From the NCBI RefSeq assembly GCF_001942465.1, contig NZ_MKJY01000111.1, forward strand, positions 124,001 through 188,000: DNA of 64,000 nt, written 5' to 3'. Below are positions 1 through 64,000 of this stretch, piece after piece (positions within the stretch are counted from its first letter, which is position 1; the number at the start of each line of letters is the position of its first letter). The notes below the pieces were generated by a model. That model saw nothing but the letters and a program-made list of their open reading frames with translations, ran no database searches and was not told where the DNA came from. Both the position numbers and the translations under genes were made by a program. This DNA comes from Actinomadura sp. CNU-125 (GTDB lineage Bacteria; Actinomycetota; Actinomycetes; Streptosporangiales; Streptosporangiaceae).

Positions 1-180
1 CAGCCGCCCGCACCGTCCTGGGGCAACATGATCGCCGAGGGGGAGCAGAACAACGCGTTCACCGACCACCCGCACATCGTGCTCGTCCCCGGCATCACCC
101 TCTTCCTGACCGTCTTCGCGTTCAACCTCGTCGGCGAGAAGGCCCGCAAGCGGTGGGACCCCCGGCAGGCGAAGCTCTAG
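1..180 (+). CDS. ABC transporter permease, DppC/OppC type (3' end only)
   Basis: The open frame runs in from the left edge and stops at TAG 178-180, so only the last 59 residues are present. They carry the PAPSWGNMI motif followed by a hydrophobic stretch ([19 protein letters not shown]) and a basic tail, which is how binding-protein-dependent transport permeases of the DppC/OppC family end. The protein would be one of the two membrane subunits of a peptide, nickel or oligopeptide importer in the cytoplasmic membrane. Two ATPases of the same system follow 8 bases downstream on the same strand, which supports an operon. The substrate cannot be told from this fragment. Confidence 0.85.
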
Positions 181-188
181 GAGCGACG

Positions 189-1160
189 ATGAATCCCCTC
201 CTCACGGTCGACGACCTGCGCACCGAGATCGCCACCCCGCGCGGCCCCCTCAAGGCCGTCGACGGCGTCTCCTTCACCGTCGCCCCGGGCGAGATGTTCG
301 GCATCGTCGGGGAATCCGGGTCGGGCAAATCCGTCCTCGGCCGCACCGTCATGGGCCTCTACACCACGGGGCCCGACATGACCGTCACCGGACGGGTCGT
401 GCTGGACGGCACGGACGTGCACGCGCTCGCGCCCGCCGACCGCCGCCGCCTCTGGGGCACCCGCGTCGGCATGGTGTTCCAGGACCCGGGCACCGCACTG
501 AACCCCGTCAAGAAGATCGGCCGGCACCTCACCGAGAGCCTGCGGCGGCACGGCCGCTCCCGCGCCGACGCGCGCGCCCGCGCCGAGGAACTCCTGCGCC
601 TCGTCGGCATCCCCGAGCCCCGCCGCCGCCTCGGCCAGTACCCGCACGAACTGTCCGGCGGCATGCGGCAGCGCGTCGTCATCGCGATGGCCCTCGCCGG
701 GGAACCCGACCTCCTCATCGCCGACGAGCCCACCACCGCCCTCGACGTCACCGTGCAGAAGCAGATCCTCGACCTGCTGGGGAAGCTGCAGTCCGAACTC
801 GGCACCGCGATCGTCCTGATCAGCCACAACCTCGCGGTCGTCGCGGGCCGCGCCGACCGAGTCGCCGTCATGTACGCGGGACGGCTCGCCGAACTCGCCC
901 CCGCCCGCACCCTCTTCGACGACCCGCGCCACCCCTACACCGAAGCCCTCCTCGCCTCGATCCCCCAGCTGCACGACCCGCCCCACACGATCCTGCGGGC
1001 CATCGACGGCGCCCCGCCGAACATGGCCGCCCCGCCGCCCGGCTGCCGCTTCGCGCCCCGCTGCGGGTACGCGACCGACGCCTGCCGCGCGGACGCACCA
1101 CCGCTCGTCCCGTCCGGCGACCGCGCGTTCGCCTGCCACCACCCACGAGGAGGCGCCTGA
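189..1160 (+). CDS. ABC transporter ATP-binding protein, DppD/OppD type
   Basis: 323 residues from ATG 189. Walker A GESGSGKS is at residues 41-48. A Q-loop [11 protein letters not shown], the signature LSGGMRQR and Walker [13 protein letters not shown] follow in order. The C-terminus has the oligopeptide-transporter extension (HPYTEALL, then [15 protein letters not shown] with spaced cysteines) typical of OppD/DppD. It energises the importer whose permease ends just upstream. The next ATPase starts at 1160, overlapping the stop by one base (TGATG), so the pair is translationally coupled. An in-frame GTG/ATG extension to 153 exists but lies inside the permease gene, so 189 is preferred. The family call is firm; peptide versus nickel as substrate is open. 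Confidence 0.9.
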
Positions 1161-2121
1161 TGGCCGGAACCGGCACCGCGCACCTGCGCCCCGACGCCGC
1201 ACCCGTCCTCGCCGTCCGCGACCTCACCGTCGAGTTCTCCGCGGGACGCGGCACCGTGCACGCCGTCTCCGGCGTCAGCTTCGACCTCCTCGACGGCGAG
1301 ACCCTCGGCATCCTCGGCGAGTCCGGCTGCGGGAAGTCCAGCGCCGGACGCGCGTCCTGCAGCTGCCGCCGCCGACGTCCGGTTCGGTCCGCCTCGGCGA
1401 CACCGAACTGACCGGGCTGCCCCGCGCCCGGCTGCGCGAACAGCGCGAACGCATGCAGATGATCCTGCAGAACCCGGTCGCCGCGCTGAACCCGCGCCGC
1501 CGCGTCCGCGACCTCGTCGCCGAGGGCCCGACGATCCGCGGCGCGCGCCCGTCCGCCGAACGCGTCGACGAGATCCTGCGCGCGGTCGGGCTCGACCCCG
1601 CGACCGTCCGCGACCGGCGGCCGCACGAACTGTCGGGCGGCCAGTGCCAGCGCGTCTGCATCGCCCGCGCGCTGATGACGGACCCGGACGTCCTCATCTG
1701 CGACGAACCCGTCTCGTCCCTCGACGTCTCCGTGCAGGCCCAGATCCTCAACCTGCTCGAACGCACCCGGGCCGAACGACGGCTGAGCATGATCTTCATC
1801 GCGCACGATCTGGCCGTGGTGAAGAACATCAGCGACCGCGTCCTCGTGATGTACCTCGGGAAGATCTGCGAGGTCGTGCCCTCGTCGTCGCTCGCGGGCG
1901 CCGCCCTGCACCCGTACACGCGGCTCCTCCTCGACTCCGTCCCCGAGGCGTCCGGCACGACCGCCGCCGTGGCGAGCACCGACCCGCCGTCCCCCCTCGA
2001 CCCGCCGAGCGGCTGCCGCTTCCGCACCCGCTGCCCCCTCGCCACCGACCGCTGCGCCACCGAGGAACCCGAACTCCGCGAGCACGCCGACGGCCACCAC
2101 ATCGCCTGCCACCACGCCTGA
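1160..2121 (+). CDS. ABC transporter ATP-binding protein, DppF/OppF type (frame broken near 1354)
   Basis: Partner ATPase of the same importer. The N-terminal part (1160 to about 1354) has Walker A GESGCGKS. The frame then slips by one base: the expected GRAVLQLP continuation is found only if a G is restored near 1354. The rest, from [14 protein letters not shown] through LSGGQCQR and [11 protein letters not shown] to the OppF-type cysteine-containing tail ([15 protein letters not shown]), is intact in the other frame and stops at 2121. Both halves are fully conserved and the break is one missing base in a GC run, so I read it as a probable sequencing error rather than a dead gene. The alternative is a recent frameshift that would leave the importer with one ATPase. 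Confidence 0.8.
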
Positions 2122-2122
2122 C

Positions 2123-2935
2123 TCAGCAAGCACTCCCGTAGGACCGATGCCGGTAGAACCGCCGGTCGACGGCGTCGTCGGGGATCAGCCGCCGCATGGC
2201 CTCGGCCCGTTCGGCGACCTGCCGCGCCTGCGCGGCGGACAACCGCCGCACCTCCCACAGCAGCGCGGCCACATCGGCGGCCGCGAGGTCTTCCGGAGGC
2301 TTCCCGCCGGGCATGCCGGTGACGGCCGCCAGGTCACCGGCGGGAACATCGAGCAGCGTGGCCAGGCCGGCCAGCCGGTCCGCGGTCAACTCGACCCGGC
2401 CCGACCCGATCCGGAAGATCGTGGAGGGCGACACGTACATGCGACCGTTCGAACCGGCCGCGAGAGCCTTCGCCGCCGCCGACGTCCGACCGAAGTTCCG
2501 GTTGGCGAACACCATGTTCGCGACCATCGCACCGAACCCTCCCTCGGACGGGTCGTACACCTTCCACGCCGCGTAAACCGCTCGGCGCGGCTCCTGTGGA
2601 AGGTCCTGCGCCAGCTCGCGCAACCGGGACCGCTGGTCGGCCGGGAGGCAGACGGCGTCGGTCACCAGGTCGCCGAGGAACTGCCCAGCGGACGCGTCCA
2701 GCGGGGCCAGCGCGTCCGGCACCGGCCGACCGGCCATCACGAACAGGTCCGCCGCATGCCAGTCCAGCGCCGGAGCCAGCGCCCGCAGTAAGGACGGGTC
2801 GGGACGGACGCCGTCGACGACGCTCCGCAGGTCGTCCTCCGAGACTCCGGCGTCCCGCGACAGCCGCCCGATTCCCACCCGCCGATGGTCGAGCAGCCGC
2901 CCCAACAACGTGCCGAAATCCGGAAACATCGCCAT
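2123..2935 (-). CDS. XRE-type helix-turn-helix regulator with two HTH regions
   Basis: 270 residues. Residues about 8-60 read as a lambda-repressor-type HTH (LLDHRRVGIGRLSRDAGVSEDDLRSVVDG). A second HTH-like stretch lies near residues 165-210 (MYVSPSTIFRIGSGRVELTADRLAGLATLLDVPAGDL). No ligand domain, transmembrane segment or enzyme motif is visible between them. It is convergent with the ABC ATPase: the two stop codons are one base apart. A second ATG two codons in (2929) has the better-spaced GGA ribosome site, so the true N-terminus may be two residues shorter. Function is probably DNA binding; the target is unknown. Confidence 0.7.
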   Translation of the reverse strand: MAMFPDFGTLLGRLLDHRRVGIGRLSRDAGVSEDDLRSVVDGVRPDPSLLRALAPALDWHAADLFVMAGRPVPDALAPLDASAGQFLGDLVTDAVCLPADQRSRLRELAQDLPQEPRRAVYAAWKVYDPSEGGFGAMVANMVFANRNFGRTSAAAKALAAGSNGRMYVSPSTIFRIGSGRVELTADRLAGLATLLDVPAGDLAAVTGMPGGKPPEDLAAADVAALLWEVRRLSAAQARQVAERAEAMRRLIPDDAVDRRFYRHRSYGSAC

Positions 2936-2997
2936 TCCTGGAGGTTAGTTCGCCGGGCACGGCAACGCCCCGCACCGAGGGTGCCGGTCAGCCGGGT

Positions 2998-3096
2998 ATG
3001 CGGATTAAACCTGTGATCGGAGCAGAGGTAGCCGAAAACCGTGATGCCGATGGCCTGGACGACGCTTCCCGATGAAGTGCCCGGTCGCCGGGCGTC
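2998..3096 (-). pseudogene. Relic of a DrrB-like permease gene (3' end)
   Basis: Not an open frame. This stretch matches two separated parts of the intact permease gene at 3866-4657 in the same orientation. 2998-3050 resembles its 3' end (coding FGYLWSKYRF), and 3051-3096 resembles the segment around 4283-4320 (coding GHVIGSVVQA). The pieces are joined at a shared GTGATGCCGA, which suggests a deletion between short repeats. It is probably the 3' remnant of the permease copy whose 5' remnant is at 6439-6655. Confidence 0.55.
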
Positions 3097-3108
3097 ATGT
3101 AGCGGAGC

Positions 3109-3741
3109 TCAGTAGCGGTTCTTCTTCGCGTCCAGGTTGAGACCCGCGTCGATCACCTTGGCGGGAACTCCCTTGACGCCCATCTGGTCCTTGATGATCC
3201 GGCCGAGCGTGGGGAGGCTCCCGCGGTCGGGCCAGGTCTCGGGCTCCCACAGCGCGGAGCGCAGGAACGCCTTGGCGCAGTGCATGTACAGCTCCTGCAC
3301 CTCGACGAGGAGCGCCAGCCGCGGCCGCTTGCCCTGGACGACCATGTCATCGAAGAACGGGGCGTCCGCGACGAGCGTGGCACGGCCGTTCACCCGGAGC
3401 GTCTCGTTCATCCCCGGGACGATGAACAGCAGCCCGACGTGCGGGTTGTGCAGGACGTTGCGGAAGTTGTCGACCCGATGATTGCCGGGGCGATCGGCGA
3501 GGGCGAGGCGGCGGTCGTCCAGCACCAGGACCGACCCGGGCGGGTCTCCCCTGGGGGAGACGTCACAGGTTCCGTCCGAGTTCGAGGTGGCCAGCGCCAG
3601 GAAGGGCGAGTGGGCGATGATCGTGCGCGCGTGCTCATCGATCCGAGCGATGTCCTTGTCCCAGATCGTCTGAGCCGGCTCCTTCACGATCTTCCGGAGC
3701 TCGGCCTCGGACGTCACCTCACGGATACCGGAGAGATTCAT
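3109..3741 (-). CDS. PPOX-class FMN-dependent flavoprotein (pyridoxamine 5'-phosphate oxidase-like)
   Basis: 210 residues from ATG 3741 (MNLSGIREVTSEAEL). It has the split-barrel flavin-binding pattern of the MSMEG_1061-type PPOX family: FLALATSNSDGTCDVSPRGDPPGSVLVLDD, then NFRNVLHNPHVGLLFIVPG and TLRVNGRATLV. Members bind FMN or F420-like cofactors and act as small oxidoreductases; the substrate is unknown. An upstream TTG at 3759 would extend the frame, but it lies inside a 19-base iron-box palindrome. A TATAGT hexamer sits six bases before ATG 3741, which favours the shorter form, possibly from a leaderless mRNA. Iron control is inferred from the box. It is unlikely to make pyridoxal phosphate itself. 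Confidence 0.8.
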   Translation of the reverse strand: MNLSGIREVTSEAELRKIVKEPAQTIWDKDIARIDEHARTIIAHSPFLALATSNSDGTCDVSPRGDPPGSVLVLDDRRLALADRPGNHRVDNFRNVLHNPHVGLLFIVPGMNETLRVNGRATLVADAPFFDDMVVQGKRPRLALLVEVQELYMHCAKAFLRSALWEPETWPDRGSLPTLGRIIKDQMGVKGVPAKVIDAGLNLDAKKNRY

Positions 3742-3751
3742 CTGGCGACTA

Positions 3752-3770
3752 TAAGGCAAGCCTTACCTAA
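3752..3770 (-). promoter_or_regulatory. Candidate iron box (IdeR/DmdR operator) over the PPOX promoter
   Basis: On the minus strand the 19 bases read TTAGGTAAGGCTTGCCTTA, an imperfect palindrome agreeing at 15 of 19 positions with the IdeR/DmdR consensus TTAGGTTAGGCTAACCTAA. It overlaps a TATAGT -10-like hexamer (3748-3753) just before the ATG at 3741. Repressor bound here would block transcription when iron is plentiful. Confidence 0.55.
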
Positions 3771-3829
3771 AAAGACACCCTTGTCCTCTCCCGTTCGACC
3801 GCCGCAGAGCGTGTCCGAGCCCGAGCGAG

Positions 3830-3858
3830 CCGGCCCCGCACCAGAGGTGCAGGGCCGG
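3830..3858. terminator. Hairpin downstream of the permease gene
   Basis: Arms 3830-3842 and 3846-3858 (CCGGCCCCGCACC / GGTGCAGGGCCGG, one mismatch) close on a three-base loop just after the permease stop at 3866. This is a plausible intrinsic terminator of the U-poor actinomycete kind. Confidence 0.5.
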
Positions 3859-3865
3859 GAGACCG

Positions 3866-4657
3866 TCAGCGAGAAGTTGCGTGGTTGAAGCGGTACTTCG
3901 ACCAGAGGTAGCCGAAGATCGTGATGCCGACGCACCAGCCGACGGCCTGGGCGCCGCTGTCTCCGATCGGGGCGCCCAGGAGGAGGCCGCGCAGGGTCTC
4001 GGTGAGGGGCGTGAACGGCTGGTACTCGGCGAACCAGCGCAGCGCGGTGGGCATCGTGTCGGTGGGGACGAAGCCGCTGCCGAAGAACGGCAGGAGCATG
4101 AGAAACATCGGGGAGTTGCTGGCGCTCTCGACGGTCTTGGCGGCGAGCCCCAGCCCCACGGTGAGCCAGGTGAGGGCGAGCGCGAAACCGATGAGCAGGC
4201 CGATCGCCGCCAGCCACTCGATCGGGGACGCGTCCGGCCGGAAGCCGATCGCCAGGGCGACGCCGACGACGACCACGATGCCGATCACGGCCTGGACGAC
4301 GCTCCCGATGACGTGTCCGGTCAGGACGGACGGGCGCCAGATCGCCATGGTGCGGAAGCGGTCGATGATGCCTTCGGTCATGTCCCGTGCGACCGACACC
4401 GCGGTGCCCTGCGCCGCCGTGCCCATCGCCATTAGGATGATGCCGGGGGTCACGTAGTCGACGTAGGCCGCCCGCCCGCCCTCGCCGCCCGCGATGCCGT
4501 TCCCGAGGGTGCCGCCGAAGACGTAGACGAACAGGAGCAGAAACAGCACCGGCATGCCGATGAGCATCACCGTCATCGACGGGTAGCGCTGCATGCGCCG
4601 CAGGCTCCGGCGCAGCATCGTCGCCGAGTCGGTCAGGGAGTAGGCCACAGTGTTCAT
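3866..4657 (-). CDS. ABC-2 type transport permease, DrrB-like (intact copy)
   Basis: 263 residues from ATG 4657 (MNTVAYSLTDSATMLRR). About six hydrophobic segments are visible. The loop GGEGGRAAYVDYVTPGIILMAMGTAAQG and the block ARDMTEGIIDRFRTM are typical of daunorubicin-resistance-type exporters of the ABC-2 family. It should form the membrane channel for the DrrA-like ATPase encoded at 6652-7590. It is unusually separated from that ATPase by an IscB element and by a decayed near-identical permease start. Its own GGAG ribosome site lies just outside the element's right end. The exported compound is not known. Confidence 0.85.
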   Translation of the reverse strand: MNTVAYSLTDSATMLRRSLRRMQRYPSMTVMLIGMPVLFLLLFVYVFGGTLGNGIAGGEGGRAAYVDYVTPGIILMAMGTAAQGTAVSVARDMTEGIIDRFRTMAIWRPSVLTGHVIGSVVQAVIGIVVVVGVALAIGFRPDASPIEWLAAIGLLIGFALALTWLTVGLGLAAKTVESASNSPMFLMLLPFFGSGFVPTDTMPTALRWFAEYQPFTPLTETLRGLLLGAPIGDSGAQAVGWCVGITIFGYLWSKYRFNHATSR

Positions 4658-4685
4658 CGGTTCTTCTCCAAGGAGGCTCCAGCCT

Positions 4686-6071
4686 TCAGGCCGAAGAGGA
4701 TTTGGACCTTCTGCGGAGCAGGGCAGGGGCCGTGTGTCCGCCCTGGGCGGATACGAGGCGACCGGCACGGCTCGCAGGCTGTTCGGGTCGGGTTTCGGGT
4801 CGGGTGGTGTAGGCGTAGCCGTCGGCGCGTTGCAAGAGGCGGACGTGGCGGTGGCCGATGCCCTGGACGGTCTCCGTGCCGGTGGTGATGTTGAACCGGC
4901 CGGTGGCGCGTACGGCCACCCGCCCGGTATGGGTGCCGGCTTTCTTCCCGGTGGGGACGACGGCGCGGACCAGGTCCCCGGTCTGGAAGCCGAAGAACCC
5001 CTTGACGCGGGGCAACCGCAACCGGGGGAACCCATGCCGGTCGGTACGGGTGCGGGCGTAGGAGCCGCGCCCGGCGCACCCAGCCACCAGGACCGTGTCG
5101 ACGGTTCCGGTGATGCTGTCGAGGGTGCCGACGGCCAGGGCGTCCAGGGTGTGGGATTTGGGCAGCCGGCTGCGGGTGCGGTTCCATTTGGTGCGCCCGC
5201 CCGAACCGACGCTTGTGGGGAGGCGTTCGTCCAGGGCGCGCCACAGCACCCACCGGGTGGACTGCACCGCCGCCGCGTCCCGCAGCGGCGCCTTCGCGCG
5301 GGCTTTGATCGCGGCGGCCCTGCCGGGGGCGAACTCCTGCACGGGACGGTCGCTCTTGGCCCGGTTGCACGGGATGCAGGCGAGCACCAGGTTCGACACC
5401 CGGTCCGACCCGCCTTGAGAACGGGGGTGGACGTGGTCGATGTTGACCGGCACGCCGGCCGCGTCGCAGTAGACGCACGCCCGCCCGAATTTGGCCAGCA
5501 GGTACTCGCGGACTTCGAAGCCGTGCAGGGTGCCGTGCTGGTACTCGACTCCTTCCAGGGGGCGTCCGGCGGTGAGGGCGTGGGTGTCGAACGCGACCCG
5601 CTCCACGTGCACCGCCCGGACGGGGGCCCAGCGGGTGAGGCGGTCGATCCAGGAGACGGTGGTTTCCACTCGGTGCCGCAGCGACGGTGGCAGCCACCCT
5701 GACGGGCGGGCCCGGTCGCTGAAGCGGGGCGGCCGGTGCCGCAGGTTCCGCGTGCGGCGGCCACGCCGGTAGGCGGCCCGCTGCCGGAGTTTCTTGGTGA
5801 TGGCCGCGCCGCGGTGGTCGAGCCGGATCGCGTACCGGCCGCGCCGCTCCCCGCCGCGGGCGGTGAACACCGCGATGCCGGTGTGCCGGGAACCGGGGTC
5901 GACACCGACTTCGACCCCGTCGATCTGTGATCGTTCGGCGGTGCGGTCTTTGAGGCGGATGACGAACGGGGTGTGGCGCGCCACCACCGCCCGTCCGGCA
6001 TTGAGCAGCTTGCGTGCCCGGGCGGGTGTGGTGGGTTGCAGGGGTGTGCCGTGCTTGTCCAGGACGAACAC
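4686..6071 (-). CDS. iscB: RNA-guided endonuclease IscB
   Basis: Core protein of 461 residues from GTG 6071 (MFVLDKHGTPLQP). Order of parts: a PLMP-type N-terminus (residues 1-45), RuvC-I with GVDPG (Asp58), an arginine-rich bridge helix (about 100-120), RuvC-II Glu157, and an HNH domain about 195-240. The HNH has zinc cysteines at 199, 202, 232 and 235 and a catalytic DH at 212-213. RuvC-III HTLD (Asp310) and a C-terminal TAM-interacting-like region follow. All catalytic residues of both nuclease domains appear intact. IscB uses an omega-RNA to cut DNA next to a short adjacent motif. The frame stays open up to 6329, and an ATG at 6320 has an upstream AGGAG. However, that 86-residue extension is low-complexity and coincides with perfect RNA hairpins, so it is more likely omega-RNA than protein. 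Confidence 0.85.
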   Translation of the reverse strand: MFVLDKHGTPLQPTTPARARKLLNAGRAVVARHTPFVIRLKDRTAERSQIDGVEVGVDPGSRHTGIAVFTARGGERRGRYAIRLDHRGAAITKKLRQRAAYRRGRRTRNLRHRPPRFSDRARPSGWLPPSLRHRVETTVSWIDRLTRWAPVRAVHVERVAFDTHALTAGRPLEGVEYQHGTLHGFEVREYLLAKFGRACVYCDAAGVPVNIDHVHPRSQGGSDRVSNLVLACIPCNRAKSDRPVQEFAPGRAAAIKARAKAPLRDAAAVQSTRWVLWRALDERLPTSVGSGGRTKWNRTRSRLPKSHTLDALAVGTLDSITGTVDTVLVAGCAGRGSYARTRTDRHGFPRLRLPRVKGFFGFQTGDLVRAVVPTGKKAGTHTGRVAVRATGRFNITTGTETVQGIGHRHVRLLQRADGYAYTTRPETRPEQPASRAGRLVSAQGGHTAPALLRRRSKSSSA

Positions 6072-6099
6072 GGCGGGTGGACGTGTGCGGGCCTCACGG

Positions 6100-6438
6100 C
6101 CCTGCTCCCCGGCCCCGGAGGGGCCGGGGGTGACGCCACCGCCGCCGGGTGGGGCGGCGGTGGTCTCCCCTCGACCATGGTGGACACCAGATGCCGCCTC
6201 GGCGGCGTCCACGCCCCGTTTCGTCCCTACTCCGGGGGTGTCTACTGACGCGGATTCCAGAGCGGCGGGCTGAGGAAGCACCCGCCGGTGGGTCTGCTGC
6301 CTTGTGTCCAACGTAGCCATCAAGGTCACCTCTCCTCTGCTGATGGCTGGGTCTGGTCAAACCGGCCTACCGGTCGGCTACGGCGATACGCCGTCACCTC
6401 GCGGCAAGCCCCGGCATTCAAGCCGGGGAGCGTTTGAC
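6100..6438 (-). ncRNA. Omega-RNA (HEARO-type) of the IscB element
   Basis: On the minus strand this stretch is a run of near-perfect stems. A closing stem pairs GTCAAAC (6432-6438) with GTTTGAC (6356-6362). Inside it are CCCCGGC/GCCGGGG and ACGGCG/CGCCGT hairpins. Next come AGCCATCA/TGATGGCT (6341-6348 with 6315-6322), CGGCGGG/CCCGCCG, GCCGCC/GGCGGC, ACCGCCGCC/GGCGGCGGT and CCCCGGCCCC/GGGGCCGGGG. The position upstream of iscB and a length near 330 fit known omega-RNAs. The guide would be the bases just 5' of the closing stem, that is permease-derived sequence at about 6439-6454. Boundaries are estimated. Confidence 0.65.
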
Positions 6439-6655
6439 GTCCATCGCGACCGACACCGCGCAGTGCCCTGCACCGCCGCGGCCTTCGCCATCAGGATGGC
6501 CGTTCCCGAGGGTGCCGCCGAAGAGGTAGACGAACAGGAGCAGGAACAGCACCGGCAATGCTGATGAGCATCACCGACCGGTAGCGCTGCATGCGCCGCA
6601 GGTTCCGGCGAAGCATCGTCGCCGAGTCGGTCAGGGAGTAGGCCACGGTGCTCAT
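6439..6655 (-). pseudogene. Truncated 5' copy of the DrrB-like permease
   Basis: Begins at ATG 6655, overlapping the ATPase stop as ATGA. It encodes MSTVAYSLTDSATMLRRNLR, nearly identical to the intact permease at 4657. The copy then carries a one-base insertion, a six-base loss near 6565 and a loss of roughly 58 bases near 6497. It ends at 6439, equivalent to about codon 93 of the intact gene, exactly where the IscB element begins. The overlap with the ATPase shows this was the original coupled partner. It cannot make a functional permease. Confidence 0.75.
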
Positions 6656-7590
6656 CGCTGCGGCTCCTGGTCGTTCCGGCCGGTGAGAGTGAGGAAGACG
6701 TCGTCGAGGTCGGGGGTGTGCACGGACATCTCCTCGACCTCGATCGACAGCTTGTCGAGGCGGGCGAACAGCTCGCGCATCGAGCGGACGCCGCCGTCGC
6801 TGGGCACCCGCAAGGACAGTTCGTCCTCGCCGAGCGCGGCGCCGTGCAGGCCGGTCGCGGCGGCGGAGAGGGCGGCGGGGTCGGCGAACCGCAGCTCGAT
6901 GTGGCCGCCGGGGACGAGACGCTTGAGCTCGTCGGCGGTGCCTTCGGCGATCAGGCGGCCGTTGTCGAGGACCGCGATCCGGTCGGCGAGCTGGTCGGCC
7001 TCGTCCAGGTACTGGGTGGTGAGGAAGATCGTCACGCCGCTCGCGACGAGGTCGCGGATGGTCTCCCACATGGTGCGGCGGCTGCGGGGGTCGAGGCCGG
7101 TGGTGGGCTCGTCCAGGAAGATGACGGCCGGGCTCCCGACGAGGGTCATCGCCAGGTCGAGCCTGCGGCGCATCCCGCCGGAGTAGGTGGAGGCGGGTTT
7201 GCGGCCCGCCTCCACCAGGTCGAACCGTTCGAGCAGCTCGTCGGCGCGGCGCCGGGACGCGGCCCGCCCGAGATGGTGCAGGTCGCCCATCAGGGCGAGG
7301 TTCTCCCGGCCGGTGAGCAGGTTGTCGACGGCCGAGTACTGGCCGGTCACGCCGATCGCCGCGCGGACGGCGTCGGCGTCCCCGGCGGGGTCGTGCCCCA
7401 CGACCCGCATCCGGCCGGCGTCGGCGGGGATCAGCGTGGTGAGGATCTTCACGATGGTCGTCTTGCCCGCGCCGTTCGGGCCGAGCAGGGAGAAGATCGT
7501 CCCTTTGGCGACCCGCAGGTCGACGCCGTCCAGCACGATCTTGTCGCCGTACGATTTGCGTAGGCCGGTGGCCGTGATGACGGGTTCCAC
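6652..7590 (-). CDS. ABC transporter ATP-binding protein, DrrA-like
   Basis: 312 residues from GTG 7590, with GGAGAG about eight bases upstream. Walker A GPNGAGKTT, the signature YSGGMRRRLDLAMTLVG and Walker B VIFLDEPTTGLDP are present. The C-terminal third (RFADPAALSAAATGLHG... MSVHTPDLDDVFLTLTG) is the regulatory extension of DrrA-type exporters for drugs or lipids. It probably drives an ABC-2 permease at the membrane. The adjacent, coupled permease is a pseudogene, so its working partner must be the intact permease at 3866-4657, about 2 kb away across the IscB element. Read-through transcription or the element's own promoter would be needed. Confidence 0.9.
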   Translation of the reverse strand: MEPVITATGLRKSYGDKIVLDGVDLRVAKGTIFSLLGPNGAGKTTIVKILTTLIPADAGRMRVVGHDPAGDADAVRAAIGVTGQYSAVDNLLTGRENLALMGDLHHLGRAASRRRADELLERFDLVEAGRKPASTYSGGMRRRLDLAMTLVGSPAVIFLDEPTTGLDPRSRRTMWETIRDLVASGVTIFLTTQYLDEADQLADRIAVLDNGRLIAEGTADELKRLVPGGHIELRFADPAALSAAATGLHGAALGEDELSLRVPSDGGVRSMRELFARLDKLSIEVEEMSVHTPDLDDVFLTLTGRNDQEPQR

Positions 7591-7873
7591 TGTGATTACT
7601 CTCCGTAGTCAATGAGGGGTGCGGGAGGTCCGCAGGGCCCGGACCGGCACGTCGTGCCGATCCGCGGGCGCCTGCCGGTCAGGTGTGTCGGTGGTTCTGG
7701 GACGACCCGGCGGTCGTCGTCCGAGCGTTCTCGGGGCAGCCCGAGATGGGGCGTCGGCGAGGACGCCCGGTCATGGGCGGCGCGTTCGGCGCGGATCGAT
7801 CGTGGTGGGGGCGGGGCTCAAGTCAGGCTCTGGACGAGGTCGAGCGCCGCTCGATCGTTGTCGGGGGCGGGGG
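7591..7873. other. Intergenic stretch, no gene seen
   Basis: About 280 bases between the DUF4097 gene and the ATPase, both on the minus strand. It should hold the ATPase promoter. An imperfect direct repeat (CGATCGTGGTGGGGGCGGGG near 7797 and CGATCGTTGTCGGGGGCGGG near 7852, each followed by a CAGGCTC) is the only structure I notice. Confidence 0.4.
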
Positions 7874-8755
7874 TCAGGCTCGGCGGACGAGGATGTCGGC
7901 GTAGCGGGTGCGGGCGCGGATCTCGACCAGTTCGGTGGCCTGGCCGGGATCGTCGGCGGCCTCCAGTTCGCTTCGTACGTTGCCGTGCTCGGAGTTCACC
8001 TCCAGCCAGGCCGCGGTCCCTTCGAGGACGCCGACCTCGATCTCGCCGAAGCCGGTTTCCAGCACGGCGCCGCCGCCCGCGGCTTCGCTGATCCGGACGC
8101 TGCCGTGCGCGGACTTCGCGTGGAGTTCGGCGTGCGAACGGCCGACCAGGACGTCGCCGTTCGCGGTGACGAGACTCGCCTGCCCGGTCACCGTGCCGAC
8201 GGTGATGTCGCCGTTGGACGTCTTCACCGTCGCGGTCCCGTCGATCTCACCGAGCCGGATCTTCCCGGTGGCGCTCACCACTTCGATGTGGCCGGTGGCC
8301 CGGTTGACGGAGATCTCACCGGCGGCGGCGCGCAGTTTCAGGCGTCCCGTCTCCTGCAGCCGGACGTAGCCGGCGGCGGTTTCGAGGTCGGTGTCGCCGA
8401 GCCTGCCCTCGCCGCGGAAGTGGCTCCCGCTCCTGCCGGTGACCTGGGAGCCGGCGGGGAGGTCGATCGTCACCTCGATCGATGGCATGTTGCCGACGAG
8501 CGAGCGGACCTTGTAGCGGGGGGTCTTGACGGTCAGGCGCCCCGCCTCGAACTCGACGCGGCTCTGCTCGGCGGCCTGCACGTCGAGGTCGCGGGTGGGG
8601 TCGCTCGGCCGCACGTCCACCACGGTGTCGGCACGGTTCCCGGCGCGCAGGACGACCATGCCGCCCGCGACCTCGACGACGGCGACGATCGGGTCGGGGG
8701 TGTCGAACGTGTACGTGCGGACACCTTGTTCGTGTCCTTCGGGGTCGGTCTGCAT
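7874..8755 (-). CDS. DUF4097-family beta-helix repeat protein
   Basis: 293 residues, no signal peptide visible. From about residue 90 it consists of regular short beta repeats of the DUF4097 type (for example TSNGDITVGTVTG, TANGDVLVGRSHA, SAHGSVRISEAAG), predicted to stack as a right-handed solenoid. Members are often linked to envelope stress or signalling, but no biochemical role is established. It starts four bases after the stop of the HicB-like gene and is surely co-transcribed with it; this pairing is common in actinomycetes. A second, secreted lipoprotein version of the same fold is at 39008-39739. Confidence 0.8.
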   Translation of the reverse strand: MQTDPEGHEQGVRTYTFDTPDPIVAVVEVAGGMVVLRAGNRADTVVDVRPSDPTRDLDVQAAEQSRVEFEAGRLTVKTPRYKVRSLVGNMPSIEVTIDLPAGSQVTGRSGSHFRGEGRLGDTDLETAAGYVRLQETGRLKLRAAAGEISVNRATGHIEVVSATGKIRLGEIDGTATVKTSNGDITVGTVTGQASLVTANGDVLVGRSHAELHAKSAHGSVRISEAAGGGAVLETGFGEIEVGVLEGTAAWLEVNSEHGNVRSELEAADDPGQATELVEIRARTRYADILVRRA

Positions 8756-8759
8756 CTCG

Positions 8760-9312
8760 TCAGCGCACCCATCCGGTGTAGTTCCGCCCGATCGGCCGTC
8801 CCCCGCCTCTGTCCTGCGGGGGGCCGCCGGGGTCGAGGGCGGCGGTCACGGCTCGGACCAGCCAGGCGTTGACCGACAGGCCCATCCGTCCCGCCGCCTC
8901 CTCGATCTGCGGTTTGAGGTGCTCCGGCAGGCGGAGCGTGATCCGCGACGTGCCGCCGCCCTCCTCCGGCTCGGGCACCGGCGCCCGGACGCCCATCGAC
9001 ACTTCGAGCGCACCGGCGAGCGCCTGCCGGAGCCCGCCCTGCGCGCCTCCGGCGGCGGCCCGGGCGCGCGGGTGGCGGCGTCACGACGAAGTCGGGGTCG
9101 CGGCCGCGCAATCGGACCTCGACCGAGCCGGGAGCGAGGTCCCGGGTGATCTCGTCTGCCGCGTCCGACAGCGCCTCCAGCAGGACGAGACGGACCGCGG
9201 CCTCCAGCGGCGAGGTGAGCCGCTCCGCGAGGGCGCGGGCGTCCTCCCCTCCCGCCTCGGCCGCGACGGCCAGGTCGCGCCGAAGGCTTTCGACGTACGT
9301 CGCGATATCCAT
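8760..9312 (-). CDS. HicB-like ribbon-helix-helix protein (frame broken near 9065)
   Basis: The N-terminal part from ATG 9312 (MDIATYVESLRRDLAVAAEAGGEDARALAERL) is a helical domain ending in GSVEVRLRGRDPDFVVTPPP. After one apparently extra G in a GGG run near 9065, the other frame continues to a classic ribbon-helix-helix: SRITLRLPEHLKPQIEEAAGRMGLSVNAWLVRAVTAAL, then RNYTGWVR at the end. Total length is about 183 residues, matching the actinobacterial HicB-domain family. It should bind DNA as a dimer. No HicA toxin is next to it; instead it pairs with the DUF4097 gene. Its start codon lies inside an array of TGACGTCA palindromes, which suggests autorepression. Confidence 0.75.
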
Positions 9313-9375
9313 GACGTCATCATGGCGTCATGAGTGACGTCATGTCAAGTCGGAGGATTGGGCCAGGTGACGTCA
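9311..9375. promoter_or_regulatory. Phased TGACGTCA operator array upstream of the HicB-like gene
   Basis: Palindromes ATGACGTCAT (9311-9320), ATGGCGTCAT (9322-9331), TGACGTCA (9335-9342) and TGACGTCA (9368-9375) have centres 11, 12 and 33 bases apart, close to whole helical turns. Looser copies (TGACATCA at 9503, TGACGTCG at 9526 and 9538) continue upstream. The first copy includes the start codon of the ribbon-helix-helix gene. Confidence 0.55.
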
Positions 9376-9594
9376 TGGCCGTCGAGATCGGCTTCCGGCG
9401 GCCTCGCCTTTCGTGCGGCTGCGCGCAAATGCCCAGGTCAGTGTGGGTGCGAGTGTTGAGGGTGCCGATTGTGCGGCGACGGCGTCAGCAGGGGCGTCGG
9501 CATGACATCACGAGCGACTGCACGGTGACGTCGGTGGTGACGTCGCACGCGAACGCGGCGGCGCGCTTGGCGGGCCGGGGCGTTCGGGGGTGGA

Positions 9595-10389
9595 TCAGGC
9601 GCGGTGGGGGCGGTTGGTCCAGCCCTTGTCGTCGGCGCGGACGAACCAGCCCGAGGCGGCCAGGGTGCCGCCGTCCACGGGGATGGTGTGGCCGGTGACG
9701 AAGCGGGCCTCGTCGGAGGCCAGGAAGGCGACGACGGCGGCGTAGTCGTCGGGTTGACCGAAGCGCGCCATGGGGACCCAGGTGTGCATCAGGTCCGGGT
9801 CGTAGTCGCGGAGCATCCAGGCGGCGGGGGTCTGCTCGGTGTCGGCGAGGTCGGGGGCGATGGCGTTGACGCGGACGCCGTGGCGGCCGACGGCGACGGC
9901 GAGGCTGCGGGTGAAGGCCGAGACGCCCGCGTTGAACGCCGAGTAGACCGGGTGCTGCGGGATGCCGCGGAACGCCTCGACGGTGGAGTTGTTCACGATG
10001 GCGCCGGAGCCGTGCTCGATCATCGCGGGGAGCAGGGCGTGGGTGAGCTTGAAGACGTGCAGCAGGTTCAGCTCGTAGAGGCGCTGCCACTGGTCGGGGG
10101 TGCTGTCCTGGAAGGACGGGGCGGCGGGGCGGAAGTCGCCGACGTTGTTGACGAGGACGTCGGCGCGTCCGGCGGCGCGGGCGACGTCGGCGACGGTGGC
10201 GTCGTCGACGATGTCGCCGACGACGGTGACGCAGCGGCCCCCGGCGGACTCGATGTCGGCGCGGGTGCGGTCGGCGGCGCCCGGGTCGATGTCGTTGAGG
10301 ACCACGAGGGCGCCGTCGGCGGCGAGGCGGCGGGAGATCGCGCCGCCGATGCCGAGGGCGCCGCCGGTGACGACGGCCACTCGCGTCAT
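9595..10389 (-). CDS. Short-chain dehydrogenase/reductase with YxxxN in place of YxxxK
   Basis: 264 residues from ATG 10389, overlapping the upstream stop as ATGA. The Rossmann motif TGGALGIG is near the N-terminus, LVNNVG follows, and the catalytic serine region is NNSTVEAF. The active-site segment reads YSAFNAG, so the catalytic lysine of YxxxK is replaced by asparagine, which is unusual. The tail FVTGHTIPVDGG is typical of classical SDRs. It is the last gene of a coupled operon with an NTF2-fold protein, an F420 enzyme, a KstD-like flavoprotein and an extradiol dioxygenase, pointing to oxidation of a hydroxyl on a ring-degradation intermediate. Activity is uncertain given the substitution. 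Confidence 0.85.
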   Translation of the reverse strand: MTRVAVVTGGALGIGGAISRRLAADGALVVLNDIDPGAADRTRADIESAGGRCVTVVGDIVDDATVADVARAAGRADVLVNNVGDFRPAAPSFQDSTPDQWQRLYELNLLHVFKLTHALLPAMIEHGSGAIVNNSTVEAFRGIPQHPVYSAFNAGVSAFTRSLAVAVGRHGVRVNAIAPDLADTEQTPAAWMLRDYDPDLMHTWVPMARFGQPDDYAAVVAFLASDEARFVTGHTIPVDGGTLAASGWFVRADDKGWTNRPHRA

Positions 10390-10841
10390 GATCGGACCTT
10401 TCGGACGGGACGGGTCTCGATCCAGTCGATCTGCAAGCTGCGGCGGGCTATCCGCCACGCGCCGTCGTGGCGGGTGTACGCGTCGGTGTAGTGCAGATGC
10501 CAGGCCAGGTCGGTGAGCTTGCCGTCGTGTTCGGTGATGTGGTGGGCGACGCAGGTGATGTGGCCGGTGGCCGTGTCGCCTTCGGCGTCGAACACCTCGC
10601 CCGCCAGTTCGTGGGACGTGACCGGGACGTCGTCGAGCGTCGACAGGGCCCGCACGATCGCGTCGCGTCCGGTGAACGTGCGGGCGGGGCCGAGCTTCGC
10701 GGGGGGATCGGGCAGGACGAGCGTCCCGGAGGGGGCGAAGAGGTTCGCGATGGCGTCCGCGTCGCGGCGGTCGGTGTACAGCGCGTAGCGGGCGACCAGG
10801 TCGCGCAGGTCGATCCGGTCGCCCGCCGTGAGGACGGTCAC
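10386..10841 (-). CDS. SnoaL/NTF2-like fold protein
   Basis: 151 residues. The pattern DLRDLVARYALYTDRRDADAIANLFAPSGTL and later ATGHITCVAHHITEHDG... WHLHYTDAYTRHDGAWRIARRSLQIDWIE is that of nuclear-transport-factor-2-like SnoaL proteins, which act as small isomerases, hydratases or ring-hydroxylation partners in polyketide and steroid metabolism. A His/Asp active site is plausible (HH, H, D), but I cannot assign a reaction. It is coupled by ATGA overlaps to the F420 enzyme upstream and the SDR downstream. Confidence 0.75.
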   Translation of the reverse strand: MTVLTAGDRIDLRDLVARYALYTDRRDADAIANLFAPSGTLVLPDPPAKLGPARTFTGRDAIVRALSTLDDVPVTSHELAGEVFDAEGDTATGHITCVAHHITEHDGKLTDLAWHLHYTDAYTRHDGAWRIARRSLQIDWIETRPVRKVRS

Positions 10842-11718
10842 GAAAGGCCGAGACGTTCGGCGCAGGCGGACAGTTCGGCCTTCGCCTCGTCGAGGTCCTG
10901 GGTGGCGGTGGCGCGCAGGACGAGACGGTCGGCGCCCTGGGCCGCGAGCTTCTCCGCCTTCTCCGGGGTGACCTTGGCCAGGGTGTGGCCGAGGGTCACC
11001 TGGAGGACGCCCGGGTCGCGGCCCGCCCGCTCGGCTTCGTCGCGCATGAGCTTGATCAGCGCCTGCAGTTCGTCGCCCGCGACGCCGAGGGGCTGCAGGC
11101 CGTCGCCGAGGCGGCCCGCGCGGCGGGCGCGGCCTTGCTGTGGCCGCCGACGTGCAGGGGGACGCCGTCCTTCTGCGCGGGCTTCGGGTAGCTCATCGCG
11201 TTGCGGAAGCTGAAGAACTCGCCGTCATGGGACGCGCCGTGGGGCGCGGTGTCGGCCCAGAGCGCGCGCAGGACCTCGATCTGTTCGTCTGCGCGGCGGC
11301 CGCGGGTGTCGAAGTCGGCGCCGCAGGCTTCGACCTCTTCGCGCATCCAGCCCATGCCGACGGTGATGCGGAGCCGTCCGCCGGAGAGGGCGTCGATGGT
11401 GGCGAGGCGCTTGGCGAGGACGACCGGGTGGTGGTTCGGCAGGACGAGGACGCCCGTGGCGAGCCCGATCCGGGACGTGCGGCCCGCCAGGTAGGCGAGG
11501 AGGTCGAGCGGGTCGGGAATGTCCAGGTCGTCGGCGAGTTCCATCTTCCCGGACGAGTCGTACGGGTAGACGCTGTCGTAGCGGCTGGCGACGACCGCGT
11601 GCTCCACGGCGACCAGGGACTCGAAGCCGCACGCGTCGGCGTGCTCGGCGTAGCCGCCGATCCAGGCGGGGTTCGCGGTGACCCCTGCGGCTACGGGCGC
11701 CAGGACGGCGTACTTCAC
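10838..11718 (-). CDS. LLM-class F420-dependent oxidoreductase (frame broken near 11133)
   Basis: Starts at GTG 11718 behind AGGAG, overlapping the KstD-like stop as GTGA. The N-terminal two thirds (VKYAVLAPVAAGVTANPAWIGG ... RIGLATGVLVLPNHHPVVLAKRLATIDALSGGRLRITVGMGWMREE) is the TIM-barrel signature of luciferase-like F420 enzymes. The expected [16 protein letters not shown] continuation needs one extra G near 11133. The tail in the other frame (LIKLMRDEAERAGRDPGVLQVTLGHTLAKVTPEKAEKL) is intact and stops at 10838. It probably performs a hydride transfer with F420 on an intermediate of the surrounding pathway. A sequencing error is the likely cause of the break. Confidence 0.8.
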
Positions 11719-13193
11719 TCGTTCTCCTTTCGTGCGGCGGCGCGCCCGGCGCGGCGGCCGAAGAAGGTGCCGTCGCCCAGGGACGTGCCGCTGATGTAGC
11801 CCTCGCCGTGCATGCCGGAGGACGCGCGTCCGGCGGCGTACAGGCCGGGGACGGCGGCGCCGGAGTTGTTCAGGACCTCGCCGTCGACGGTGGTGTGCAG
11901 CCCGCCGAGGGTGAATCCGGCCGCACCGGATCCCTTGCCGCCGCCGCCGTCGAAGAAGCCCGCGCGGGGGTCGATCGCGGCGAACGGCGGCTTGAGCGGC
12001 CGGAGCCACTTGGGGTCCTTGTGGAAGTAGGGGTCCTCGCCCCGCTCGGCGTGCCGGTTGTAGGTCTCGACCGTGGTCTCCAGGGACCCGGCGGGCATGC
12101 CCAGTTCCCGCTCCAGTTCGGCGAGGGTCTCGGCGGCGTGCGCGGGCCGCAGGCCCCACCGGTCGGCCTCGGGGACGCTCTCGAAGCCCTCTTCGTCAAT
12201 GATCGTCCAGTAGGGGCCGGGCTGGTGCTTGACGGCGTGGACGCTGAAGTGGCCGGGGTAGACGTCCTCGTTGATGAACCGGCGGCCGAGCCCGTCCACG
12301 AGCATTCCGCGGTTCACCATGGCGGGCAGCGCGGTGAGGGCGATCTCGACGACGGACATGCGGCGGACGGCGGCGCCCGCGGCGGTCGCCATCCGGATGC
12401 CGGAGCCGTCGTCGAGGCCGTCGCTGACCTTGCCGTGCCCGAGCAGGAGCGGTGCGTGGTCGGCGAGCATCTCCTCGTTGTCGACGAACCCGCCGCTGGT
12501 GATCACGACCGCCCTGCGCGCCCGGTAGGTGACGGTTTCGCCGTACTTGCGCGCCACGACGCCCGCGACCCTGCCGCCGTCCATGACGAGGTTGGCGGCC
12601 TGGGTGTCGGTGTGGGCGACGGCGCCCGCTTCGGTGGCGGCGGCGGTGAGCTTCTCCATCAGGAGGGCACCGGCGAAGCCGGGCGCGGCGGGGCGGTGGC
12701 CGCGGGGGGCGGGCTTGGCGAGGGTGTTGTACGGCCAGGAGTTCTCGCCCAGCCACATCAGCCCGTCGTCGGTCATCGGCATCCAGACCGGCGACTCGTA
12801 GAGGGTGGCGTTGAACGGGACGCCGCGCTCGCGGAACCACTCGAAGTGCTCGATGCTCCCGTCGCAGTACAGCCGGAGCTTCTCGGTGTCGGCGTTCGGG
12901 CCGAGGGCCGCCTCCAGGTAGGCGTACATGTCGTCGGCCGTGTCGTCGAAGCCGCACGCCTTCTGGATCTCGGTGCCGCCGCCGAGGTACAGCTCGCCGC
13001 CGGACTGCGCGGACGAGCCGCCGGGGCCGCTCGCCCGCTCCAGGACGACGACGTCCGCGCCAGCGGCGGCCGCCTCGTAGGCCGCGGCGGCGCCCGCGCA
13101 GCCGAAGCCGACGACGAGCACGTCGCATTCGTGGTCGAAGCCGTCGCCGATCTCGGCCGCGGCGACCGGTTCCACGGAGGTTCGCCGGCTCAC
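11715..13193 (-). CDS. FAD-dependent 3-ketosteroid dehydrogenase-like flavoprotein
   Basis: 492 residues from GTG 13193. The FAD-binding GxGxxG-type motif VVGFGCAGAAAAYEAAAAGADVVVLER is at residues about 27-54, followed by GGSSAQSGG. The distal FAD motif GLYAAGRASSGMHGEGYISGTSLGDGTFFGRRAG is at the C-terminus. This layout is that of the fumarate reductase/KstD superfamily, which introduces or removes double bonds next to ring ketones. It is closer to the 3-oxosteroid 4-dehydrogenase-like branch than to classical KstD, judged by length and the missing GNEYAGPG block. It sits between the extradiol dioxygenase and the F420 enzyme in one operon. The substrate is inferred to be a steroid-like ring. 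Confidence 0.8.
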   Translation of the reverse strand: MSRRTSVEPVAAAEIGDGFDHECDVLVVGFGCAGAAAAYEAAAAGADVVVLERASGPGGSSAQSGGELYLGGGTEIQKACGFDDTADDMYAYLEAALGPNADTEKLRLYCDGSIEHFEWFRERGVPFNATLYESPVWMPMTDDGLMWLGENSWPYNTLAKPAPRGHRPAAPGFAGALLMEKLTAAATEAGAVAHTDTQAANLVMDGGRVAGVVARKYGETVTYRARRAVVITSGGFVDNEEMLADHAPLLLGHGKVSDGLDDGSGIRMATAAGAAVRRMSVVEIALTALPAMVNRGMLVDGLGRRFINEDVYPGHFSVHAVKHQPGPYWTIIDEEGFESVPEADRWGLRPAHAAETLAELERELGMPAGSLETTVETYNRHAERGEDPYFHKDPKWLRPLKPPFAAIDPRAGFFDGGGGKGSGAAGFTLGGLHTTVDGEVLNNSGAAVPGLYAAGRASSGMHGEGYISGTSLGDGTFFGRRAGRAAARKENE

Positions 13194-13197
13194 TCGG

Positions 13198-14115
13198 TCA
13201 CTTCCCCTTCGGGGTGAACGCGGCGAGCGGCTCGGAACCGGACCAGTCGTGGCCCCAGTAGCTGTCGGCCGTGATCTCCTCGGCGGTGTAGTACGACTCG
13301 TCGACGAGCATGCCTTCGCAGCCGTACTCGATGTCCCAGCCACCGGGAGCGCGCACGTAGAACGACACCATCTTGTCGTTGGTGTGGCGGCCGAGGGTGG
13401 AGGAGATCGAGAAGCCCGCCTTGGCGACGTTGTCGAGGGCCTGGCCGACGGCGTCCAGGGTGTCGACCTCCACCATGAGGTGGACGAGGCCCGGGTCGCC
13501 GTCGTGGGGGGCGGGCGCGATGGCGAGGCTGTGGTGGCGCTGGTTGACGCCCATGAACCGGATGCGCATCGGGTTCTCCGGGTCGCGGCTGGCGTTGAAC
13601 GCGCCGCGCGGGAGGAAGCCGAGGACCTCGGTGTAGAACTTCACCGCGTCCGGCTGGAGCGGCGTGGGCAGCACGACGTGGCCCATGCCCTGCGCGCCGG
13701 TGATGAACTTCTGCGCCTGGCCGGTGCGGACGGGCGAGTGGTCCAGGATCGGCCCGAAGAACACCTCGACGGGGGTGCCGCCCGGGTCCTTGAACGCGAT
13801 GACCTGCTCGGCGCCGCGGTCGGCGCAGTCGCGCAGGGACAGCTCGGCGACCTCGACCCCGGCCTTCTCGACGTCCTCGCGGACGGCGGCGAGCGCGAAC
13901 TGGTCGCGCACCTCCCAGCCGATGGCGAGGACCTTGTCGGTGTCTCCGGGCAGGACGGCGAGGCGGTGCCGGCGCTCGTCCATGCGCAGGTACAGGCCGT
14001 CCGGGTCGCGGCCGGTGCCCTCGGCGAACCCGAGCGCGCCGATCGTCAGTTCGCGCCACCGCTCGATGTGCTGCGTCTGGACCTTGAGATATCCGAGCCC
14101 ACGGATGTGCGTCAC
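13198..14115 (-). CDS. Type I extradiol ring-cleavage dioxygenase, HsaC/BphC-like (VOC fold)
   Basis: 305 residues from GTG 14115 (VTHIRGLGYLKVQTQHIERW). It is a two-domain VOC protein. The C-terminal domain carries the Fe(II) triad: His in MGHVVLPTP, His in RHHSLAIAP, and Glu in GGWDIEYGCEGMLVDE. The last block and LGRHTNDKMVSFYVRAPGG match HsaC, the 3,4-DHSA dioxygenase of steroid catabolism, and BphC. It should open a catecholic ring by meta-cleavage; the product would suit the HsaD-like hydrolase at 19152-20032. It is the first gene of the minus-strand operon running to 9595. The exact ring substrate is not determined. Confidence 0.88.
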   Translation of the reverse strand: MTHIRGLGYLKVQTQHIERWRELTIGALGFAEGTGRDPDGLYLRMDERRHRLAVLPGDTDKVLAIGWEVRDQFALAAVREDVEKAGVEVAELSLRDCADRGAEQVIAFKDPGGTPVEVFFGPILDHSPVRTGQAQKFITGAQGMGHVVLPTPLQPDAVKFYTEVLGFLPRGAFNASRDPENPMRIRFMGVNQRHHSLAIAPAPHDGDPGLVHLMVEVDTLDAVGQALDNVAKAGFSISSTLGRHTNDKMVSFYVRAPGGWDIEYGCEGMLVDESYYTAEEITADSYWGHDWSGSEPLAAFTPKGK

Positions 14116-14280
14116 TGTCCTCGATCCCTTCGAAGTAGCGGCCCCGCGCCGGCCTGCCACGGCCGTCCAAGGCCAAACGTGTCAAAGCGAGCGCCCGCGT
14201 GCGCGCCGCTTTCCCGCTCAGTGAGAACCGGTGCGCGCGGGATCGGCGCGTGGGGCTCTGATCGCCGTAAGGAGGTCTGA
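14116..14280. promoter_or_regulatory. Divergent promoter region between dioxygenase and SDR genes
   Basis: 165 bases separating the two oppositely read genes. It contains TTCCCGCTCAGTGAGAAC (14210-14227), which shares the core TCC-GCTCA-RYGRGA-C with the palindrome region at 20153-20176. This suggests one regulator, possibly the IclR protein at 20945-21799. AAGGAGG (14271-14277) is the ribosome site for the SDR. Confidence 0.4.
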
Positions 14281-15118
14281 ATGACGAACACGAACCCGGT
14301 CGCGCTCGTGACCGGGCCAGCCGCGGGATCGGGCGGGCGACGGCGCTGGCGCTGGCCGCCGCGGGCCACGACGTGGCGTTCACCGCGCGGACGGCCGAGG
14401 AGGGCGCGGGCCGGATCCCGCCGCGGCACGGCGCGGGCGCGGACATCGCCGTCCCCGGGAGCCTGGCGCGGACGCGCGCGGAGATCGAGGCGCTCGGGGC
14501 GCGGGCGCTGCCCGTCCGGATGGACCTGCTGGACGCGGGGAGCGTGCGGGCCGCGGCCGAGACCGTCCACCGGGAGTGGGGCCGGGTGGACGTGCTGGTC
14601 AACAACGCGGTCGCGCACATCGGCGGCAACCACGCGCGGCTGCTCGACCTGGACGTCGACGTGGCGGAGCGGACGATGACGGGCAATTACCTGCATCAGC
14701 TCGCGCTGGTGCAGGCGGTGCTGCCCGGGATGGTGGAGCGGGGCGGCGGGACGATCGTGAACCTGTGCTCCGGGTCGGCGACGACCGACCCGCCCGCGCC
14801 GCCGGAGAGGGCGGCTGGGGGCTGGCGTACGCGGCGTCGAAGGCGGCGTTCGGACGGCTCGCGGGTGCGGTCAACGCGGAGTACCGGGAGCGGGGCGTCC
14901 GGGCGTTCAACCTCGATCCCGGGTTCGTCGTGACGGACGCGGGGGCGGCGCGGGGCGGCGTCGACACCATCGCCGGGAAGGGGTTCGAGCCGACGCCGGA
15001 GAGCGCGCCTGGCGCGGCCGTCGTGTGGTTGGTGACCTCGCCGGACGCGGACCGGTTCCTCGGCAAAGTGATCTGGACGCCGAAGCTCGTCCGGGACGTC
15101 GGCCTCAAGACGGATTGA
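14281..15118 (+). CDS. Short-chain dehydrogenase/reductase (frame broken near 14311 and 14811)
   Basis: ATG 14281 behind AAGGAGG. With one G restored near 14311 the N-terminus reads VALVTGASRGIGRATALALAAAG, a normal SDR cofactor motif. LVNNAVAHIGG, and then LCSGSATTDPPAPPE with WGLAYAASKAAFGRL (Tyr-Ala-Ala-Ser-Lys), appear only after another one-base loss near 14811. The end FNLDPGFVVTDAG... is typical. All catalytic residues (Ser, Tyr, Lys) are present across the three frames. It probably oxidises a hydroxy intermediate of the adjacent ring-degradation pathway. Two indels in one short gene could mean decay, but the same error type recurs across the window. Confidence 0.7.
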
Positions 15119-15134
15119 GCGCGCGCGCCTGAAA

Positions 15135-15162
15135 CCCCGCCCGGCCGTCCGGCCGGGCGGGG
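15135..15162. terminator. Bidirectional terminator hairpin
   Basis: Perfect 12-base stem CCCCGCCCGGCC (15135-15146) with GGCCGGGCGGGG (15151-15162) and a four-base loop. It sits between the convergent SDR and HsaA-like genes. Confidence 0.75.
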
Positions 15163-15178
15163 AGAGCGTGGGTCCCGC

Positions 15179-16362
15179 TCAGATCATCGAGCGCATGGGC
15201 CCCTGCGGGGGCTCGATGTCCAGGTCGGTGAGGGCGGAGACGTGGTAGACGGCTCCCGGGACGTGGATGGCGTGGGCCAGGCCGACGTGGGCGTCCCGCC
15301 AGAACCGCTGGATCGGGTTGTCGATGCGCATCGCGTTGCCGCCGGAGCGGACGACGATCTCGTTCATCGCGTGGACGGCCCGCCACGCGGCTCGGACCTG
15401 CGTGCGGCGGCCGGCGGCGCGCTCGGCGAACGAGAAGTCGTGGCCCGCGGCGGCCTTGTCGTACATGCGCGAGGCGTTGTCGATCAGCGCGGTGCGGGAC
15501 GCCTTGATCTCCTCGGCGGCCTCGCTGATCGCGTACAGCACGTACGGGTCGTCCTTGATCTTGGTGCCGGTGATCTGGACGCGCTGCCGCTGGTAGGCGA
15601 GGTGGTGGGCGAGGGCGCCTCGGCGATCCCGATCACGGCGGAGGTGATACCGAGGGGGAAGGCGCAGGAGAACGGCATGAGGTAGGTCGGGTTGGTCAGC
15701 CCGGCCTCGCGCGGCGCCGTACCGTCGATGATCTTGTTGAACGGGATCGTCCGGTACTCGGGGACGAACGCGTCGCGGACGATGATGTCCTTGCTGCCGG
15801 TGCCCTTCAGCCCGGCGACCTCCCACGAGCCCTCGACGATCTCGTAGTCGGAGCGGGGCAGGATCATGTGCAGCGAGTTCGGCGGCTGCGCGACCTTGCC
15901 GTCCTTGTCGCCCAGCATGGCGCCGAGGAAGATCCAGTCGCAGTGGTCGGTGCCGGAGGAGAACTGCCAGCGGCCGTTGAAGATGTACCCGCCGTCCACG
16001 GGACGGGCCACGCCCATGGGCGCGTACGGGGACGCGATCCAGGTTTCGGGGTCGTCGCCCCAGATCTCCTGCTGCACCTTCGGGTCGGCCATGGCCATCT
16101 CCCACGGGTGCAGGCCGACGATCCCGGCGACCCAGCCGGTCGAGCCGTCCAGGGAGGCGATCTGCATGACGGTCTCGGCGAACTCCCGCGGGTGCACTTC
16201 GAGCCCGCCGTGCGTCGCCGGCTGCAGCATCTTGATGACGCCGGCGTCGCGCAGCACCTTGGCGGCCTTGTCGTCGAGCTTGCCGAGCTTCTCGTTGACG
16301 GGGCCGAGCTCGCGGATCTCCTCCGCGTGTTCCATGATCGTGTCGAGGACGCGGTTGGTCAT
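15179..16362 (-). CDS. HsaA-like flavin-dependent monooxygenase, oxygenase component (frame broken near 15619)
   Basis: About 394 residues from ATG 16362 (MTNRVLDTIMEHAEEIRELG). It has the acyl-CoA dehydrogenase fold of group D flavin monooxygenases: ASLDGSTGWVAGIVGLHPWEMA, then WIASPYAPMGVARPVDGGYIFNGRWQFSSGTDHCDW, which closely parallels HsaA of Mycobacterium. One G is missing in the expected GIAEGALAHHLAYQ near 15619. The remaining C-terminus with NAMRIDNPIQRFWRDAHVGLAHAI is intact. It would hydroxylate a phenolic ring using reduced flavin from the HsaB-like reductase at 20245. It is the last gene of the minus-strand operon 20032-15179. A sequencing error is favoured over a true frameshift. 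Confidence 0.83.
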
Positions 16363-16406
16363 CGCCTGTCTCCCGTGATGTCGTGCGCGGTGCCGGGGCG
16401 CCGCGG

Positions 16407-17456
16407 TCAGCCGTCGTATGTGATCTTGAGCCGGTCGCCGACCGCTCGGGCCTGGCAGGCGAGGACGAGCCCGTCCGCGAGGTCCTGTTCGTCGAGGACG
16501 GTGTTGGCGTCCATGGCCGCCTCCCCCTCCAGGACGACGCAGGCGCACGCGGCGCACGAGCCCTCGCGGCACGAGAAGGGGGCGTCGACCCCGGCCCGCA
16601 GCAGGGTGTCGAGGAGCAGTTCGGACCGGGGCCAGGGCAGCGTGCGGGTCTCGCCGTCGAGCTCGACCTCGATCTCGGCGGGTTCGCCCGCGTCGCCGTC
16701 GCCGCCCGCCGTCCCGTCGCCCGCCTCGGCCGGGCCGGGGCCCTCCGGGGTCTCGAACGGGTCGGCGGCGAGCGAGAAGAACCGCTCGACGTGGACCTTC
16801 ATGCCGAGGCCCTTGAGCGCCGCCGACGTGAGGTCCATGAACGCGCCGGGGCCGCACACGAACACCTCACGGTCGGCGTGCGCGCGCGCCAGCGCGCGTA
16901 TGCCCGACTCAGTGGGAAGCCCCTGCACCGACTCCAGCCAGTGGACGACCGTGAGACGTTCGCCGTGCTCGGCGGCGAGCGCCCGCAGTTCGTCCGCGAA
17001 GATGACGGACCGTTCGTCCCGGTTCGCATAGATGAGGACGACCGACCCGGTGTCCCCGGCCAGGCACGACTTCAGGATCGACATGACCGGGGTGATGCCG
17101 CTGCCGCCCGCGAGGAGCAGCAGGTCCGCGTCCAGCGACGCGGGGGTGAACGTGCCGGACGGCCGCAGCACCTCCAGCACGTCGCCCGCGGTGACGTTGT
17201 CGCAGATCCAGTTGGACCCGAGCCCGCCCGCGACCCGCTTCACCGTCACCTTGAGCCGGTCGTCGGTGACCGGCGAGCTGCACAGCGAGTAGCAGCGCGC
17301 CGCCCAGCCGTCCGGCGCCGGCACCCGGACCGTCAGGAACTGCCCGGGCTTGTACCGGAACCGGTCGCGGTCGCCCTCGGCCGGTTCCAGGACGAGCGAG
17401 TGCGCGTCGGCCGTCTCGCGGACGACCTCGACGACCCGCGCCTTGAGCGACGTCAT
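16407..17456 (-). CDS. Ferredoxin-NAD(P)H reductase, KshB/HmpX-like
   Basis: 349 residues. It has an FAD domain with RCYSLCSSP, an NAD(P) domain with GGSGITPVMSILKS, and a C-terminal plant-type 2Fe-2S domain with CREGSCAACAC and a later Cys in VLACQA. This is the modular order of the reductase of 3-ketosteroid 9-alpha-hydroxylase (KshB) and related ring-hydroxylating systems, delivering electrons from NAD(P)H to a Rieske oxygenase. No Rieske oxygenase (KshA) gene is seen in the window, so its partner must lie elsewhere or be of another kind. An acidic, glycine-rich linker (about residues 235-255) precedes the iron-sulfur domain. It overlaps the upstream KstD stop as ATGA. Confidence 0.87.
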   Translation of the reverse strand: MTSLKARVVEVVRETADAHSLVLEPAEGDRDRFRYKPGQFLTVRVPAPDGWAARCYSLCSSPVTDDRLKVTVKRVAGGLGSNWICDNVTAGDVLEVLRPSGTFTPASLDADLLLLAGGSGITPVMSILKSCLAGDTGSVVLIYANRDERSVIFADELRALAAEHGERLTVVHWLESVQGLPTESGIRALARAHADREVFVCGPGAFMDLTSAALKGLGMKVHVERFFSLAADPFETPEGPGPAEAGDGTAGGDGDAGEPAEIEVELDGETRTLPWPRSELLLDTLLRAGVDAPFSCREGSCAACACVVLEGEAAMDANTVLDEQDLADGLVLACQARAVGDRLKITYDG

Positions 17457-19155
17457 GCCCGCTCCGCCTTGCCGGCCGGTGCCCCGGCCGCCTCCTGCCC
17501 GCCCTCGGCCGCGGCGTGCCGGACGGCGATGTAGCCGAACACGATGGACGGGCCGATGGTGGCGCCCGGTCCCGCGTACTCGTTGCCCATCACCGACGCG
17601 GACGTGTTGCCCGTCGCGTAAAGGCCGGGGATCACCGAACCGTCCGCGCGCAGGACCCGGCTGTGCTCATCGCACACCAGGCCGCCCTTGGTGCCCAGGT
17701 CGCCGACTTCGAGCCGGAACGCGTAGTAGGGGGCGGACTCGATGACGTCCAGGTTCGGGTTCTTCAGGTTCGGGTCGCCGTAGTAGTGGTCGTAGGCGCT
17801 CTCGCCACGGCCGAACTCCGGGTCCTTGCCCGCGCGCGCGTACTCGTTGAAGGTCCGGACGGTCTCGCCCAGTGCGTCCGCAGGGACGTCGATCTTCTTC
17901 GCGAGTTCGTCCAGCGAATCGGCTTTGAACACGATTCCCTTGTCGTAGAACCCCTTCGGGATGGGTGCACCCGGGAGGATCTGCGCGAACGGGTAGCGCG
18001 CGCGCGTCTTGGCGTCCATCACGAACCAGCACGGGACGTGCCCGCCCTCAAGCTGGTCGTGGACGAAGTTCACGTACGGGGCGGCCTCGTTCGTGAACCG
18101 CTTCCCCTCCGTGGACACGATGACCATTCGCGGGATGGCCCGTTCGGACACCAGCGGGATCGTCGCCCCGGCCGGTGCCGCACCGCGGGCATCCACCAGG
18201 CGTCGTCCATGAAGTCCAGCGCCGCGCCCAGGCCCTCGCCGAGGCGGATGCCGTCGCCGGTGTTCTCCCGCGCGCCCATCGCGAAGTCCTCGCGGCCGCC
18301 CTCGGGGAGGTACTCGTCGCGCATCCGCTGGTTGTGGTCGAACCCGCCGGTCGCGAGCAGCACGCCGCGCCGACCGCGCAGCCGCACCGGCGCGCCGTCG
18401 CGCTCGACGACGATGCCGGTGACCGTCCCGTCCTCGGCCGTGACGAGTTCGGTCATCTTCGTCTTCAGCCACAGCGGGATCCCGGCGTCCTTGAGCGCCA
18501 TCCGCATCCGCGCGACGAGCGCGCGCCCGCCGGTCGACATGTGGCGGCGGCGGATCATGTTGGACGACACGCGCCACGCCGCGATCATCGTCGCGCGGCG
18601 GCCCGCCCACGTCCGCTTGGCCATGGCCAGGTCGTGGTAGTCCTTGCTGGTGATCCACAGGCCCAGCGGGCCCTTCATGTTGTTGGGCCGCTGGTACTTC
18701 TCGTCGTCGCCGAGCTTGCGCGTGTCGAACGGCTTGGCCTCGATGGACCGGCCCAGCGGCCGTCCGCCCTCCAGCTCGGGGTGGTAGTCGGCGTAGCCCT
18801 TGGTCCAGAAGAACTGCATCCACTTGCTCTTGGAGATCAGTTCCATCGCGGCCGGGCCGTTGTCGACGTAGGCGTCGAGGCGGGCGGCGGGGACGCGCCC
18901 CTCGGTCAGCAGGTCGAGGTAGCGGCGGATCGACTCGCGGCTGTCGTCGTGGCCGCGCGCCCGCAGCGTCGGGTTGTTGGGGATCCAGATCCCGCCGCCC
19001 GACAGCGCGGTGCTGCCGCCGAACTTCTTGCCCTTCTCCACGACGAGGACGCTCAGGCCCTCCTCGTGCGCGGTCAGCGCCGCGGCCATCCCGCCGCCGC
19101 CGCTGCCGACGATGACGAGGTCGTATTCGTGGTCCCAGCCGGTCTCCGCGCTCAC
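17453..19155 (-). CDS. 3-ketosteroid delta-1-dehydrogenase-like flavoprotein (frame broken near 18185)
   Basis: About 567 residues, the usual KstD length. The N-terminus DLVIVGSGGGGMAAALTAHEEGLSVLVVEK binds FAD, and GGSTALSGGGIWIPNN follows. The frame slips by one base near 18185 after DAWWMPAVR. It resumes with PRMVIVSTEGKRFTNEAAPY and ends with PGLYATGNTSASVMGNEYAGPGATIGPSIVFGYIAVRHA, the hallmark KstD block. It should dehydrogenate the A-ring of a 3-ketosteroid or similar ketone. It is coupled by ATGA overlaps to the hydrolase upstream and the reductase downstream. It is distinct from the shorter flavoprotein at 11715-13193. Confidence 0.85.
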
Positions 19156-20032
19156 GAGCCGCTCCCCTCGCCGAGGGGGCCGGTGAGGAACGCCAGGACC
19201 GCGCTCTCCCAGGCGGCCTTCTGCTCGATCATCACCCAGTGCCCGCAGTTCGGAAAGATGTTGACCTGCACGTCCGGGATGGTCCGCATCGGCACCAGCA
19301 TCATGTCCATGGGGCTGACGCGGTCGTCGCGGCCCCAGGTGATGAGGGTGCGGGCCTGGAGCTTGTGCAGCATCGCCCAGTACGGCGGCTCGTCCGACTT
19401 CGCCTGCGCCTTGAAGGTCGCGGCCATCGCGCCTTGCCGTACATGCGCCGGGCGGCGGCCAGGGTGTCGGGATCGGTGGCCTGCTTCCACCGCTCCTCGA
19501 TGAGCTCCTCGGTGACCATCCGCCGGTCGAACACCATCGAGTTCAGCCACTGGACGAGACGCTCGCGGCTGGGCTCCTCGGTGAACTCCATCAGCAGGTT
19601 GATGCCCTCGCCGGGCGACGGGCTGAAGATGTTCCGGCCCATGCCGCCGATCGTGACGAGGCTGCCGACGCGCTCGGGGTGCGCCAGCGCGAACCGCGTC
19701 CCGACGATGCCGCCCATCGAGTTGCCGATGACGTCGACCCGGTCGAGGCCGAGGCCGTCCAGGAACCGCGACACCGCGGGAAGCGCGGCCATCATCGGGT
19801 GCTGGTCGGTCGGATCGCTCACCCCGAAACCGGGGAACTCCAGGATCAGGCAGCGGAAGTGCTTGGAGAACAGCGGCAGGTTGTCGCGGAAGTTCCGCCA
19901 ACCCGTCACGCCCGGACCCGAGCCGTGCAGCAGCAGCAGGGGCGGGCCCTCACCGGCCTCGTGGTAGCGCAGGACGCCCTGGTCGGTGGCGAGCTCGCGC
20001 AGCGTCGCGTCGTACGTCAGCTCCGTTGGCAT
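19152..20032 (-). CDS. HsaD/BphD-like meta-cleavage product hydrolase (frame broken near 19433)
   Basis: About 293 residues from ATG 20032 (MPTELTYDATLRELATDQGVLRYHEAGEG). It has an alpha/beta hydrolase fold with oxyanion LLLHGSGPG, nucleophile elbow GNSMGG, Asp in GRDDRVSP and His in NCGHWVMIE, matching C-C bond hydrolases HsaD and BphD. One base is missing near 19433 (expected RMYGKAAMAATFKA). It would split the product of the extradiol dioxygenase. It is the first gene of the operon reading to 15179 and divergent from the HsaB-like reductase. The shared intergenic region holds a strong palindrome. Confidence 0.85.
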
Positions 20033-20099
20033 GGCCTCTCAGTCCTTCAGGGTGGCTTGACCGGAACGTATGCCCGGGGGTGGCTCGATCACCGCTACG

Positions 20100-20176
20100 G
20101 ATCCCGATCAGCGGGACATCCCGCCCCGCGCCGCCCGCCTCCGGCCGCGCCGGATCCCGTTCCGCTCAACGGGATC
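20100..20176. promoter_or_regulatory. Divergent operator between HsaD-like and HsaB-like genes
   Basis: A perfect inverted repeat GATCCCGTT (20153-20161) and AACGGGATC (20168-20176) with a six-base spacer, plus a weaker GATCCCG/CGGGACATC pair near 20100-20120. The geometry suits an IclR-type dimer-of-dimers site. The nearest regulator is the IclR gene at 20945-21799. Confidence 0.5.
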
Positions 20177-20244
20177 GGACGCACGCCGCGGGCCGGGCGG
20201 AGCTTACGTTCCGAAGCAGTACAGCGACGACCCGAGGTGCCTCG

Positions 20245-20838
20245 ATGCCAGCCGAACCAGCGCTCAGCACGCCGCCGCACAGCGACCCCATGACCGTCGC
20301 GCCCGAACCGGCCGAGTTCCGCCGGGCGATGTCCGAATTCGCCACCGGCGTCACCGTCATCACCGCGATCGACGGCGGCGAGCCGATCGGCTTCGCCTGC
20401 CAGTCGTTCACGTCGGTCTCGCTGGAGCCCCCGCTGATCCTGTTCTGCGCCGACCGGCGCGGCCGGTCCTGGCCACGGATCCGCGCCGCCGGGCGGTTCT
20501 GCGTCAACGTGCTCGGCGAGGACCAGCGCGACCTGTGCCAGCGGTTCGGGTCGAGCCGGGGCCGCAAGTTCGAGGAGCTGGCCTTCGACGTCTCCCCGTG
20601 GGGGTACGCCGCGCTGCGGGACGTCCTGCTCGGCGTCCACGCCGAGGTGCAGGACGTGCACCACGCCGGCGACCACGACGTGGTGATCGGCCGGGTGCTC
20701 GCCGTGCAGCGGCCGGAGGACCGGCTCGAACGTCCGATGGTCTTTTTCCGCAGCCGCTTCGGCGTGGACGAGCCCGTCGGCCCGGAGGCGCCGGACGCGC
20801 CGGACGCGTGGTGGGCCGGGCAGTGGGGGTGGATGTGA
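20245..20838 (+). CDS. Flavin reductase, HsaB-like
   Basis: 197 residues from ATG 20245; an alternative ATG is at 20290. The flavin-reductase-like domain is clear: FRRAMSEFATGVTVITAIDGGEPIGFACQSFTSVSLEPPLILFCADRRGRSW, then RFCVNVLGEDQRDLCQRFGS and HDVVIGRVLAV. It should supply reduced FMN or FAD to the HsaA-like oxygenase, as HsaB does. It is divergent from the operon carrying that oxygenase. A perfect hairpin overlaps its stop codon. Confidence 0.85.
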   Translation: MPAEPALSTPPHSDPMTVAPEPAEFRRAMSEFATGVTVITAIDGGEPIGFACQSFTSVSLEPPLILFCADRRGRSWPRIRAAGRFCVNVLGEDQRDLCQRFGSSRGRKFEELAFDVSPWGYAALRDVLLGVHAEVQDVHHAGDHDVVIGRVLAVQRPEDRLERPMVFFRSRFGVDEPVGPEAPDAPDAWWAGQWGWM

Positions 20839-20860
20839 CGCCGTCCCCGGCGTCACATCC
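20831..20860 (+). terminator. Terminator overlapping the HsaB-like stop codon
   Basis: Perfect 13-base stem GGATGTGACGCCG (20831-20843) with CGGCGTCACATCC (20848-20860), loop TCCC. The stop TGA (20836-20838) lies within the left arm. Confidence 0.7.
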
Positions 20861-20944
20861 CATCTCGTACGGGTTTCCGGCCGGAACTCCGGCTGGGGTT
20901 CCGTCACATCCAGTCGCCGCGGCCGTCCACGGCCAGCAGCCGGT

Positions 20945-21799
20945 TCATCGTCTCGGCGGACCAGCACTCCCGTTCGGACGAACGGTCCACTGCGGGCCGC
21001 CGCGCGCGGACCTCCCGTCCGGACGGGACGGGGCCGAACCGGGGAACAGCACCTGCGACGCCTCGCGGGCGGCGGTGACGACGAGCGGCGCGACGTTCTC
21101 CAGCGGCGCGCGGACGTCCCCGACCAGCGAGATGCCGGCGACCGGCCCCTCGGCGCCGCGGATCGCGGCGGCCACGCAGGCGATGCCGGGGAACGACTCG
21201 CCGCGCTCGAACGCCAGGCCGCGGCGCTGCCGGATGCGGTGCAGCTCCTGGTGCAGCGTGCCCAGCTCGCCGATGGTGCGGCTGGTCATCCGGGCGATCT
21301 CCGAGCCGAGCAGCGCGTCGACCTGCTCGGGCTCCAGCCACGCCAGCATGGCCTTGCCGAGCGCGGTCGAGTGGGCCGGGGCCCGGCCGCCGACCCGCGA
21401 CGGCACGGACGTGGCGAGCCGGCCGCCCAGCTTGTCGAGGTAGAAGACCTCGGCGCCGTCCAGCACGGCCAGGTGCGCGACCAGGCCGGTGGTGACCTGC
21501 AGCTCGTGCAGCAGCGGCGCCGCCGCCTCACGGATCTTGCCGTGCCCGCCGTCGCGGCCGCCGAGCCCGAGGGCGCGCTGGCCCAGCCCGTAGCCGTAGG
21601 AGTGATGCGACAGCCAGCGCTGCCGGACGAGCTGGTCGAGGATCCGGTGGGCCGTGGAGCGCGGCAGCCGGGTGCGGCGCGCGACGTCCTCCAAGGTCAG
21701 CCGGGCCGACGGACCGTTGAACGCGTCGAGGATCAGGGTCATCCGCTCGACCATCGAGGGCGGCGTCTCCCGCCGTCCGGCCACCGTGAGCTCGGTCAT
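20945..21799 (-). CDS. IclR-family transcriptional regulator
   Basis: About 284 residues from ATG 21799 (MTELTVAGRRETPPSMVERM). The N-terminal winged helix (LEDVARRTRLPRSTAHRILDQLVRQRWL) is followed by the GAF-like IclR effector domain (LHELQVTTGLVAHLAVLDGAEVFYLDKLGG ... HSTALGKAMLAWLEPEQ ... PGIACVAAAIRG). It probably controls the surrounding ring-degradation operons. The C-terminal 25 residues are doubtful: in another frame the reading continues as RLLAVDGRGDWM and stops at 20904, so a one-base error near 21020 is possible. It is divergent from the F420 enzyme at 21980. Confidence 0.82.
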   Translation of the reverse strand: MTELTVAGRRETPPSMVERMTLILDAFNGPSARLTLEDVARRTRLPRSTAHRILDQLVRQRWLSHHSYGYGLGQRALGLGGRDGGHGKIREAAAPLLHELQVTTGLVAHLAVLDGAEVFYLDKLGGRLATSVPSRVGGRAPAHSTALGKAMLAWLEPEQVDALLGSEIARMTSRTIGELGTLHQELHRIRQRRGLAFERGESFPGIACVAAAIRGAEGPVAGISLVGDVRAPLENVAPLVVTAAREASQVLFPGSAPSRPDGRSARGGPQWTVRPNGSAGPPRR

Positions 21800-21905
21800 C
21801 GCACCTCCCGGGGAACATGACTGAAATGAATTCTTGTTACCCCGAATGTAGCAAGCGCTGGGTGGCAACGGAAGGGGTCACGTAAGACCAGGTCAGCCAA
21901 GCATG

Positions 21906-21960
21906 TAGAACCTTGTCCAGGGCGAGGACGCTCTCCGCCCGGCAGCTAGAACGTTTTCCT
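21906..21960 (+). promoter_or_regulatory. Repeated AGAAC elements before the F420 enzyme
   Basis: GTAGAACCTTGTCC (21906-21919) and CTAGAACGTTTTCC (21947-21960) are direct repeats 41 bases apart. Each resembles one half of the KstR-type operator TnnAACnnGTTnnA. They lie between the IclR gene and the F420 gene. Confidence 0.35.
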
Positions 21961-21979
21961 ACCGAAGGGAGCCGCGCCG

Positions 21980-22849
21980 ATGCGCGTCGGCATCGTCACG
22001 CCCGTGGTGGCCCAGCCGCCGCTCGGGCACGCCGCCTGGGAGCGGCACGCGGGCATCGAGGAGATCGCCCGGATCGTCGAGACGGCCGACCGCCTCGGCT
22101 ACCACCACGTCACCTGCAGCGAGCACGTCGCGGTCCCCACCGAGGCCGCCGAGCAGCGCGGCGGCGTCTACTGGGACCCGCTCGCCACCTTCGGCTACCT
22201 GGCCGCCCGCACCACCCGCATCCGCCTCGCCACCCAGGTCTTGGTGCTCGGCTACCACCACCCCCTGGCGATCGCAAAGCGCTACGGCACGCTCGACGTC
22301 GTCAGCGGCGGACGCGTGACTCTGGGCCTCGGCGTGGGCAGCCTCCAGGAGGAGTTCGACCTCCTCGACGCGCCCTTCAAGGGACGCGGCGCGCGCGCGG
22401 ACGACGCGCTGGCCGCCCTCCAGGCGTCCCTGTCCCAGCGGACACCCGAATACCACGGCCCCCACTACGACTACTCGGGACTCGTGGTCGAACCGCACGC
22501 CGTCCAGAAGCACGTCCCCATCTGGATCGGCGGCCGCACCGCCCGTTCCCTCCGCCGCGCCCTGAACGCCGACGGGTGGGTCCCCTTCGGACTCCCCCTC
22601 GACGAGCTCAAGTCGATGCTCGCGGACGCCGCACCGCCCGCCGGCTTCGAGGTCGTCCTCGGCCCGTCCCGTCCGCTCGACCCGGTCAAGGACCCGGACG
22701 CCGCCGCGTCGGCCCTGCGCCGGCTGCGGGACGCGGGCGCGACGGTCGCGGGCGTCCGGCTCGTGTCCGACTCCCCCGACCACTACCGCGAGCAGCTCGC
22801 CGCCCTGCGCGAGCTCGACTGCGGCCTGACCTTCGGAGACGTCCGATGA
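21980..22849 (+). CDS. LLM-class F420-dependent oxidoreductase
   Basis: 289 residues, ATG 21980 with AGGGAG eight bases upstream. It is a TIM-barrel luciferase-like protein: YHHVTCSEHVAVP, then TTRIRLATQVLVLGYHHPLAIAKRYGTLDVVSGGRVTLGLGVGSLQEEF and VPIWIGGRTARSLRRA. Such enzymes use F420H2 for reductions or oxidations of ketones and alkenes. It is followed with an ATGA overlap by an NTF2-like gene, mirroring the F420/NTF2 pair at 10386-11718, so the two pairs may be paralogous modules. Confidence 0.85.
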   Translation: MRVGIVTPVVAQPPLGHAAWERHAGIEEIARIVETADRLGYHHVTCSEHVAVPTEAAEQRGGVYWDPLATFGYLAARTTRIRLATQVLVLGYHHPLAIAKRYGTLDVVSGGRVTLGLGVGSLQEEFDLLDAPFKGRGARADDALAALQASLSQRTPEYHGPHYDYSGLVVEPHAVQKHVPIWIGGRTARSLRRALNADGWVPFGLPLDELKSMLADAAPPAGFEVVLGPSRPLDPVKDPDAAASALRRLRDAGATVAGVRLVSDSPDHYREQLAALRELDCGLTFGDVR

Positions 22850-23339
22850 GCGAACCCGGCACCGGCCACGAGGCCCGCCTCGCCGCCCTGGAGACCCGCC
22901 TGCGCGCGCTTGAGGACGAGCGCGAGATCACCCGGCTGATCCTGTCCTACGCGCCCCTCGTCGACAGCGGCCGCGCGCCCGAGGTCGCGGCCATCTGGGA
23001 CGAGGACGGCGTCTACGACGTCGACGAGATCCTCATGAGCAGCCCGGCGGAGATCGAGGCCATGGTCCGTTCGGCGAACCATCAGCGGTGGATCGCCGGC
23101 GGCTGCGCGCACTTCGCGGGCCCGCCGCACGTCACCGTCACCGGCGACGACGCCACCGCCGTCGGCTACACGCTCATGATCGTCAAGACCCCGGACGGCT
23201 TCGTCCTGCGCCGCGCCACCGCGAACCACTGGAAGCTGCGCCGCACCCCGGCCGGTGGCGGGCCGTCACCCGCACCAACCGCGTCCTGGACGGCCGCGAG
23301 GAGTCCCCCGCGCTCCTGTCCTCCGCCTTCCCGGCGTAA
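22846..23339 (+). CDS. SnoaL/NTF2-like protein (frame broken near 23255)
   Basis: About 164 residues. LEDEREITRLILSYAPLVDSGRAPEVAAIWDEDGVYDVDE and CAHFAGPPHVTVTGDDATAVGYTLMIVK fit the SnoaL-like fold. The expected ending RRTPAGWRAVTRTNRVLDGREESPALLSSAFPA needs one base restored near 23255. It is coupled to the F420 enzyme. The reaction is unknown; the family includes small isomerases and hydratases. It is convergent with the next gene. Confidence 0.72.
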
Positions 23340-23352
23340 CCGCCCCGGGCGG

Positions 23353-24168
23353 TCAGGTGGTCAGGGCCATGTTCGCGAGGATGCGGGAGGCGAGGTCCGG
23401 GTCGCCCTTCGTCCGGACGGCGACGGCCTCCGGCGCGCAGCGCCCGGCGGCGAGCCGGAGGTAGGTCTCCAGGTCCATGTCCAGCTCGACGGTGAACTCC
23501 GCCGGTTCGGGGTCGGCCGGAACGCCGCGGCCGTCGGCGTTCACGGCGATCGCCGACCGGAACGACGGCGGCCCCGCGATCGTGAACAGGACGGACGCGC
23601 CCGGCCCCGCCTTCGCGAAGCGCGCGACGACGAGGGGCAGCCCGATCCCGAGGATGCTCCACAGGCAGTGCGCCGCGGGCGCGTCCAGGTTCCCCGGACG
23701 GCCGGCGGCGCGCCGCACGTCCTGCTCGTGCGTCCAGCAGTCCATCGCGCGGAACGCCATCAGCCGGGCGTAGGTGCCCTCCTTGCCGTTCGGGAGGGTC
23801 AGCGCCTGCCCGCCGTCGATGCCGGGCAACTGGGCGAGGCGGCGGTCGAGGGTCTCGGCGAGTTCGGCGGCGACCTCGGGGCCGGGCACGCCGCGCCGCG
23901 CGTGCACCGCGACTTCGAGGGCCCTGCCGAACTCGCTGCGGACGTGGTCGAACTCGGGCACGTCGAGCCGCGGCTCCGGGTCGCCCAGCAGCGCCCGCTC
24001 GATGCCGACGAGGTGGGAGAACTGGTCCTTGACCGTCCATCCCGGGCATTCGGTCGGACGGTCCCAGTCGGCGGCGTCGAGCGTCGCCGCCAGATCGAGG
24101 GACGACCGGAGGGTCTGCTCCCATGCGTCCGTGTTCGCCCGCATGTCCGCCTGTACCGTCTCGCCCAT
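23353..24168 (-). CDS. Maleylpyruvate isomerase-family, mycothiol-dependent enzyme
   Basis: 271 residues from ATG 24168 (MGETVQADMRANTDAWEQTL). The N-terminal DinB-like four-helix domain has CPGWTVKDQFSHLVGIERALL and AMDCWTHEQDVRRAAG, where His, Glu and His/Asp ligate a divalent metal in mycothiol-dependent maleylpyruvate isomerases (TIGR03083 type). The C-terminal part resembles the SCP2-like extension (FTVELDMDLETYLRLAAGR). It could isomerise or detoxify a ring-cleavage product with mycothiol. The substrate is not clear. Confidence 0.8.
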   Translation of the reverse strand: MGETVQADMRANTDAWEQTLRSSLDLAATLDAADWDRPTECPGWTVKDQFSHLVGIERALLGDPEPRLDVPEFDHVRSEFGRALEVAVHARRGVPGPEVAAELAETLDRRLAQLPGIDGGQALTLPNGKEGTYARLMAFRAMDCWTHEQDVRRAAGRPGNLDAPAAHCLWSILGIGLPLVVARFAKAGPGASVLFTIAGPPSFRSAIAVNADGRGVPADPEPAEFTVELDMDLETYLRLAAGRCAPEAVAVRTKGDPDLASRILANMALTT

Positions 24169-24280
24169 CCGGAACCTCCCACGACGTGACTTCGGGGCCA
24201 CATTACGGGAGCGCTCCGGCGCCGCGTTTCCCCGACCCGCCCCCGCGCCGTGTCATCGCGGAGTAACTTTCGGTGGCGTC

Positions 24281-25083
24281 ATGCCGGTCGGCTACCGCGC
24301 CCCGAACATCAACGCCCGCAGCGTGGGCATGCAGCTCCGGAAGATCCGCGAGATCCTGGAGCTGTCGTACGGGGACGCCGCGGGCGTGCTCGACCGCGAC
24401 GCGGACTGGCCGGCCCGCGTGGAGACCGGCTTCGAGCCCGTCGCGCCCGAGCAGGTCCGCGAGATCCTCGACGGGTACGGCGGCCCTACAGCCCGCCGTG
24501 GCTCGCACGGCACGTCGGACGGCTGAAGGCGCTCGTCCGCGACCTGCTCACGCTCGAATCGGAGGCGACGCGGATCCGCACGCTCGGGCTCCGGCTCGTC
24601 CCCGAACTGGTCCGCACCGAGGCGTACGGCGCATGGGCTTCTGGGCCGACGACCTGGGCCTCGACGAGGACGAGGAGTGGGACCTGCTCGACAACCGGCA
24701 GCGCCGGCGGCCCGGCGGGCGGCCCCGGACCTACGACGTGATCGTCGACGAGTCCGCGATGTCGCTGCCGACCGACGACACGTCCGTCATGCGCGGGCAG
24801 CTCGACCGGCTGCTCGACCTCGGCGCGGCCGAACGCGCTCGGAACGCGGCACCGTCCGCGTCATCCCGACGTCCGTCGCGCCCACGCCGGGCTGGACGGC
24901 TCGTTCGACATCCTGGAGTTCCCGGTCGTCGACGACCGGGTGTGCCTCGTCCACGGCGCCCTCGGGATCGGCGTGGCCGCCGCCGACCTGCTGGACACCT
25001 GGGAGCGCCTGGAGGAGGCGGCGCTCTCCCCGGACGAGTCGCGCCGCCTCCGCACCGGCCTGCGCGACGCGCTCCCGGCCTGA
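24281..25083 (+). CDS. XRE regulator with DUF5753-like domain (at least four frame breaks)
   Basis: ATG 24281 opens an HTH ([24 protein letters not shown]). Conserved pieces then appear in successive frames: [24 protein letters not shown], then [27 protein letters not shown], then [12 protein letters not shown], then [26 protein letters not shown], ending DALPA at 25083. One-base losses near 24487, 24636, 24845 and 24882 separate them. The order matches actinobacterial HTH-DUF5753 regulators. Four indels in 800 bases make this either a pseudogene or a badly read stretch; the codon pattern in each piece still looks like a live gene. Confidence 0.6.
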
Positions 25084-25085
25084 CC

Positions 25086-25117
25086 GCCCGGTCCGGTCGG
25101 CGCGGCGACGACCGGGC
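25086..25117. terminator. Hairpin between convergent genes
   Basis: GCCCGGTC (25086-25093) pairs with GACCGGGC (25110-25117) between the ends of the XRE and EF-G genes. A modest bidirectional terminator. Confidence 0.4.
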
Positions 25118-25127
25118 CCGGCTCCCG

Positions 25128-27168
25128 TCAGACGAGGTCGGCCGCGATGTGCGCGGGGACCTCGGCGTAGGAGTCGAACTCCATCGTGAAGACCGCGCGG
25201 CCGGACGTCATGCCGCGCAGGTCGCCGACGTACCCGAACATCTCCGCCAGCGGCACGAGCGCCCGGACGACCCGGGCGCCGGCGCGGTCGCGGGTGTCCT
25301 CGACGCGGCCGCGGCGGGCGTTGAGGTCGCCGATGACCGCGCCCATGTGCTCCTCCGGGGTGGTGACCTCGACGGACATCACCGGTTCGAGCAGGACGGG
25401 CGCGGCCCGCCGGACGGCCGCGGCGAACGCGTGCGTCGCCGCGATCTTGAACGCGAGCTCGGACGAGTCGGTGACGTGGAAGTCGCCGTCGACGAGCGTC
25501 ACGCGCACGCCCGTCAGCTCGTGCCCGGCGAGGACGCCCGCGCCCATCGCCTCCTGGCAGCCCGCGTCCACGGAAGGGATGTACTCCTTCGGGATACGGC
25601 CGCCGGTGATGCGATTGACGAATTCGTAGCCGTCCGCAATGGGTTCGACCGAAATCTTCACCTTCGCGTACTGGCCCCTTCCTCCTGTCTGCTTGCGGTG
25701 CAGGTACTCGACGTTCGCGACCGGGCGCCGGATGGTTTCGCGATAGGAGACGCGAGGACGTCCGACATTGGCCTCGACGCCGGATTCCTCCTTCATCCGG
25801 TCGACCAGGATCTCCAGGTGGAGTTCCCCCATTCCGCCGATGACGGTCTGCCCGGTCTCGGCGTCGGCGCGCACCCGGAAGGACGGGTCCTCCTCGGCGA
25901 GCCGCCGGATCGCGGTGCCGAGCCGGTCGGTGTCGGCCTTGGTGCGCGGCTCGATCGCGACCTCGATGACCGGTTCGGGGAAGTCCATGGACTCCAGGAC
26001 GACCGGGTGCGCCTCGGCGCAGAGCGTCTCGCCGGTCGTGGTCTGCTTGAGCCCCATGACCGCGACGATGTCGCCCGCCCCGGCAGCGCCGATCTCGCGG
26101 CGCTCGCCCGCGTGCACCCGGTAGACCTTGCCGATCCGCTCCCGTCGGCCCTTGACGCTGTTCAGCACCGTGCCGCCGGATTCGAGCAGGCCCGTGTAGA
26201 CGCGGACGTACGCGAGCCGCCCGAGGTGCCGGTCGCTCGTGATCTTGAAGACGAGCGCGGACAGCGGCGCCGTCGCGAGGTCGGCGTCCCCGACATCGAG
26301 CGGCGAGGGCAGGTACCGGACGATCGCGTCCAGGAGCGGCTGCACGCCCTTGTTCTTGAACGCGCTGCCGCACAGGACGGGCGTGACGGTGACATCGCCG
26401 TCCTTCGAAGCGATCGTCAAGCGCCGTATCGCCGCGTGCACCTGCTCTTGGGTCGGTTCTCCCTCTAGGTACTGCTCCAGGAACCGGTCGTCGTGCTCGG
26501 CGATCGTGTCGACGAGCCGGGCTCGCCACGCGCGGGCCTCGCCGTCGAGGTCGTCCGGTACCGCGGTGACCTCGTACGGCTCGTCCGCCTCGTCCGTCCA
26601 CACGTGCGCGCGGAGCGCGACGAGGTCGACGACGCCCGCGAACCCGGCCTCGGCGCGATCGGCAACTGCAGGACGAGCGGGACGGCGCCGAGCCGGTCGC
26701 GATCATGCCGACGCAGCGCGCGAAGTCGGCGCCCGCGCGGTCGAGCTTGTTGACGAAGCAGACGCGCGGAACGCCGTACCGGTCGGCCTGCCGCCACACG
26801 GTCTCCGACTGCGGCTCGACCCCGGCGACGCCGTCGAACACTGTGACGGCCCCGTCGAGGACGCGCAGGCAGCGTTCGACCTCGATCATGAAGTCGACGT
26901 GGCCCGGGGTGTCGATCAGGTTGACGGTGTGGTCGGCGCCGTCCACGGACCAGTGGAAGGTCGTGGCGGCGGAGCCGATCGTGATGCCGCGATCGCGTTC
27001 CTGTTTCATGAAGTCGAGCGCGGCGGCGCCGTGATGCACTTCGCCGATGCGGTGCGAGACGCCGGTGTAGAACAGGATCCGCTCGGCGGTCGTGGTCTTC
27101 CCGGCGTCGATGTGGGCCATGATGCCGATGTTGCGAACCCCGGCCGCACCCAGGAAAGTTGTGGTCAT
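25128..27168 (-). CDS. Elongation factor G paralogue (frame broken near 26661 and 26697)
   Basis: About 680 residues from ATG 27168 ([20 protein letters not shown]). It has G1 AHIDAGKT (residues 18-25), G2 [11 protein letters not shown]3 DTPGH and G4 NKLD. Domains II-V follow with [24 protein letters not shown] and a normal C-terminus. Two one-base losses close together break the region around [14 protein letters not shown]; each half is otherwise conserved. It is not next to tufA or rpsL/rpsG, so it is an extra EF-G (GTPase of ribosomal translocation or recycling) rather than the housekeeping copy. Such paralogues can give antibiotic tolerance or replace EF-G under stress; nothing here decides which. 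Confidence 0.83.
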
Positions 27169-27328
27169 CGAAATCTGCCCTCCTTCGGGTCTCGGGAATG
27201 ACGACCTGCCGCGCACGCGGATACGCCGCATCGCGGCCCCGTGACCGTAGCCGGTGGAATGGCCGGAGAGCGACCGATTTTTCCGGGTGGGATCGGGAGG
27301 GATTTCGAAGGGATTCCGGGGGGAATTG

Positions 27329-27979
27329 TCAGCGGTTGTCTTCGGGCAGCACCTTCGGCAGCGTCTCCAGGACGCTCCCGAGGTGCGCGCGCGCGGCCCG
27401 TTCGGCTCCGGCCGGGTCGCGGTCGGCGATCGCCTCGATGATCGCGAGATGCTCGGGCAGGGACGTCTGCGGGCGGCCCGGGTGCATGGCGAGCCTGAAC
27501 TGGTGCCGGACGTTCTGCGCGCGGAGCCGTTCGAGGACGTCCGACGCCGTCCCCTGCCCGCTGATCTCGCGGACGCGCCCGTGCAGCCGCTGGTTCAGCC
27601 CCGAGTAGCCGAAGACGTCGCCGGACGCGACGGCGGCCCGCATTCCCTCGCCGATGCTCCGCAGGTCGGCGATGTCGGCGTCGGTGGCGCGCTCGGCGGC
27701 CTTGGCGGCGCACAGCCCTTCGAGCACCATCCGGACCTCGGTGATCTCGATGGCCTCGGCGAGGGACACGGCGCGGACGCGGGCGCCGCGGTTCTGGACG
27801 CGCTCGATGAGGCCCTCGTTGGCCAGTTCGAGCAGCGCGGCGCGCACCGCTGCGCGTCCGGCCCCGAACCGGTCGGACAGGTCGGCCTCGATCAGGCGCT
27901 GGTTCGGGACGAACTCGCCGGCGAGGATCGCCTCCCTGATCCGGGCGGCCACCGGGGCGGTCGGGCTTGACTCCGGCAC
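27329..27979 (-). CDS. GntR-family regulator, FadR/FCD subgroup
   Basis: 216 residues from GTG 27979 behind GGAGG. It has a winged-helix GntR head ([59 protein letters not shown]) and an FCD ligand domain (helical, with the metal-binding-type residues in [40 protein letters not shown] and EHLAIIEAI). It is divergent from the dehydrogenase at 28062. An ATTG-N4-CAAT palindrome lies just upstream, and the same kind of site precedes the PIG-L gene at 32394. It very likely represses the whole meta-cleavage operon and responds to a pathway acid. Confidence 0.87.
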
Positions 27980-27990
27980 TGACCCTCCAG

Positions 27991-28002
27991 ATTGTCGCCA
28001 AT
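27991..28002. promoter_or_regulatory. GntR operator candidate 1
   Basis: ATTGTCGCCAAT, palindromic ATTG/CAAT, in the divergent region of the GntR and dehydrogenase genes. It matches the stronger site at 32422-32435. Confidence 0.5.
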
Positions 28003-28061
28003 TTTGTTGATGACCTACCCTATCCGGAGACGAGTTCGTACGCCCAGCAGGGAGAGGTCAC

Positions 28062-28843
28062 ATGTCCGGCGACCCCATCATCACGGTTCTGGGCCTCGGC
28101 GAGGCGGGCGGGGCGTTCGCCCGCGATCTGGTCGACGCGGCGCGCGCGTCCTCGGCTACGACCCCGCCGTCGCGCGCCGGACGGTGTCGCGCCGCGGCGA
28201 GCGAGGCGGAGGCCGTGGCCGGTGCCGCGCTGGTGCTGAGCGTCAACAGCGCCCACGACGCCGTGGACGCGTTCCGCAACGGGGCCGAAGGGCTCGGCGA
28301 GGCCGCCGACGGAGTCGTCTGGGCCGACCTCAACACCGGGCTGCCCAGCCTGAAGCGGGAACTGGACGGGCTGGCGGGGGCGCGCGGCGTCCGGTTCGCC
28401 GACGTGGCGATCATGGCGCCGGTGCCCGGCCGCGGGCTGCGCACGCCCCTGCTGGCCAGCGGCGGCGCGGCCGCGGACGTCGCCCGGGTGCCTGACGTGC
28501 TCGGCGCGTCCGTCGAGGTGCTGCCCGGCGAGGCGGCGCGGCGGCGGGCCGCAAGCTGCTGCGCAGCGTCTTCTTCAAGGGCCTGGCGGCCTCGGTCGTC
28601 GAGGCGCTGGAGGCGGCGCGGGCCGCCGGGTGCGAGGACTGGCTGCGCGACAACATCGTCGACGAGCTGGTCCGCGCGGGCGAGCCGACCGTCGACCGGC
28701 TGGTGAGCGGGACGTACAAGCACGCCGTCCGGCGGGCCGCCGAGATGCGCGCGGCGGCGGACATGCTGGACGAGCTCGACGTGCCGAACGCGATGGCCGC
28801 GGCGAGCCGCGACCTGCTGGAGCGGCTCGCCGCGGAGAAGTGA
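28062..28843 (+). CDS. NAD(P)-dependent dehydrogenase, 6-phosphogluconate dehydrogenase-like with DUF1932 (three frame breaks)
   Basis: About 260 residues from ATG 28062. The N-terminus IITVLGLGEAGGAFARDLVDAGARVLGYDP is a Rossmann motif, with one base lost near 28140 and one gained near 28200. VWADLNTGLPSLKREL and VRFADVAIMAPVPGRGLRTPLLASGG follow. A third indel near 28550 precedes RKLLRSVFFKGLAASVVEALEAARAAG, the DUF1932 helical domain, ending at TGA 28841-28843. It belongs to the beta-hydroxyacid dehydrogenase superfamily. Next to OMA-pathway genes it may oxidise a semialdehyde or hydroxyacid intermediate; this is inference. Confidence 0.75.
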
Positions 28844-28846
28844 TCG

Positions 28847-29817
28847 TCAGGGCACCGGCGGGGTGCCGTGGGTGTGGAACGACTCGATCGTCCGCAGCCC
28901 CCACGCCTGCCCCTTGGCGCGCTCGGCCTCCGTCCAGGTGATCGTCCGCCAGTCGGGGGCGAGGATCAGCCGGCGCCCGGGTTGCACAGTTCGATCCGGT
29001 TACCGCCCGGCTCGTAGACGTACAGGAAGAACGTCTGCTGGATGGCGTGCTTGTGCGGGCCCGTCTCGATGAAGACGTCGTTGTCGAGGAAGATGTCGGC
29101 GGCGCGGAGGATGTCCTCGCGGGTGTCGGTCGCGAACGCGATGTGGTGCAAGCGCCCGTTACTGCCCGTCCGGTCGCGCGTGTAGACGAGGTCGTACGAC
29201 TTGTTCGTGAACGTCATCCAGCGACCGGCGATCACGCCGTCGTCGAGCCTGATCTGCTCCGTGGGCCGCGCCCCGAGGACGTCCCGGAGGAACTCGGTGC
29301 TCGGTTCCACCTCGGCCGCCAGGAAGTTGACATGGTCGAGCCGCCGGACGCACACCCCGAGCGCCGGGTACGCCTGCGCCTGGTTCTTCAGCGACGGCGC
29401 CAGCTCGGGCGGCGCCTCGTACCACTCCGACTCCCAGTAGATCTCCAGCTCGTGCCCGTCGGGGTCGCGGAACACGTAGGCGGGGCCGAGTCCGGGGTCG
29501 CCGTCCCGCCAGCCGATGCCGAGCCCCGCGTCCTCGATCGCCCGGACGCGCCGGTCGAGCGCCTCCCGGCTCGACGTCCGCAACCCGGTCCGCCCGATCC
29601 CGGACGTGCGGTGCGCGGTGAGCTTCAGCGAGTGGTGCTCGTAGTCGTCCCACGTGCGCAGGTAGACCGAGTCGCCCTCGGTCCCGTTCTCGGTGAGGCC
29701 CATGACGCGGGTGAAGAACCACAGGCTCTTCTCCGGCTCGGGCGTCAGCAGCTCGACGTGGCCGACGTGCGCGATCTCATGGGCGGGGGCTTGGACAGGC
29801 GGACGGTCAGGTTCCAT
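28847..29817 (-). CDS. Catechol 2,3-dioxygenase-type extradiol dioxygenase (frame broken near 28972)
   Basis: About 322 residues from ATG 29817. It has two VOC domains with the Fe(II) ligands His (RRLDHVNFLA), His (GRLHHIAFAT) and Glu (PGGNRIELCNPG). After one missing base near 28972 the other frame continues LILAPDWRTITWTEAERAKG and QAWGLRTIESFHTHGTPPVP, the conserved tail of catechol 2,3-dioxygenases, and stops at 28847. The in-frame stop at 28966 would cut this tail off and is probably an artefact. It overlaps the GalD-like stop by 11 bases. It is the ring-opening enzyme of the operon; the substrate is likely a carboxylated or hydroxylated catechol, given the downstream GalB/C/D-type genes. 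Confidence 0.85.
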
Positions 29818-31657
29818 GGGGGGCTCCGGGGGGTCTCGGGAACACGGTGCCGTCGAAGAGCTTGCGGGCGGTGCGGACGATCGCGGCCCGCCGCACGCGC
29901 GGGACGCCGCCGTCCCCGGCGTCGAGGCGGATGTCGACGTCGAGGCGTCCGGTGGGGTGCTCGATGCCGAGCGGCTCGCCGAGGACGGGGAGTTCGGCGA
30001 GGTCGTGGCCGACGGCGCCGTCGAGGAGCACGGCGGTCGCGACCGTGACGGCGCCCAGCACCCCGATGGAGGCGTGGACGCGCAGCGGGATGAAGGTGCG
30101 GGTGCCGATCGTCCCGCCGGCGCGGGGCGGGGCGACGAGGGTGGTCTTGGGGACGGACGCGCCGGTGACGTCCCCGAGCCCCATCAGCCTCCCGGCCTGC
30201 ACGCGGAGCGACTGGACGCGGTCACCGAGCCGCTCTTCGAGTTCGGCGGGGGTCTCGTCGCCGGTGACGCCGAAGTCGGACGCGGCGGCGACCACGACCG
30301 GCATCCCGTTGTCGACGCAGGTCACCTCGATGCCGTCGATGACGTCGCGGACGCGTCCGGTGGGCAGCAGCGCGCCGGTCGCCGATCCCTCGGTGCCCTC
30401 GAAGTCGAGCAGGATCGGCGCGGCCGTGCCGGGCACCCCGGAGATCGCGGTGCCGCCCGCGTACTCCGGGCGGCCGCCCGGCGTGGCGAACGTCGCGGTG
30501 GCGATGCTCCCCGAGTTCAGCATCCGGATGCGGACGATCGTCTCCGCGGCGCCGGGTTCGACGAGGCCGCGCTCCACGGCGAACGGCCCGATCCCGGCGA
30601 GCAGGTTGCCGCAGTTCTGCCGGTCGCCGACAGTCGGCTCGTCCACGCCGAGCTGCAGGAAGAGGTAGTCGACGTCGGCGTCCGCGGCGTCCGACCGCGA
30701 CACCACCGCGACCTTGCTGGTCAGCGGGTGGGCGCCGCCGATCCCGTCGATCTGCCGCGGGTCGGGGGTGCCCATGACGCGCAGCAGCAGGTCGTCGCGT
30801 TCGGCGGGGTCGGATGGCAGGTCGTCCGCGCGGAAGTACGCGCCCTTCGACGTCCCGCCCCGCATGAGCATGCACCGCACGCCGTCCCCGCCCACGCCGT
30901 CCCCGCCACCGCCCCCGCCGTGACGGTCGGTCACGCGCGCCGCCCCGTCCTCGGCGGCGCGTTCCGCCTCGTAGTCGGCGTACGTCACGTACTCGATGCC
31001 CATCCCGGGGAGGCGGTCGCGGAGCCCGTACCGGTCGAGGCCGAGCTCGCCGCGCCGGAACGCGGCGCGCGTCGCCTCCTCCTTCTCCTCGCGCGCGTGC
31101 GAGGCGGCGACCGCGTTCGGGACGCGCCCGCGCGGGACGCACATGACGCCGTCGTCGTCGGCGATGATCGCGTCGCCGGGGCGGATCACCTGCCCGCCGA
31201 TGGTGACCGGGACGTTCACGGCGCCCGGCGTCGCCTTCACCGTGCCCTGCGCGCAGACCGCCGCCGACCACACCGGGAACTCCATCGCGTGGAGTTCCGC
31301 GACGTCCCGCACGCCCGCGTCGATCACCAGGCCCCGGACGCCCCGGTGCTGCAGGGCCGTCGCGAACAGCTCGCCGAACATGCCGTCGGTCGAGGGCGAG
31401 GTCGTCGCCACGACGAGGACGTCGCCGGGACGGCACTGCTCGACGGCCACGTGGATCATCAGGTTGTCGCCGGGCCACGACAGGACCGTCACGGCCGTCC
31501 CGGCGATCCGCGACCCGAGGTGCACGGGCCGGATGCCGGGGCCGAGGCAGCCGGTGCGGCCGAGGGCCTCGTGCACCGTCGCAACGCCGAACGCGGCGAG
31601 CACGTCCACCTGCGCGAAGTCGGCGCGCGGCGGGTCGGTGACCACGACCGTCCTCAT
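29807..31657 (-). CDS. GalC/LigK-like aldolase joined in one frame to a GalD/PrpF-like tautomerase
   Basis: One uninterrupted frame of 616 residues from ATG 31657. The first 235 residues are an RraA-fold class II aldolase of the 4-carboxy-4-hydroxy-2-oxoadipate aldolase/oxaloacetate decarboxylase type (GDVLVVATTSPSTDGMFGELFATALQHRGVRGLVIDAGVRD; Arg and Asp ligand region). A short glycine-rich stretch leads into a PrpF/GalD-like isomerase (CMLMRGGTSKGAYF, DRQNCGNLLAGIGPFAVE, MLNSGSIATATF, with conserved Cys residues). GTG 30934 could start the second protein separately, giving 375 residues, a normal PrpF length. No stop separates them, so this is either a true fusion or the result of one indel that erased a GTGA overlap. 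GalD tautomerises 4-oxalomesaconate; GalC cleaves the hydrated product to pyruvate and oxaloacetate. Confidence 0.8.
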   Translation of the reverse strand: MRTVVVTDPPRADFAQVDVLAAFGVATVHEALGRTGCLGPGIRPVHLGSRIAGTAVTVLSWPGDNLMIHVAVEQCRPGDVLVVATTSPSTDGMFGELFATALQHRGVRGLVIDAGVRDVAELHAMEFPVWSAAVCAQGTVKATPGAVNVPVTIGGQVIRPGDAIIADDDGVMCVPRGRVPNAVAASHAREEKEEATRAAFRRGELGLDRYGLRDRLPGMGIEYVTYADYEAERAAEDGAARVTDRHGGGGGGDGVGGDGVRCMLMRGGTSKGAYFRADDLPSDPAERDDLLLRVMGTPDPRQIDGIGGAHPLTSKVAVVSRSDAADADVDYLFLQLGVDEPTVGDRQNCGNLLAGIGPFAVERGLVEPGAAETIVRIRMLNSGSIATATFATPGGRPEYAGGTAISGVPGTAAPILLDFEGTEGSATGALLPTGRVRDVIDGIEVTCVDNGMPVVVAAASDFGVTGDETPAELEERLGDRVQSLRVQAGRLMGLGDVTGASVPKTTLVAPPRAGGTIGTRTFIPLRVHASIGVLGAVTVATAVLLDGAVGHDLAELPVLGEPLGIEHPTGRLDVDIRLDAGDGGVPRVRRAAIVRTARKLFDGTVFPRPPGAPHGT

Positions 31658-32394
31658 GCCAGCTCCCCCGTCGTCTGCGGGTACAGCCGGACGTACGCCT
31701 CGGCCATCGTGTCGACGGGCAGCCCCAGGTTCGGGCCCGCGTTCCGCTTGAGCTGGACGCCGCGGCGCTTGGCGAGCGAGGTGTAGTAGTCCCACATGTG
31801 CTGCTGCGCGGGCAGGCACTCCATCGCGCGCCGCTTGCGCTCGAACACCGGGGTGATGTCGAGCAGCACGTTCGGCTTGAAGTCGCACTGCTCGGGCTGG
31901 TGCGGCTCGAAGAAGAACACCGGCGGCGCGCCCAGCGGCTCGCCCGGCGCGTCGTAGCCGATCGCCTGCGCCAGCACCCGCGCCTGCAGCGCCATCCGCG
32001 CGGCGGCCGGGTGGTCGCCGTTGTAGGGGTCGACGAGGGGGTGGGTCAGGACGACCGTCGGCTCGACCTCGCGGTAGACGCGCACCAGCCGGTCGACCAG
32101 CTCGGGGCTCTCGATCAGGGGGTAGTCGCCGGCGTCCAGGAACTCGATCTCCGCGCCGAGCGCCGCCGCGGCGGCCTCGGCCTCGGCGCGCCTGATCTTC
32201 TTGATCTCGTCCAGCCGCTTGCCCTCCCGCCACGCGCGCGCGGACTCGCCGCGCTCGCCGTAGCTGAGGCAGACGACCTTGGCGCGGTCGCCGCGCTCGG
32301 CGGCCAGGGCGATCGCGCCCGCCGCCCGCCAGACGAAGTCGCCCGCGTGCGCGCTGATCACGAGGAGGGGACCGGAGGATTTCGCAATGCTCAT
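31654..32394 (-). CDS. PIG-L family hydratase, GalB (4-oxalomesaconate hydratase)-like
   Basis: 246 residues from ATG 32394 (MSIAKSSGPLLVISAHAGDF). The zinc motif appears as SAHAGDFVWRAAGAIALA with a later HPLVDPYNGDHPAA. This GalB-like variant of the usual AHPDD PIG-L motif marks the hydratase branch rather than sugar deacetylases. It would add water to 4-oxalomesaconate before aldol cleavage by the next gene, with which it overlaps as ATGA. It is the first gene of the operon and has a GntR site 28 bases upstream. A mycothiol-type deacetylase is the alternative, less likely from context. Confidence 0.82.
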   Translation of the reverse strand: MSIAKSSGPLLVISAHAGDFVWRAAGAIALAAERGDRAKVVCLSYGERGESARAWREGKRLDEIKKIRRAEAEAAAAALGAEIEFLDAGDYPLIESPELVDRLVRVYREVEPTVVLTHPLVDPYNGDHPAAARMALQARVLAQAIGYDAPGEPLGAPPVFFFEPHQPEQCDFKPNVLLDITPVFERKRRAMECLPAQQHMWDYYTSLAKRRGVQLKRNAGPNLGLPVDTMAEAYVRLYPQTTGELA

Positions 32395-32421
32395 GGCACC
32401 TAGATTCACCTCTGTAACCCA

Positions 32422-32435
32422 AATTGTCAACAATT
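32422..32435. promoter_or_regulatory. GntR operator candidate 2
   Basis: AATTGTCAACAATT, a perfect AATTG/CAATT palindrome containing the FadR/FCD-type core TTGTCAACAA. It lies upstream of the GalB-like gene and touches the end of the FUSC gene. Confidence 0.6.
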
Positions 32436-33536
32436 ATGGCGACAGGACGAGGAGGGTGAGCCGCGACACCCTGAGCAGCTCCCGATGCGGGTCCCAGATG
32501 CTCGGGAAGTCGGTCGCGGTCCCCTCGAACGGCCGCTGCAGCTCCCGCTGCAGTTCACCCGCGCGGTCGCAGGCCGCCTCGGCCGCCTCCGCCGACCCGC
32601 CCGTCCCGGCGGGCTGACAGCGGACGACGTCGGCGAGCGCCCGCACCAGCTCGGCGTACCCCGCCCGGAACGTCCGGGTCAGGCGCAGCTCCCCCGAATC
32701 GGACTCGGTCGCCTCCCGCAGCGTCTCCGCGATCGAGCGCACGTCGGCGGTCACGTGCTCCAGCGTCGTCATCTGGCGCGGTGTCCCCCACTGGTCGGCC
32801 ATGCGCCTGCGCAACCGGAATCCCTGCAGCCGCGCGCGGGGATTGCCGCGCAGGCTCTCGTAGCCGCGGTCGACGGCGAACCGCGCCTGGTCGACGACGT
32901 ACCCGAGCCGCGGCTCCGCGTCGTCCCACCGGTTCCGCCAGTCCTCCTCGGAGTCGGCGACGCCGCGCGCCAACTCGTCCATCGCCTCCGCCAGGCGTCG
33001 CGCGCCTGCGCGACCGCGTACTCGCCGCGCCGCAGGTACAGCGGCGGGAACAGCACGAAGTTGACGATCAGGCCGACCGCGAGCCCCACCGCCACGTCGG
33101 CCAGGCGCGGACGGACGTACCCGGCGACCTCGTTCCCCCCGACGAGCAGCGCGAACAGCGCCGTGAACGCCACCTGGGACGACTGGTTGCCGAACCCGCG
33201 CCAGCTCGACAGCAGCAGCCCGACCACCAGGACGGCGGCGATCCCGGCGGCGTTCGGCCCGATGAACGTCCCGACCGGGATCGCCAGGCCCGCGCCGACC
33301 AGGAACCCCGCGGCGTAGCCGATGCTCTCCCGGACCGACCGCGCCACCGTCGGATACACCCCGAGCAGCGCCGCGAGCGGCGCGAAGTACGGCATCGCGT
33401 GCCCGACGAGGTGCGCGGCGATCAGCCACGCGGCGACCGCCGCGACGACGCCCTTGACCGTGACCTTGAGCCGGTCCTCCCAGGACCGGCGGTCCGTCCG
33501 CGGCGCGAGGCGCCGCACCTTGTCCCCGACTCGCAC
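32434..33536 (-). CDS. FUSC-family (aromatic acid exporter-like) membrane protein (frame broken near 32996)
   Basis: About 367 residues. The N-terminal half has several transmembrane stretches (GVVAAVAAWLIAAHLVGHAMPYFAPLAALLGVYPTVARSVRESIGYAAGFLVGAGLAI and VGLIVNFVLFPPLY), as in FUSC/ArAE exporters. After one missing base near 32996 the cytoplasmic helical half runs from RRLAEAMDELARGVADSEEDWRNRW to the stop at 32434. Such proteins export aromatic acids or related toxic organic acids, which would suit the adjacent ring-cleavage operon. The start GTG 33536 is the longest option. Confidence 0.78.
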
Positions 33537-33596
33537 CGCCGTGCACTGCCCGCCGTCCGGCCCTTCAATCCCGGTACGGGCGCGCGGGCGGGTCCG

Positions 33597-34394
33597 TCAG
33601 GGCGCGTACCGCGGATCCGGGGTGATCACGGCCAGCCGCGCGCCGGTCGGGTCGGCGATCCCCGCGAACCGTCCGGGATCGATGTCGGTCGGCGGGATCG
33701 TGACCCGCCCGCCGAGCTCGGTGGCCTTCCACACCGTGGCGTCGCAGTCGGTCACCCAGAAGTAGGGGGTCCAGTAGGCGCTCCAGTGCGGCGGCCAGCG
33801 CTCGTCCATGAAGACCATGCCGCCGCCCACCGGACGGCCGTCGGTCTCCCATTCGGTGTAGGGCGCGGCGCGGTAGTACCGGCGGTCCAGCGCCCGCCAG
33901 CCGAAGACGTCGCCGTAGAAGCGCCGGGCGCTCCAGATGTCGCGCGACGCCAGCTCCACCCAGCACATCGCCGACGGCTCCCGGAGGATCTCCATGCCCT
34001 CCCGCCCGAACGGCTGCCAGACGGCGAAGTCCGCGCCCTCCAGGTCGGAGTACATCGCCACGCGGCCGAGGTGCATGCCCTGCATGGGGTCGAGGAGCTC
34101 CTGGCCCCCCGCGGCGGTCACCGCCCGGCCGACCGCGTCGACGTCCTCGACGCGGAAGTAGACCGTCCAGGTCGGCGGCTGCGTCTCGTCGACGAGCCGG
34201 TACAGCCCGGACGTGCTCGGCCCCTCCGGCCCGCCGAGCGTGAAGACCTCGTAGTCGGGGAACGCGTCCTGCGTGATCGTGTACGAGGACCAGCCGAACA
34301 GCTCGCGGTAGAACCGCTTGGACGCCTCGAGGTCGGGGCTGGCGAGATCGAGCCAGCACGCCATGCCGGGCTGGTAGTCCGTCACCGTCGGCAT
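33597..34394 (-). CDS. Two-domain VOC (glyoxalase-like) protein, copy 1
   Basis: 265 residues from ATG 34394. It has two glyoxalase/bleomycin-resistance-type modules: ACWLDLASPDLEASKRFYRELFGWSSYTI and, near residue 140, PSAMCWVELASRDIWSARRFYGDVFGWRALD. Each module shows the FYxxxFGW signature of the actinobacterial VOC proteins often annotated as hydroxylases (CFP30-like). Metal ligands are not clear enough to assign a reaction. It is a tandem paralogue of the next gene upstream (34412-35200), with an 18-base gap and the same orientation. Confidence 0.78.
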   Translation of the reverse strand: MPTVTDYQPGMACWLDLASPDLEASKRFYRELFGWSSYTITQDAFPDYEVFTLGGPEGPSTSGLYRLVDETQPPTWTVYFRVEDVDAVGRAVTAAGGQELLDPMQGMHLGRVAMYSDLEGADFAVWQPFGREGMEILREPSAMCWVELASRDIWSARRFYGDVFGWRALDRRYYRAAPYTEWETDGRPVGGGMVFMDERWPPHWSAYWTPYFWVTDCDATVWKATELGGRVTIPPTDIDPGRFAGIADPTGARLAVITPDPRYAP

Positions 34395-34411
34395 CCGCCG
34401 CTCCCTCGCCT

Positions 34412-35200
34412 CTACCGGGCGGCCCGCGGGCTGAGCAGCCCGAGCCGCGCGCCGGTCGGGTCCATGATCACGCCGAACCGGCCGGGGTCGATGTCGTCCG
34501 GCCAGACGACGACGCTCGCGCCGAGCTCGACGCTCCGCCCGACGGTCGCGTCGCAGTCGGCGACCTGGAAGTAGGGGATCCAGTCGCCCGGCCACTCGGG
34601 CGGCCACGTCCCGTCCATGTAGACCATCCCGGCCACCGACCAGCCGTCGATCTTCCAGTTCGTGTAGACGTAGTCGCGGTAGTAGTGGCGGTCCACCGCG
34701 CGCCACCCGAAGACCTCGCCGTAGAAGCGCCGCGACTTCTCGATCTCCCGGGAGGCCAGCTCCACCCAGCACATCGCCGACGGCTCCCCGACGACCTCCG
34801 CGCCCTGCACCTCGCGCGGCATCCAGACGGCGAAGTCCGACCCCTGGGTGTCGACGAACATGGCGATGCGCCCGAGATGGGCGATGTCCATGGGCGCGAC
34901 GACCTCCCGCCCGCCGGCCGCGAGGACCCGCCGCGCGACGTCCTCCACGTCCTCGACCCGGAAGTAGCACGTCCACGACGGCGGCTGCGTCTCGTCGGCG
35001 AGCGTCTGCATCCCGGCGACCGTCGGCCCCTCGATCCCGCCGAGCGTGAACATCTCGTAGTCGTCGAGAGTGTCGACGGTCATCGTGTACGAGGACCAGC
35101 CGAACAGCTCGCGGTAGAACCGCTTGGACGTCTCGGGGTCCGGGCTGGCGAGGTCCAGCCAGCACGGCGTCCCCGGTTCGAAGGCCGTCACCTCCGGCAT
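34412..35200 (-). CDS. Two-domain VOC (glyoxalase-like) protein, copy 2
   Basis: 262 residues from ATG 35200 (MPEVTAFEPGTPCWLDLASPDPETSKRFYREL). It has the same two-module plan as copy 1, largely identical in the blocks FYRELFGWSSYT, DETQPP.WT.YFRVEDV and EPSAMCWVELASR, so the pair arose by tandem duplication. The family has VOC folds without a firm biochemical role; thiol or antibiotic binding are possibilities. Probably co-transcribed with copy 1. Confidence 0.8.
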   Translation of the reverse strand: MPEVTAFEPGTPCWLDLASPDPETSKRFYRELFGWSSYTMTVDTLDDYEMFTLGGIEGPTVAGMQTLADETQPPSWTCYFRVEDVEDVARRVLAAGGREVVAPMDIAHLGRIAMFVDTQGSDFAVWMPREVQGAEVVGEPSAMCWVELASREIEKSRRFYGEVFGWRAVDRHYYRDYVYTNWKIDGWSVAGMVYMDGTWPPEWPGDWIPYFQVADCDATVGRSVELGASVVVWPDDIDPGRFGVIMDPTGARLGLLSPRAAR

Positions 35201-35316
35201 CGGCCGCTCCCCGTCGCAGACATGGGAACCACGCTACGAACGGGGACGCCAATCACGCCCGACGCGACCTCAACGGTTTCACCAGGGCGCCGTCAAGGCT
35301 TCGCCAAACCGGAGGC

Positions 35317-36588
35317 TCAGAGCTTCTTCGCCCCGATCGCACCGGCGACCATCGGGAAGCTCTTCGCCAGCTCGGGGCGCCAGTACTTCCAGTTGTGCAT
35401 GCCCTTGCCGTACAGGCTGTCGGTGACCTCGACGCCCGCCTTCTCCGCCGCCTCGATGAAGTTGACGTTCATCCGGTAGGCGAGCCGCTCGCCGACCCGT
35501 CCGGCGTCCCACATCGCCGCGTTCGGGTTGTCGTGCGGGCCCGGCTCGCCGTTGCCGCACGAGACGTACACGCCGACGCCCTTGAGCTTCTCCACCATGA
35601 CCGTCGCGTCGTGCTGCCGCCAGACGTTCCGGTTCGTGAGCGGGTCGCCCCAGATCTTGGTGCCCGCCTCCTTGTTGATGGAGACGAGGAACGCCGGGAC
35701 GCCCGGCGCGGTGATGTTCAGCGCACCGCTGTACGACGCGACGTACTTGAACAGGCCCGGGTTCCGCTGCGCATACGTGATGGCGCCCTGCCCGCCGGAC
35801 GACAGCCCGATCGCGGCGCGGCTCGTCCCGGCGTGGAAGTTGCGCTCCATCAGCGGGATGACCTCCTCGATGTGGAAGGTCTCCCACATCGGAATGCCGC
35901 CCTTGCCGTCGTTCCACCAGTTGCTGTACGAACCCTGCCAGCCGCCCTCGGGCATCACGACGATCGCGTCGTAGTCGTCCACGACCTGCTCGATCTGCGA
36001 GTCCTTGGTCCACGACTGGTAGTTGTTGTTGCCGCCGTGGTACGCGTAGACGACCGGCCAGGACCGCTTGGCACCGGCCTTCCACCCCTTCGGCATCAGC
36101 ATCCGCGTCTTGACCGTCGCCCCCAGCGCCGGGGAGGCGATGGAGACGTCGTACATGCGCGTGCCGACCTTCTTCACGCCGGTGATCTTCGCGCCGTCGT
36201 TCGCCTTGGCGTACTTGCTGGGCGCGTCCGCGACCTTGTCGGGCAGATGGGGCTTCTTGCCGTGGCTGCTCGCGTTGGTGTCGGGGTCGTTCGACGCCGG
36301 CTCGCCCGAGCCCGTGTTGAACGGGTCGGTCGACATCGGCCGACTCGGCAGCTCGGGAATCGGCGACGCCGTCGGCGACGGCGAACCGGGCCCCGTCGGC
36401 ATCCCGGGCGCGCCAGGCTGCGTCGCCGGGCCGAACGACGGCACGGGCTGCGACGCCCCCGCGTTCTCGGAGTCCGTCATCGGCACGCCCACGCCCGCCT
36501 GCGCGAGGCCCACCATCAGGGCCGGCAGCAGGACGGCGGCCGTCGCGGTGCCGATGATGGCGATCTTCCGGTCGGTACGCTTCTTCAT
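35317..36588 (-). CDS. Secreted esterase, alpha/beta hydrolase (esterase D/Ag85-like)
   Basis: 423 residues from ATG 36588. An N-terminal signal segment (KKRTDRKIAIIGTATAAVLLPALMVGLAQAG) precedes a long Pro/Ser/Gly-rich linker (to about residue 120), then the hydrolase domain. It has the nucleophile elbow IGLSSGGQGAI and the block WWNDGKGGIPMWETFHIEEVIPLMERNF, which is shared with the esterase at 43895-44902. It is likely exported and active on acyl esters at the cell surface; the linker suggests spanning the cell wall. A long AT-richer leader region lies upstream. Confidence 0.83.
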   Translation of the reverse strand: MKKRTDRKIAIIGTATAAVLLPALMVGLAQAGVGVPMTDSENAGASQPVPSFGPATQPGAPGMPTGPGSPSPTASPIPELPSRPMSTDPFNTGSGEPASNDPDTNASSHGKKPHLPDKVADAPSKYAKANDGAKITGVKKVGTRMYDVSIASPALGATVKTRMLMPKGWKAGAKRSWPVVYAYHGGNNNYQSWTKDSQIEQVVDDYDAIVVMPEGGWQGSYSNWWNDGKGGIPMWETFHIEEVIPLMERNFHAGTSRAAIGLSSGGQGAITYAQRNPGLFKYVASYSGALNITAPGVPAFLVSINKEAGTKIWGDPLTNRNVWRQHDATVMVEKLKGVGVYVSCGNGEPGPHDNPNAAMWDAGRVGERLAYRMNVNFIEAAEKAGVEVTDSLYGKGMHNWKYWRPELAKSFPMVAGAIGAKKL

Positions 36589-36938
36589 GGGCTCCCCAGC
36601 AGCCGATGGCTCCCAAGCCGATCAGGCCGTGCTGTGCTCCGCGCCCCGGCCCGCCACTACTCACTCGCGGATGAAACTACTGTCCCGAACGTCCCATTCG
36701 CAAGTATTGGCAACGAATGCAATAGCAGCGTTACCCCAACCCGTAACGCACAGTGACTTCACACGTTCCACCGCCCCTGCCGCCGTAGACACCGATCGAC
36801 GCGGGCGTCCGGCGTTCGCTTCGCTCGAACCGTTTCTTCGATTCCCTTCCCTGGTGAGCGCTCTCCTTCTGTCGCGCGATCGGCCGCCGCCCGAAAGAAT
36901 GGCGCGAAACCCGGACGCGCGGCACCGGCCGTCCGGCG
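36589..36938. other. Long intergenic leader of the secreted esterase
   Basis: 350 bases without a gene. It includes an inverted repeat CGTTAC (36729-36734) and GTAACG (36743-36748), and a CATTCG/CGAATG pair near 36697-36720, in a locally AT-richer stretch. These are probably promoter and operator sequence for the esterase. No RNA gene is recognised. Confidence 0.4.
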
Positions 36939-37436
36939 TCAGCGGCGGACGGGCAGGGCGGCCCTGGCCACGGCGTCGCGTTCGGCCGCGTCGCGGCGCG
37001 CCGCCGCTTCCTCGGCGAGGACGCGCGCGTCGTAGGCGGAGCGGGCGGCGGCGATCGCGTTCTGGTGCTCCTCGGTCCAGGTGACGAGCGCGCGGATCGT
37101 GTGGTGCAGCGTCTCGCCCATCGGGGTGAGGGCGTAGTCGACGCGCGGCGGAACCGTCGGATGGACGGTCCGGGTCACCAGCCCGTCGCGTTCGAGGTGC
37201 CGCAGCGTCCGGGTGAGCATCCGCTGGCTGATCCCGTCGATGCGGCGGCGCAACTCGGTGAACCGGAGGGTGCAGCGCTGGTCGAGGAGGGCGATCACCA
37301 GCAGCGACCACTTGTCCGCGATGCGGTCGAGGATCTGCCGCACCTCGCAGTCGTTGCGGGTGTCCCACTGCAGGACGTCCTCGTCGTCAACGGTATCCCC
37401 GCAGTAACCGAGGGACTCGAAAGTTCCGTCTTCCAT
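36939..37436 (-). CDS. HxlR-family transcriptional regulator
   Basis: 165 residues from ATG 37436. It has the MarR/HxlR winged helix: CEVRQILDRIADKWSLLVIALLDQRCTLRFTELRRRIDGISQRMLTRTLRHLERDGLVTRTVHPTVPPRVDYALTPMGETL. A cysteine near the N-terminus (NDCEVR) is in the place where HxlR proteins sense aldehydes or quinones. It is divergent from an MFS exporter and almost certainly its repressor. The C-terminal Ala/Arg-rich helix is an extra. Confidence 0.88.
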   Translation of the reverse strand: MEDGTFESLGYCGDTVDDEDVLQWDTRNDCEVRQILDRIADKWSLLVIALLDQRCTLRFTELRRRIDGISQRMLTRTLRHLERDGLVTRTVHPTVPPRVDYALTPMGETLHHTIRALVTWTEEHQNAIAAARSAYDARVLAEEAAARRDAAERDAVARAALPVRR

Positions 37437-37461
37437 GACCCCCAATGGTCACCCACGATGG

Positions 37462-37505
37462 GGCCGGTTACAAGAGGGAACCGGCCCCCACGGCGGGAAC
37501 CGGCC
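37462..37505. promoter_or_regulatory. Operator cluster between HxlR and MFS genes
   Basis: A perfect inverted repeat GGCCGGTT (37462-37469) and AACCGGCC (37479-37486) with a nine-base spacer, and a further AACCGGCC (37498-37505) 19 bases on. A likely binding site of the HxlR regulator. Confidence 0.5.
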
Positions 37506-37529
37506 CTCTCTTCGCGAAGGGAACGGGTC

Positions 37530-38978
37530 ATGTCAGCTTCCGCCGCCCGGACGGACGGGCGCACCTGGGCGATGCTGCCGGTGCTATGCGGCGCGATCTT
37601 CCTTGAGGGGATCGACGTGGCGATGCTCAACGTGGCGCTGCCGTCCATCCGGGACGACCTCGGTCTGTCGACGGGGATGCTCAGCGGGGTGATCAGCGCC
37701 TACGTGCTGGGCTACGGCGGGTTCATGCTGCTGGGCGGGCGCGCCGCCGACCTGCTCGGCCGCCGCCGCGTCTTCCTCGCCTGGCTCGTCGTGTTCATGC
37801 TGTTCTCCGGCCTCGGCGGATTCGCCACCGAGGGCTGGATGCTGCTGGTGTCCCGGTTCGTCACCGGGGTCGCGTCGGCGTTCATGGCACCGGCCGGGCT
37901 CGCGCTGATCACCGGGGCGTTCCCGGCCGGTCCGGCGCGGACCCGCGCCCTCGGCATCTACGCCGGGACGGCGGCGGGCGGTTTCACCCTCGGCCTCGTC
38001 GCGGGCGGGCTGCTCACCTCGCTCGGCTGGCGCTGGGTGTTCTTCGCGCCCGTCGCACTGTCCGCGCTGATCCTGGCGGCGGCCGTCCCGCTGGTGCGGG
38101 AACCGGACGCGCCAGGACCGCGGACGCCCGGCGGGTTCGACCTCGCGGGATCGTTCGCCGTCACCGGGGCGATGCTGCTGCTCGCGTACGGGACCGTCCG
38201 GCTGGAGCACCCCGGCGAGGGCACCGGGACGACGGCGGCGGTCTTCGCGGCGGGCGCGGCGCTGCTCGCGGTGTTCGCCGCGATCGAGCGGACGTCGCGC
38301 AGCCCGCTCGTCCGGCTCGGGCTCCTGCGGTCGGCCGCGCTGGTGCGGACGGACGTGTCCGCGCTGCTGTTCCTCGCGGCGTTCGCCGGCTTCCAGTTCG
38401 TGCTGACCCTCTACCTGCAGGATCTGCGCGGCTGGACGACGTGGCAGACGGGGCTCGCCATGCTCGCCCTCGGCGTCGACGTCGTCCTGGCGCCCACGCT
38501 GACGCCGTACCTGGTCGGCCGGTTCGGCAACACGCGGGTGCTGTTCGGCGGGCTCGTCCTCGCCGCGCTGGCGTACGGGCTGTTCCTGCCGCTCGGGCCC
38601 GACTGGGCCTACGCCCTGATGTTCCCGCTGATGCTGCTGCTCGGGGTGGCGTTCGCGCTGGTCTACGGCCCGCTGACGATGGCGGCGACGGACGGCGTGG
38701 ACGAGCGCGAGCACGGCGTCGCGGGCGGGCTGCTGTACACCGCGATCCAGTTCGGCATGGCGCTCGGGCTGTCGGCGGTGACGGCCGTGCAGGTCGCGGC
38801 CCTCGGGGACGCCGGGTCGGCGGCGGCGCGGATGGACGCGCTGCGGACGGCCCTGACCGTCCCGTTCGCGGCCGCGCTGCTCGCCGTCGCCGTCACCGCG
38901 TTCGGGTTCCGCACCCGGCGGCGCGCCGCCCGCCGGTCCGACGCCGTGCCCGAGGGGCGCGTCCCGTCCGCGGTCTGA
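37530..38978 (+). CDS. MFS drug transporter, DHA2 (14-TM, EmrB/QacA) type
   Basis: 482 residues from ATG 37530 with GAAGGG upstream. The first helix carries CGAIFLEGIDVAMLNVALPSIRDDLGLS, the DHA2 motif D1. GGRAADLLGRRRVFLAW is motif A, and FVTGVASAFMAPAGLALITGAFP is motif C-like. About 14 hydrophobic segments are present. It should export small hydrophobic toxicants by proton antiport across the cytoplasmic membrane. The divergent HxlR regulator probably induces it on drug exposure. Confidence 0.9.
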   Translation: MSASAARTDGRTWAMLPVLCGAIFLEGIDVAMLNVALPSIRDDLGLSTGMLSGVISAYVLGYGGFMLLGGRAADLLGRRRVFLAWLVVFMLFSGLGGFATEGWMLLVSRFVTGVASAFMAPAGLALITGAFPAGPARTRALGIYAGTAAGGFTLGLVAGGLLTSLGWRWVFFAPVALSALILAAAVPLVREPDAPGPRTPGGFDLAGSFAVTGAMLLLAYGTVRLEHPGEGTGTTAAVFAAGAALLAVFAAIERTSRSPLVRLGLLRSAALVRTDVSALLFLAAFAGFQFVLTLYLQDLRGWTTWQTGLAMLALGVDVVLAPTLTPYLVGRFGNTRVLFGGLVLAALAYGLFLPLGPDWAYALMFPLMLLLGVAFALVYGPLTMAATDGVDEREHGVAGGLLYTAIQFGMALGLSAVTAVQVAALGDAGSAAARMDALRTALTVPFAAALLAVAVTAFGFRTRRRAARRSDAVPEGRVPSAV

Positions 38979-39007
38979 GCGCAGGCGGTCCGGCCGCCGC
39001 CCATCGC

Positions 39008-39739
39008 CTACGGGGCCGTCGCGGTCACGCCGCCGTTGGTGCTGGTCAGGGCGAGGTGGTGGACGGCGGACGGGCCGGTGGGGACGGTGATGCGCTCGCG
39101 GCCGTTGCCCGCGGTCGCCGAGACCCGGTAGGGGCCGCCCGCGACGGTGACGGTGATGTCGCCGTTGGACGTCACGGCGCGGACGTCCGCCGGGACGGAC
39201 GGGACGAGCGTGATGTCGCCGTTCGCCGTCTCCGCGAGGATCCGCTCGGCCCGCAGGTCGTGCCCCTCGATGCGGCCGTTGGACGTCCGCGCCTTGATCG
39301 GCCCCGTGACGCCCGCGAGGCCGATCGAGCCCGCGCCGGTGGTGACGTTTACCTCGCCGGCCCCGTGCAGGTGCAGGGAGCCGCCGGACGCGCCGCCGCT
39401 CACCGGGACGCCCGCCGGGACGTCGACCGTGTAGCTCACCGAGCAGTCGCGGGGGCAGCCGCCGAGGATCAGGACGCCGTTCTCGACCCGGTGGGTGGCG
39501 CCTTCGGGACGGTCGTCGCGGTACCGGACGGTGCGGCGCAGGTTCGGCTTCGCGTCGCCGCCCCGCACCGTCACGCCGCCCTCCGCGACGTCGATGCGCA
39601 CGGCGGTGATGCGGGACGGGAGTTCCGTTCCGTCCCGGAAGGTGCCGCCGGGGCCGAGCGAGGCGAACGAGACGTCGCACGCGGCCAGCGCGATCGTCCC
39701 GGCGGTGGTGACGGCGAGGGCGAAAAGGAGCCGGAACAC
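39008..39739 (-). CDS. DUF4097-family lipoprotein
   Basis: 243 residues from ATG 39739. The signal ends in a lipobox TIALAAC, so the mature protein would be lipid-anchored outside the membrane. The body has DUF4097 beta repeats (TSNGRIEGHDLRAERILAETANGDITLV, TSNGDITVTVAGG), here with a Cys pair (GGCPRDCS). The role is unknown. It is a secreted relative of the cytoplasmic DUF4097 protein at 7874-8755, and stands alone. Confidence 0.8.
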   Translation of the reverse strand: MFRLLFALAVTTAGTIALAACDVSFASLGPGGTFRDGTELPSRITAVRIDVAEGGVTVRGGDAKPNLRRTVRYRDDRPEGATHRVENGVLILGGCPRDCSVSYTVDVPAGVPVSGGASGGSLHLHGAGEVNVTTGAGSIGLAGVTGPIKARTSNGRIEGHDLRAERILAETANGDITLVPSVPADVRAVTSNGDITVTVAGGPYRVSATAGNGRERITVPTGPSAVHHLALTSTNGGVTATAP

Positions 39740-39833
39740 GTGGTCCTCCCGGGTTCGTGTACCACGAAATTACGAACCCGGGAATCGGACCGTCGCCACG
39801 CCGGGGAGCCATTACCGGTGTGGCTCGCAGGTC

Positions 39834-40802
39834 TCAGCCGAATCGTTCTCGAAGGGCGGGCAGAAGCTCCATCTCCGCCCAGGTGCGGAAGTCCTTCTGC
39901 TGCTCGGCGCCGGACTGCGCGAACGCGATGTGGGTGAACCCCGCGTCGGCGAACTTCTGGACCGCCTCCAGGTAGTCGTTCACATTGTTGCCGCACGGAA
40001 CGGACTCCGCCACGTCCTCTGGACGGACGGTCTTCGTCGCGGCCTCGAAATTGACCGGCCCCGGAAGTTCGGCCATCACCTTCCACGCCGAAGCGGAGAA
40101 CTTCCACACGCGGTGGGCTCGCTGCTTGCACTCCTCGTAGTCCTGACCGAAGGCGACCGGGATCTGGCCGTAGACGGGTTTGCCGCCGCCGCCCTCGTTG
40201 TTGAAGAGCGACACGACGTCGCCCACCGGCTGGTCGGAGATGAGCAGGTCGCCGTGCCGGGCGGCGAGCCGTCCCGCGCGCGGGCCGTACGCCGCCATGC
40301 CGATGCGGACCGGCTCGGCCGGCAGGTCGTACAGCTTCGCGGAGTCGACGGTGAAGTGCCGGCCCCGGTAGTTGACGTAGTCGCCGCCGAACAGCGCCCG
40401 GATGATCTCGACGGCCTCGGCGAACATCTCGTGCCGCACGTCCACCGACGGCCAGCCCCGGCCGACGATGTGCTCGTTGAGGTTCTCGCCGGCGCCGAGG
40501 CCCAGCGTGAACCGCCCGTCCGACAGCACGCCCATCGTGGCGGCCTTCTGCGCCACCACGGCCGGGTGGTAGCGCATGATCGGGCACGTCACGAAGGTCA
40601 TCAGCGGGATGCGGTGGGTGGCGTGGGCGAGGGCGCCGAGCACCGACCACGCGTACGCCGAGTGCCCCTGCTCTTCGAGCCACGGGAAGTAGTGGTCGGA
40701 GATGACCGAGTAGCCGAAACCCGCCTCCTCCGCCTCCACCAGGTCGGTGACCAGCTGTTTCGGCGGCGTCTGCTCGCAAAGGAGCGTGTATCCGAATTCC
40801 AT
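39834..40802 (-). CDS. F420-dependent LLM oxidoreductase (TIGR03557-like)
   Basis: 322 residues from ATG 40802 (MEFGYTLLCEQTPPKQLV). It resembles F420-dependent glucose-6-phosphate dehydrogenase-like proteins: ISDHYFPWLEEQGHSAYAWSVLGALAHATHRIPLMTFVTCP, then GRFTLGLGAGENLNEHIVG. SVPCGNNVNDYLEAVQKFADAGFTHIAFAQSG is at the C-terminus. It probably oxidises a sugar phosphate or alcohol while reducing F420. An ATG four codons upstream (40814) is an alternative start. It lies just downstream of a ferritin-like gene in the same orientation. Confidence 0.87.
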   Translation of the reverse strand: MEFGYTLLCEQTPPKQLVTDLVEAEEAGFGYSVISDHYFPWLEEQGHSAYAWSVLGALAHATHRIPLMTFVTCPIMRYHPAVVAQKAATMGVLSDGRFTLGLGAGENLNEHIVGRGWPSVDVRHEMFAEAVEIIRALFGGDYVNYRGRHFTVDSAKLYDLPAEPVRIGMAAYGPRAGRLAARHGDLLISDQPVGDVVSLFNNEGGGGKPVYGQIPVAFGQDYEECKQRAHRVWKFSASAWKVMAELPGPVNFEAATKTVRPEDVAESVPCGNNVNDYLEAVQKFADAGFTHIAFAQSGAEQQKDFRTWAEMELLPALRERFG

Positions 40803-40846
40803 GCCGCCCCGCATACCCGGCGCACCCGGGACGACACGGGCGCCGT

Positions 40847-41383
40847 TCAGTTTCCGAGGAGGTCCATCAGGTCGTCGGCGTGTTCCTCCTCCTCGGCGAG
40901 GATGTCCTCCATCAGGCGGCGGGTGGTGACGTCGCCGTCGCCGAGCCAGCGGATGATCTCCTGGTAGGACTCGATGACGATGCGTTCGGCGACGAGGTTC
41001 TCCTCCAGCATGCCGCGCAGGTCGTCGTCCTTGAACGTCGCGTACGTCGTGTGCGAGCGGCGCGCGATGGTCTCGGGGTCGAAGTCGGGGTCGCCGCCGA
41101 GCTGGCTGATGCGTTCCGCGGCGCGCAGCGCGTGGTGGCGTTCCTCGTGGGCGTGCTCGTTGAACTCGTCGGCGACCTGCGCCCGGTTGATCCCGGTCGC
41201 GCTGATCGCGTGCTGGGCGTAGCGCATCCAGCAGACGATCTCGGTGGCCACCACGTCGTTGAGGACGCCGATGACCTCCTCGGTGCTCCGCCCGTAGCCG
41301 TCGGTCACCGGCCCCTGGCTCATCTTCCGCCGGGCGCGCTCCCGGATCGCCGCCACGTCGATGCTGAAGCTGTCGTCGGCCAT
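40847..41383 (-). CDS. Ferritin-like/bacterioferritin-type diiron protein
   Basis: 178 residues from ATG 41383. A four-helix bundle with diiron-type ligands: Glu in VVATEIVCWMRYAQHA, EHAHEERHHALRAAERI, NLVAERIVIESYQEIIRW and AEEEEHADDLMDLL. It resembles the bacterioferritin/DUF892-like proteins found widely in actinomycetes. It probably stores iron or detoxifies peroxide; whether it forms a 24-mer cannot be seen. It is divergent from the peptide operon at 41645. Confidence 0.85.
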   Translation of the reverse strand: MADDSFSIDVAAIRERARRKMSQGPVTDGYGRSTEEVIGVLNDVVATEIVCWMRYAQHAISATGINRAQVADEFNEHAHEERHHALRAAERISQLGGDPDFDPETIARRSHTTYATFKDDDLRGMLEENLVAERIVIESYQEIIRWLGDGDVTTRRLMEDILAEEEEHADDLMDLLGN

Positions 41384-41525
41384 GCCCGCTCCTCGCTGAT
41401 CTCGCCGATCGCCCCTGCCGATCGGGCTTTCCCGTCCCCCCTCCTACCCAGCACGGCACGGTCATGCGCCGGACGGGACGACGACACGGAGGTGACGACG
41501 TGTAGCGTGTCGTGCACGCTCCGAG

Positions 41526-41554
41526 TTGGCACGGTCAGTGATGCGTGCTATACG
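41526..41554 (+). promoter_or_regulatory. Sigma-70-type promoter for the two-peptide operon
   Basis: TTGGCA (41526-41531), a 17-base spacer and TATACG (41549-41554). Good agreement with TTGACA-N17-TATAAT, about 90 bases upstream of the first peptide ATG. Confidence 0.55.
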
Positions 41555-41644
41555 TAGAGCTACCTCGCTGCGACCCCGCGGCGAGGAAGGGACATCCGGT
41601 ATCCACCTTGGAAATCCGGGCCTGACAAGGAGAAAAGGAACCAC

Positions 41645-41914
41645 ATGAAGTCCTTCAGCTACACCGAACTGGACATGCTCGCCGGCGAGGTTCTGCCGGA
41701 GCGCGCCGTGCTGTCCACCCTTCTCGTCGGTGGCGGCGACGAGAACGAGAACGCCAACGTGAACCACCTCGGCGGCGGCGAGGGCGACGACAGCACGGTC
41801 GTCAGCTCCTGCTCGGCGAACAGCAACCAGCCGGCCACCGGCCTGCTCACCATCATCAACGGTGTGCCCGCGGCCAACTCGCAGATCTGCACCCCGGCCG
41901 CGGTCGCCGGCTGA
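41645..41914 (+). CDS. Candidate ribosomal peptide precursor 1
   Basis: 89 residues from ATG 41645, with AAAGGA six bases and AAGGAG eleven bases upstream. The N-terminal segment SYTELDMLAGEVLPERAVLS matches the second peptide (YxxLDxLxGExLPxRxxLS) and looks like a leader recognised by an RRE. A Gly/Asp/Glu/Asn-rich middle follows. The C-terminal half has two cysteines 25 residues apart, with ATGLL, a PAA block and CTPAAV conserved in the sister peptide. No signal peptide, transmembrane helix or known-domain match is evident. With the downstream RRE-like/M50 protease it looks like a RiPP-type substrate. No class could be assigned from memory. Confidence 0.75.
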   Translation: MKSFSYTELDMLAGEVLPERAVLSTLLVGGGDENENANVNHLGGGEGDDSTVVSSCSANSNQPATGLLTIINGVPAANSQICTPAAVAG

Positions 41915-42035
41915 CCTCAGGTCTGACATCGCGAGCTTCGCGGCTCGTACCGGAAGGGCCGGCGTTCCGTACGCCGGCCCTTCCCCCTTCTCATCGATGA
42001 GCACCTGCTCAACGGACCGATCCCGAAAGGGAGCC

Positions 42036-42314
42036 ATGAACCACCAGCAGATGACGTACGCCGACCTCGACCGGCTGACCGGCGAGATACTGCCGCGGCG
42101 GGTCGCGCTGTCGGCCGGCATGTCGGCCCCCGGCCACGACGCGGCGGGCGGCCACGGCGGGGGCGGCGACGGCGACACGGTCATCGCGTACGCCTGCCAG
42201 GCGACGTCCTCCTCGGGCACCACCGGCATCCTCGGCACCGGGCTGCTCGCCCAGCCGGCGCACTCCACGCTGACGTGCATGCCGGCCGCCGTGGTCCACG
42301 ACGACGGCGCATGA
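42036..42314 (+). CDS. Candidate ribosomal peptide precursor 2
   Basis: 92 residues from ATG 42036 behind AAAGGGAG. It is a paralogue of the peptide 120 bases upstream: the leader-like MTYADLDRLTGEILPRRVAL, then a Gly/His/Asp-rich spacer. A C-terminal half has cysteines 26 residues apart (ACQATSSS... STLTCMPAAVV). TTGIL and PAAV align with ATGLL and PAAV of peptide 1. Its stop overlaps the protease start as ATGA, so translation of substrate and protease is coupled. The presence of two diverged substrates suggests a two-component product or neofunctionalised duplicates. Confidence 0.75.
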   Translation: MNHQQMTYADLDRLTGEILPRRVALSAGMSAPGHDAAGGHGGGGDGDTVIAYACQATSSSGTTGILGTGLLAQPAHSTLTCMPAAVVHDDGA

Positions 42315-43678
42315 GCACCGGCCCGATACCGGCCGTGGACGGGGCCGGCCCGCCCGCGGTCCTCACGCTGCCGACGCTCGCCGACGGCACCGAACTGGTC
42401 GGCGAGTACAAGAACTCGGGCTACCGCGAGCCCCCGCAGCTCGTCAGCCTGCCGAACCGCCAGCTCGTCCGCCTCCCGCCGCTGCTCTTCCACGTCGTCA
42501 AGGCGCTGCACGACTACCGCCACCTGGCCGGGACGGCCGACGTCGAGACCGCCCTCGACCGGGTGGCCGCCGCCGTCTCCCGCGAGGCCGACGCGCGGCT
42601 CACCGGGGAGCAGATCGTCTACCTGGTCGACCGCAAGCTCGCCCCGCTCGGCGTCACCACCTACAGCGACGGGACCCCGCCGCCGGTCATCAAGGCCAAC
42701 CCGTTCCTCGGGCTGAAGTTCAAGGTGGCGGTGATCCCCGAGCGGGTCAGCTCCCTGCTCGGCGGGATGTTCGCCTGGCTGCTGAGCCCCTTCGCGATGA
42801 TCCCGCTGATCGCGGGGCTCGTCCTCAGCGAGGTCTGGGTGTTCGGCACCCAGTCCGTCACCGGTGCGCTCCGGCACTCCATCCTCAACCCCGTCGGCAT
42901 CCTGGCGATCATGGGGCTGGGCGTGCTGTCGGTCGCGTTCCACGAGGTCGGCCACGCCGCCGCCTGCCGGTACGGGGGCGTCAAACCGGGCCCCATGGGG
43001 TTCGGCATCTACATCGTGTGGCCCGCGTTCTACACCGACATCACCGAGTCCTACCGGCTCAGTCGTGGCGGACGGCTGCGCGCCGACCTCGCCGGCGTCT
43101 ACTTCAACGGCGTCTTCATCGTCGCGCTGACGATGCTCTACCTGCAGACGGGCTACGAGCCGATCCTCGTCGCGATCCTCTACGTGAACCTGGAGATCGT
43201 GCAGCAGCTGTTGCCCACCATGCGGTTCGACGGCTACTACATCATGTCCGACCTGGCCGGAATCCCCGACCTGTTCAAGTACATCAAGCCGATCCTGCGC
43301 CGGACGCTGCTGCGGCGTCCCCCCGACGCGCTGCTGCGCGACCTGAAGCGCTGGCCACAGGTCTTCGTCGCGTTCTGGGTCCTCGCGGTCTTCCCGGTGA
43401 TGATCGTGCAGCTCTTCCTGATCGCGCTCCGGGTGCCCGACCTGATGTCGCTGGCCTGGTGGAAGGTGCAGAAGCTGTTCGATGACGCCATGGCGGGCGA
43501 CGGCCCGCTGGACATGACCGTGGCCGTGCTGCAGACGCTGCTGATCGTGCTGCCGGTCGCCGGTCTCGTGCTGATCACTTTCTCGATCGGACGCAGACTG
43601 GTGCGGTGGGCGATCGGCTACGTGCGCGGTCCCGCCGGTAACAAGGGCCCCGCCACCGGCCCGTTGCCGGGCGCCTGA
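42311..43678 (+). CDS. Membrane M50 (site-2) zinc protease with RRE/PqqD-like N-terminus
   Basis: 455 residues from ATG 42311. Residues about 28-115 (LVGEYKNSGYREPPQLVSLPNRQLVRLPPLLFHVVKAL ... ITYLVDRKLAPLGV-like) read as a PqqD/RRE-type winged helix that could bind the leader peptides. Hydrophobic segments follow; the zinc motif HEVGH is at 211-215 and a second conserved FDGYY at 306-310, as in the peptide zinc metalloprotease branch of M50. Further membrane helices run to the basic C-terminus. It probably cleaves the two upstream peptides within or at the membrane. No ABC exporter, radical SAM, cyclodehydratase or lanthipeptide synthetase is adjacent. Confidence 0.82.
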   Translation: MSTGPIPAVDGAGPPAVLTLPTLADGTELVGEYKNSGYREPPQLVSLPNRQLVRLPPLLFHVVKALHDYRHLAGTADVETALDRVAAAVSREADARLTGEQIVYLVDRKLAPLGVTTYSDGTPPPVIKANPFLGLKFKVAVIPERVSSLLGGMFAWLLSPFAMIPLIAGLVLSEVWVFGTQSVTGALRHSILNPVGILAIMGLGVLSVAFHEVGHAAACRYGGVKPGPMGFGIYIVWPAFYTDITESYRLSRGGRLRADLAGVYFNGVFIVALTMLYLQTGYEPILVAILYVNLEIVQQLLPTMRFDGYYIMSDLAGIPDLFKYIKPILRRTLLRRPPDALLRDLKRWPQVFVAFWVLAVFPVMIVQLFLIALRVPDLMSLAWWKVQKLFDDAMAGDGPLDMTVAVLQTLLIVLPVAGLVLITFSIGRRLVRWAIGYVRGPAGNKGPATGPLPGA

Positions 43679-43727
43679 CCGGTGCGCGCGGTCCCCGCAC
43701 GACAGCCGCGCGCTTGACGGCGCGGCG

Positions 43728-43757
43728 AGCGCCGGACGCCCCCGGGCGTCCGGCGCT
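43728..43757 (+). terminator. Terminator after the peptide/protease operon
   Basis: Perfect 13-base stem AGCGCCGGACGCC (43728-43740) with GGCGTCCGGCGCT (43745-43757), loop CCCG, 50 bases after the protease stop. Confidence 0.75.
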
Positions 43758-43774
43758 TCGTCGTCTCCGCACCC

Positions 43775-43817
43775 GCGTATAAAATGCCTCGAACCATCGG
43801 CAATGCATTTTATACGC
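43775..43817. promoter_or_regulatory. AT-rich perfect inverted repeat before the esterase gene
   Basis: GCGTATAAAATGC (43775-43787) and GCATTTTATACGC (43805-43817), a perfect 13-base repeat with a 17-base spacer. It is strikingly AT-rich for this genome. It may be an operator, or a hairpin ending in TTTTCTT. Confidence 0.5.
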
Positions 43818-43894
43818 TTTTCTTCGGCCGCATTCATTGCGGACGGACCGGGAACCTACTCAGAGTAAGTTCGCTTTCTCGAAAGGCTCCCGCC

Positions 43895-44902
43895 TTGTTC
43901 CGCCGCAACTCCGCCGCCGCATGCGCGGCGATTCTCGCCCCGCTCGTCTCCCTTTCGCTGGCCGCCCCGCCCGCGCACGCGACGCCGCCGAACGCGTCCG
44001 CCCCGTCGGCGGCGCACGCGACGCCGTCCGGGGCGCGGGTCGTCGCGGAGGAGTTCGTCGACCACCGGACGCTGGACCTGACGATCGAGTCGCCCGCGAT
44101 GGGGCGCCGCGAGAAGGTGCGGCTGCTCCTGCCGCCCGGCTGGTCCGCGGACGCGCGCCGCGCCTGGCCCACGCTGTGGCTGCTGCACGGCGGCGTCGAC
44201 GACTACACCGCCTGGACGCGCGACACCGACGTCGCGGAGCTCACCGCCGACTCGGACGTCATCGTCGTCATGCCGAACGGCGGCCGGTGCGGAAATTACT
44301 CCGACTGGTGGAATTACGGCGACGGCGGCCCGCCGCGCTGGGAGACGTTCCACATGACCGAGGTCCGCGAAATCCTGGAACGCGATTACGGTGCCGGGAA
44401 ACGGCGGGCGATCGCGGGCAATTCCATGGGCGGGCTCGGCGCCATGCTGTACGCGGCGCGCTTCCCCGGCATGTTCGAGGCCGCCGCGTCCTTCAGCGGC
44501 TACCTGCACACCCTGGACGGGCACACCCCGGGCGACGACTCCGTCGGCTGGGGCCCGTCCCTCTCCTGCCCGGGGACGGACTGGCGGCGCGTCTGGGGCG
44601 ACCCCGACGACCAGGCCGCGATCTGGCACGCGCACAACCCGACCGACCAGGCCGGACGGCTCGCGGGGGTGCGGCTGTGGGTGGCGAGCGGCGACGGGCG
44701 GCGCGGCGACCTCGGCGGCTGGCCGTTCACCGACCCGGTGGAGGCGGGGACGTACCGGCACAGCCGCGCGTTCACCGACCGGCTGCACGACCTCGGGATC
44801 CCGGTGACGACGCGGTTCTTCCACGGGCAGCACAGCTGGCCGTACTGGGAGCGCGACCTGCACGAGGCGTACCCGATGCTGATGCGGGCCCTGCACGGCT
44901 GA
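43895..44902 (+). CDS. Secreted esterase, Ag85/esterase D-like
   Basis: 335 residues from TTG 43895, chosen because GAAAGG lies eight bases upstream and the product then begins with a clean signal peptide (LFRRNSAAACAAILAPLVSLSLAAPPAHA). The hydrolase domain has LWLLHGGVDDYTAWTRDTD, NYSDWWNYGDGGPPRWETFHMTEVREILERDYGAG, the nucleophile elbow IAGNSMGGLGAM, and a His in RFFHGQHSWPYWERDLHEAYP. It is homologous to the esterase at 35317-36588 but lacks the long linker. Exported; acyl ester hydrolysis or acyl transfer is likely, the substrate unknown. A longer frame back to 43784 runs through the inverted repeat and is less likely. Confidence 0.83.
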   Translation: MFRRNSAAACAAILAPLVSLSLAAPPAHATPPNASAPSAAHATPSGARVVAEEFVDHRTLDLTIESPAMGRREKVRLLLPPGWSADARRAWPTLWLLHGGVDDYTAWTRDTDVAELTADSDVIVVMPNGGRCGNYSDWWNYGDGGPPRWETFHMTEVREILERDYGAGKRRAIAGNSMGGLGAMLYAARFPGMFEAAASFSGYLHTLDGHTPGDDSVGWGPSLSCPGTDWRRVWGDPDDQAAIWHAHNPTDQAGRLAGVRLWVASGDGRRGDLGGWPFTDPVEAGTYRHSRAFTDRLHDLGIPVTTRFFHGQHSWPYWERDLHEAYPMLMRALHG

Positions 44903-44937
44903 CGGACCGTCCGGGCGGACGCGACGGACCGTCCGTC
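44901..44937. terminator. Hairpin between convergent esterase and phosphatase genes
   Basis: GACGGAC (44901-44907) pairs with GTCCGTC (44931-44937), with an inner CGTCCG/CGGACG stem. It overlaps the esterase stop and touches the phosphatase stop at 44936. Confidence 0.4.
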
Positions 44938-46183
44938 AGGTCTGCGTGATCGCTTCCACGCCGGTCTCGCTGCCGACGCCCGGCGGCCCGTGCCACTCCA
45001 GCACGAGGACGGTGGCGTCGTCGTCGAGGCGTCCCTCGTGGTGCTCCAGGATGCTGTGGATCAGCCGCCGCAGCGTCTCCGGGACCGGCAGGCCGTCGGC
45101 GCTGTGGCGGATGATGAAGTCGACGAACCGGACGAGGCCGAACTCCCGTTTGTCCGGGTCGCGCGCCTCGACGATCCCGTCGGTGTAGAGCAGGACGCGG
45201 TCGCCCGGCTGCAACTGCTCCTCGCACACCCGCGGGACGATGCCGAGGTCGGTGCCGAGCGGCGTGCCGGGCAGGCAGTCGAGCTGCGTCACCCACCGGC
45301 CGCCCCGGATGACGACCGGCGGCGGATGCCCGTAGGTCGTCCACGACAGCAGGCCGGTCCGCAGTTGCAGGCAGGACAGGACGCCGGTGACGAACCGGCC
45401 GGACGAGTCCTGTTCGAGCAGCTCCTTCTCGATCGACTCGCCGATGGCGGCGAGCCCGGTGCCCTCGACCCGGGTGTTGCGGTACGCGGCGACGGCGAGG
45501 TTGGACGTCAGCCCGGCGCCGGTGTCGTGCCCCATGGCGTCGAATACGCCGAGGTGCACGGTGTTGCCGGCCAGCCCGTAGTCGAAGGTGTCGCCGCCGA
45601 GCCGGTAGGCGGGTTCGAGCGCCGCGCTGATGACCACCTGGTCGTTGGCGAAGGTCATCGGCGGCAGCGCACGCCACTGCATCTCCGCCGACACCGTCAT
45701 GGGCCGCGTCCGCACCAGCCGGGCGAGCGTGTCGCTCGCGGTGCTCTTGCTGACGATCATCAGGGCGATCAGCCCGGCCAGCGACTCCGCGCGCGGCACG
45801 GCGTCGGGATCGCCGTCGGACGTCACCACGTGCAGGACGCCGATCCGCTCGGTCCCGTCGAGCAGCGGCACCCACCACTCGCGGCCGTCGCCGTCGATTC
45901 CGGCGATTTCGCCGACGAGGTGGCCGCGGGCGGGGGCGACGTTCTGGAACGCGCGTCCGGCGAGGGTCCCCTCGATGCGCAGCTCGGCCGAGTCGCCGCC
46001 CGCGCCGTCCTGTCCGGGGAGCAGGCACAGGACGGTCTGCTGCAGGTCGGCGACGTACATGCGCAGGTCGTGCAGCCCGGCCCGCCCGGCGTGCTCGGCG
46101 ACCACGCCGGGCATCTGCTCCAGCGACATCAGGTGGCTGGCGGCGATCAGCTCGCTCAGCATCCGCTCGCCGGTACCGTCCAC
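44936..46183 (-). CDS. PP2C-type serine phosphatase (SpoIIE/RsbU-like) with GAF-like N-terminus
   Basis: 415 residues from GTG 46183, with GGGGGA six bases upstream. The N-terminal half is a GAF-like sensor (LHDLRMYVADLQQTVLCLLPG ... REWWVPLLDGTERIGVLHVVTSD). The C-terminal half is a SpoIIE-type PP2C phosphatase with AYRLGGDTFDYGLAGNTVHLGVFDAMGHDTGAGLTSNLAV, LQLRTGLLSWTTYGHPPPVVIRGG, DRVLLYTDGIVEARD and LDDDATVLVLEW, including the metal-binding Asp residues. It probably dephosphorylates an anti-sigma antagonist. The STAS protein at 62749 is a possible but distant partner. Confidence 0.87.
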   Translation of the reverse strand: MDGTGERMLSELIAASHLMSLEQMPGVVAEHAGRAGLHDLRMYVADLQQTVLCLLPGQDGAGGDSAELRIEGTLAGRAFQNVAPARGHLVGEIAGIDGDGREWWVPLLDGTERIGVLHVVTSDGDPDAVPRAESLAGLIALMIVSKSTASDTLARLVRTRPMTVSAEMQWRALPPMTFANDQVVISAALEPAYRLGGDTFDYGLAGNTVHLGVFDAMGHDTGAGLTSNLAVAAYRNTRVEGTGLAAIGESIEKELLEQDSSGRFVTGVLSCLQLRTGLLSWTTYGHPPPVVIRGGRWVTQLDCLPGTPLGTDLGIVPRVCEEQLQPGDRVLLYTDGIVEARDPDKREFGLVRFVDFIIRHSADGLPVPETLRRLIHSILEHHEGRLDDDATVLVLEWHGPPGVGSETGVEAITQT

Positions 46184-46473
46184 GATCGTCCCCCCGGTCG
46201 GAGTGCGGATACCGCGGTATCCGCCATACCCCGTGGCCCCGAGAGAACACGGCCCGCGGACGCGGCGGCGCGGGCGGACGCGGGAGGCGTGAGATGGGAC
46301 ACACGAACCTGTGTCCGGACACACCGGCCCGCCGATTTTGGAACGTTTGAAAGCACAGGTCACCGCCCCCCTTCATCAGTTTCTGATAAATCGACGGGGA
46401 AAGGTACGTCGCGAATTGACGGAAGGGATGTGCTAAAAACCCGTCTTGAGTTCGCCTAGGCGGAGGGACGTCC
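46184..46473. other. Divergent intergenic region, no gene seen
   Basis: 290 bases between the phosphatase and the oxygenase genes. The only structures noted are a small ATCAG-TTT-CTGAT repeat (46375-46387) and GGAGGG (46462-46467), which serves the oxygenase start. Confidence 0.35.
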
Positions 46474-47337
46474 ATGAGTGCGGCGCGGACACTGGAACGG
46501 GCGATCGACGCCGAACGCTATCCGCTGGCCGAACCGGCGAGCGCCGGCTGGGACGCGGTCGTCTCCGCGACCCGGGCCGAGCTGGCGGAGACGGGCTGCT
46601 GCGTGCTTCCCGGCTTCGTCCGTCCGGAATGGCAGGAGACGCTGCGGGACGAATGCGCGTCCGTCGAACGGGACGCGCATTTCGATGTCGAAACGGTGAA
46701 CGCCTACAACATCGACGTGCACACTCCGCTGCCGGACGGCCATCCGGGACGGCTCACGGTCGAGCGCGGCAACGCGTTCGTCGCCCGCGACCGCCTGCCC
46801 GCGCAGCACATCGTGCCCCGCCTTTATTCGAACCCGCTTTTCCAACATTTCGTGGCGAGCTGCTTCGGGCTGCCGGAGGTGCACGAGCTGGCCGATCCGC
46901 TGTCGGGGCTCGTGCTGAACGTCGTCCGGCCCGGCATGGAGCATCCCTGGCACTTCGACACCAACGAGTTCACGGTCAGCCTGCTGACGCGGGAGGCGGA
47001 GGGCGGCGGCGCCTTCGAGTACTGCCCGAACATCCGGTCCGCGGAGGCGGAGAACTTCGACAACGTACGGCGCGTGCTCACCGGCGAGGGCGCCCACCTG
47101 GTCCGCAGCCTCACGCTGCGGCCCGGTGACCTGCAATTGTTCAAGGGACGCTACTCGCTGCACCGGGTGAGCGCCGTGCGCGGCGCGATCTCCCGGCACA
47201 CCGCGATCTTCGCCTACAGCGAGCGTCCCGGAGTCGTGGGCAGCGTGGCCCGCACGCGGCAGCTCTTCGGCCGCGTCCTGCCCGAGCACCTCGCGGCCGA
47301 GGGCCGCGCCGTCCGGGTGGACGCGCTGCTCGACTGA
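46474..47337 (+). CDS. Fe(II)/2-oxoglutarate-dependent oxygenase
   Basis: 287 residues from ATG 46474 behind GGAGGG. Double-stranded beta-helix oxygenase with the metal triad HFD at 160-162 and a distal His231 (YSLHRVSAVRG, where Arg237 may hold 2-oxoglutarate). The surroundings HPWHFDTNEFTVSLLTREAEGGGAFEYCPNIR resemble the BesD/HalD and ArpA-type group. Because the Asp is present it should hydroxylate, not halogenate. Members of this group act on free amino acids or similar small zwitterions. The next two genes are a methyltransferase and a carnitine-type acyltransferase, so a hydroxylated amino acid or betaine is a reasonable substrate guess. Confidence 0.82.
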   Translation: MSAARTLERAIDAERYPLAEPASAGWDAVVSATRAELAETGCCVLPGFVRPEWQETLRDECASVERDAHFDVETVNAYNIDVHTPLPDGHPGRLTVERGNAFVARDRLPAQHIVPRLYSNPLFQHFVASCFGLPEVHELADPLSGLVLNVVRPGMEHPWHFDTNEFTVSLLTREAEGGGAFEYCPNIRSAEAENFDNVRRVLTGEGAHLVRSLTLRPGDLQLFKGRYSLHRVSAVRGAISRHTAIFAYSERPGVVGSVARTRQLFGRVLPEHLAAEGRAVRVDALLD

Positions 47338-47401
47338 GCCCCCCCTCAGCGCCCGTCCCGTTTCGAGCCCGCTCCTCCAGTCCCCGGAAGGACCGCGATC
47401 C

Positions 47402-48237
47402 GTGCGCGTCGACACGTCCGGAAAGATCTCGCTCGACCACATCTACACGCAGCCCGACCCCCGCGCCTACTTCACGACGCTGCGGGATCTCGAATACCAC
47501 ATCCCGCAGCTCGCCCGGCCGCACTTCGCCGAGCTGATCGGCGAATACCGGAAGGCGCGCAACGTCGCGGTCCCGACGGTTCTCGATATCGGCTGCTCCT
47601 ACGGCATCAACGCGGCCCTGCTGAAATACGGAATCACGATGGGCGACCTGTACGAGCGCTACAGTGGCGCGACGCCCACCGGCGGACGCGCGAATCGCTG
47701 CTGGCCCGCGACCGGGAGCTGAGCCGCCGCGAACCGCGCACCGCCCCCGCGCGCTTCCTCGGTCTGGACGCCTCCGACGATGCCCTCTCCTACGCGCTCG
47801 ACGCCGGTTTCCTGGACGGCGCCGTGCACGCCGACCTCGAACGCGACGACCCGACCGGCCCGCAGCGGGAACTGCTCGCCGGGACCGACCTCGTCGTGTC
47901 CACCGGCTGCCTCGGTTACGTCACCGAGCGGACGATCGCGCGCGTCGTCGCGGCGTGCGGCCCGCGGCGTCCCTGGATGGCGCACTTCATCCTGCGCATG
48001 TTCCCGTTCGCGCCGATCGCCGACACGCTCGCCGCGGCCGGTTACGAGACCGTCCGCCGCGAGGGCCTGTTCCGGCAGCGCCGGTTCGCCACCGCGCAGG
48101 AGCGGGAGAACGTGCTGCTGCGGCTCGCGGAGGCCGGGATCGACGCGCAAGGGCTGGAAAGCGACGGCTGGTACTACGCCGAGCTGTACGTATCGCGCCC
48201 CCGACCCCACGACTCCGAAATCGAGGACCGACGTTGA
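47402..48237 (+). CDS. Class I SAM-dependent methyltransferase (frame broken near 47685)
   Basis: About 278 residues from GTG 47402 behind GGAAGGA. SAM-binding motif I is VPTVLDIGCSYGINAALLKYG (residues about 60-80). After one missing base near 47685 the other frame continues RESLLARDRELSRREPRT, then FLGLDASDDALSYALDAGFLDG (motif II region), GTDLVVSTGCLGYVTERTI and a C-terminal half ending YYAELYVSRPRPHD. It could methylate a nitrogen or oxygen of the product of the oxygenase. Its stop overlaps the acyltransferase start as TTGA, so the two are coupled. Confidence 0.78.
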
Positions 48238-50020
48238 ACGAACCCTCCGCCCGCACCTTCGGCAACGAGGACGCGCTGCCGCGGGTGCCGCTGCCGGCGC
48301 TCGACGAGACCCGCGCGCGGTTCCTGCGGTGGTGCGAGCCGCTGCTCACCGCGGACGAACTCGCCCGCACCGAGGCCGCGCTGGACGAGTTCGTCCGACC
48401 GGACGGTCCGGGACCGCGGCTGCACGCGGCGCTCGAACGCTACGACGCGAGCGAGGGCGTGCACAGCTGGCTCGACACGTTCTGGCCGTACCGGTACCTG
48501 GGGCGCCGCGACCGCATCGCGCTCAACGCGAACTTCTTCTTCCTGTTCGGTGACTCCGGGGAGACGCAGGTCGCGCGGGCGGCCGGGCTGATCGCGGGCG
48601 CGCTGGACTACAAGCTGCGGCTGGACGACGAGCGGGTGCCGCCGGTCGAGCAGCGCGGACGGCCGCTGTCGATGGAGCAGAACAAGTTCCTGTTCTCGAC
48701 GACGCGGATCCCCGGGGCCGAACAGGACACCGTCCGCGCCCCGTACGACGAGGGAGGCCCGTCCACGGCGCGGCACATCGTCGTGTTCTTCCGCGGCAAC
48801 ATGATGCGGCTGGACGTGATCGGCCCGGACGGGCTGCCGCACACCCTCGACGAACTCGCCGCGGCCCTCGGCACGATCATGAAGGCGGGGCCGACGGCGG
48901 AACCGTCCACCGGCCACCTGACGACGAAGGCGCGCGCCGAGTGGGCGGCGAGCCGGGACGCGCTGCTCGCACTCGACGGCCGCAACGCGCGGGCCCTCGA
49001 CGACATCGAGACCGCGCTGTTCTGCGTCTGCCTCGAGAACTTCGCCCCCGCGTCGACGCAGGAGGCGTGCGACAACCTGCTGCACGGCGACAGCGCGAAC
49101 CGCTGGTTCGACAAGGCGGTGTCGTTCGTCGTGTTCGCGGACGGTTCGGCGGGCATCAACGTCGAGCACTGCGGGCTGGACGGCACGACGATCCTCAGCT
49201 TCGTGGACGCCCTCCTCGGCGAGCCCGCGGCGGTGCAGTCGGCGCGGTCTGGCGCGCGGAGCCAGGGGCTCCCGGCGGTCGAGCCGATCGAGTTCGTCCT
49301 GGACGACGCGCTGCGCGCGGACGTGCGGGCGGCGGGCAGGTCGTTCGCCGACTACGCCGCCGCGACCGCGACGGCCTGCGTGTCGTTCGACGACTTCGGC
49401 TCGCGGGACGCCAAACGCCTGCGGATGTCGCCGGACGCGTTCGTCCAGATGGCGTACCAGCTCGCGCACAAGCGCGCGAAGGGACGGATCGGCGCGACGT
49501 ACGAGTCGATCGCGACGCGGCAGTACCGGCGGGGCCGCACCGAGGCGATGCGGGTCGTGACGCCGGAGGTGCTGCGGTTCGCCGAGGTCATGGACGACCC
49601 GTCCGCCGGCGCGGACGCTCCCGCCGCGACGCGCTGCGCGCCGCCGCCGACGCGCACGTCCGGCGGGCCAAGGAGTGCCGGTCGGGGCAGGCGCCGGAGC
49701 AGCACCTGTGGGAACTGCAGCTCATCGCGAAGCGGCGGGGGGACACCGAGCCGCTGCCGCTGTTCGACTCCCCCGGCTGGACCGTCATGCGGGACGACTA
49801 CCTGAGCACCAGTTCGGCGCCGTCGACGAACATCCGGTACTTCGGGTTCGGGTCGACGAGCGAGCAGTGCATCGGCGTCGCGTACGTCCTGCTCCCGGAC
49901 CGCTTCAACGTCTACCTGAGCACGCCGCGCCCGGTGGCGGACGCCATGTACGGCTTCGCCGACCGCCTCCGCGAAGCCGTCCGCGAACTGCGGGAACTCC
50001 TGGAGGGGGCGACTGGCTAG
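48234..50020 (+). CDS. Choline/carnitine O-acyltransferase family protein (frame broken near 49610)
   Basis: About 595 residues from TTG 48234. It has the carnitine acyltransferase fold: N-terminal LPRVPLPALDETRARFLRWCEPLL, a catalytic His312 in SAGINVEHCGLDGTTI, and after one missing base near 49610 the substrate motif LSTSSAPSTNIRYFGFGSTSEQCIGVAYVLLPDRFNVYLS (the STS triad). Length and motifs match the animal and fungal enzymes that esterify carnitine or choline; bacterial members are uncommon. With the oxygenase and methyltransferase it could make an acylated hydroxy-betaine. Its TAG stop overlaps the TAG stop of the convergent gene on the other strand (CTAG, 50017-50020). Confidence 0.82.
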
Positions 50021-50586
50021 TGCCCGGGGCGGGCCGCTCGGGGCGTCCGCCGCACGGGGTACAGCCAGCGGCGCAGCAGTCGGCTCAGCCCCGGCATGAT
50101 CAGCAGCGTGAGGAGCGGGACGACGATCGCGGGGAACATCATCGCCTTCAGCGGCAGCGGCCAGCCCTGCGCGTGCGGGGTGACGAACGCCTGCAGCAGG
50201 AGGCTGAGCGGGTAGACCGCGCAGAACGTCACGACGATCATCTTGAGCCTGGACGGCGCGGGCACCGACTCCCCCGGGAGGCTGAACCACGTCTCCAGGC
50301 CGGTCGTGTGGTGCCGGTGCTCCTCGGCGATGCCGCCGAGCCGTCCGAGCAGGTCGTGGCGTTCGGGCGAGTCGAGCCAGGTGTCGAGGCTGTCGCGGTC
50401 GTCGAACCGGACGAGCGTGTAGTAGCGGTGCCGACCGCCTTCGGCGCGCAGCCACATCGCGTCCTCGTGCCCGGGATACCGGCTCGCGGCGTCGTGGATC
50501 GCCCCCGCCCAGCGTTCGAAGTCGCGCTCGCGCCCGGGCTTGACGTCCCAGGTGAACACGACCGTCACGGGCTCCCGCTGCTCCAT
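50017..50586 (-). CDS. ABM-domain membrane protein (antibiotic biosynthesis monooxygenase-like)
   Basis: 189 residues from ATG 50586. The N-terminal half is a dimeric alpha-beta barrel of the ABM type (PVTVVFTWDVKPGRERDFERWAGAIHDAASRYPGHEDAMWLR ... YYTLVRFDDRDSLDTWLDSPERHDLL). The C-terminal half has two hydrophobic segments (MIVVTFCAVYPLSLLLQAFV and MMFPAIVVPLLTLLIMPGL). This is the common actinobacterial ABM-plus-two-TM protein of unknown function. A 19-base perfect inverted repeat lies 45 bases upstream of its start. Confidence 0.78.
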   Translation of the reverse strand: MEQREPVTVVFTWDVKPGRERDFERWAGAIHDAASRYPGHEDAMWLRAEGGRHRYYTLVRFDDRDSLDTWLDSPERHDLLGRLGGIAEEHRHHTTGLETWFSLPGESVPAPSRLKMIVVTFCAVYPLSLLLQAFVTPHAQGWPLPLKAMMFPAIVVPLLTLLIMPGLSRLLRRWLYPVRRTPRAARPGH

Positions 50587-50630
50587 ACCCGGAACCTCAC
50601 CGCTGCGGCGCGTCCCAACCTCCGTTGAGC

Positions 50631-50678
50631 TGCGGCGTGTTGCCCTTATGAGCGGCCGGATAAGGGCAACACGCCGCA
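50631..50678. repeat. Perfect 19-base inverted repeat between ABM and MacB-like genes
   Basis: TGCGGCGTGTTGCCCTTAT (50631-50649) and ATAAGGGCAACACGCCGCA (50660-50678) with a ten-base spacer. It is longer than any other hairpin in the window. It may terminate the efflux operon or act as an operator for the ABM gene. Confidence 0.65.
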
Positions 50679-50695
50679 GGTCGACGGGAGGACGG

Positions 50696-51889
50696 TCAGC
50701 TCGCGAGCGCCTCGGTCGGGGAGAGGCGGGAGGCGCGGATCGCCGGGTAGAGGCCGGCGACGGCGCCGATGAGGAGGGTGGCGAGGATCCCGCCGCCGAC
50801 CGCCCAGAGCGGCACCACCACCGGCCAGCCCTGGTACATCGCGTAGATCGCGGTGATCAGGGTGCCGATGAGCGCGCCGCCGAGCCCGCCGAGCGAGGAC
50901 AGCAGCAGCGACTCGGTGAGGAACTGGGTGCGGATCTTTCCGCGGGTGGCGCCCAGCGACCGGCGCAGGCCGATCTCCGCGCGCCGTTCCAGCACCGAGA
51001 TGACCATCGTGTTGGCCACGCCGACGCCGCCGACCAGCAGCGCGACCGCGCCGACGCCCAGCAGCAGGCCGGTGAACGCCTCGCCCGCGGCCTGCCGCGC
51101 GGCGAGCGCGTCGGACGGGCGCGACACCTCGACCTCGTTCGGCGCCTCCGGGTTCGCGGTGGGGCCGAGCACGCCGCGGACGGCCTCGACCGCGGACTCC
51201 CGCGACCGGGTGTAGACGGTCGTCGCGTGCCCGTCGAAGCCGAGTTCGGCGCGCGCCGCCCGCCAGCCGACCAGCGCGGCGGCGTCCAGTTCGGGCGCCA
51301 GGGCGGCGGGCCGCAGGATGCCGATGACGGTGAAGTACTCGCCGCCGATCAGGACCTGGACGTCCGGTCCGGCGCGTCCGATGCCGAGCCGCTCGGCGGC
51401 CTTCGCGCCGAGGACCGTCGTGGGGAAGCTTCCGGTCGCGTCGTTCAGCCAGACGCCGCTCGCCAGCTCGGCGCCGACGGCGGCGCGCAGGTCGGTGCGG
51501 GCCGCGTACGCGCCGATGCCCTTGGTGTCGCTCTCGGGGATCTCGCGGGTCCGGTACACGCCGACGTCCTTGAGCAGGGCGATCGCCGACACCTCCCGCA
51601 CCGGCGCGATCCGCTCCACCATCGTCTCGGCCGCCAGCGGAAGCTGCGCCTCCTCGCCGCTCATGGTGCTGCCGGGCCCGACGGTGAGCAGGTTCGTGCC
51701 GAGCGCGTCCAGCGCGCGGTCCAGGTCCGCGCGGGACGAGGACGACACACCGACGACGGCGACCATCGCGGCGATGCCGATCGCGATGCCGAGCGCGGAC
51801 AGGAACGCCCGCATCGGCCGCGTCCGCAGCCCGACGGCGCCGACCCGGACGACGTCGCGCGGCCACATCCGGGCGGGCTGCAGGCTCAT
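50696..51889 (-). CDS. ABC transporter permease, MacB/FtsX type
   Basis: 397 residues from ATG 51889. One N-terminal transmembrane helix ([35 protein letters not shown]), a large extracytoplasmic MacB-PCD domain, and three C-terminal helices with the FtsX motif [38 protein letters not shown]. With the ATPase and adaptor encoded upstream it forms a MacAB-like exporter of peptides or macrolide-like compounds. ATGA overlaps link the three genes. Confidence 0.9.
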
Positions 51890-52608
51890 CGCCCCACCCC
51901 CGCCCGCCCCGACGCCGGATCGGCCGCCGGGTCCGTCGCCGGGTCCGTCGCCGAGTCGGACCGGACGAGGCCGTCGCGCATCCGGACGCGGCGCGGCAGC
52001 CCGGCCGCGATCTCCCGGTCGTGCGTGATGACGACGACGGTGGTGCCCGCGCCGTTCAGCTCGCGCAGCAGCGCCATCACCCCGTCGCCCGAGACGGAGT
52101 CGAGCGCGCCCGTCGGCTCGTCCGCCAGCAGCAGCGCCGGTTCCCCGGCGAGGCCCGTCGCGATCGCGACGCGCTGCCGTTCGCCGCCGGACAGCTCGTG
52201 CGGCTCGTGGTCCAGGCGGTGGCCGAGCCCGACCCGGTCGAGCGCGGCGGCGGCGCGGTCGCGGCGGGCGCCGAGCCGCAGCCCGCGGTAGAGCAGGCCG
52301 TCGGCGACGTTGTCGAGCGCGCGCGTCCCGGACGCGAGGTGGAACTGCTGGAAGACGAACCCGATCGTGGACGCGCGCAGCGCCGACAGCTTCGCGTCCG
52401 GGAGCCGTCCCACGTCGTGCCCGTCGATGTGGACGGTGCCGGACGTCGGGCGGTCGAGCGTGCCGAGCACGTGCAGCATCGTCGACTTGCCGGAGCCGGA
52501 CGGCCCGACGATCGCGACGAGCTCGCCCGCCGCGACGTCCAGGGACACCCCGCCGAGGGCCCGGACACCGCCGGGATACTCCTTCGTCACGTCCCGCAGC
52601 GCGATCAT
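51886..52608 (-). CDS. ABC transporter ATP-binding protein, MacB/LolD type
   Basis: 240 residues from ATG 52608. Walker [11 protein letters not shown]-loop FVFQQFHL, signature [12 protein letters not shown], Walker [13 protein letters not shown] and H-loop VVVITHD. The short stand-alone form with the [15 protein letters not shown] block is that of LolD/MacB-type ATPases. The C-terminus has a repeated [18 protein letters not shown] tail. It powers the FtsX-type permease immediately downstream. Confidence 0.92.
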
Positions 52609-53782
52609 TCCGACGTCCCCACGACCGTGCCCGCGGCGATGCCGGGGCCGGAGATCTCGACCTTGCCGTCCGCGAACAGTCCGGTCTCGACCGGGACGAA
52701 CGCCGACGTCGAACCCTTGACGACCTCCACGCCGAACCCGCCCTCGCTCAGCGCCACCAGCGCCGTCACCGGGACGGTCAGGACGTTCTCGCGCTGCCCC
52801 GCGGTGAACGTGACGTCCACCGAGGCCAGCGCGTACTCCTTCGCGGCCTTCGCGGCCGCGCCGGAGTCGAGCCACACGGTCACCTCCACCTTCGTGGTCG
52901 GCTCCGCGCCCTGCTCTCCCGGATCGATCACGGTGGTGACCTCGTCGATCTCCGCCTCGACCGTCTCGTTCTCCGGCAGGACGACCTCGACCGCCGACCC
53001 CTTCTTCGCCATCCGCTGCTCGGAGGTTTCGAGTTCCACCGTCACGGCCTTCACGGTGCCGGTGTAGTCGAGCACCTTCGTGCCGGGGCCGACGGGCGCG
53101 CCGACGTCCGCCTGGAGGCTGTCCACCCGGACGGCGCCGCGCGCGAACATCACCCGTCCCGGTTCGACGATCCCGGTCTCCTCGACGCCGATGTCCTCCT
53201 GCCATTCCCGGACGGCCGCGGCGGTGGCGCTCGAATACTCGTCGTCGACCGTGAAGCCGTCGTAGCCGAGCGCGCTCAGGTTCACCTCGAACCGCTTCAC
53301 GTCCGAGCCGTCCGTCCCGACGGTCAGCGGCCGGTAGGCGGGCTTCGACCCGTACATCAGGACGACCGGGTCGCCGTTCACCTCGTACAGTTCGCGGCCG
53401 CGATCGATCACCGAGCCGCTCGCGGGCAGGTCGGTGAGGGTGCCTTTCACCCCGGCGGACGCGGTGTAGGTGGGGCCGTAGCCGAGTTCGCCGTCGACGG
53501 TCTCGGTGTCCTTGAGCGTCTGCTCGGCCACCTCGGCGGTGTGCGGCGGGAGCCCGGTCGCGGCCGCCTCGCCCGTCCCGCCGCCGCCGTTCAGCGCGAC
53601 GAACGCGGCGGTCCCGCCGACGGCGGCGACGGCCGGCTCGCGAGCGCGATCCGCAGCCGCGGCCTGCGGCGGCGGGACGCGCGCCGTCCCGCCGCCTCGC
53701 CGTTCTCCTTGCCGTCCCGACCCGGGACGGTCCGCGCGGCCGGTTCCGCGGGCGCGGTGCGGGCGGCGGGCCGGATCCTCAC
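52605..53782 (-). CDS. Efflux periplasmic-adaptor (HlyD/MacA-like) with peptidoglycan-binding domain (frame broken near 53640)
   Basis: About 392 residues from GTG 53782. A basic cytoplasmic N-terminus ([17 protein letters not shown]) leads, after one missing base near 53640, into a membrane anchor [14 protein letters not shown]. The adaptor region then includes a peptidoglycan-binding-like repeat ([43 protein letters not shown]) and a barrel with [26 protein letters not shown]. It couples the MacB-like ABC transporter to the cell envelope. The GTGA overlap with the lipoprotein gene upstream and the ATGA overlap with the ATPase show a tight operon. Confidence 0.83.
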
Positions 53783-54317
53783 TGCCCGACCTTCCGTCCG
53801 CCGCCGCCCTGCAGCACCTCCTTGCATTTATCCTGCGCCGCGTCGAAGTCGGGATCGCCGCCGACCTTCTGGTCGATCCGGATGCCGCGCTGGTTCGGCT
53901 CCGGGTCGGGGAAGGCCTCGACGCCGTTCTCCCGCATGCACTCGGCGTGCTTGCGCGCGCGTTCCTGGTCCTCCGCGTTGGGCGGGCCGCCGCCCTGCTC
54001 CATCGGGTTGAACTCGCGGCACGCCTCCTGCGCCTTGTCCATGACCTCCTTCTTGATCCCCTTCGCGTTGAGCCTGAGCGCCCCGTCGGGGCCCGGGTCG
54101 TCCATCTGCACGCCGTTCTCGCGCATGCACTCGGCGAACTTCACGCCCATCTCCTGCGGGCTGAGGCTGCTCTTCCCGGCACCGGCGCCGCTCCGGCGGC
54201 GGTCTCGCCGCCCGCCGACGCCACGCCGGGCTCCTCGCCGTCGCCGCCGCACCCGGCGAGCGTCAGGGCGAAGGCCAGCGGCAGCGCCGCGAGGACGCCA
54301 CGGGTCCGTAGTCGCAT
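53779..54317 (-). CDS. Secreted lipoprotein with repeated CMRENGV motifs (frame broken near 54181)
   Basis: About 180 residues from ATG 54317. The signal ends in lipobox LALTLAGC. After one missing base near 54181 the mature part carries two copies of AECMRENGV (followed by QMDDPGPDG and EAFPDPEPN), one Cys per copy and further Cys residues (EACREF, DKCKEV) that could form disulfides. Such proteins are found next to MacB-type transporters in actinomycetes but have no known function. It is the first gene of the efflux operon, so it may be the accessory sensor or substrate receptor. Confidence 0.72.
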
Positions 54318-54384
54318 ATCGGTCGTCTCCTCGTTCCGCGACCGGATCGATTCCGGCCGGACGGAAGGCGATGCAACCGGTCCG

Positions 54385-54442
54385 CGCGTTTCCCCTCCGT
54401 TTCCTGCGGCCGCTCCCCGATTCCTTACGGAAAGGAAACGCG
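54385..54442. promoter_or_regulatory. Direct and inverted GTTTCC repeats in the efflux/two-component divergent promoter
   Basis: GTTTCC at 54388-54393 and 54399-54404, 11 bases apart as OmpR-type regulators prefer, and CGCGTTTCC (54385-54393) inverted as GGAAACGCG (54434-54442). Probably the site of the adjacent response regulator. Confidence 0.5.
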
Positions 54443-54487
54443 GCACGGAGCACCATGTCCCTCGTCCGTCGAACGGAGAGGCGACAC

Positions 54488-55144
54488 ATGCGGGTGCTGG
54501 TGGTGGAGGACGAGCGGTTGCTCGCCGACGCGATCGCGGAGTGGCTGCGCGGCGACGCGCACGCCGTCGACCTCGCCCACGACGGGGCCGCGGCGCTCGA
54601 ACGCGTCCACGTCAACGACTACGACGTGGTCGTCCTGGACCGCGACCTGCCGCTCGTGCACGGCGACGACGTCTGCCGCGCGCTCGTCCGGGCCGACGCG
54701 TCCGCGCGGGTGCTGATGCTGACCGCCGCGGCGGAGATCACCGACCGGGTGGACGGGCTCGGCGTCGGCGCCGACGACTACCTCACCAAGCCGTTCGCGT
54801 TCCCGGAGCTGGCCGCGCGGGTGCTGGCGCTCGGCCGCCGGTCCCGCCCGGCGCGCTTGCCGACGCTGCGGCGCGGCGGCATCGCGCTGGACCCGGCGCG
54901 CCGGGAGGTGTTCCGCGACGGCCGGTACGTGCCGCTCGCCCGCAAGGAGTTCGCGGTGCTCGCCGAGCTGCTGCGCGCGGACGGCGGGGCGGTGTCGGCG
55001 GAGCGGCTGCTGGAGAAGGCGTGGGACGAGCACGCCGACCCGTTCACCGGCGCGGTGCGGCTCACGATCCTGAAGCTGCGGCGCAAGCTCGCCGACCCGC
55101 CGGTCATCGAGACGATCAAGGGAGCGGGGTACCGGATCCGGTGA
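54488..55144 (+). CDS. Response regulator, OmpR/PhoB type
   Basis: 218 residues from ATG 54488. It has a receiver domain with phospho-acceptor Asp51 (VVVLDRDLPLVHGDDV) and Lys near 101 (YLTKPFAFPEL). A winged-helix DNA-binding domain follows (REVFRDGRYVPLARKEFAVLAELLRADGGAVSAERLLEKAWDE... VRLTILKLRRKLADPPVIETIKGAGYRIR). It is coupled to the histidine kinase by a GTGA overlap. It is divergent from the MacB-like operon, which it most likely controls. Confidence 0.93.
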   Translation: MRVLVVEDERLLADAIAEWLRGDAHAVDLAHDGAAALERVHVNDYDVVVLDRDLPLVHGDDVCRALVRADASARVLMLTAAAEITDRVDGLGVGADDYLTKPFAFPELAARVLALGRRSRPARLPTLRRGGIALDPARREVFRDGRYVPLARKEFAVLAELLRADGGAVSAERLLEKAWDEHADPFTGAVRLTILKLRRKLADPPVIETIKGAGYRIR

Positions 55145-56391
55145 GCGACGCGGCGCGCGTCCGGCAGGTCTCGTTGCGGGCCAGGCTGACGCTGACCTAC
55201 GGCGGCCTCTTCCTGGTCGCGGGGGTGGTGCTGCTCGGCGTCACCTACGCCCTGTTCACCCAGGAGATGTCGAAGACCCCGAACGCCACGTATCTCGCCA
55301 AGACGTCCGCCCCGCCGACGTCGGACGGCACGGCGGGGCGGCCCGTCCGGACGGCGGCCGCGGAAACCGACGCGGCCCCGGACGGTGAGCTCCACATCAC
55401 GATGGAAAGGCTCGTGCGCGCCCAGCGGAAGGAGGTGCAGGACGCGGCCGTCACCTCGCTCGTCACGCAGGGATCGCTCGCGCTGCTGGTCGTGGGCGGG
55501 GCCGCGGCGGGGTTCGGGTGGCTGATCGCCGGGCAGATCCTCGCGCCGCTGCACCGGGTCACCGACACGGCGCGGCGGATCGCGGCGGCGCCCGCCGCCG
55601 ACCGGGGCCTGCACGAGCGGATCGCGCTGCGCGGGCGGCGCGACGAGGTCCGCGAGCTGGCCGACACCTTCGACACGATGATCGACCGGCTCGACCGGTC
55701 GTTCGACGGGCAGCGCCGGTTCGTCGCGAACGCCTCGCACGAGCTGCGCACCCCGCTGACCCTGGGCCGGGCGATGGTCGAGGTCGCGATGCACCGCCGG
55801 TCGGCGTCGCCGGACGTCCTGGCGCTGGGCGAGACGCTGCTGCAGATCAACGCGCGGCACGAGCGGCTGATCGGCGGGCTGCTGCTGCTCGCCCGGTCGG
55901 AGAACGAGATCGTGAACCCGGCGCCGCTGGACCTCGCGGACGTCGTCGCGCACGTCGCCGAGCAGACCGGGGGCGAGGCGGCGACGGCGGGCGTGACGGT
56001 GCGGGCCGACGCGGACGAGGCCGTCACGTCGGGGGACGCGCTGCTGCTGGAACGTGTCGTCCAGAACCTGGTGGAGAACGGCATCCGGCACAACTCGGGC
56101 GAGGACGGCTGGGTGCGCGTCGCGTCGCGGACGGCGGGGGCCCGCGTGGTGCTGGAGGTCGCGAACTCGGGCCCGCCCGTGCCGCGCTACGAGGTCCCGG
56201 CGCTGTTCGAGCCGTTCCGGCGGCTCGATGACGACCGGGTGGTCACAACGAAGGGCGCGGGGCTTGGGCTGTCGATCGTCCAGTCGATCGTGCGGGCGCA
56301 CGGCGGCACGGTGACCGCCCGGCCGCGGACCGGCGGCGGCCTCGACGTCACCGTCACGCTCCCGGGCTGCCGTCAGCCGCTCCCCGCCTGA
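55141..56391 (+). CDS. Sensor histidine kinase
   Basis: 416 residues from GTG 55141. Two transmembrane helices (LTYGGLFLVAGVVLLGVTYALF and SLALLVVGGAAAGFGWLIAGQIL) flank a short extracellular part of about 70 residues. A HAMP segment follows, then the H-box ANASHELRTPL with His200. The N-box is VVQNLVENGIRHN, and there is a G-box GAGLGLSIVQSI. It should sense an envelope signal, perhaps an antimicrobial compound, and phosphorylate the preceding regulator. Its 3' end overlaps the end of the convergent AraC gene. Confidence 0.92.
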   Translation: MSDAARVRQVSLRARLTLTYGGLFLVAGVVLLGVTYALFTQEMSKTPNATYLAKTSAPPTSDGTAGRPVRTAAAETDAAPDGELHITMERLVRAQRKEVQDAAVTSLVTQGSLALLVVGGAAAGFGWLIAGQILAPLHRVTDTARRIAAAPAADRGLHERIALRGRRDEVRELADTFDTMIDRLDRSFDGQRRFVANASHELRTPLTLGRAMVEVAMHRRSASPDVLALGETLLQINARHERLIGGLLLLARSENEIVNPAPLDLADVVAHVAEQTGGEAATAGVTVRADADEAVTSGDALLLERVVQNLVENGIRHNSGEDGWVRVASRTAGARVVLEVANSGPPVPRYEVPALFEPFRRLDDDRVVTTKGAGLGLSIVQSIVRAHGGTVTARPRTGGGLDVTVTLPGCRQPLPA

Positions 56392-57235
56392 TCGCGCCGG
56401 GCGGCGCGCCGCAGCTCGCGCGGGCTCACCCCGAAGCGGCGCCGGAACGCGGTGCTCAGCGCCCCGGCGGAGGAGAACCCGGCGGCGTGCGCGAGGTCGG
56501 GGTGATCGACACGCCGCGGTCGGCGGGGTCGCGGAGCCGGTCGCGGACGAGCCGCAGCCGCTCCTCGCGGATGAGCGCGCGCGGCGTCGTCCCCGCGCGC
56601 TGCAACGCGAGCTGGATCTGCCGCAGCGACCAGCCGAGCTGCTGCGCCATCACGCGTCCGGTGAGGCCCGGGTCGGTGGCGTGCGCCCGCACGTAGCGGC
56701 GCACGACCGTCTCGACCGCGGCGAGGTTCCCGGGCGCGGCGGAACGTTCCGCCGCACGACCCGCGACGACCATGCGGAGCAGCTCGCCGATCCGGTCGCA
56801 GGCCGCGTCGAACTCGGGCGCGCCGAGCACGTCCGCCTCCGCCGCCACGGCCCGCACCATGTCGGCGACCACCCTGCCGAGCCCCGCCGACACGTCCACG
56901 AGAACGACCGACGACCGCGCCGCGGCCGCCAGCTCCCCCACCGGAACGGCCAACCCCACGACCTCCCCGGAGACGGCGCGCACAAGGTCGGATCGCCCGA
57001 CGGACGATCCCCCCGCGAGCGGCCGCTGGGCACCGGCGCGTTCGGGGGGTACGCGGGCCGGTGGCGGGGGGAGCAGGGCGGCGGTTCCGGGGGGCAGGCG
57101 GGTTTCGGTGCCTTCCCAGGCCAGGACGGCTTCGCCGCCGGGGGGCGGGAGCAGGAGGCGGCCGGCGTCCGGGGGCGGAGCGGCGGGGTCGTCTGGCCGG
57201 TACCGGACGATCCGGTAGGCGACGCCGTCGCCCAT
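56373..57235 (-). CDS. AraC-family regulator (frame broken near 56505)
   Basis: About 287 residues from ATG 57235 behind GGAGG. The first 180 residues resemble the AraC-binding-like cupin of the NimR/ActRIV type (LLLPPPGGEAVLAWEGTETRLPPGTAALL). The AraC HTH begins VRRYVRAHATDPGLTGRVMAQQLGWSLRQIQLALQRAGTTPRALIREERLRLVRDRL. After one missing base near 56505 it continues LAHAAGFSSAGALSTAFRRRFGVSPRELRRAARRDQAGS, the second HTH. The stop at 56373 lies 19 bases inside the kinase gene. It probably regulates a nearby unit; the target is unknown. Confidence 0.78.
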
Positions 57236-57522
57236 CCGCGCCTCCGCCCGCACCCGCCGTTCAGCTGCCGTACCGCCGCAGGTCAGCGTAGCGGGATCAA
57301 GGCCGGAAACCCGGGCAAACTACCGGAAAGTAACTCCATTACGGGGGACGGAGATCATCCGTGCGCGTGCGGGCGGGTTTTCTGCGCGCGCGCACAAGCA
57401 CCCAGGCCCGGGGCGTCCTACGGTCACCAAATCGCGACATTTCATCACTGTCCGATAACCCGCCCCCGGCCTCGGACGGCCCGCACCCGCCGCGGCCGTT
57501 CTCCCCTGCGCACGAGGAATCG
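57236..57522. other. Intergenic region before the conservon
   Basis: 287 bases between the AraC and cvnA genes. Likely holds both promoters. A GTGCGCG/CGCGCAC pair (57361-57367, 57389-57395) is the only repeat seen. Confidence 0.4.
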
Positions 57523-58872
57523 ATGGAGCACATCCTGTGGGCGGTGGCACTGGCCGCCGTGGCCTGCGCCGCCGCCGTCCTGCTGGCCCGGCAGCGCCGG
57601 TCGACCGCCGGGCTCCGCGACCGCAACGCCGAGCTGTCGGACACGCTCGAACTGCGCGAGCGGGAGCTGCGGCATCTCGCCGCGGTGCGGTTGCCCGAGC
57701 TGTCGGAGTCGCTGCAGAACTCGGCCGTCCGGGTGAGCGGTCCGCTGCATCACCGGCTCGACCAGAAGGACCCCCGGTTCGCGCAGGACGTGCAGAAGAT
57801 CATCGACCTGTTCGGCGGGTCGGTCCGGCGGGTCGGCGAGCACGCCGCGCTGGCGAGCCGCTCGGCGGGACGCTCGATGATGCGCACGATGCAGAGCCTC
57901 GCCAACGAGCAGCAGCTCGCCATCTCCACCATGCAGGAGCGGCACGACGACCCCGACGTGCTCGAAGGGCTGCTGCGCATCGACCACATGAACGCGCAGA
58001 TCGGCCGCCGGGCGCAGGCCATGGCGGTGCTGAGCGGGTCGTGGCCGGGCCAGCAGCGGTCGGCGTCCTCGCTGAGCGACGTGGTGCGCGGCGCCACCTC
58101 GCGCGTCCGCGACTACCTGCGCGTCAACGTGCAGAACCCGGTGAACCTGGCGGTGACCAGCCGGGCCGTGGAGCCGGTCGTGCTGGCCGTCGCCGAGCTG
58201 CTCGACAACGCCGCCCGGCACTCCCGGCCCGACACGATGGTCGAGGTCAACTTCCAGACCACGCACAACGGCGTCGCCATCATGATCGACGACGCCGGGG
58301 TCGCGATGACGCCCGAGGAGCTGCAGCGGGCGGGCGAGCGGCTGTCCGGCGAGGTGCCCTCGGACGTGCAGTGGCTCGGCGACCCGCCGCAGGTCGGGTT
58401 CGCGGTCGCGGGCGTGCTCGCCGCCCGGTACGGGTTCTCGGTGTCGGTCGACACCCGGTCCCCGTACGGCGGGGTGCGCGCGGTGGTGCTCGTGCCGAAC
58501 GCGCTGCTCACCCCGGTTCCGGACGGTCCGCGCACGGGCTCGGCTGCACAGCAGCCCGCCCGCCGTCGCGTCCGGTGGACGCGGGGCCGTCGCGCGGCAG
58601 CGGCGCCGAGACCGTCACCGCGGGCGGGCTGCCGAAGCGCAGCCGGGTCGCGGTCGCCGAGCGGGAGCCGGTCGAGGAGCCGCGACGGGCGCGACGGGCG
58701 CGACGAGGGCCGGCGCGGGCGCCGGTGACGAACCGCCGGCGCGGCCGGCACGAGAGATCGCCGCGGGCCTCGGCGCCTGGCAGCGGGGAACGCGGTCCGG
58801 CCGCGAACCGTCCGATGACGCGGGCGCCTCCGATGACGCGGGCGCTCCGAGGGCGGGGACGCGCGGCCATGA
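57523..58872 (+). CDS. cvnA: Conservon histidine kinase-like membrane protein CvnA (C-terminal frame breaks)
   Basis: From ATG 57523 behind GAGGA. One N-terminal helix (ILWAVALAAVACAAAVLLA), a coiled-coil-like stretch and a HATPase domain (VEPVVLAVAELLDNAARHSRPDTMVEVNFQTTHNGVAIMIDDAG ... PPQVGFAVAGVLAARYGFSVSVDTRSPYGGVRAVVLVPNALL). The tail contains conserved CvnA pieces in different frames (GGLPKRSRV near 58630, then AAGLGAWQRGTRSGRE near 58760). Three one-base losses between 58560 and 58870 restore them and the ATGA overlap with cvnB. It is the membrane sensor of a heterotrimeric-G-protein-like system in actinomycetes. Confidence 0.85.
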
Positions 58873-59303
58873 ACGAGGGGTGGAACGGCTCGATGGACGA
58901 CGGTGTGAACCGGCTCGGCTGGATGCTGGACGACGCCCTGCGAATGCCCGGGACGCGGTACGCGATCCTGCTGTCGGCCGACGGGCTGCTGATGGCGCAC
59001 TCGGAGCGCATCGGACGCGACGACGCCGAGCGGCAGGCGGCGGGGATGGCGGGGCTGCAGTCGCTCGCCCGCAGTACCGCCGAGTTCTGCGGGGATCCCG
59101 GCACCACCTGGCGGCAGACGATCAGCGAGTTCGACGACGGGTACGTGTTCCTCGTCGCGGCGGGCCCCGGCGCCTACCTGGCGGTGTCGGCGGGGCTGGA
59201 CGTCGACATGGAGACCGTGTCGTTCCGGCTGCAGGAACTCGTGCAGCGGCTCGGCAAGGAGCTGACGAGCCCGCCCCGACCGGACGCGGGCGGCGCGGCG
59301 TGA
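58869..59303 (+). CDS. cvnB: Roadblock/LC7-domain protein CvnB
   Basis: 144 residues from ATG 58869. The roadblock fold is recognised by NRLGWMLDDALRMPGTRYAILLSADGLLMAHSERIGRDDAERQAAGMAGLQSLARSTAEFCG and the C-terminal FRLQELVQRLGKEL. In conservons it works with CvnC and CvnD as a regulatory partner of the small GTPase-like protein (MglB-like role). It overlaps cvnA as ATGA and cvnC as GTGA. Confidence 0.93.
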   Translation: MNEGWNGSMDDGVNRLGWMLDDALRMPGTRYAILLSADGLLMAHSERIGRDDAERQAAGMAGLQSLARSTAEFCGDPGTTWRQTISEFDDGYVFLVAAGPGAYLAVSAGLDVDMETVSFRLQELVQRLGKELTSPPRPDAGGAA

Positions 59304-59653
59304 ACCGCCGCCGCAACGAGCGCGCGCTGGTGCGTCCGCACGTCGTCACCGGCGGCCGGGCGCACCCGACCCGCAACGTCTTCGACCTGGTCACGCTGGT
59401 CACCGCGAACCTCGACCGGCCGCTGACCGGGCTCAGCCCGGAGAAGCTGCGGATCGTGGAGCTGTGCCGCGGCGGCGCCCTGTCGGTCGTGGAGATCTCC
59501 GGGCATCTGGAGCTGCCCGTCGCCGTCACCAAGGTGCTGCTGTCGGACCTGGTCGACGACGGCCACCTCACCACGCGGGCCCCGGCGCCCGCGGCGCGGA
59601 CCCAGGCCCGGCTCCTGCAGGAGGTGCTCGATGGACTCCGCGCGACCCTCTGA
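59300..59653 (+). CDS. cvnC: DUF742 protein CvnC
   Basis: 117 residues from GTG 59300. Typical DUF742: RPHVVTGGRAHPTRNVFDLVTLVTAN, then LSPEKLRIVELCRGGALSVVEISGHLELPVAVTKVLLSDLVDDGHL, a winged-helix-like C-terminal half. In conservons it interacts with the other Cvn proteins at the membrane. It overlaps cvnD by 23 bases. Confidence 0.92.
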   Translation: MNRRRNERALVRPHVVTGGRAHPTRNVFDLVTLVTANLDRPLTGLSPEKLRIVELCRGGALSVVEISGHLELPVAVTKVLLSDLVDDGHLTTRAPAPAARTQARLLQEVLDGLRATL

Positions 59654-60254
59654 CCCGTCCGGCGACGGCTCCTACCCGGGCGGACGGTACGTGCGCGACA
59701 CCGTCCGGACGGCCGTGAAGGTCCTCATCGTGGGGCATTTCGCCGTCGGCAAGACCACCTACGTGGGGACGCTGTCGGAGATCCGGCCGCTGCGCACCGA
59801 GGAGCGGATGACGCAGGCCGGGGCGACCGTGGACGACCTCGCCGACATCAGCGGCAAGACGACCACGACCGTCGCGATGGACTTCGGGCGGCTGACGCTC
59901 AGCGACGACCTCGTCCTGTACCTGTTCGGGGCGCCCGGGCAGCAGCGCTTCACCCGGCTGTGGAACGACCTGGCGCGCGGGGCGCTCGGCGCGCTGATCC
60001 TCGTCGACACGGCCCGGCTGGACCAGTCGTTCGCCGTCATGGACATCGTCGAGAAGCAGGGCCTGCCGTACGCGATCGCGGTCAACCAGTTCGAGGGCGC
60101 GCCGTCGTTCCCGGAGGAGGAGGTGCGCGAGGCGCTCGACCTCGCCCCGCAGACCCCGCTGGTGACGTGCGACGCCCGCGACCACGCGTCGTCCACCAAG
60201 GCCCTGATCGCGCTCGTCGACCACCTTCTCTTCCTCGACCGGGAGGCCATGTGA
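59631..60254 (+). CDS. cvnD: Conservon GTP/ATP-binding protein CvnD
   Basis: 207 residues from ATG 59631. It is a small Ras-like P-loop protein: Walker A GHFAVGKTT, a switch-like TMDFGRLTLSDDLVLYLFGAPGQQRFTRLWNDLARGALGALILVDTARL (DxxG-type GAPGQ), and AVNQFEGAP in place of NKxD. This is the GTPase-like core of the conservon. It is coupled to the P450 gene by a GTGA overlap. Confidence 0.93.
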   Translation: MDSARPSDPSGDGSYPGGRYVRDTVRTAVKVLIVGHFAVGKTTYVGTLSEIRPLRTEERMTQAGATVDDLADISGKTTTTVAMDFGRLTLSDDLVLYLFGAPGQQRFTRLWNDLARGALGALILVDTARLDQSFAVMDIVEKQGLPYAIAVNQFEGAPSFPEEEVREALDLAPQTPLVTCDARDHASSTKALIALVDHLLFLDREAM

Positions 60255-61471
60255 GCGCGTCGGGCGGCGGGCCGGAGCGGACGAAGCTGTACGGCCCGGA
60301 GTTCGCCCGCGATCCCGGCGCGATCTACGACCGGCTGCGCCGCGAGCACGGCGAGCTGGCCCCGGTGGAGTTGGCGCCGGGCGCGGACGCGACGCTCGTC
60401 ATCGGGTACGACGCGGCGCTGGAGGTCATGCGCGACACCGGCACGTTCCCGCGCGGCGGCGCGGAGTGGCAGTCGACCCTGCCGCCGGACTGCGCGGTCC
60501 TGCCGATCCTCCTGGACCGTCCGAACACCCTGTCGGCCAACGGCCCGGTGCACGCCCGCCTCCGCACGGTCATCACCGACAGCCTCGCGCGGGTCGACAC
60601 GTTCGCGCTGCGCGGCTACGTCGAGACCAGCGCGGACCGGCTGATCGACGCGTTCGCGGGGAAGGGCGCGGCGGACCTGGTCGCCGACTACGCCCGGCCG
60701 CTGCCGCTGCTGGTGTTCAACGAGCTGTTCGGCTGCCCGTCGGAGATCGGCGACCGGCTGCTGCGCGGCGTCAGCGGCATCTTCGACGGCGGCTACGACG
60801 GGCTGACGGTCGAGGAGGCCAACGCCATGCTCGGCAAGGCCGCCCGCGACCTGGTGTCGCTCAAGCGGGAACGGCCGGGCGCGGACGTGACGTCGTGGAT
60901 GATGAACCATCCGGCCGGGCTCGACGACGAGGAGATGGCCGAGCAGCTCACCCTCCTGCTCGGCGCGGGCACCGAACCCGAGCAGAACCTCGTGGCGAAC
61001 GGGCTGCGGCTGCTGCTGTCGGACGACCGGTTCGGCGGCAACCTCGCGGGCGGCAGCCTCCCGGTCGAGGACGCCCTCGACGAGATCCTGTGGACCGACC
61101 CGCCGATGGCGAACTTCGGCGCCACCTACCCGCGCCGCGACCTGAACTTCCGCGGCCACTGGCTGCCCGCGCACCTGCCCGTCGTGATCAGCTACGCGGC
61201 CGCGACCACCGACCCGACGCGCGCGTCCGCACGCGCCGCCGGGAACCGCGCCCACCTGGCGTTCGCGGCCGGCCCGCACGGCTGCCCCGCGAAAGGCCAG
61301 GCGCGGGTGATCGCGTCGCTGGCGATCGAGCGCCTCCTCGACCGGCTGCCCGATCTGGACCTGGCCGTCCCGGTGGACGAACTGCGGTGGCGTCCGGGCC
61401 CGATCCACCGCGCGCTCGTCGAACTGCCCGTCACGTTCCCGGTGGAGGACGTTTTCCCGTCCGCGCGATGA
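60251..61471 (+). CDS. cvnE: Cytochrome P450, CYP157-like (CvnE)
   Basis: 406 residues from GTG 60251. The heme-binding loop FAAGPHGCPAKGQARVIAS has Cys345. The K-helix ExxR motif is replaced by E278-I-L-W281, the same loss seen in CYP157 enzymes of Streptomyces conservons (EVLW), so this is a family trait rather than damage. The I-helix reads LLLGAGTEPEQN. The substrate is unknown. Its place as the last conservon gene suggests a signalling or modifying role. Confidence 0.9.
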   Translation: MSASGGGPERTKLYGPEFARDPGAIYDRLRREHGELAPVELAPGADATLVIGYDAALEVMRDTGTFPRGGAEWQSTLPPDCAVLPILLDRPNTLSANGPVHARLRTVITDSLARVDTFALRGYVETSADRLIDAFAGKGAADLVADYARPLPLLVFNELFGCPSEIGDRLLRGVSGIFDGGYDGLTVEEANAMLGKAARDLVSLKRERPGADVTSWMMNHPAGLDDEEMAEQLTLLLGAGTEPEQNLVANGLRLLLSDDRFGGNLAGGSLPVEDALDEILWTDPPMANFGATYPRRDLNFRGHWLPAHLPVVISYAAATTDPTRASARAAGNRAHLAFAAGPHGCPAKGQARVIASLAIERLLDRLPDLDLAVPVDELRWRPGPIHRALVELPVTFPVEDVFPSAR

Positions 61472-61525
61472 TTCCGCCGTGTGCCGCCGGTCACTCCTTC
61501 GACGAACCGGACGATCGGAGAAGCG

Positions 61526-61960
61526 ATGCGCAACACCGGACTCGAAAAGCTCGACGGGCTCGTCGGCACGTGGACGATGAACCTGTCGGACGCCCCGTTC
61601 CTGCCGCCCGGCACCGAGGTCCCGGGCACCGCGACGGTCGAGTGGCTCGGGGAGGCGTTCCCGATCATGCGGATGGAGTTCGACGAGGGCGGTACCACCT
61701 CGGAGACGACCGTCGTGTTCGGGCGCAGCGACGCGAACGACGCCTACGTCGCGCTCTACCACGACGAACGCGGCGTGTGCCGTGAGTTCGCGATGACGTT
61801 CGAGCACGGCCACTGGACGATGCTGCGCGAGGACCCGGACTTCCACCAGCGTTTCGTCGCCGACGTCGAGCAGGACCGGATCCTCGGCCGCTGGGAGGCG
61901 TCCGAGGACGAGGGGAAGACCTGGCGGAAGGACTTCGACCTCACGTTCGTCCGCGCCTGA
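61526..61960 (+). CDS. Small DUF1579-like conserved protein
   Basis: 144 residues from ATG 61526 with GGAG six bases upstream. GLEKLDGLVGTWTMNLSDAPFLPPGTEVPGTATVEWLGEAFPIMRMEFDEG and GRWEASEDEGKTWRKDFDLTFVRA suggest a lipocalin/DUF1579-type beta barrel, commonly annotated as hypothetical. No catalytic residues are evident. It lies between the conservon and a metallohydrolase, perhaps in a separate transcription unit. Confidence 0.7.
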   Translation: MRNTGLEKLDGLVGTWTMNLSDAPFLPPGTEVPGTATVEWLGEAFPIMRMEFDEGGTTSETTVVFGRSDANDAYVALYHDERGVCREFAMTFEHGHWTMLREDPDFHQRFVADVEQDRILGRWEASEDEGKTWRKDFDLTFVRA

Positions 61961-61989
61961 ACGGACGGGCCGCGTGGGAGACTCGCCGG

Positions 61990-62736
61990 ATGAGCGCCGA
62001 TCTCCGGCTGACCGTGCTCGGCTCGGCCACCCCCTACCCCCGCCCGGGCAACCCGTGCTCCGGATACCTGATCTCCGCCGGAGAGACCCGCCTGTGGACG
62101 GACGCGGGCAGCGGGACGCTCGGCGAGCTGCGGCGGCACGTGCGGCTCGACGAACTGGACGGCGTCTGGATCTCGCACCTGCACGCCGACCACGCCGCCG
62201 ATCTGCTCACCGCCTACTACGGCCTGCTCTACGCCGACATCGAACGGGCCGCGCCGCTCCCGCTGTTCGGCCCGCCGGGGATCGCCGACCGGCTGGCCCA
62301 CTTCCTGACGAACACCTCGCGGCGCAGCCCGGTCGAGTCGGCGTTCGCCGTCCACGAACTGCACGACGGGCACCGGGCGTCGGTCGGCGAACTGGAGCTG
62401 ACGTCGCGGGCGGTCGAGCACGGGATGCCCGCGTTCGCCCTGCGGGCCGAGGCGGGCGGCCGGTCCCTGGTCTACTCGGGCGACTGCGCGCCCTGCGACG
62501 GCCTCGCCGCGCTCGTCCCGGGCGCGGACGCGCTGCTGTGCGAGGCCGACGGGCCCGAGCCGAGCCCCGCGCACCACACCCCCGAGCAGGCCGGGGACGG
62601 CGCCGCCGGGGCCGGACGGCTGATCGTCACGCACGTCGGGCCGTTCCTCGCCCCCGGCGACGCGGTCGAGCGGGCGGCCGGACGGTTCGACGGCCCCGTC
62701 GAGCACGCGGAACCGGGCGCGACGTTCGTCCTCTGA
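61990..62736 (+). CDS. Metallo-beta-lactamase-fold hydrolase, RNase Z-like
   Basis: 248 residues from ATG 61990. The N-terminus LTVLGSATPYPRPGNPCSGYLI and the metal motif SHLHADHAADL (HxHxDH), with later SGDCAPCDGL and THVGPF, match the MBL family of RNase Z/ElaC-like and phosphodiesterase-like hydrolases in actinomycetes. Two metal ions, probably zinc. It could act on a cyclic phosphodiester or a lactone; RNase Z itself is longer and better conserved. Confidence 0.85.
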   Translation: MSADLRLTVLGSATPYPRPGNPCSGYLISAGETRLWTDAGSGTLGELRRHVRLDELDGVWISHLHADHAADLLTAYYGLLYADIERAAPLPLFGPPGIADRLAHFLTNTSRRSPVESAFAVHELHDGHRASVGELELTSRAVEHGMPAFALRAEAGGRSLVYSGDCAPCDGLAALVPGADALLCEADGPEPSPAHHTPEQAGDGAAGAGRLIVTHVGPFLAPGDAVERAAGRFDGPVEHAEPGATFVL

Positions 62737-62748
62737 CGCCCGGCCCGG

Positions 62749-63167
62749 TCACGCCCGGGGGCGGCAGTGCACCTCCAGGCCGGGGACCGCGTCCCAGCCG
62801 ATGAGGCGGACGAGCCGGTCGATGTGCGCCGACACCGAGTGCAGGACGAGCAGGTGGCCGTGGTCGCCCAGGTCGCGGGCGGCGCGGGCGAACGCGCGCA
62901 GGCCCGCGACGTCCACGAAGTCGACGCCGCGGAGGTCGATGTGGACGTCGCCGCCCGCGCGCGCTGCGCACCGCGCAGCGCGCGGGTCAGGGCGGGCACG
63001 TTGGAGACGTCGATCTCGCCGGTGAGCCGCAGCCACGGCGAGCCGGTACCGGCCGCGATGTGCAGCAGCGGCGAGTCGAGTTCGACGAGGTCGTAGCGGG
63101 GCGACGCCCGCTCGGGACGCGGCGCACCCGATTCGGAATCCCCGCCGGTGATCCGCCAGACCGTCAT
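62749..63167 (-). CDS. STAS-domain anti-sigma factor antagonist-like protein (frame broken near 62968)
   Basis: About 140 residues from ATG 63167 behind GAGGAG. The STAS domain begins PWLRLTGEIDVSNVPALTRALRGA. After one missing base near 62968 it continues GGDVHIDLRGVDFVDVAGLRAFARAARDLGDHGHLLVLHSVSAHIDRLVRLIGWDAVPGL. In the phospho-acceptor region DFVDVAGLR, Ala stands where many antagonists have Ser/Thr, so phosphorylation control is uncertain. It may belong to a sigma-B-like partner-switching system together with a PP2C such as that at 44936. Confidence 0.77.
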
Positions 63168-63306
63168 CCGCTCCTCGCCTTTCGGGCGGGACGCTCGCAT
63201 CACTTCGATGCCGCCGGAGCGGACCCGCATGTCCCAGGTTCTCACCTCGTCCGGCTCCGTGCCCTCACCTGACGGGAAAACGTGGGGCGTTCGGTTGATC
63301 ACATGA

Positions 63307-64000
63307 TCAAAGTTGTGGGAGCAGACGTGCCGGAGTGATCGGCAGATCCCGGACACGGACGCCCGTCGCGTGGTGGACGGCGTTGGCGATCGCCGCCGCC
63401 GCGCCCACGATGCCGATCTCGCCGATGCCCTTGGACCCCATCGGGTTGAGATGCGGGTCGATCTCCTCGATCCACGCGGCGTCGACGTTGCGGACGTCCG
63501 CGCAGGACGGCACGTGGTACTGCGCGAGGTCGCGGTTCAGGTAGTCGCCGAACTCGTCGTCCATGACGCTCTCCTCCATCAGCGCCATGCCGATCCCCAT
63601 CGTCATGCCGCCGATGAACTGCGAGCGCGCGGTCGTCGGGTTGATGATCCGCCCGGCCGCGAACACGCCGAGCATCCGCGGGACGCGGACCTCGCCGGTG
63701 TCGACGTCCACCTCGACCTCCGCGAACTGGGCGCCGAACGCCTGCCGCGCGTACTCCTCGCGGGCCTTCAGCTCGGCGGCGGTGTCGGCGGCCGCCTCGA
63801 TCCCCGCGGGCGGCACCTCCCCGTTCAGCCGTCCGCGCAGCGACTCGCAGGCGCGCACCACGGCCGTCCCCCAGCTCGCGGTGCCCGACGAACCGCCCGC
63901 GACGGACGCGGCGGGGTGCGCGCTGTCGCCCAGCTCGATCCGGACGGCGTCCAGGTCGCCTTGAGCGTCTCCGCGGCGATCATCCCGAGGGCGGTGCGGG
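63307..64000 (-). CDS. Xanthine dehydrogenase-type molybdopterin-binding subunit (C-terminal part, runs off the window; frame broken near 63962)
   Basis: Only the last 230 or so residues are present; the gene enters from the right edge. LDAVRIELGDSAHPAASVAGGSSGTASWGTAVVRACESLRGRL and FAEVEVDVDTGEVRVPRMLGVFAAGRIINPTTARSQFIGGMTMGIGMALMEESVMD are diagnostic of the large molybdenum subunit of the xanthine oxidase family. GSKGIGEIGIVGAAAAIANAVHHATG holds the catalytic Glu region (GEIG). One G is missing near 63962. It would hydroxylate a purine, aldehyde or aromatic heterocycle together with FAD and 2Fe-2S subunits outside the window. Confidence 0.87.
   Translation of the reverse strand, partial: PHRPRDDRRGDAQGDLDAVRIELGDSAHPAASVAGGSSGTASWGTAVVRACESLRGRLNGEVPPAGIEAAADTAAELKAREEYARQAFGAQFAEVEVDVDTGEVRVPRMLGVFAAGRIINPTTARSQFIGGMTMGIGMALMEESVMDDEFGDYLNRDLAQYHVPSCADVRNVDAAWIEEIDPHLNPMGSKGIGEIGIVGAAAAIANAVHHATGVRVRDLPITPARLLPQL

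Follow-up and report, generated by a model that had tools for sequence, protein, structure and literature searches.

IscB is seen as a probable ancestor of Cas9 (PMC9640706). In OgeuIscB, the catalytic residues named are D61, E193, H247, H340, and D343, and cleavage was lost when mismatches fell at positions 1-14 (PMC9640706). The omega-RNA of IsrB carries a Shine-Dalgarno sequence in its 3'-terminal hairpin, SL7, which the authors propose regulates expression (PMC9581776). TnpB processes its own mRNA into omega-RNA (PMC10278001). In IscB/HEARO systems, the 3' adjacent motif is of the ATGA type, as it is for the element described here. To our knowledge, the natural balance between IscB guide RNA and protein is poorly studied.

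Here, we describe an IscB element from Actinomadura sp. CNU-125, found in a stretch of 64,000 nucleotides (the window), and compare it with its relatives. Our main reading, to which we give a probability of roughly 0.75, concerns an actinomycete subgroup of IscB/HEARO elements. These would begin translation within the omega-RNA, dock in front of a host ATGA, and be wired through one transcript. Among the papers listed in our literature searches, we recognised no description of start codons within an IscB omega-RNA, or of IscB docking at start codons.

An IscB nuclease and its omega-RNA

Features of the locus are collected in Table 1. The left border of the element is position 1 of the HEARO model, at 6438, and the right border is the shared ATGA junction. 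Profile searches matched the core to RRXRR (PF14239, 221.5 bits) and HNH (PF01844, 43 bits). The guided_IscB model NF040563 scored 401.4 bits, compared to a curated cut-off of 175. A first-pass annotation, made from the letters alone, had claimed that the RuvC and HNH residues are intact. This was confirmed; the residues D, E, H, N, H, and D are invariant in an alignment of 33 sequences. Counted from the ATG at 6320, they are D141, E240, H296, N319, H390, and D393 in the window protein, and they match the roles of the OgeuIscB residues listed above, as mapped by motif and not by direct alignment. By sequence, TbaIscB and HfmIscB are the closest of the solved structures. In a structure search with a predicted model of moderate quality (pTM 0.61), structures of IscB and IsrB ranked first. 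By sequence, the window element is a genuine RNA-guided IscB. The protein is an ordinary member of its family; what appears to be new is the architecture of gene and RNA.

A search of 59 genomes found IscB above the cut-off in four (G022, G024, G032, and that of the window). Most other matches to the model in that search were partial, around model positions 183-243. No frame for the Y1 transposase TnpA was noted among the open reading frames of the element, and there is no room for one beside IscB. The 64-kb window also had no Y1 transposase match; two matches elsewhere in the assembly each contain an in-frame TAG.

The same annotation had proposed a recognisable omega-RNA in front of the gene, and a search with the HEARO covariance model found one. 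The match spans the full model, with 72.2 bits and an E-value of 4.3e-14 in 2.1 kb, below the Rfam gathering score of 83. It came from a permissive scan, since no Rfam family reached its own gathering score in the 64-kb window. Scores were 59-79 bits for nine of nine relatives, and 35-58 bits for four of four copies from the same genus, so that the window and all 13 relatives scanned fall below 83. Across the 10-Mb assembly, E-values up to 10 yielded no second match to HEARO. The folding z-score of the omega-RNA is -2.8, and two of 200 shuffled sequences folded equally well.

Table 1. Positions of features at the IscB locus, numbered along the window.
Feature	Positions	Strand	Detail or basis
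Whole IscB element	4658-6438	-	1781 bases, from left end GTCA... to the base before ATGA
Omega-RNA (HEARO, RF02033)	6160-6438	-	Covariance match, full model length 1-211
Putative guide	6439-6454	-	16 bases 5' of the omega-RNA, from broken permease copy; inferred
Omega-RNA hairpin with putative translation start	6315-6348	-	5' arm 6340-6348, loop 6324-6339, 3' arm 6315-6323
Shine-Dalgarno sequence GGAGAGGTGACC in hairpin loop	6324-6335	-	
Start codon region TTG ATG in paired arm	6318-6323	-	ATG at 6318-6320
In-frame N-terminal extension, 83 codons	6072-6320	-	Overlaps omega-RNA and linker hairpins
G+C-rich hairpin between omega-RNA and core	6129-6170	-	
IscB core (PLMP/RRXRR, RuvC, HNH, C-terminal part) with stop	4686-6071	-	
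GGAG close to right end	4666-4669	-	8 bases ahead of permease start codon
ATGA at right junction, start codon of intact permease	4654-4657	-	Sequence
Intact ABC-2 permease (DrrB-like)	3866-4657	-	Profile search
Guide-like site and ATGA within intact permease	4378-4397	-	3 mismatches in 16
Decayed 5' fragment of second permease copy	6439-6655	-	217 bases, ends where homologues read ATGACC
ABC transporter ATP-binding protein (DrrA-like), upstream of both permease copies	6652-7590	-	TIGR01188, 328.3 bits

A putative translation start in an omega-RNA hairpin

Relatives were collected by a profile search of genome contigs, using four aligned IscBs (A1) as the query, and the best 80 of 82 loci were taken. 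Record titles for these 80 name actinomycetes. Together with the window there are 81 loci. The core position could be used in 79 (all but L099 and L101), a right end is available for 70, and both ends for 64.

In the window, the hairpin with the putative start has nine pairs, and the stem is present in the predicted fold. Across the loci listed, the start codon is in the 3' arm of a hairpin of six to nine pairs in 70 of 70 cases, and the loop contains GGAGGTG in 66; the window has GGAGAGGTG. The start codon and its pairing partner are ATG/CAT in 35 of these 70 loci, TTG/CAA in 24, and TTG/CGA in eight. The combinations TTG/CAG, GTG/CAC, and TCG/CGA occur once each. Since TCG, in L071, is not a start codon, translation there would begin elsewhere, for example at the TTG directly before. 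A quickly built IscB tree, with 74 rows and labels for 65, shows 15 changes of the start codon and 15 of its partner. In six of six independent supported pairs, the partner follows the start codon (sign test p 0.03).

Of the 79 loci, 73 have a match upstream of the core to a search pattern consisting of a start codon and CTACGT. In 70 of these 73, the stretch between the embedded start and the core has no in-frame stop and a length divisible by three, with lengths from 234 to 312. The other two frames of the same stretch are free of stops in 27 (+1) and six (+2) loci. The exceptions are L107 and L109, where the matched core lengths are not multiples of three, and L098, where the extension is broken. 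Three loci missed by the pattern (L062, L081, and L090) are open, when read by eye, from a Shine-Dalgarno sequence and ATG. Of the remainder, L091 has lost that part of the RNA, while L059 and L112 end at a contig end. At the embedded start, a Shine-Dalgarno match of at least five bases is present in 70, and of at least four bases in 72, of the 73 actinomycete loci. In the window, there is no clear Shine-Dalgarno sequence before the core start; it sits in an internal hairpin, not the terminal one.

Read at the level of sequence, a strong Shine-Dalgarno element occupies the loop, and a putative start codon the stem, of a covarying omega-RNA hairpin, with the frame open into the nuclease. In combination, these features make it most likely that IscB is translated through its own omega-RNA. 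Conversely, an ordinary IscB might start at the core GTG at 6071, with the open frame and the Shine-Dalgarno-like loop arising incidentally from conservation of the RNA and from high G+C content. We think this unlikely. Before the core start, at least five Shine-Dalgarno bases are found in just four of 79 actinomycete loci, compared to 70 of 73 for the embedded start. Furthermore, frames stay free of stops, in multiples of three, across many lengths; two of the three that are broken have broken cores. Consistent with an ordinary start, a weak Shine-Dalgarno match of at least four bases does precede 30 of the 79 cores, and the extension has neither protein-like constraint nor an ordered structure model.

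Plasmid loci from other phyla provide a control. Out of 51 matching plasmid records, 19 IscB loci were taken together with their annotation, 18 of them from other phyla. Before the annotated starts of those 18, the Shine-Dalgarno match is at least four bases in 16 and at least five in 11; the latter figure also contrasts with the four of 79 actinomycete cores. Most plasmid IscBs of other phyla thus have this sequence at the core. The motif comparable to that at the embedded start was found in 15 plasmid loci, and none combined a start codon there with an open frame to the core. In three, the frame is open but there is no start codon, and in one, TTG comes with three stops. The Streptomyces canus plasmid copy, L115, was missed by the pattern. 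When read by eye, it has a Shine-Dalgarno sequence, ATG, and an open frame in the omega-RNA. NCBI annotation of this copy begins at the core, which fits an ordinary start.

We also considered what the N-terminal extension encodes. G+C content at third codon positions is 0.649 in the omega part, 0.731 in the linker, and 0.857 in the core. Substitutions at first, second, and third codon positions number 3543, 4466, and 3680 in the omega part, 521, 676, and 609 in the linker, and 12787, 8853, and 28108 in the core. Hence, outside the core there is no excess of substitutions at third positions. The predicted structure is disordered over residues 1-79 (pLDDT 25-34). A conserved protein domain was therefore rejected, since the substitution pattern is RNA-like and the model disordered. 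Most likely, the extension is translated RNA and not a domain, with its frame kept and its amino acids free; the low third-position G+C, the lack of third-position excess, and the disordered model all argue against a domain. The first-pass annotation had interpreted the extension as coding for RNA, because of third-position base use less GC-rich than the core. The lower G+C content is as it described, and the extension does evolve like RNA. What counts against it concerns only the conclusion that the extension is untranslated. With 70 of 73 frames open in multiples of three, and the Shine-Dalgarno sequence and start codon conserved, the extension is most likely translated too.

Junctions with ATGA in front of host genes

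Note how the element ends were set. Left ends were corrected by hand in 11 loci, and three (L062, L065, and L107) have none; called left ends equal the start of the HEARO model in nine of nine relatives compared. The right end is the first ATGA after a conserved LLQRADGY-like motif, and eleven of the 81 loci are without one. Right ends were set by hand, after viewing the downstream frame, in L040, L048, L050, L069, L073, L074, L084, L085, and L108, and that of L099 is doubtful. Because ends were sought as ATGA, with nine set by hand, the junction count leans towards ATGA and start codons. With this in mind, the right junction is ATGA in 61 of the 64 loci with both ends. The others have GTGA (L050), ATGC (L048), and ATGG (L108), so that 62 of 64 junctions are ATGA or GTGA. 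HEARO elements insert next to these same two sequences.

Downstream frames of at least 100 amino acids, from 57 relatives, were compared with NCBIfam or Pfam; 12 shorter frames fell outside the scan. The first 20 proteins were picked for their resemblance to known genes and the remaining 37 scanned afterwards. A family match was obtained for 41 of the 57, leaving 16 without. Among the 41, 32 begin near profile position 1, within 31 residues, and include menD, era, ruvA, hisA-trpF, tsnR, ispE, pth, ybeY, guaB, murT, hom, ruvX, nrdB, and pcaG. In eight (L044, L061, L076, L081, L086, L087, L095, and L102), the match begins further along the protein, which still allows a full N-terminus. One, L039, is truncated; the insertion is within an aldehyde dehydrogenase gene, with profile position 141 at residue 1. 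The L075 flanks in guaB, when joined, are found uninterrupted in relatives, for example over 356 bases in G014 (query 5-360). The genome of the window also has them uninterrupted, over 322 bases (query 39-360).

Joined flanks form an open frame of at least 100 codons at 53 of 63 sites; for other ATGA of these loci, the figure is 157 of 426 (binomial 1.5e-14, a p-value that ignores relatedness). Similarly, the 18 bases of left flank contain a Shine-Dalgarno match of at least four bases in 39 of 64 loci, against 314 of 1212 other ATGA in the same loci. For at least five bases, the figures are 23 of 64 and 109 of 1212. In 500 shuffles of the flanks, the mean was 17.8 and the maximum 28, compared to 39 observed. 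One annotated Streptomyces stretch has a Shine-Dalgarno sequence at 43 of 49 starts. With this calibration, the left-flank figure alone would correspond to starts at about half of the sites; the family matches point to a higher share. These junctions place the element directly before ATGA, usually the predicted start codon of a host gene; the guide region upstream often retains a Shine-Dalgarno sequence. Given the enrichment in left flanks, the putative guide would often be the ribosome-binding site of the host gene.

Such a pattern could also be one of survivorship, in which any ATGA will do for insertion, and gene-breaking insertions are lost. This is a serious possibility, at slightly less than even odds. 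ATGA-type targets are familiar for HEARO elements, and both the L039 insertion and the left junction of the window are inside genes. In annotated plasmid stretches, where the gene table is incomplete, 740 ATGA comprise 34 starts, 461 inside genes, and 245 between genes. Hence, survivorship alone predicts that about 12% of non-disruptive sites are starts. Against this, there are at least 32 clear starts in 57 frames, and one truncated gene. Note that this excludes survivorship only in its simple form, with all intergenic ATGA equally good, and that both explanations can combine. The docking pattern is strong; its cause may be targeting or survival.

Docking also seems wider than actinomycetes, since an annotated gene starting with ATGA lies no more than 150 bases after the IscB stop in nine of the 19 plasmid loci. 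The other ten have no such gene. All nine are from other phyla, and two (L117 and L127) are on similar plasmids. Outside the actinomycetes, docking seems less regular or less well annotated.

The element ends were also inspected. Among 70 loci, 36 carry a Shine-Dalgarno match in the last 18 bases at the right end, compared to a mean of 11.2 and a maximum of 20 for shuffled sequences. The match is found in none of 19 Nocardiopsis loci and in 36 of 51 others, including the window with a match of four bases; it is absent from the remaining 15, making 34 of 70 loci without it. At the left, the end reads GTAA in 39 of 64 loci, and GTCA in the window. In L111 and L113, the TGA stop of an upstream frame (from ATGA) is replaced by the TAA of the left end, leaving the protein end unchanged. 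Five loci were inspected for such replacement; L069, one of them, gains no stop from the left end in the upstream frame. The IscB stop is itself the TGA of the target ATGA in nine of 70 loci, including the doubtful L099.

At the window locus, docking is less simple. In the close relatives G006 and G022, the ATPase gene is followed by one permease gene. In the window, the order is ATPase, decayed permease fragment, element, and complete permease starting ATGAAC. The first-pass annotation had taken the putative guide for permease sequence, and placed ATGACC after the matching stretch of the intact copy. It also proposed an adjacent site of the ATGA type. All three observations stand: the matching stretch in the intact permease does precede ATGACC, and ATGA, at 4657-4654, adjoins the right edge at 4658. 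Conversely, ATGACC is not the context of the actual right flank, which is ATGAAC, the permease start codon. The ATGACC permease site is uninterrupted in the related genome G006. Hence, the two flanks, as compared with these homologues, derive from two different ATGA sites and not from one target site. The left flank is mid-permease and the right flank a start codon; thus, the left end would be an old mid-permease insertion. Hybrid flanks could result from recombination between two insertions, or from deletion or duplication at the right end, and misassembly is also possible.

The guide length of 16 bases was taken from PMC9640706. Compared to the intact permease, this guide has three mismatches, at positions 5-7 from the adjacent motif. 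Since these fall within the sensitive positions 1-14 of OgeuIscB (PMC9640706), cutting of the intact permease copy by the present guide is unlikely. Besides the junction of the element itself, no site in the assembly has fewer than three mismatches to the guide and ATGA taken together. This, with the hybrid flanks, would fit a dead or domesticated relic that has no proper empty site for its guide. No intact Y1 transposase was seen, in an assembly about 88% complete, as might also be expected of a relic. We regard this as possible and, on balance, the less probable case, because the copy keeps an intact reading frame, nuclease residues, omega-RNA fold, and start hairpin. By contrast, L008, a sister copy in G006, gives an example of decay.

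A proposed wiring and its relation to known systems

Our preferred reading, of an embedded start and docking before host genes, suggests how expression might be wired. Transcripts from a host promoter would run across guide, omega-RNA, IscB, and host gene, with IscB translation beginning at the omega-RNA hairpin start. Each RNA copy could then be used in one of two ways. As a message, its omega-RNA would be opened by the ribosome. As a guide, it would be folded and bound by IscB, with the start codon hidden. Ribosomes and IscB would compete for the same RNA, and the choice between message and guide, made for each copy, would impose negative feedback on IscB. In about half of loci, the right end of the element would supply a new Shine-Dalgarno sequence, so that insertion may be tolerated even before essential genes; some of the docked host genes are commonly counted as such. 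Empty copies of the site, each a ribosome-binding site and ATGA, would be the target, and their cleavage would keep the element in place. In the window, this arrangement appears rearranged, with flanks from two ATGA sites.

A stronger version, that we offer tentatively, is that IscB, bound to the omega-RNA of its own message, hides its start codon and stops its own synthesis, and that the element is built to stay silent at operon junctions. Its left end, with a TAA that stands in for the lost upstream stop in at least L111 and L113, and its right end, which often restores a Shine-Dalgarno sequence, would serve such silence. With a ribosome-binding site as guide, and a start codon as adjacent motif, the nuclease might then police housekeeping start codons that are hard to lose. 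Since the start codon is base-paired within the guide RNA, such autoregulation is directly testable. Docking at start codons would help to explain persistence of the element beside housekeeping genes, and would make many natural guides of the group ribosome-binding sites. There is also a practical consequence. One IscB survey, where possible, swapped N-terminal insertions for a downstream start (PMC13180657); constructs made in this way would miss an embedded start.

The window element resembles described IscB/HEARO (OMEGA) systems in its protein domains and residues, its omega-RNA family, and a guide placed 5' of the RNA. It differs in that the putative start is in an omega-RNA hairpin and not at the core, with an extension of 83 codons over the omega-RNA, and in that the actinomycete RNAs scanned score under the Rfam cut-off. 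For TnpB, the omega-RNA overlaps the 3' end of the gene; for IscB here, it is the 5' end. Like TnpB, a single transcript would be both message and guide (PMC10278001). Like IsrB, the guide RNA would hold the ribosome-binding site of the nuclease (PMC9581776). In IsrB, this is a terminal hairpin, directly before the coding region, whereas here the hairpin is internal and most of the omega-RNA would also be coding.

Host genes shared between species

Four host genes were each found downstream of the element in two different species. These are ispE (loci L054 and L087), guaB (L068 and L075), nrdB (L062 and L074) and hisA-trpF (L046 and L052). Either the same gene was targeted more than once, or the insertions are old and shared by the species.

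Junctions and the embedded start

At the L036 right end, the frame that opens at the junction ATGA is only 24 codons long. An ATGG lies about 16 bases downstream of this ATGA, and looks like the true start of the gene. At the left ends of L113 and L111, an ATGA overlap no longer provides its TGA to the upstream frame, and GTAA of the left end places a TAA at that point. Note that, in L071, the position aligned with the start codon embedded in the omega-RNA hairpin is occupied by TCG. The pairing partner of this triplet is CGA, and TTG immediately precedes it.

Behind the L051 element, on its right flank, is a gene for a TsnR/NshR-type 23S rRNA methyltransferase, of the thiostrepton resistance family. 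On a Deinococcus plasmid (L118, 1991-5271) an IscB lies between parA and parB, and ends at the parB start codon.

Decayed copies of the element and of the permease

Decayed sequences and their coordinates
Feature	Position	Location	Remark
L008, decayed sister of the window IscB element	about 915-2045	same-genus genome G006	
Decayed permease fragment	6439-6655	window	differs from the intact copy by small indels and by an internal deletion of larger size

The L008 copy has lost its HNH part and its omega-RNA scores 45.7 bits. As in the window element, ATGA directly follows the right end, and here too it looks like a gene start.
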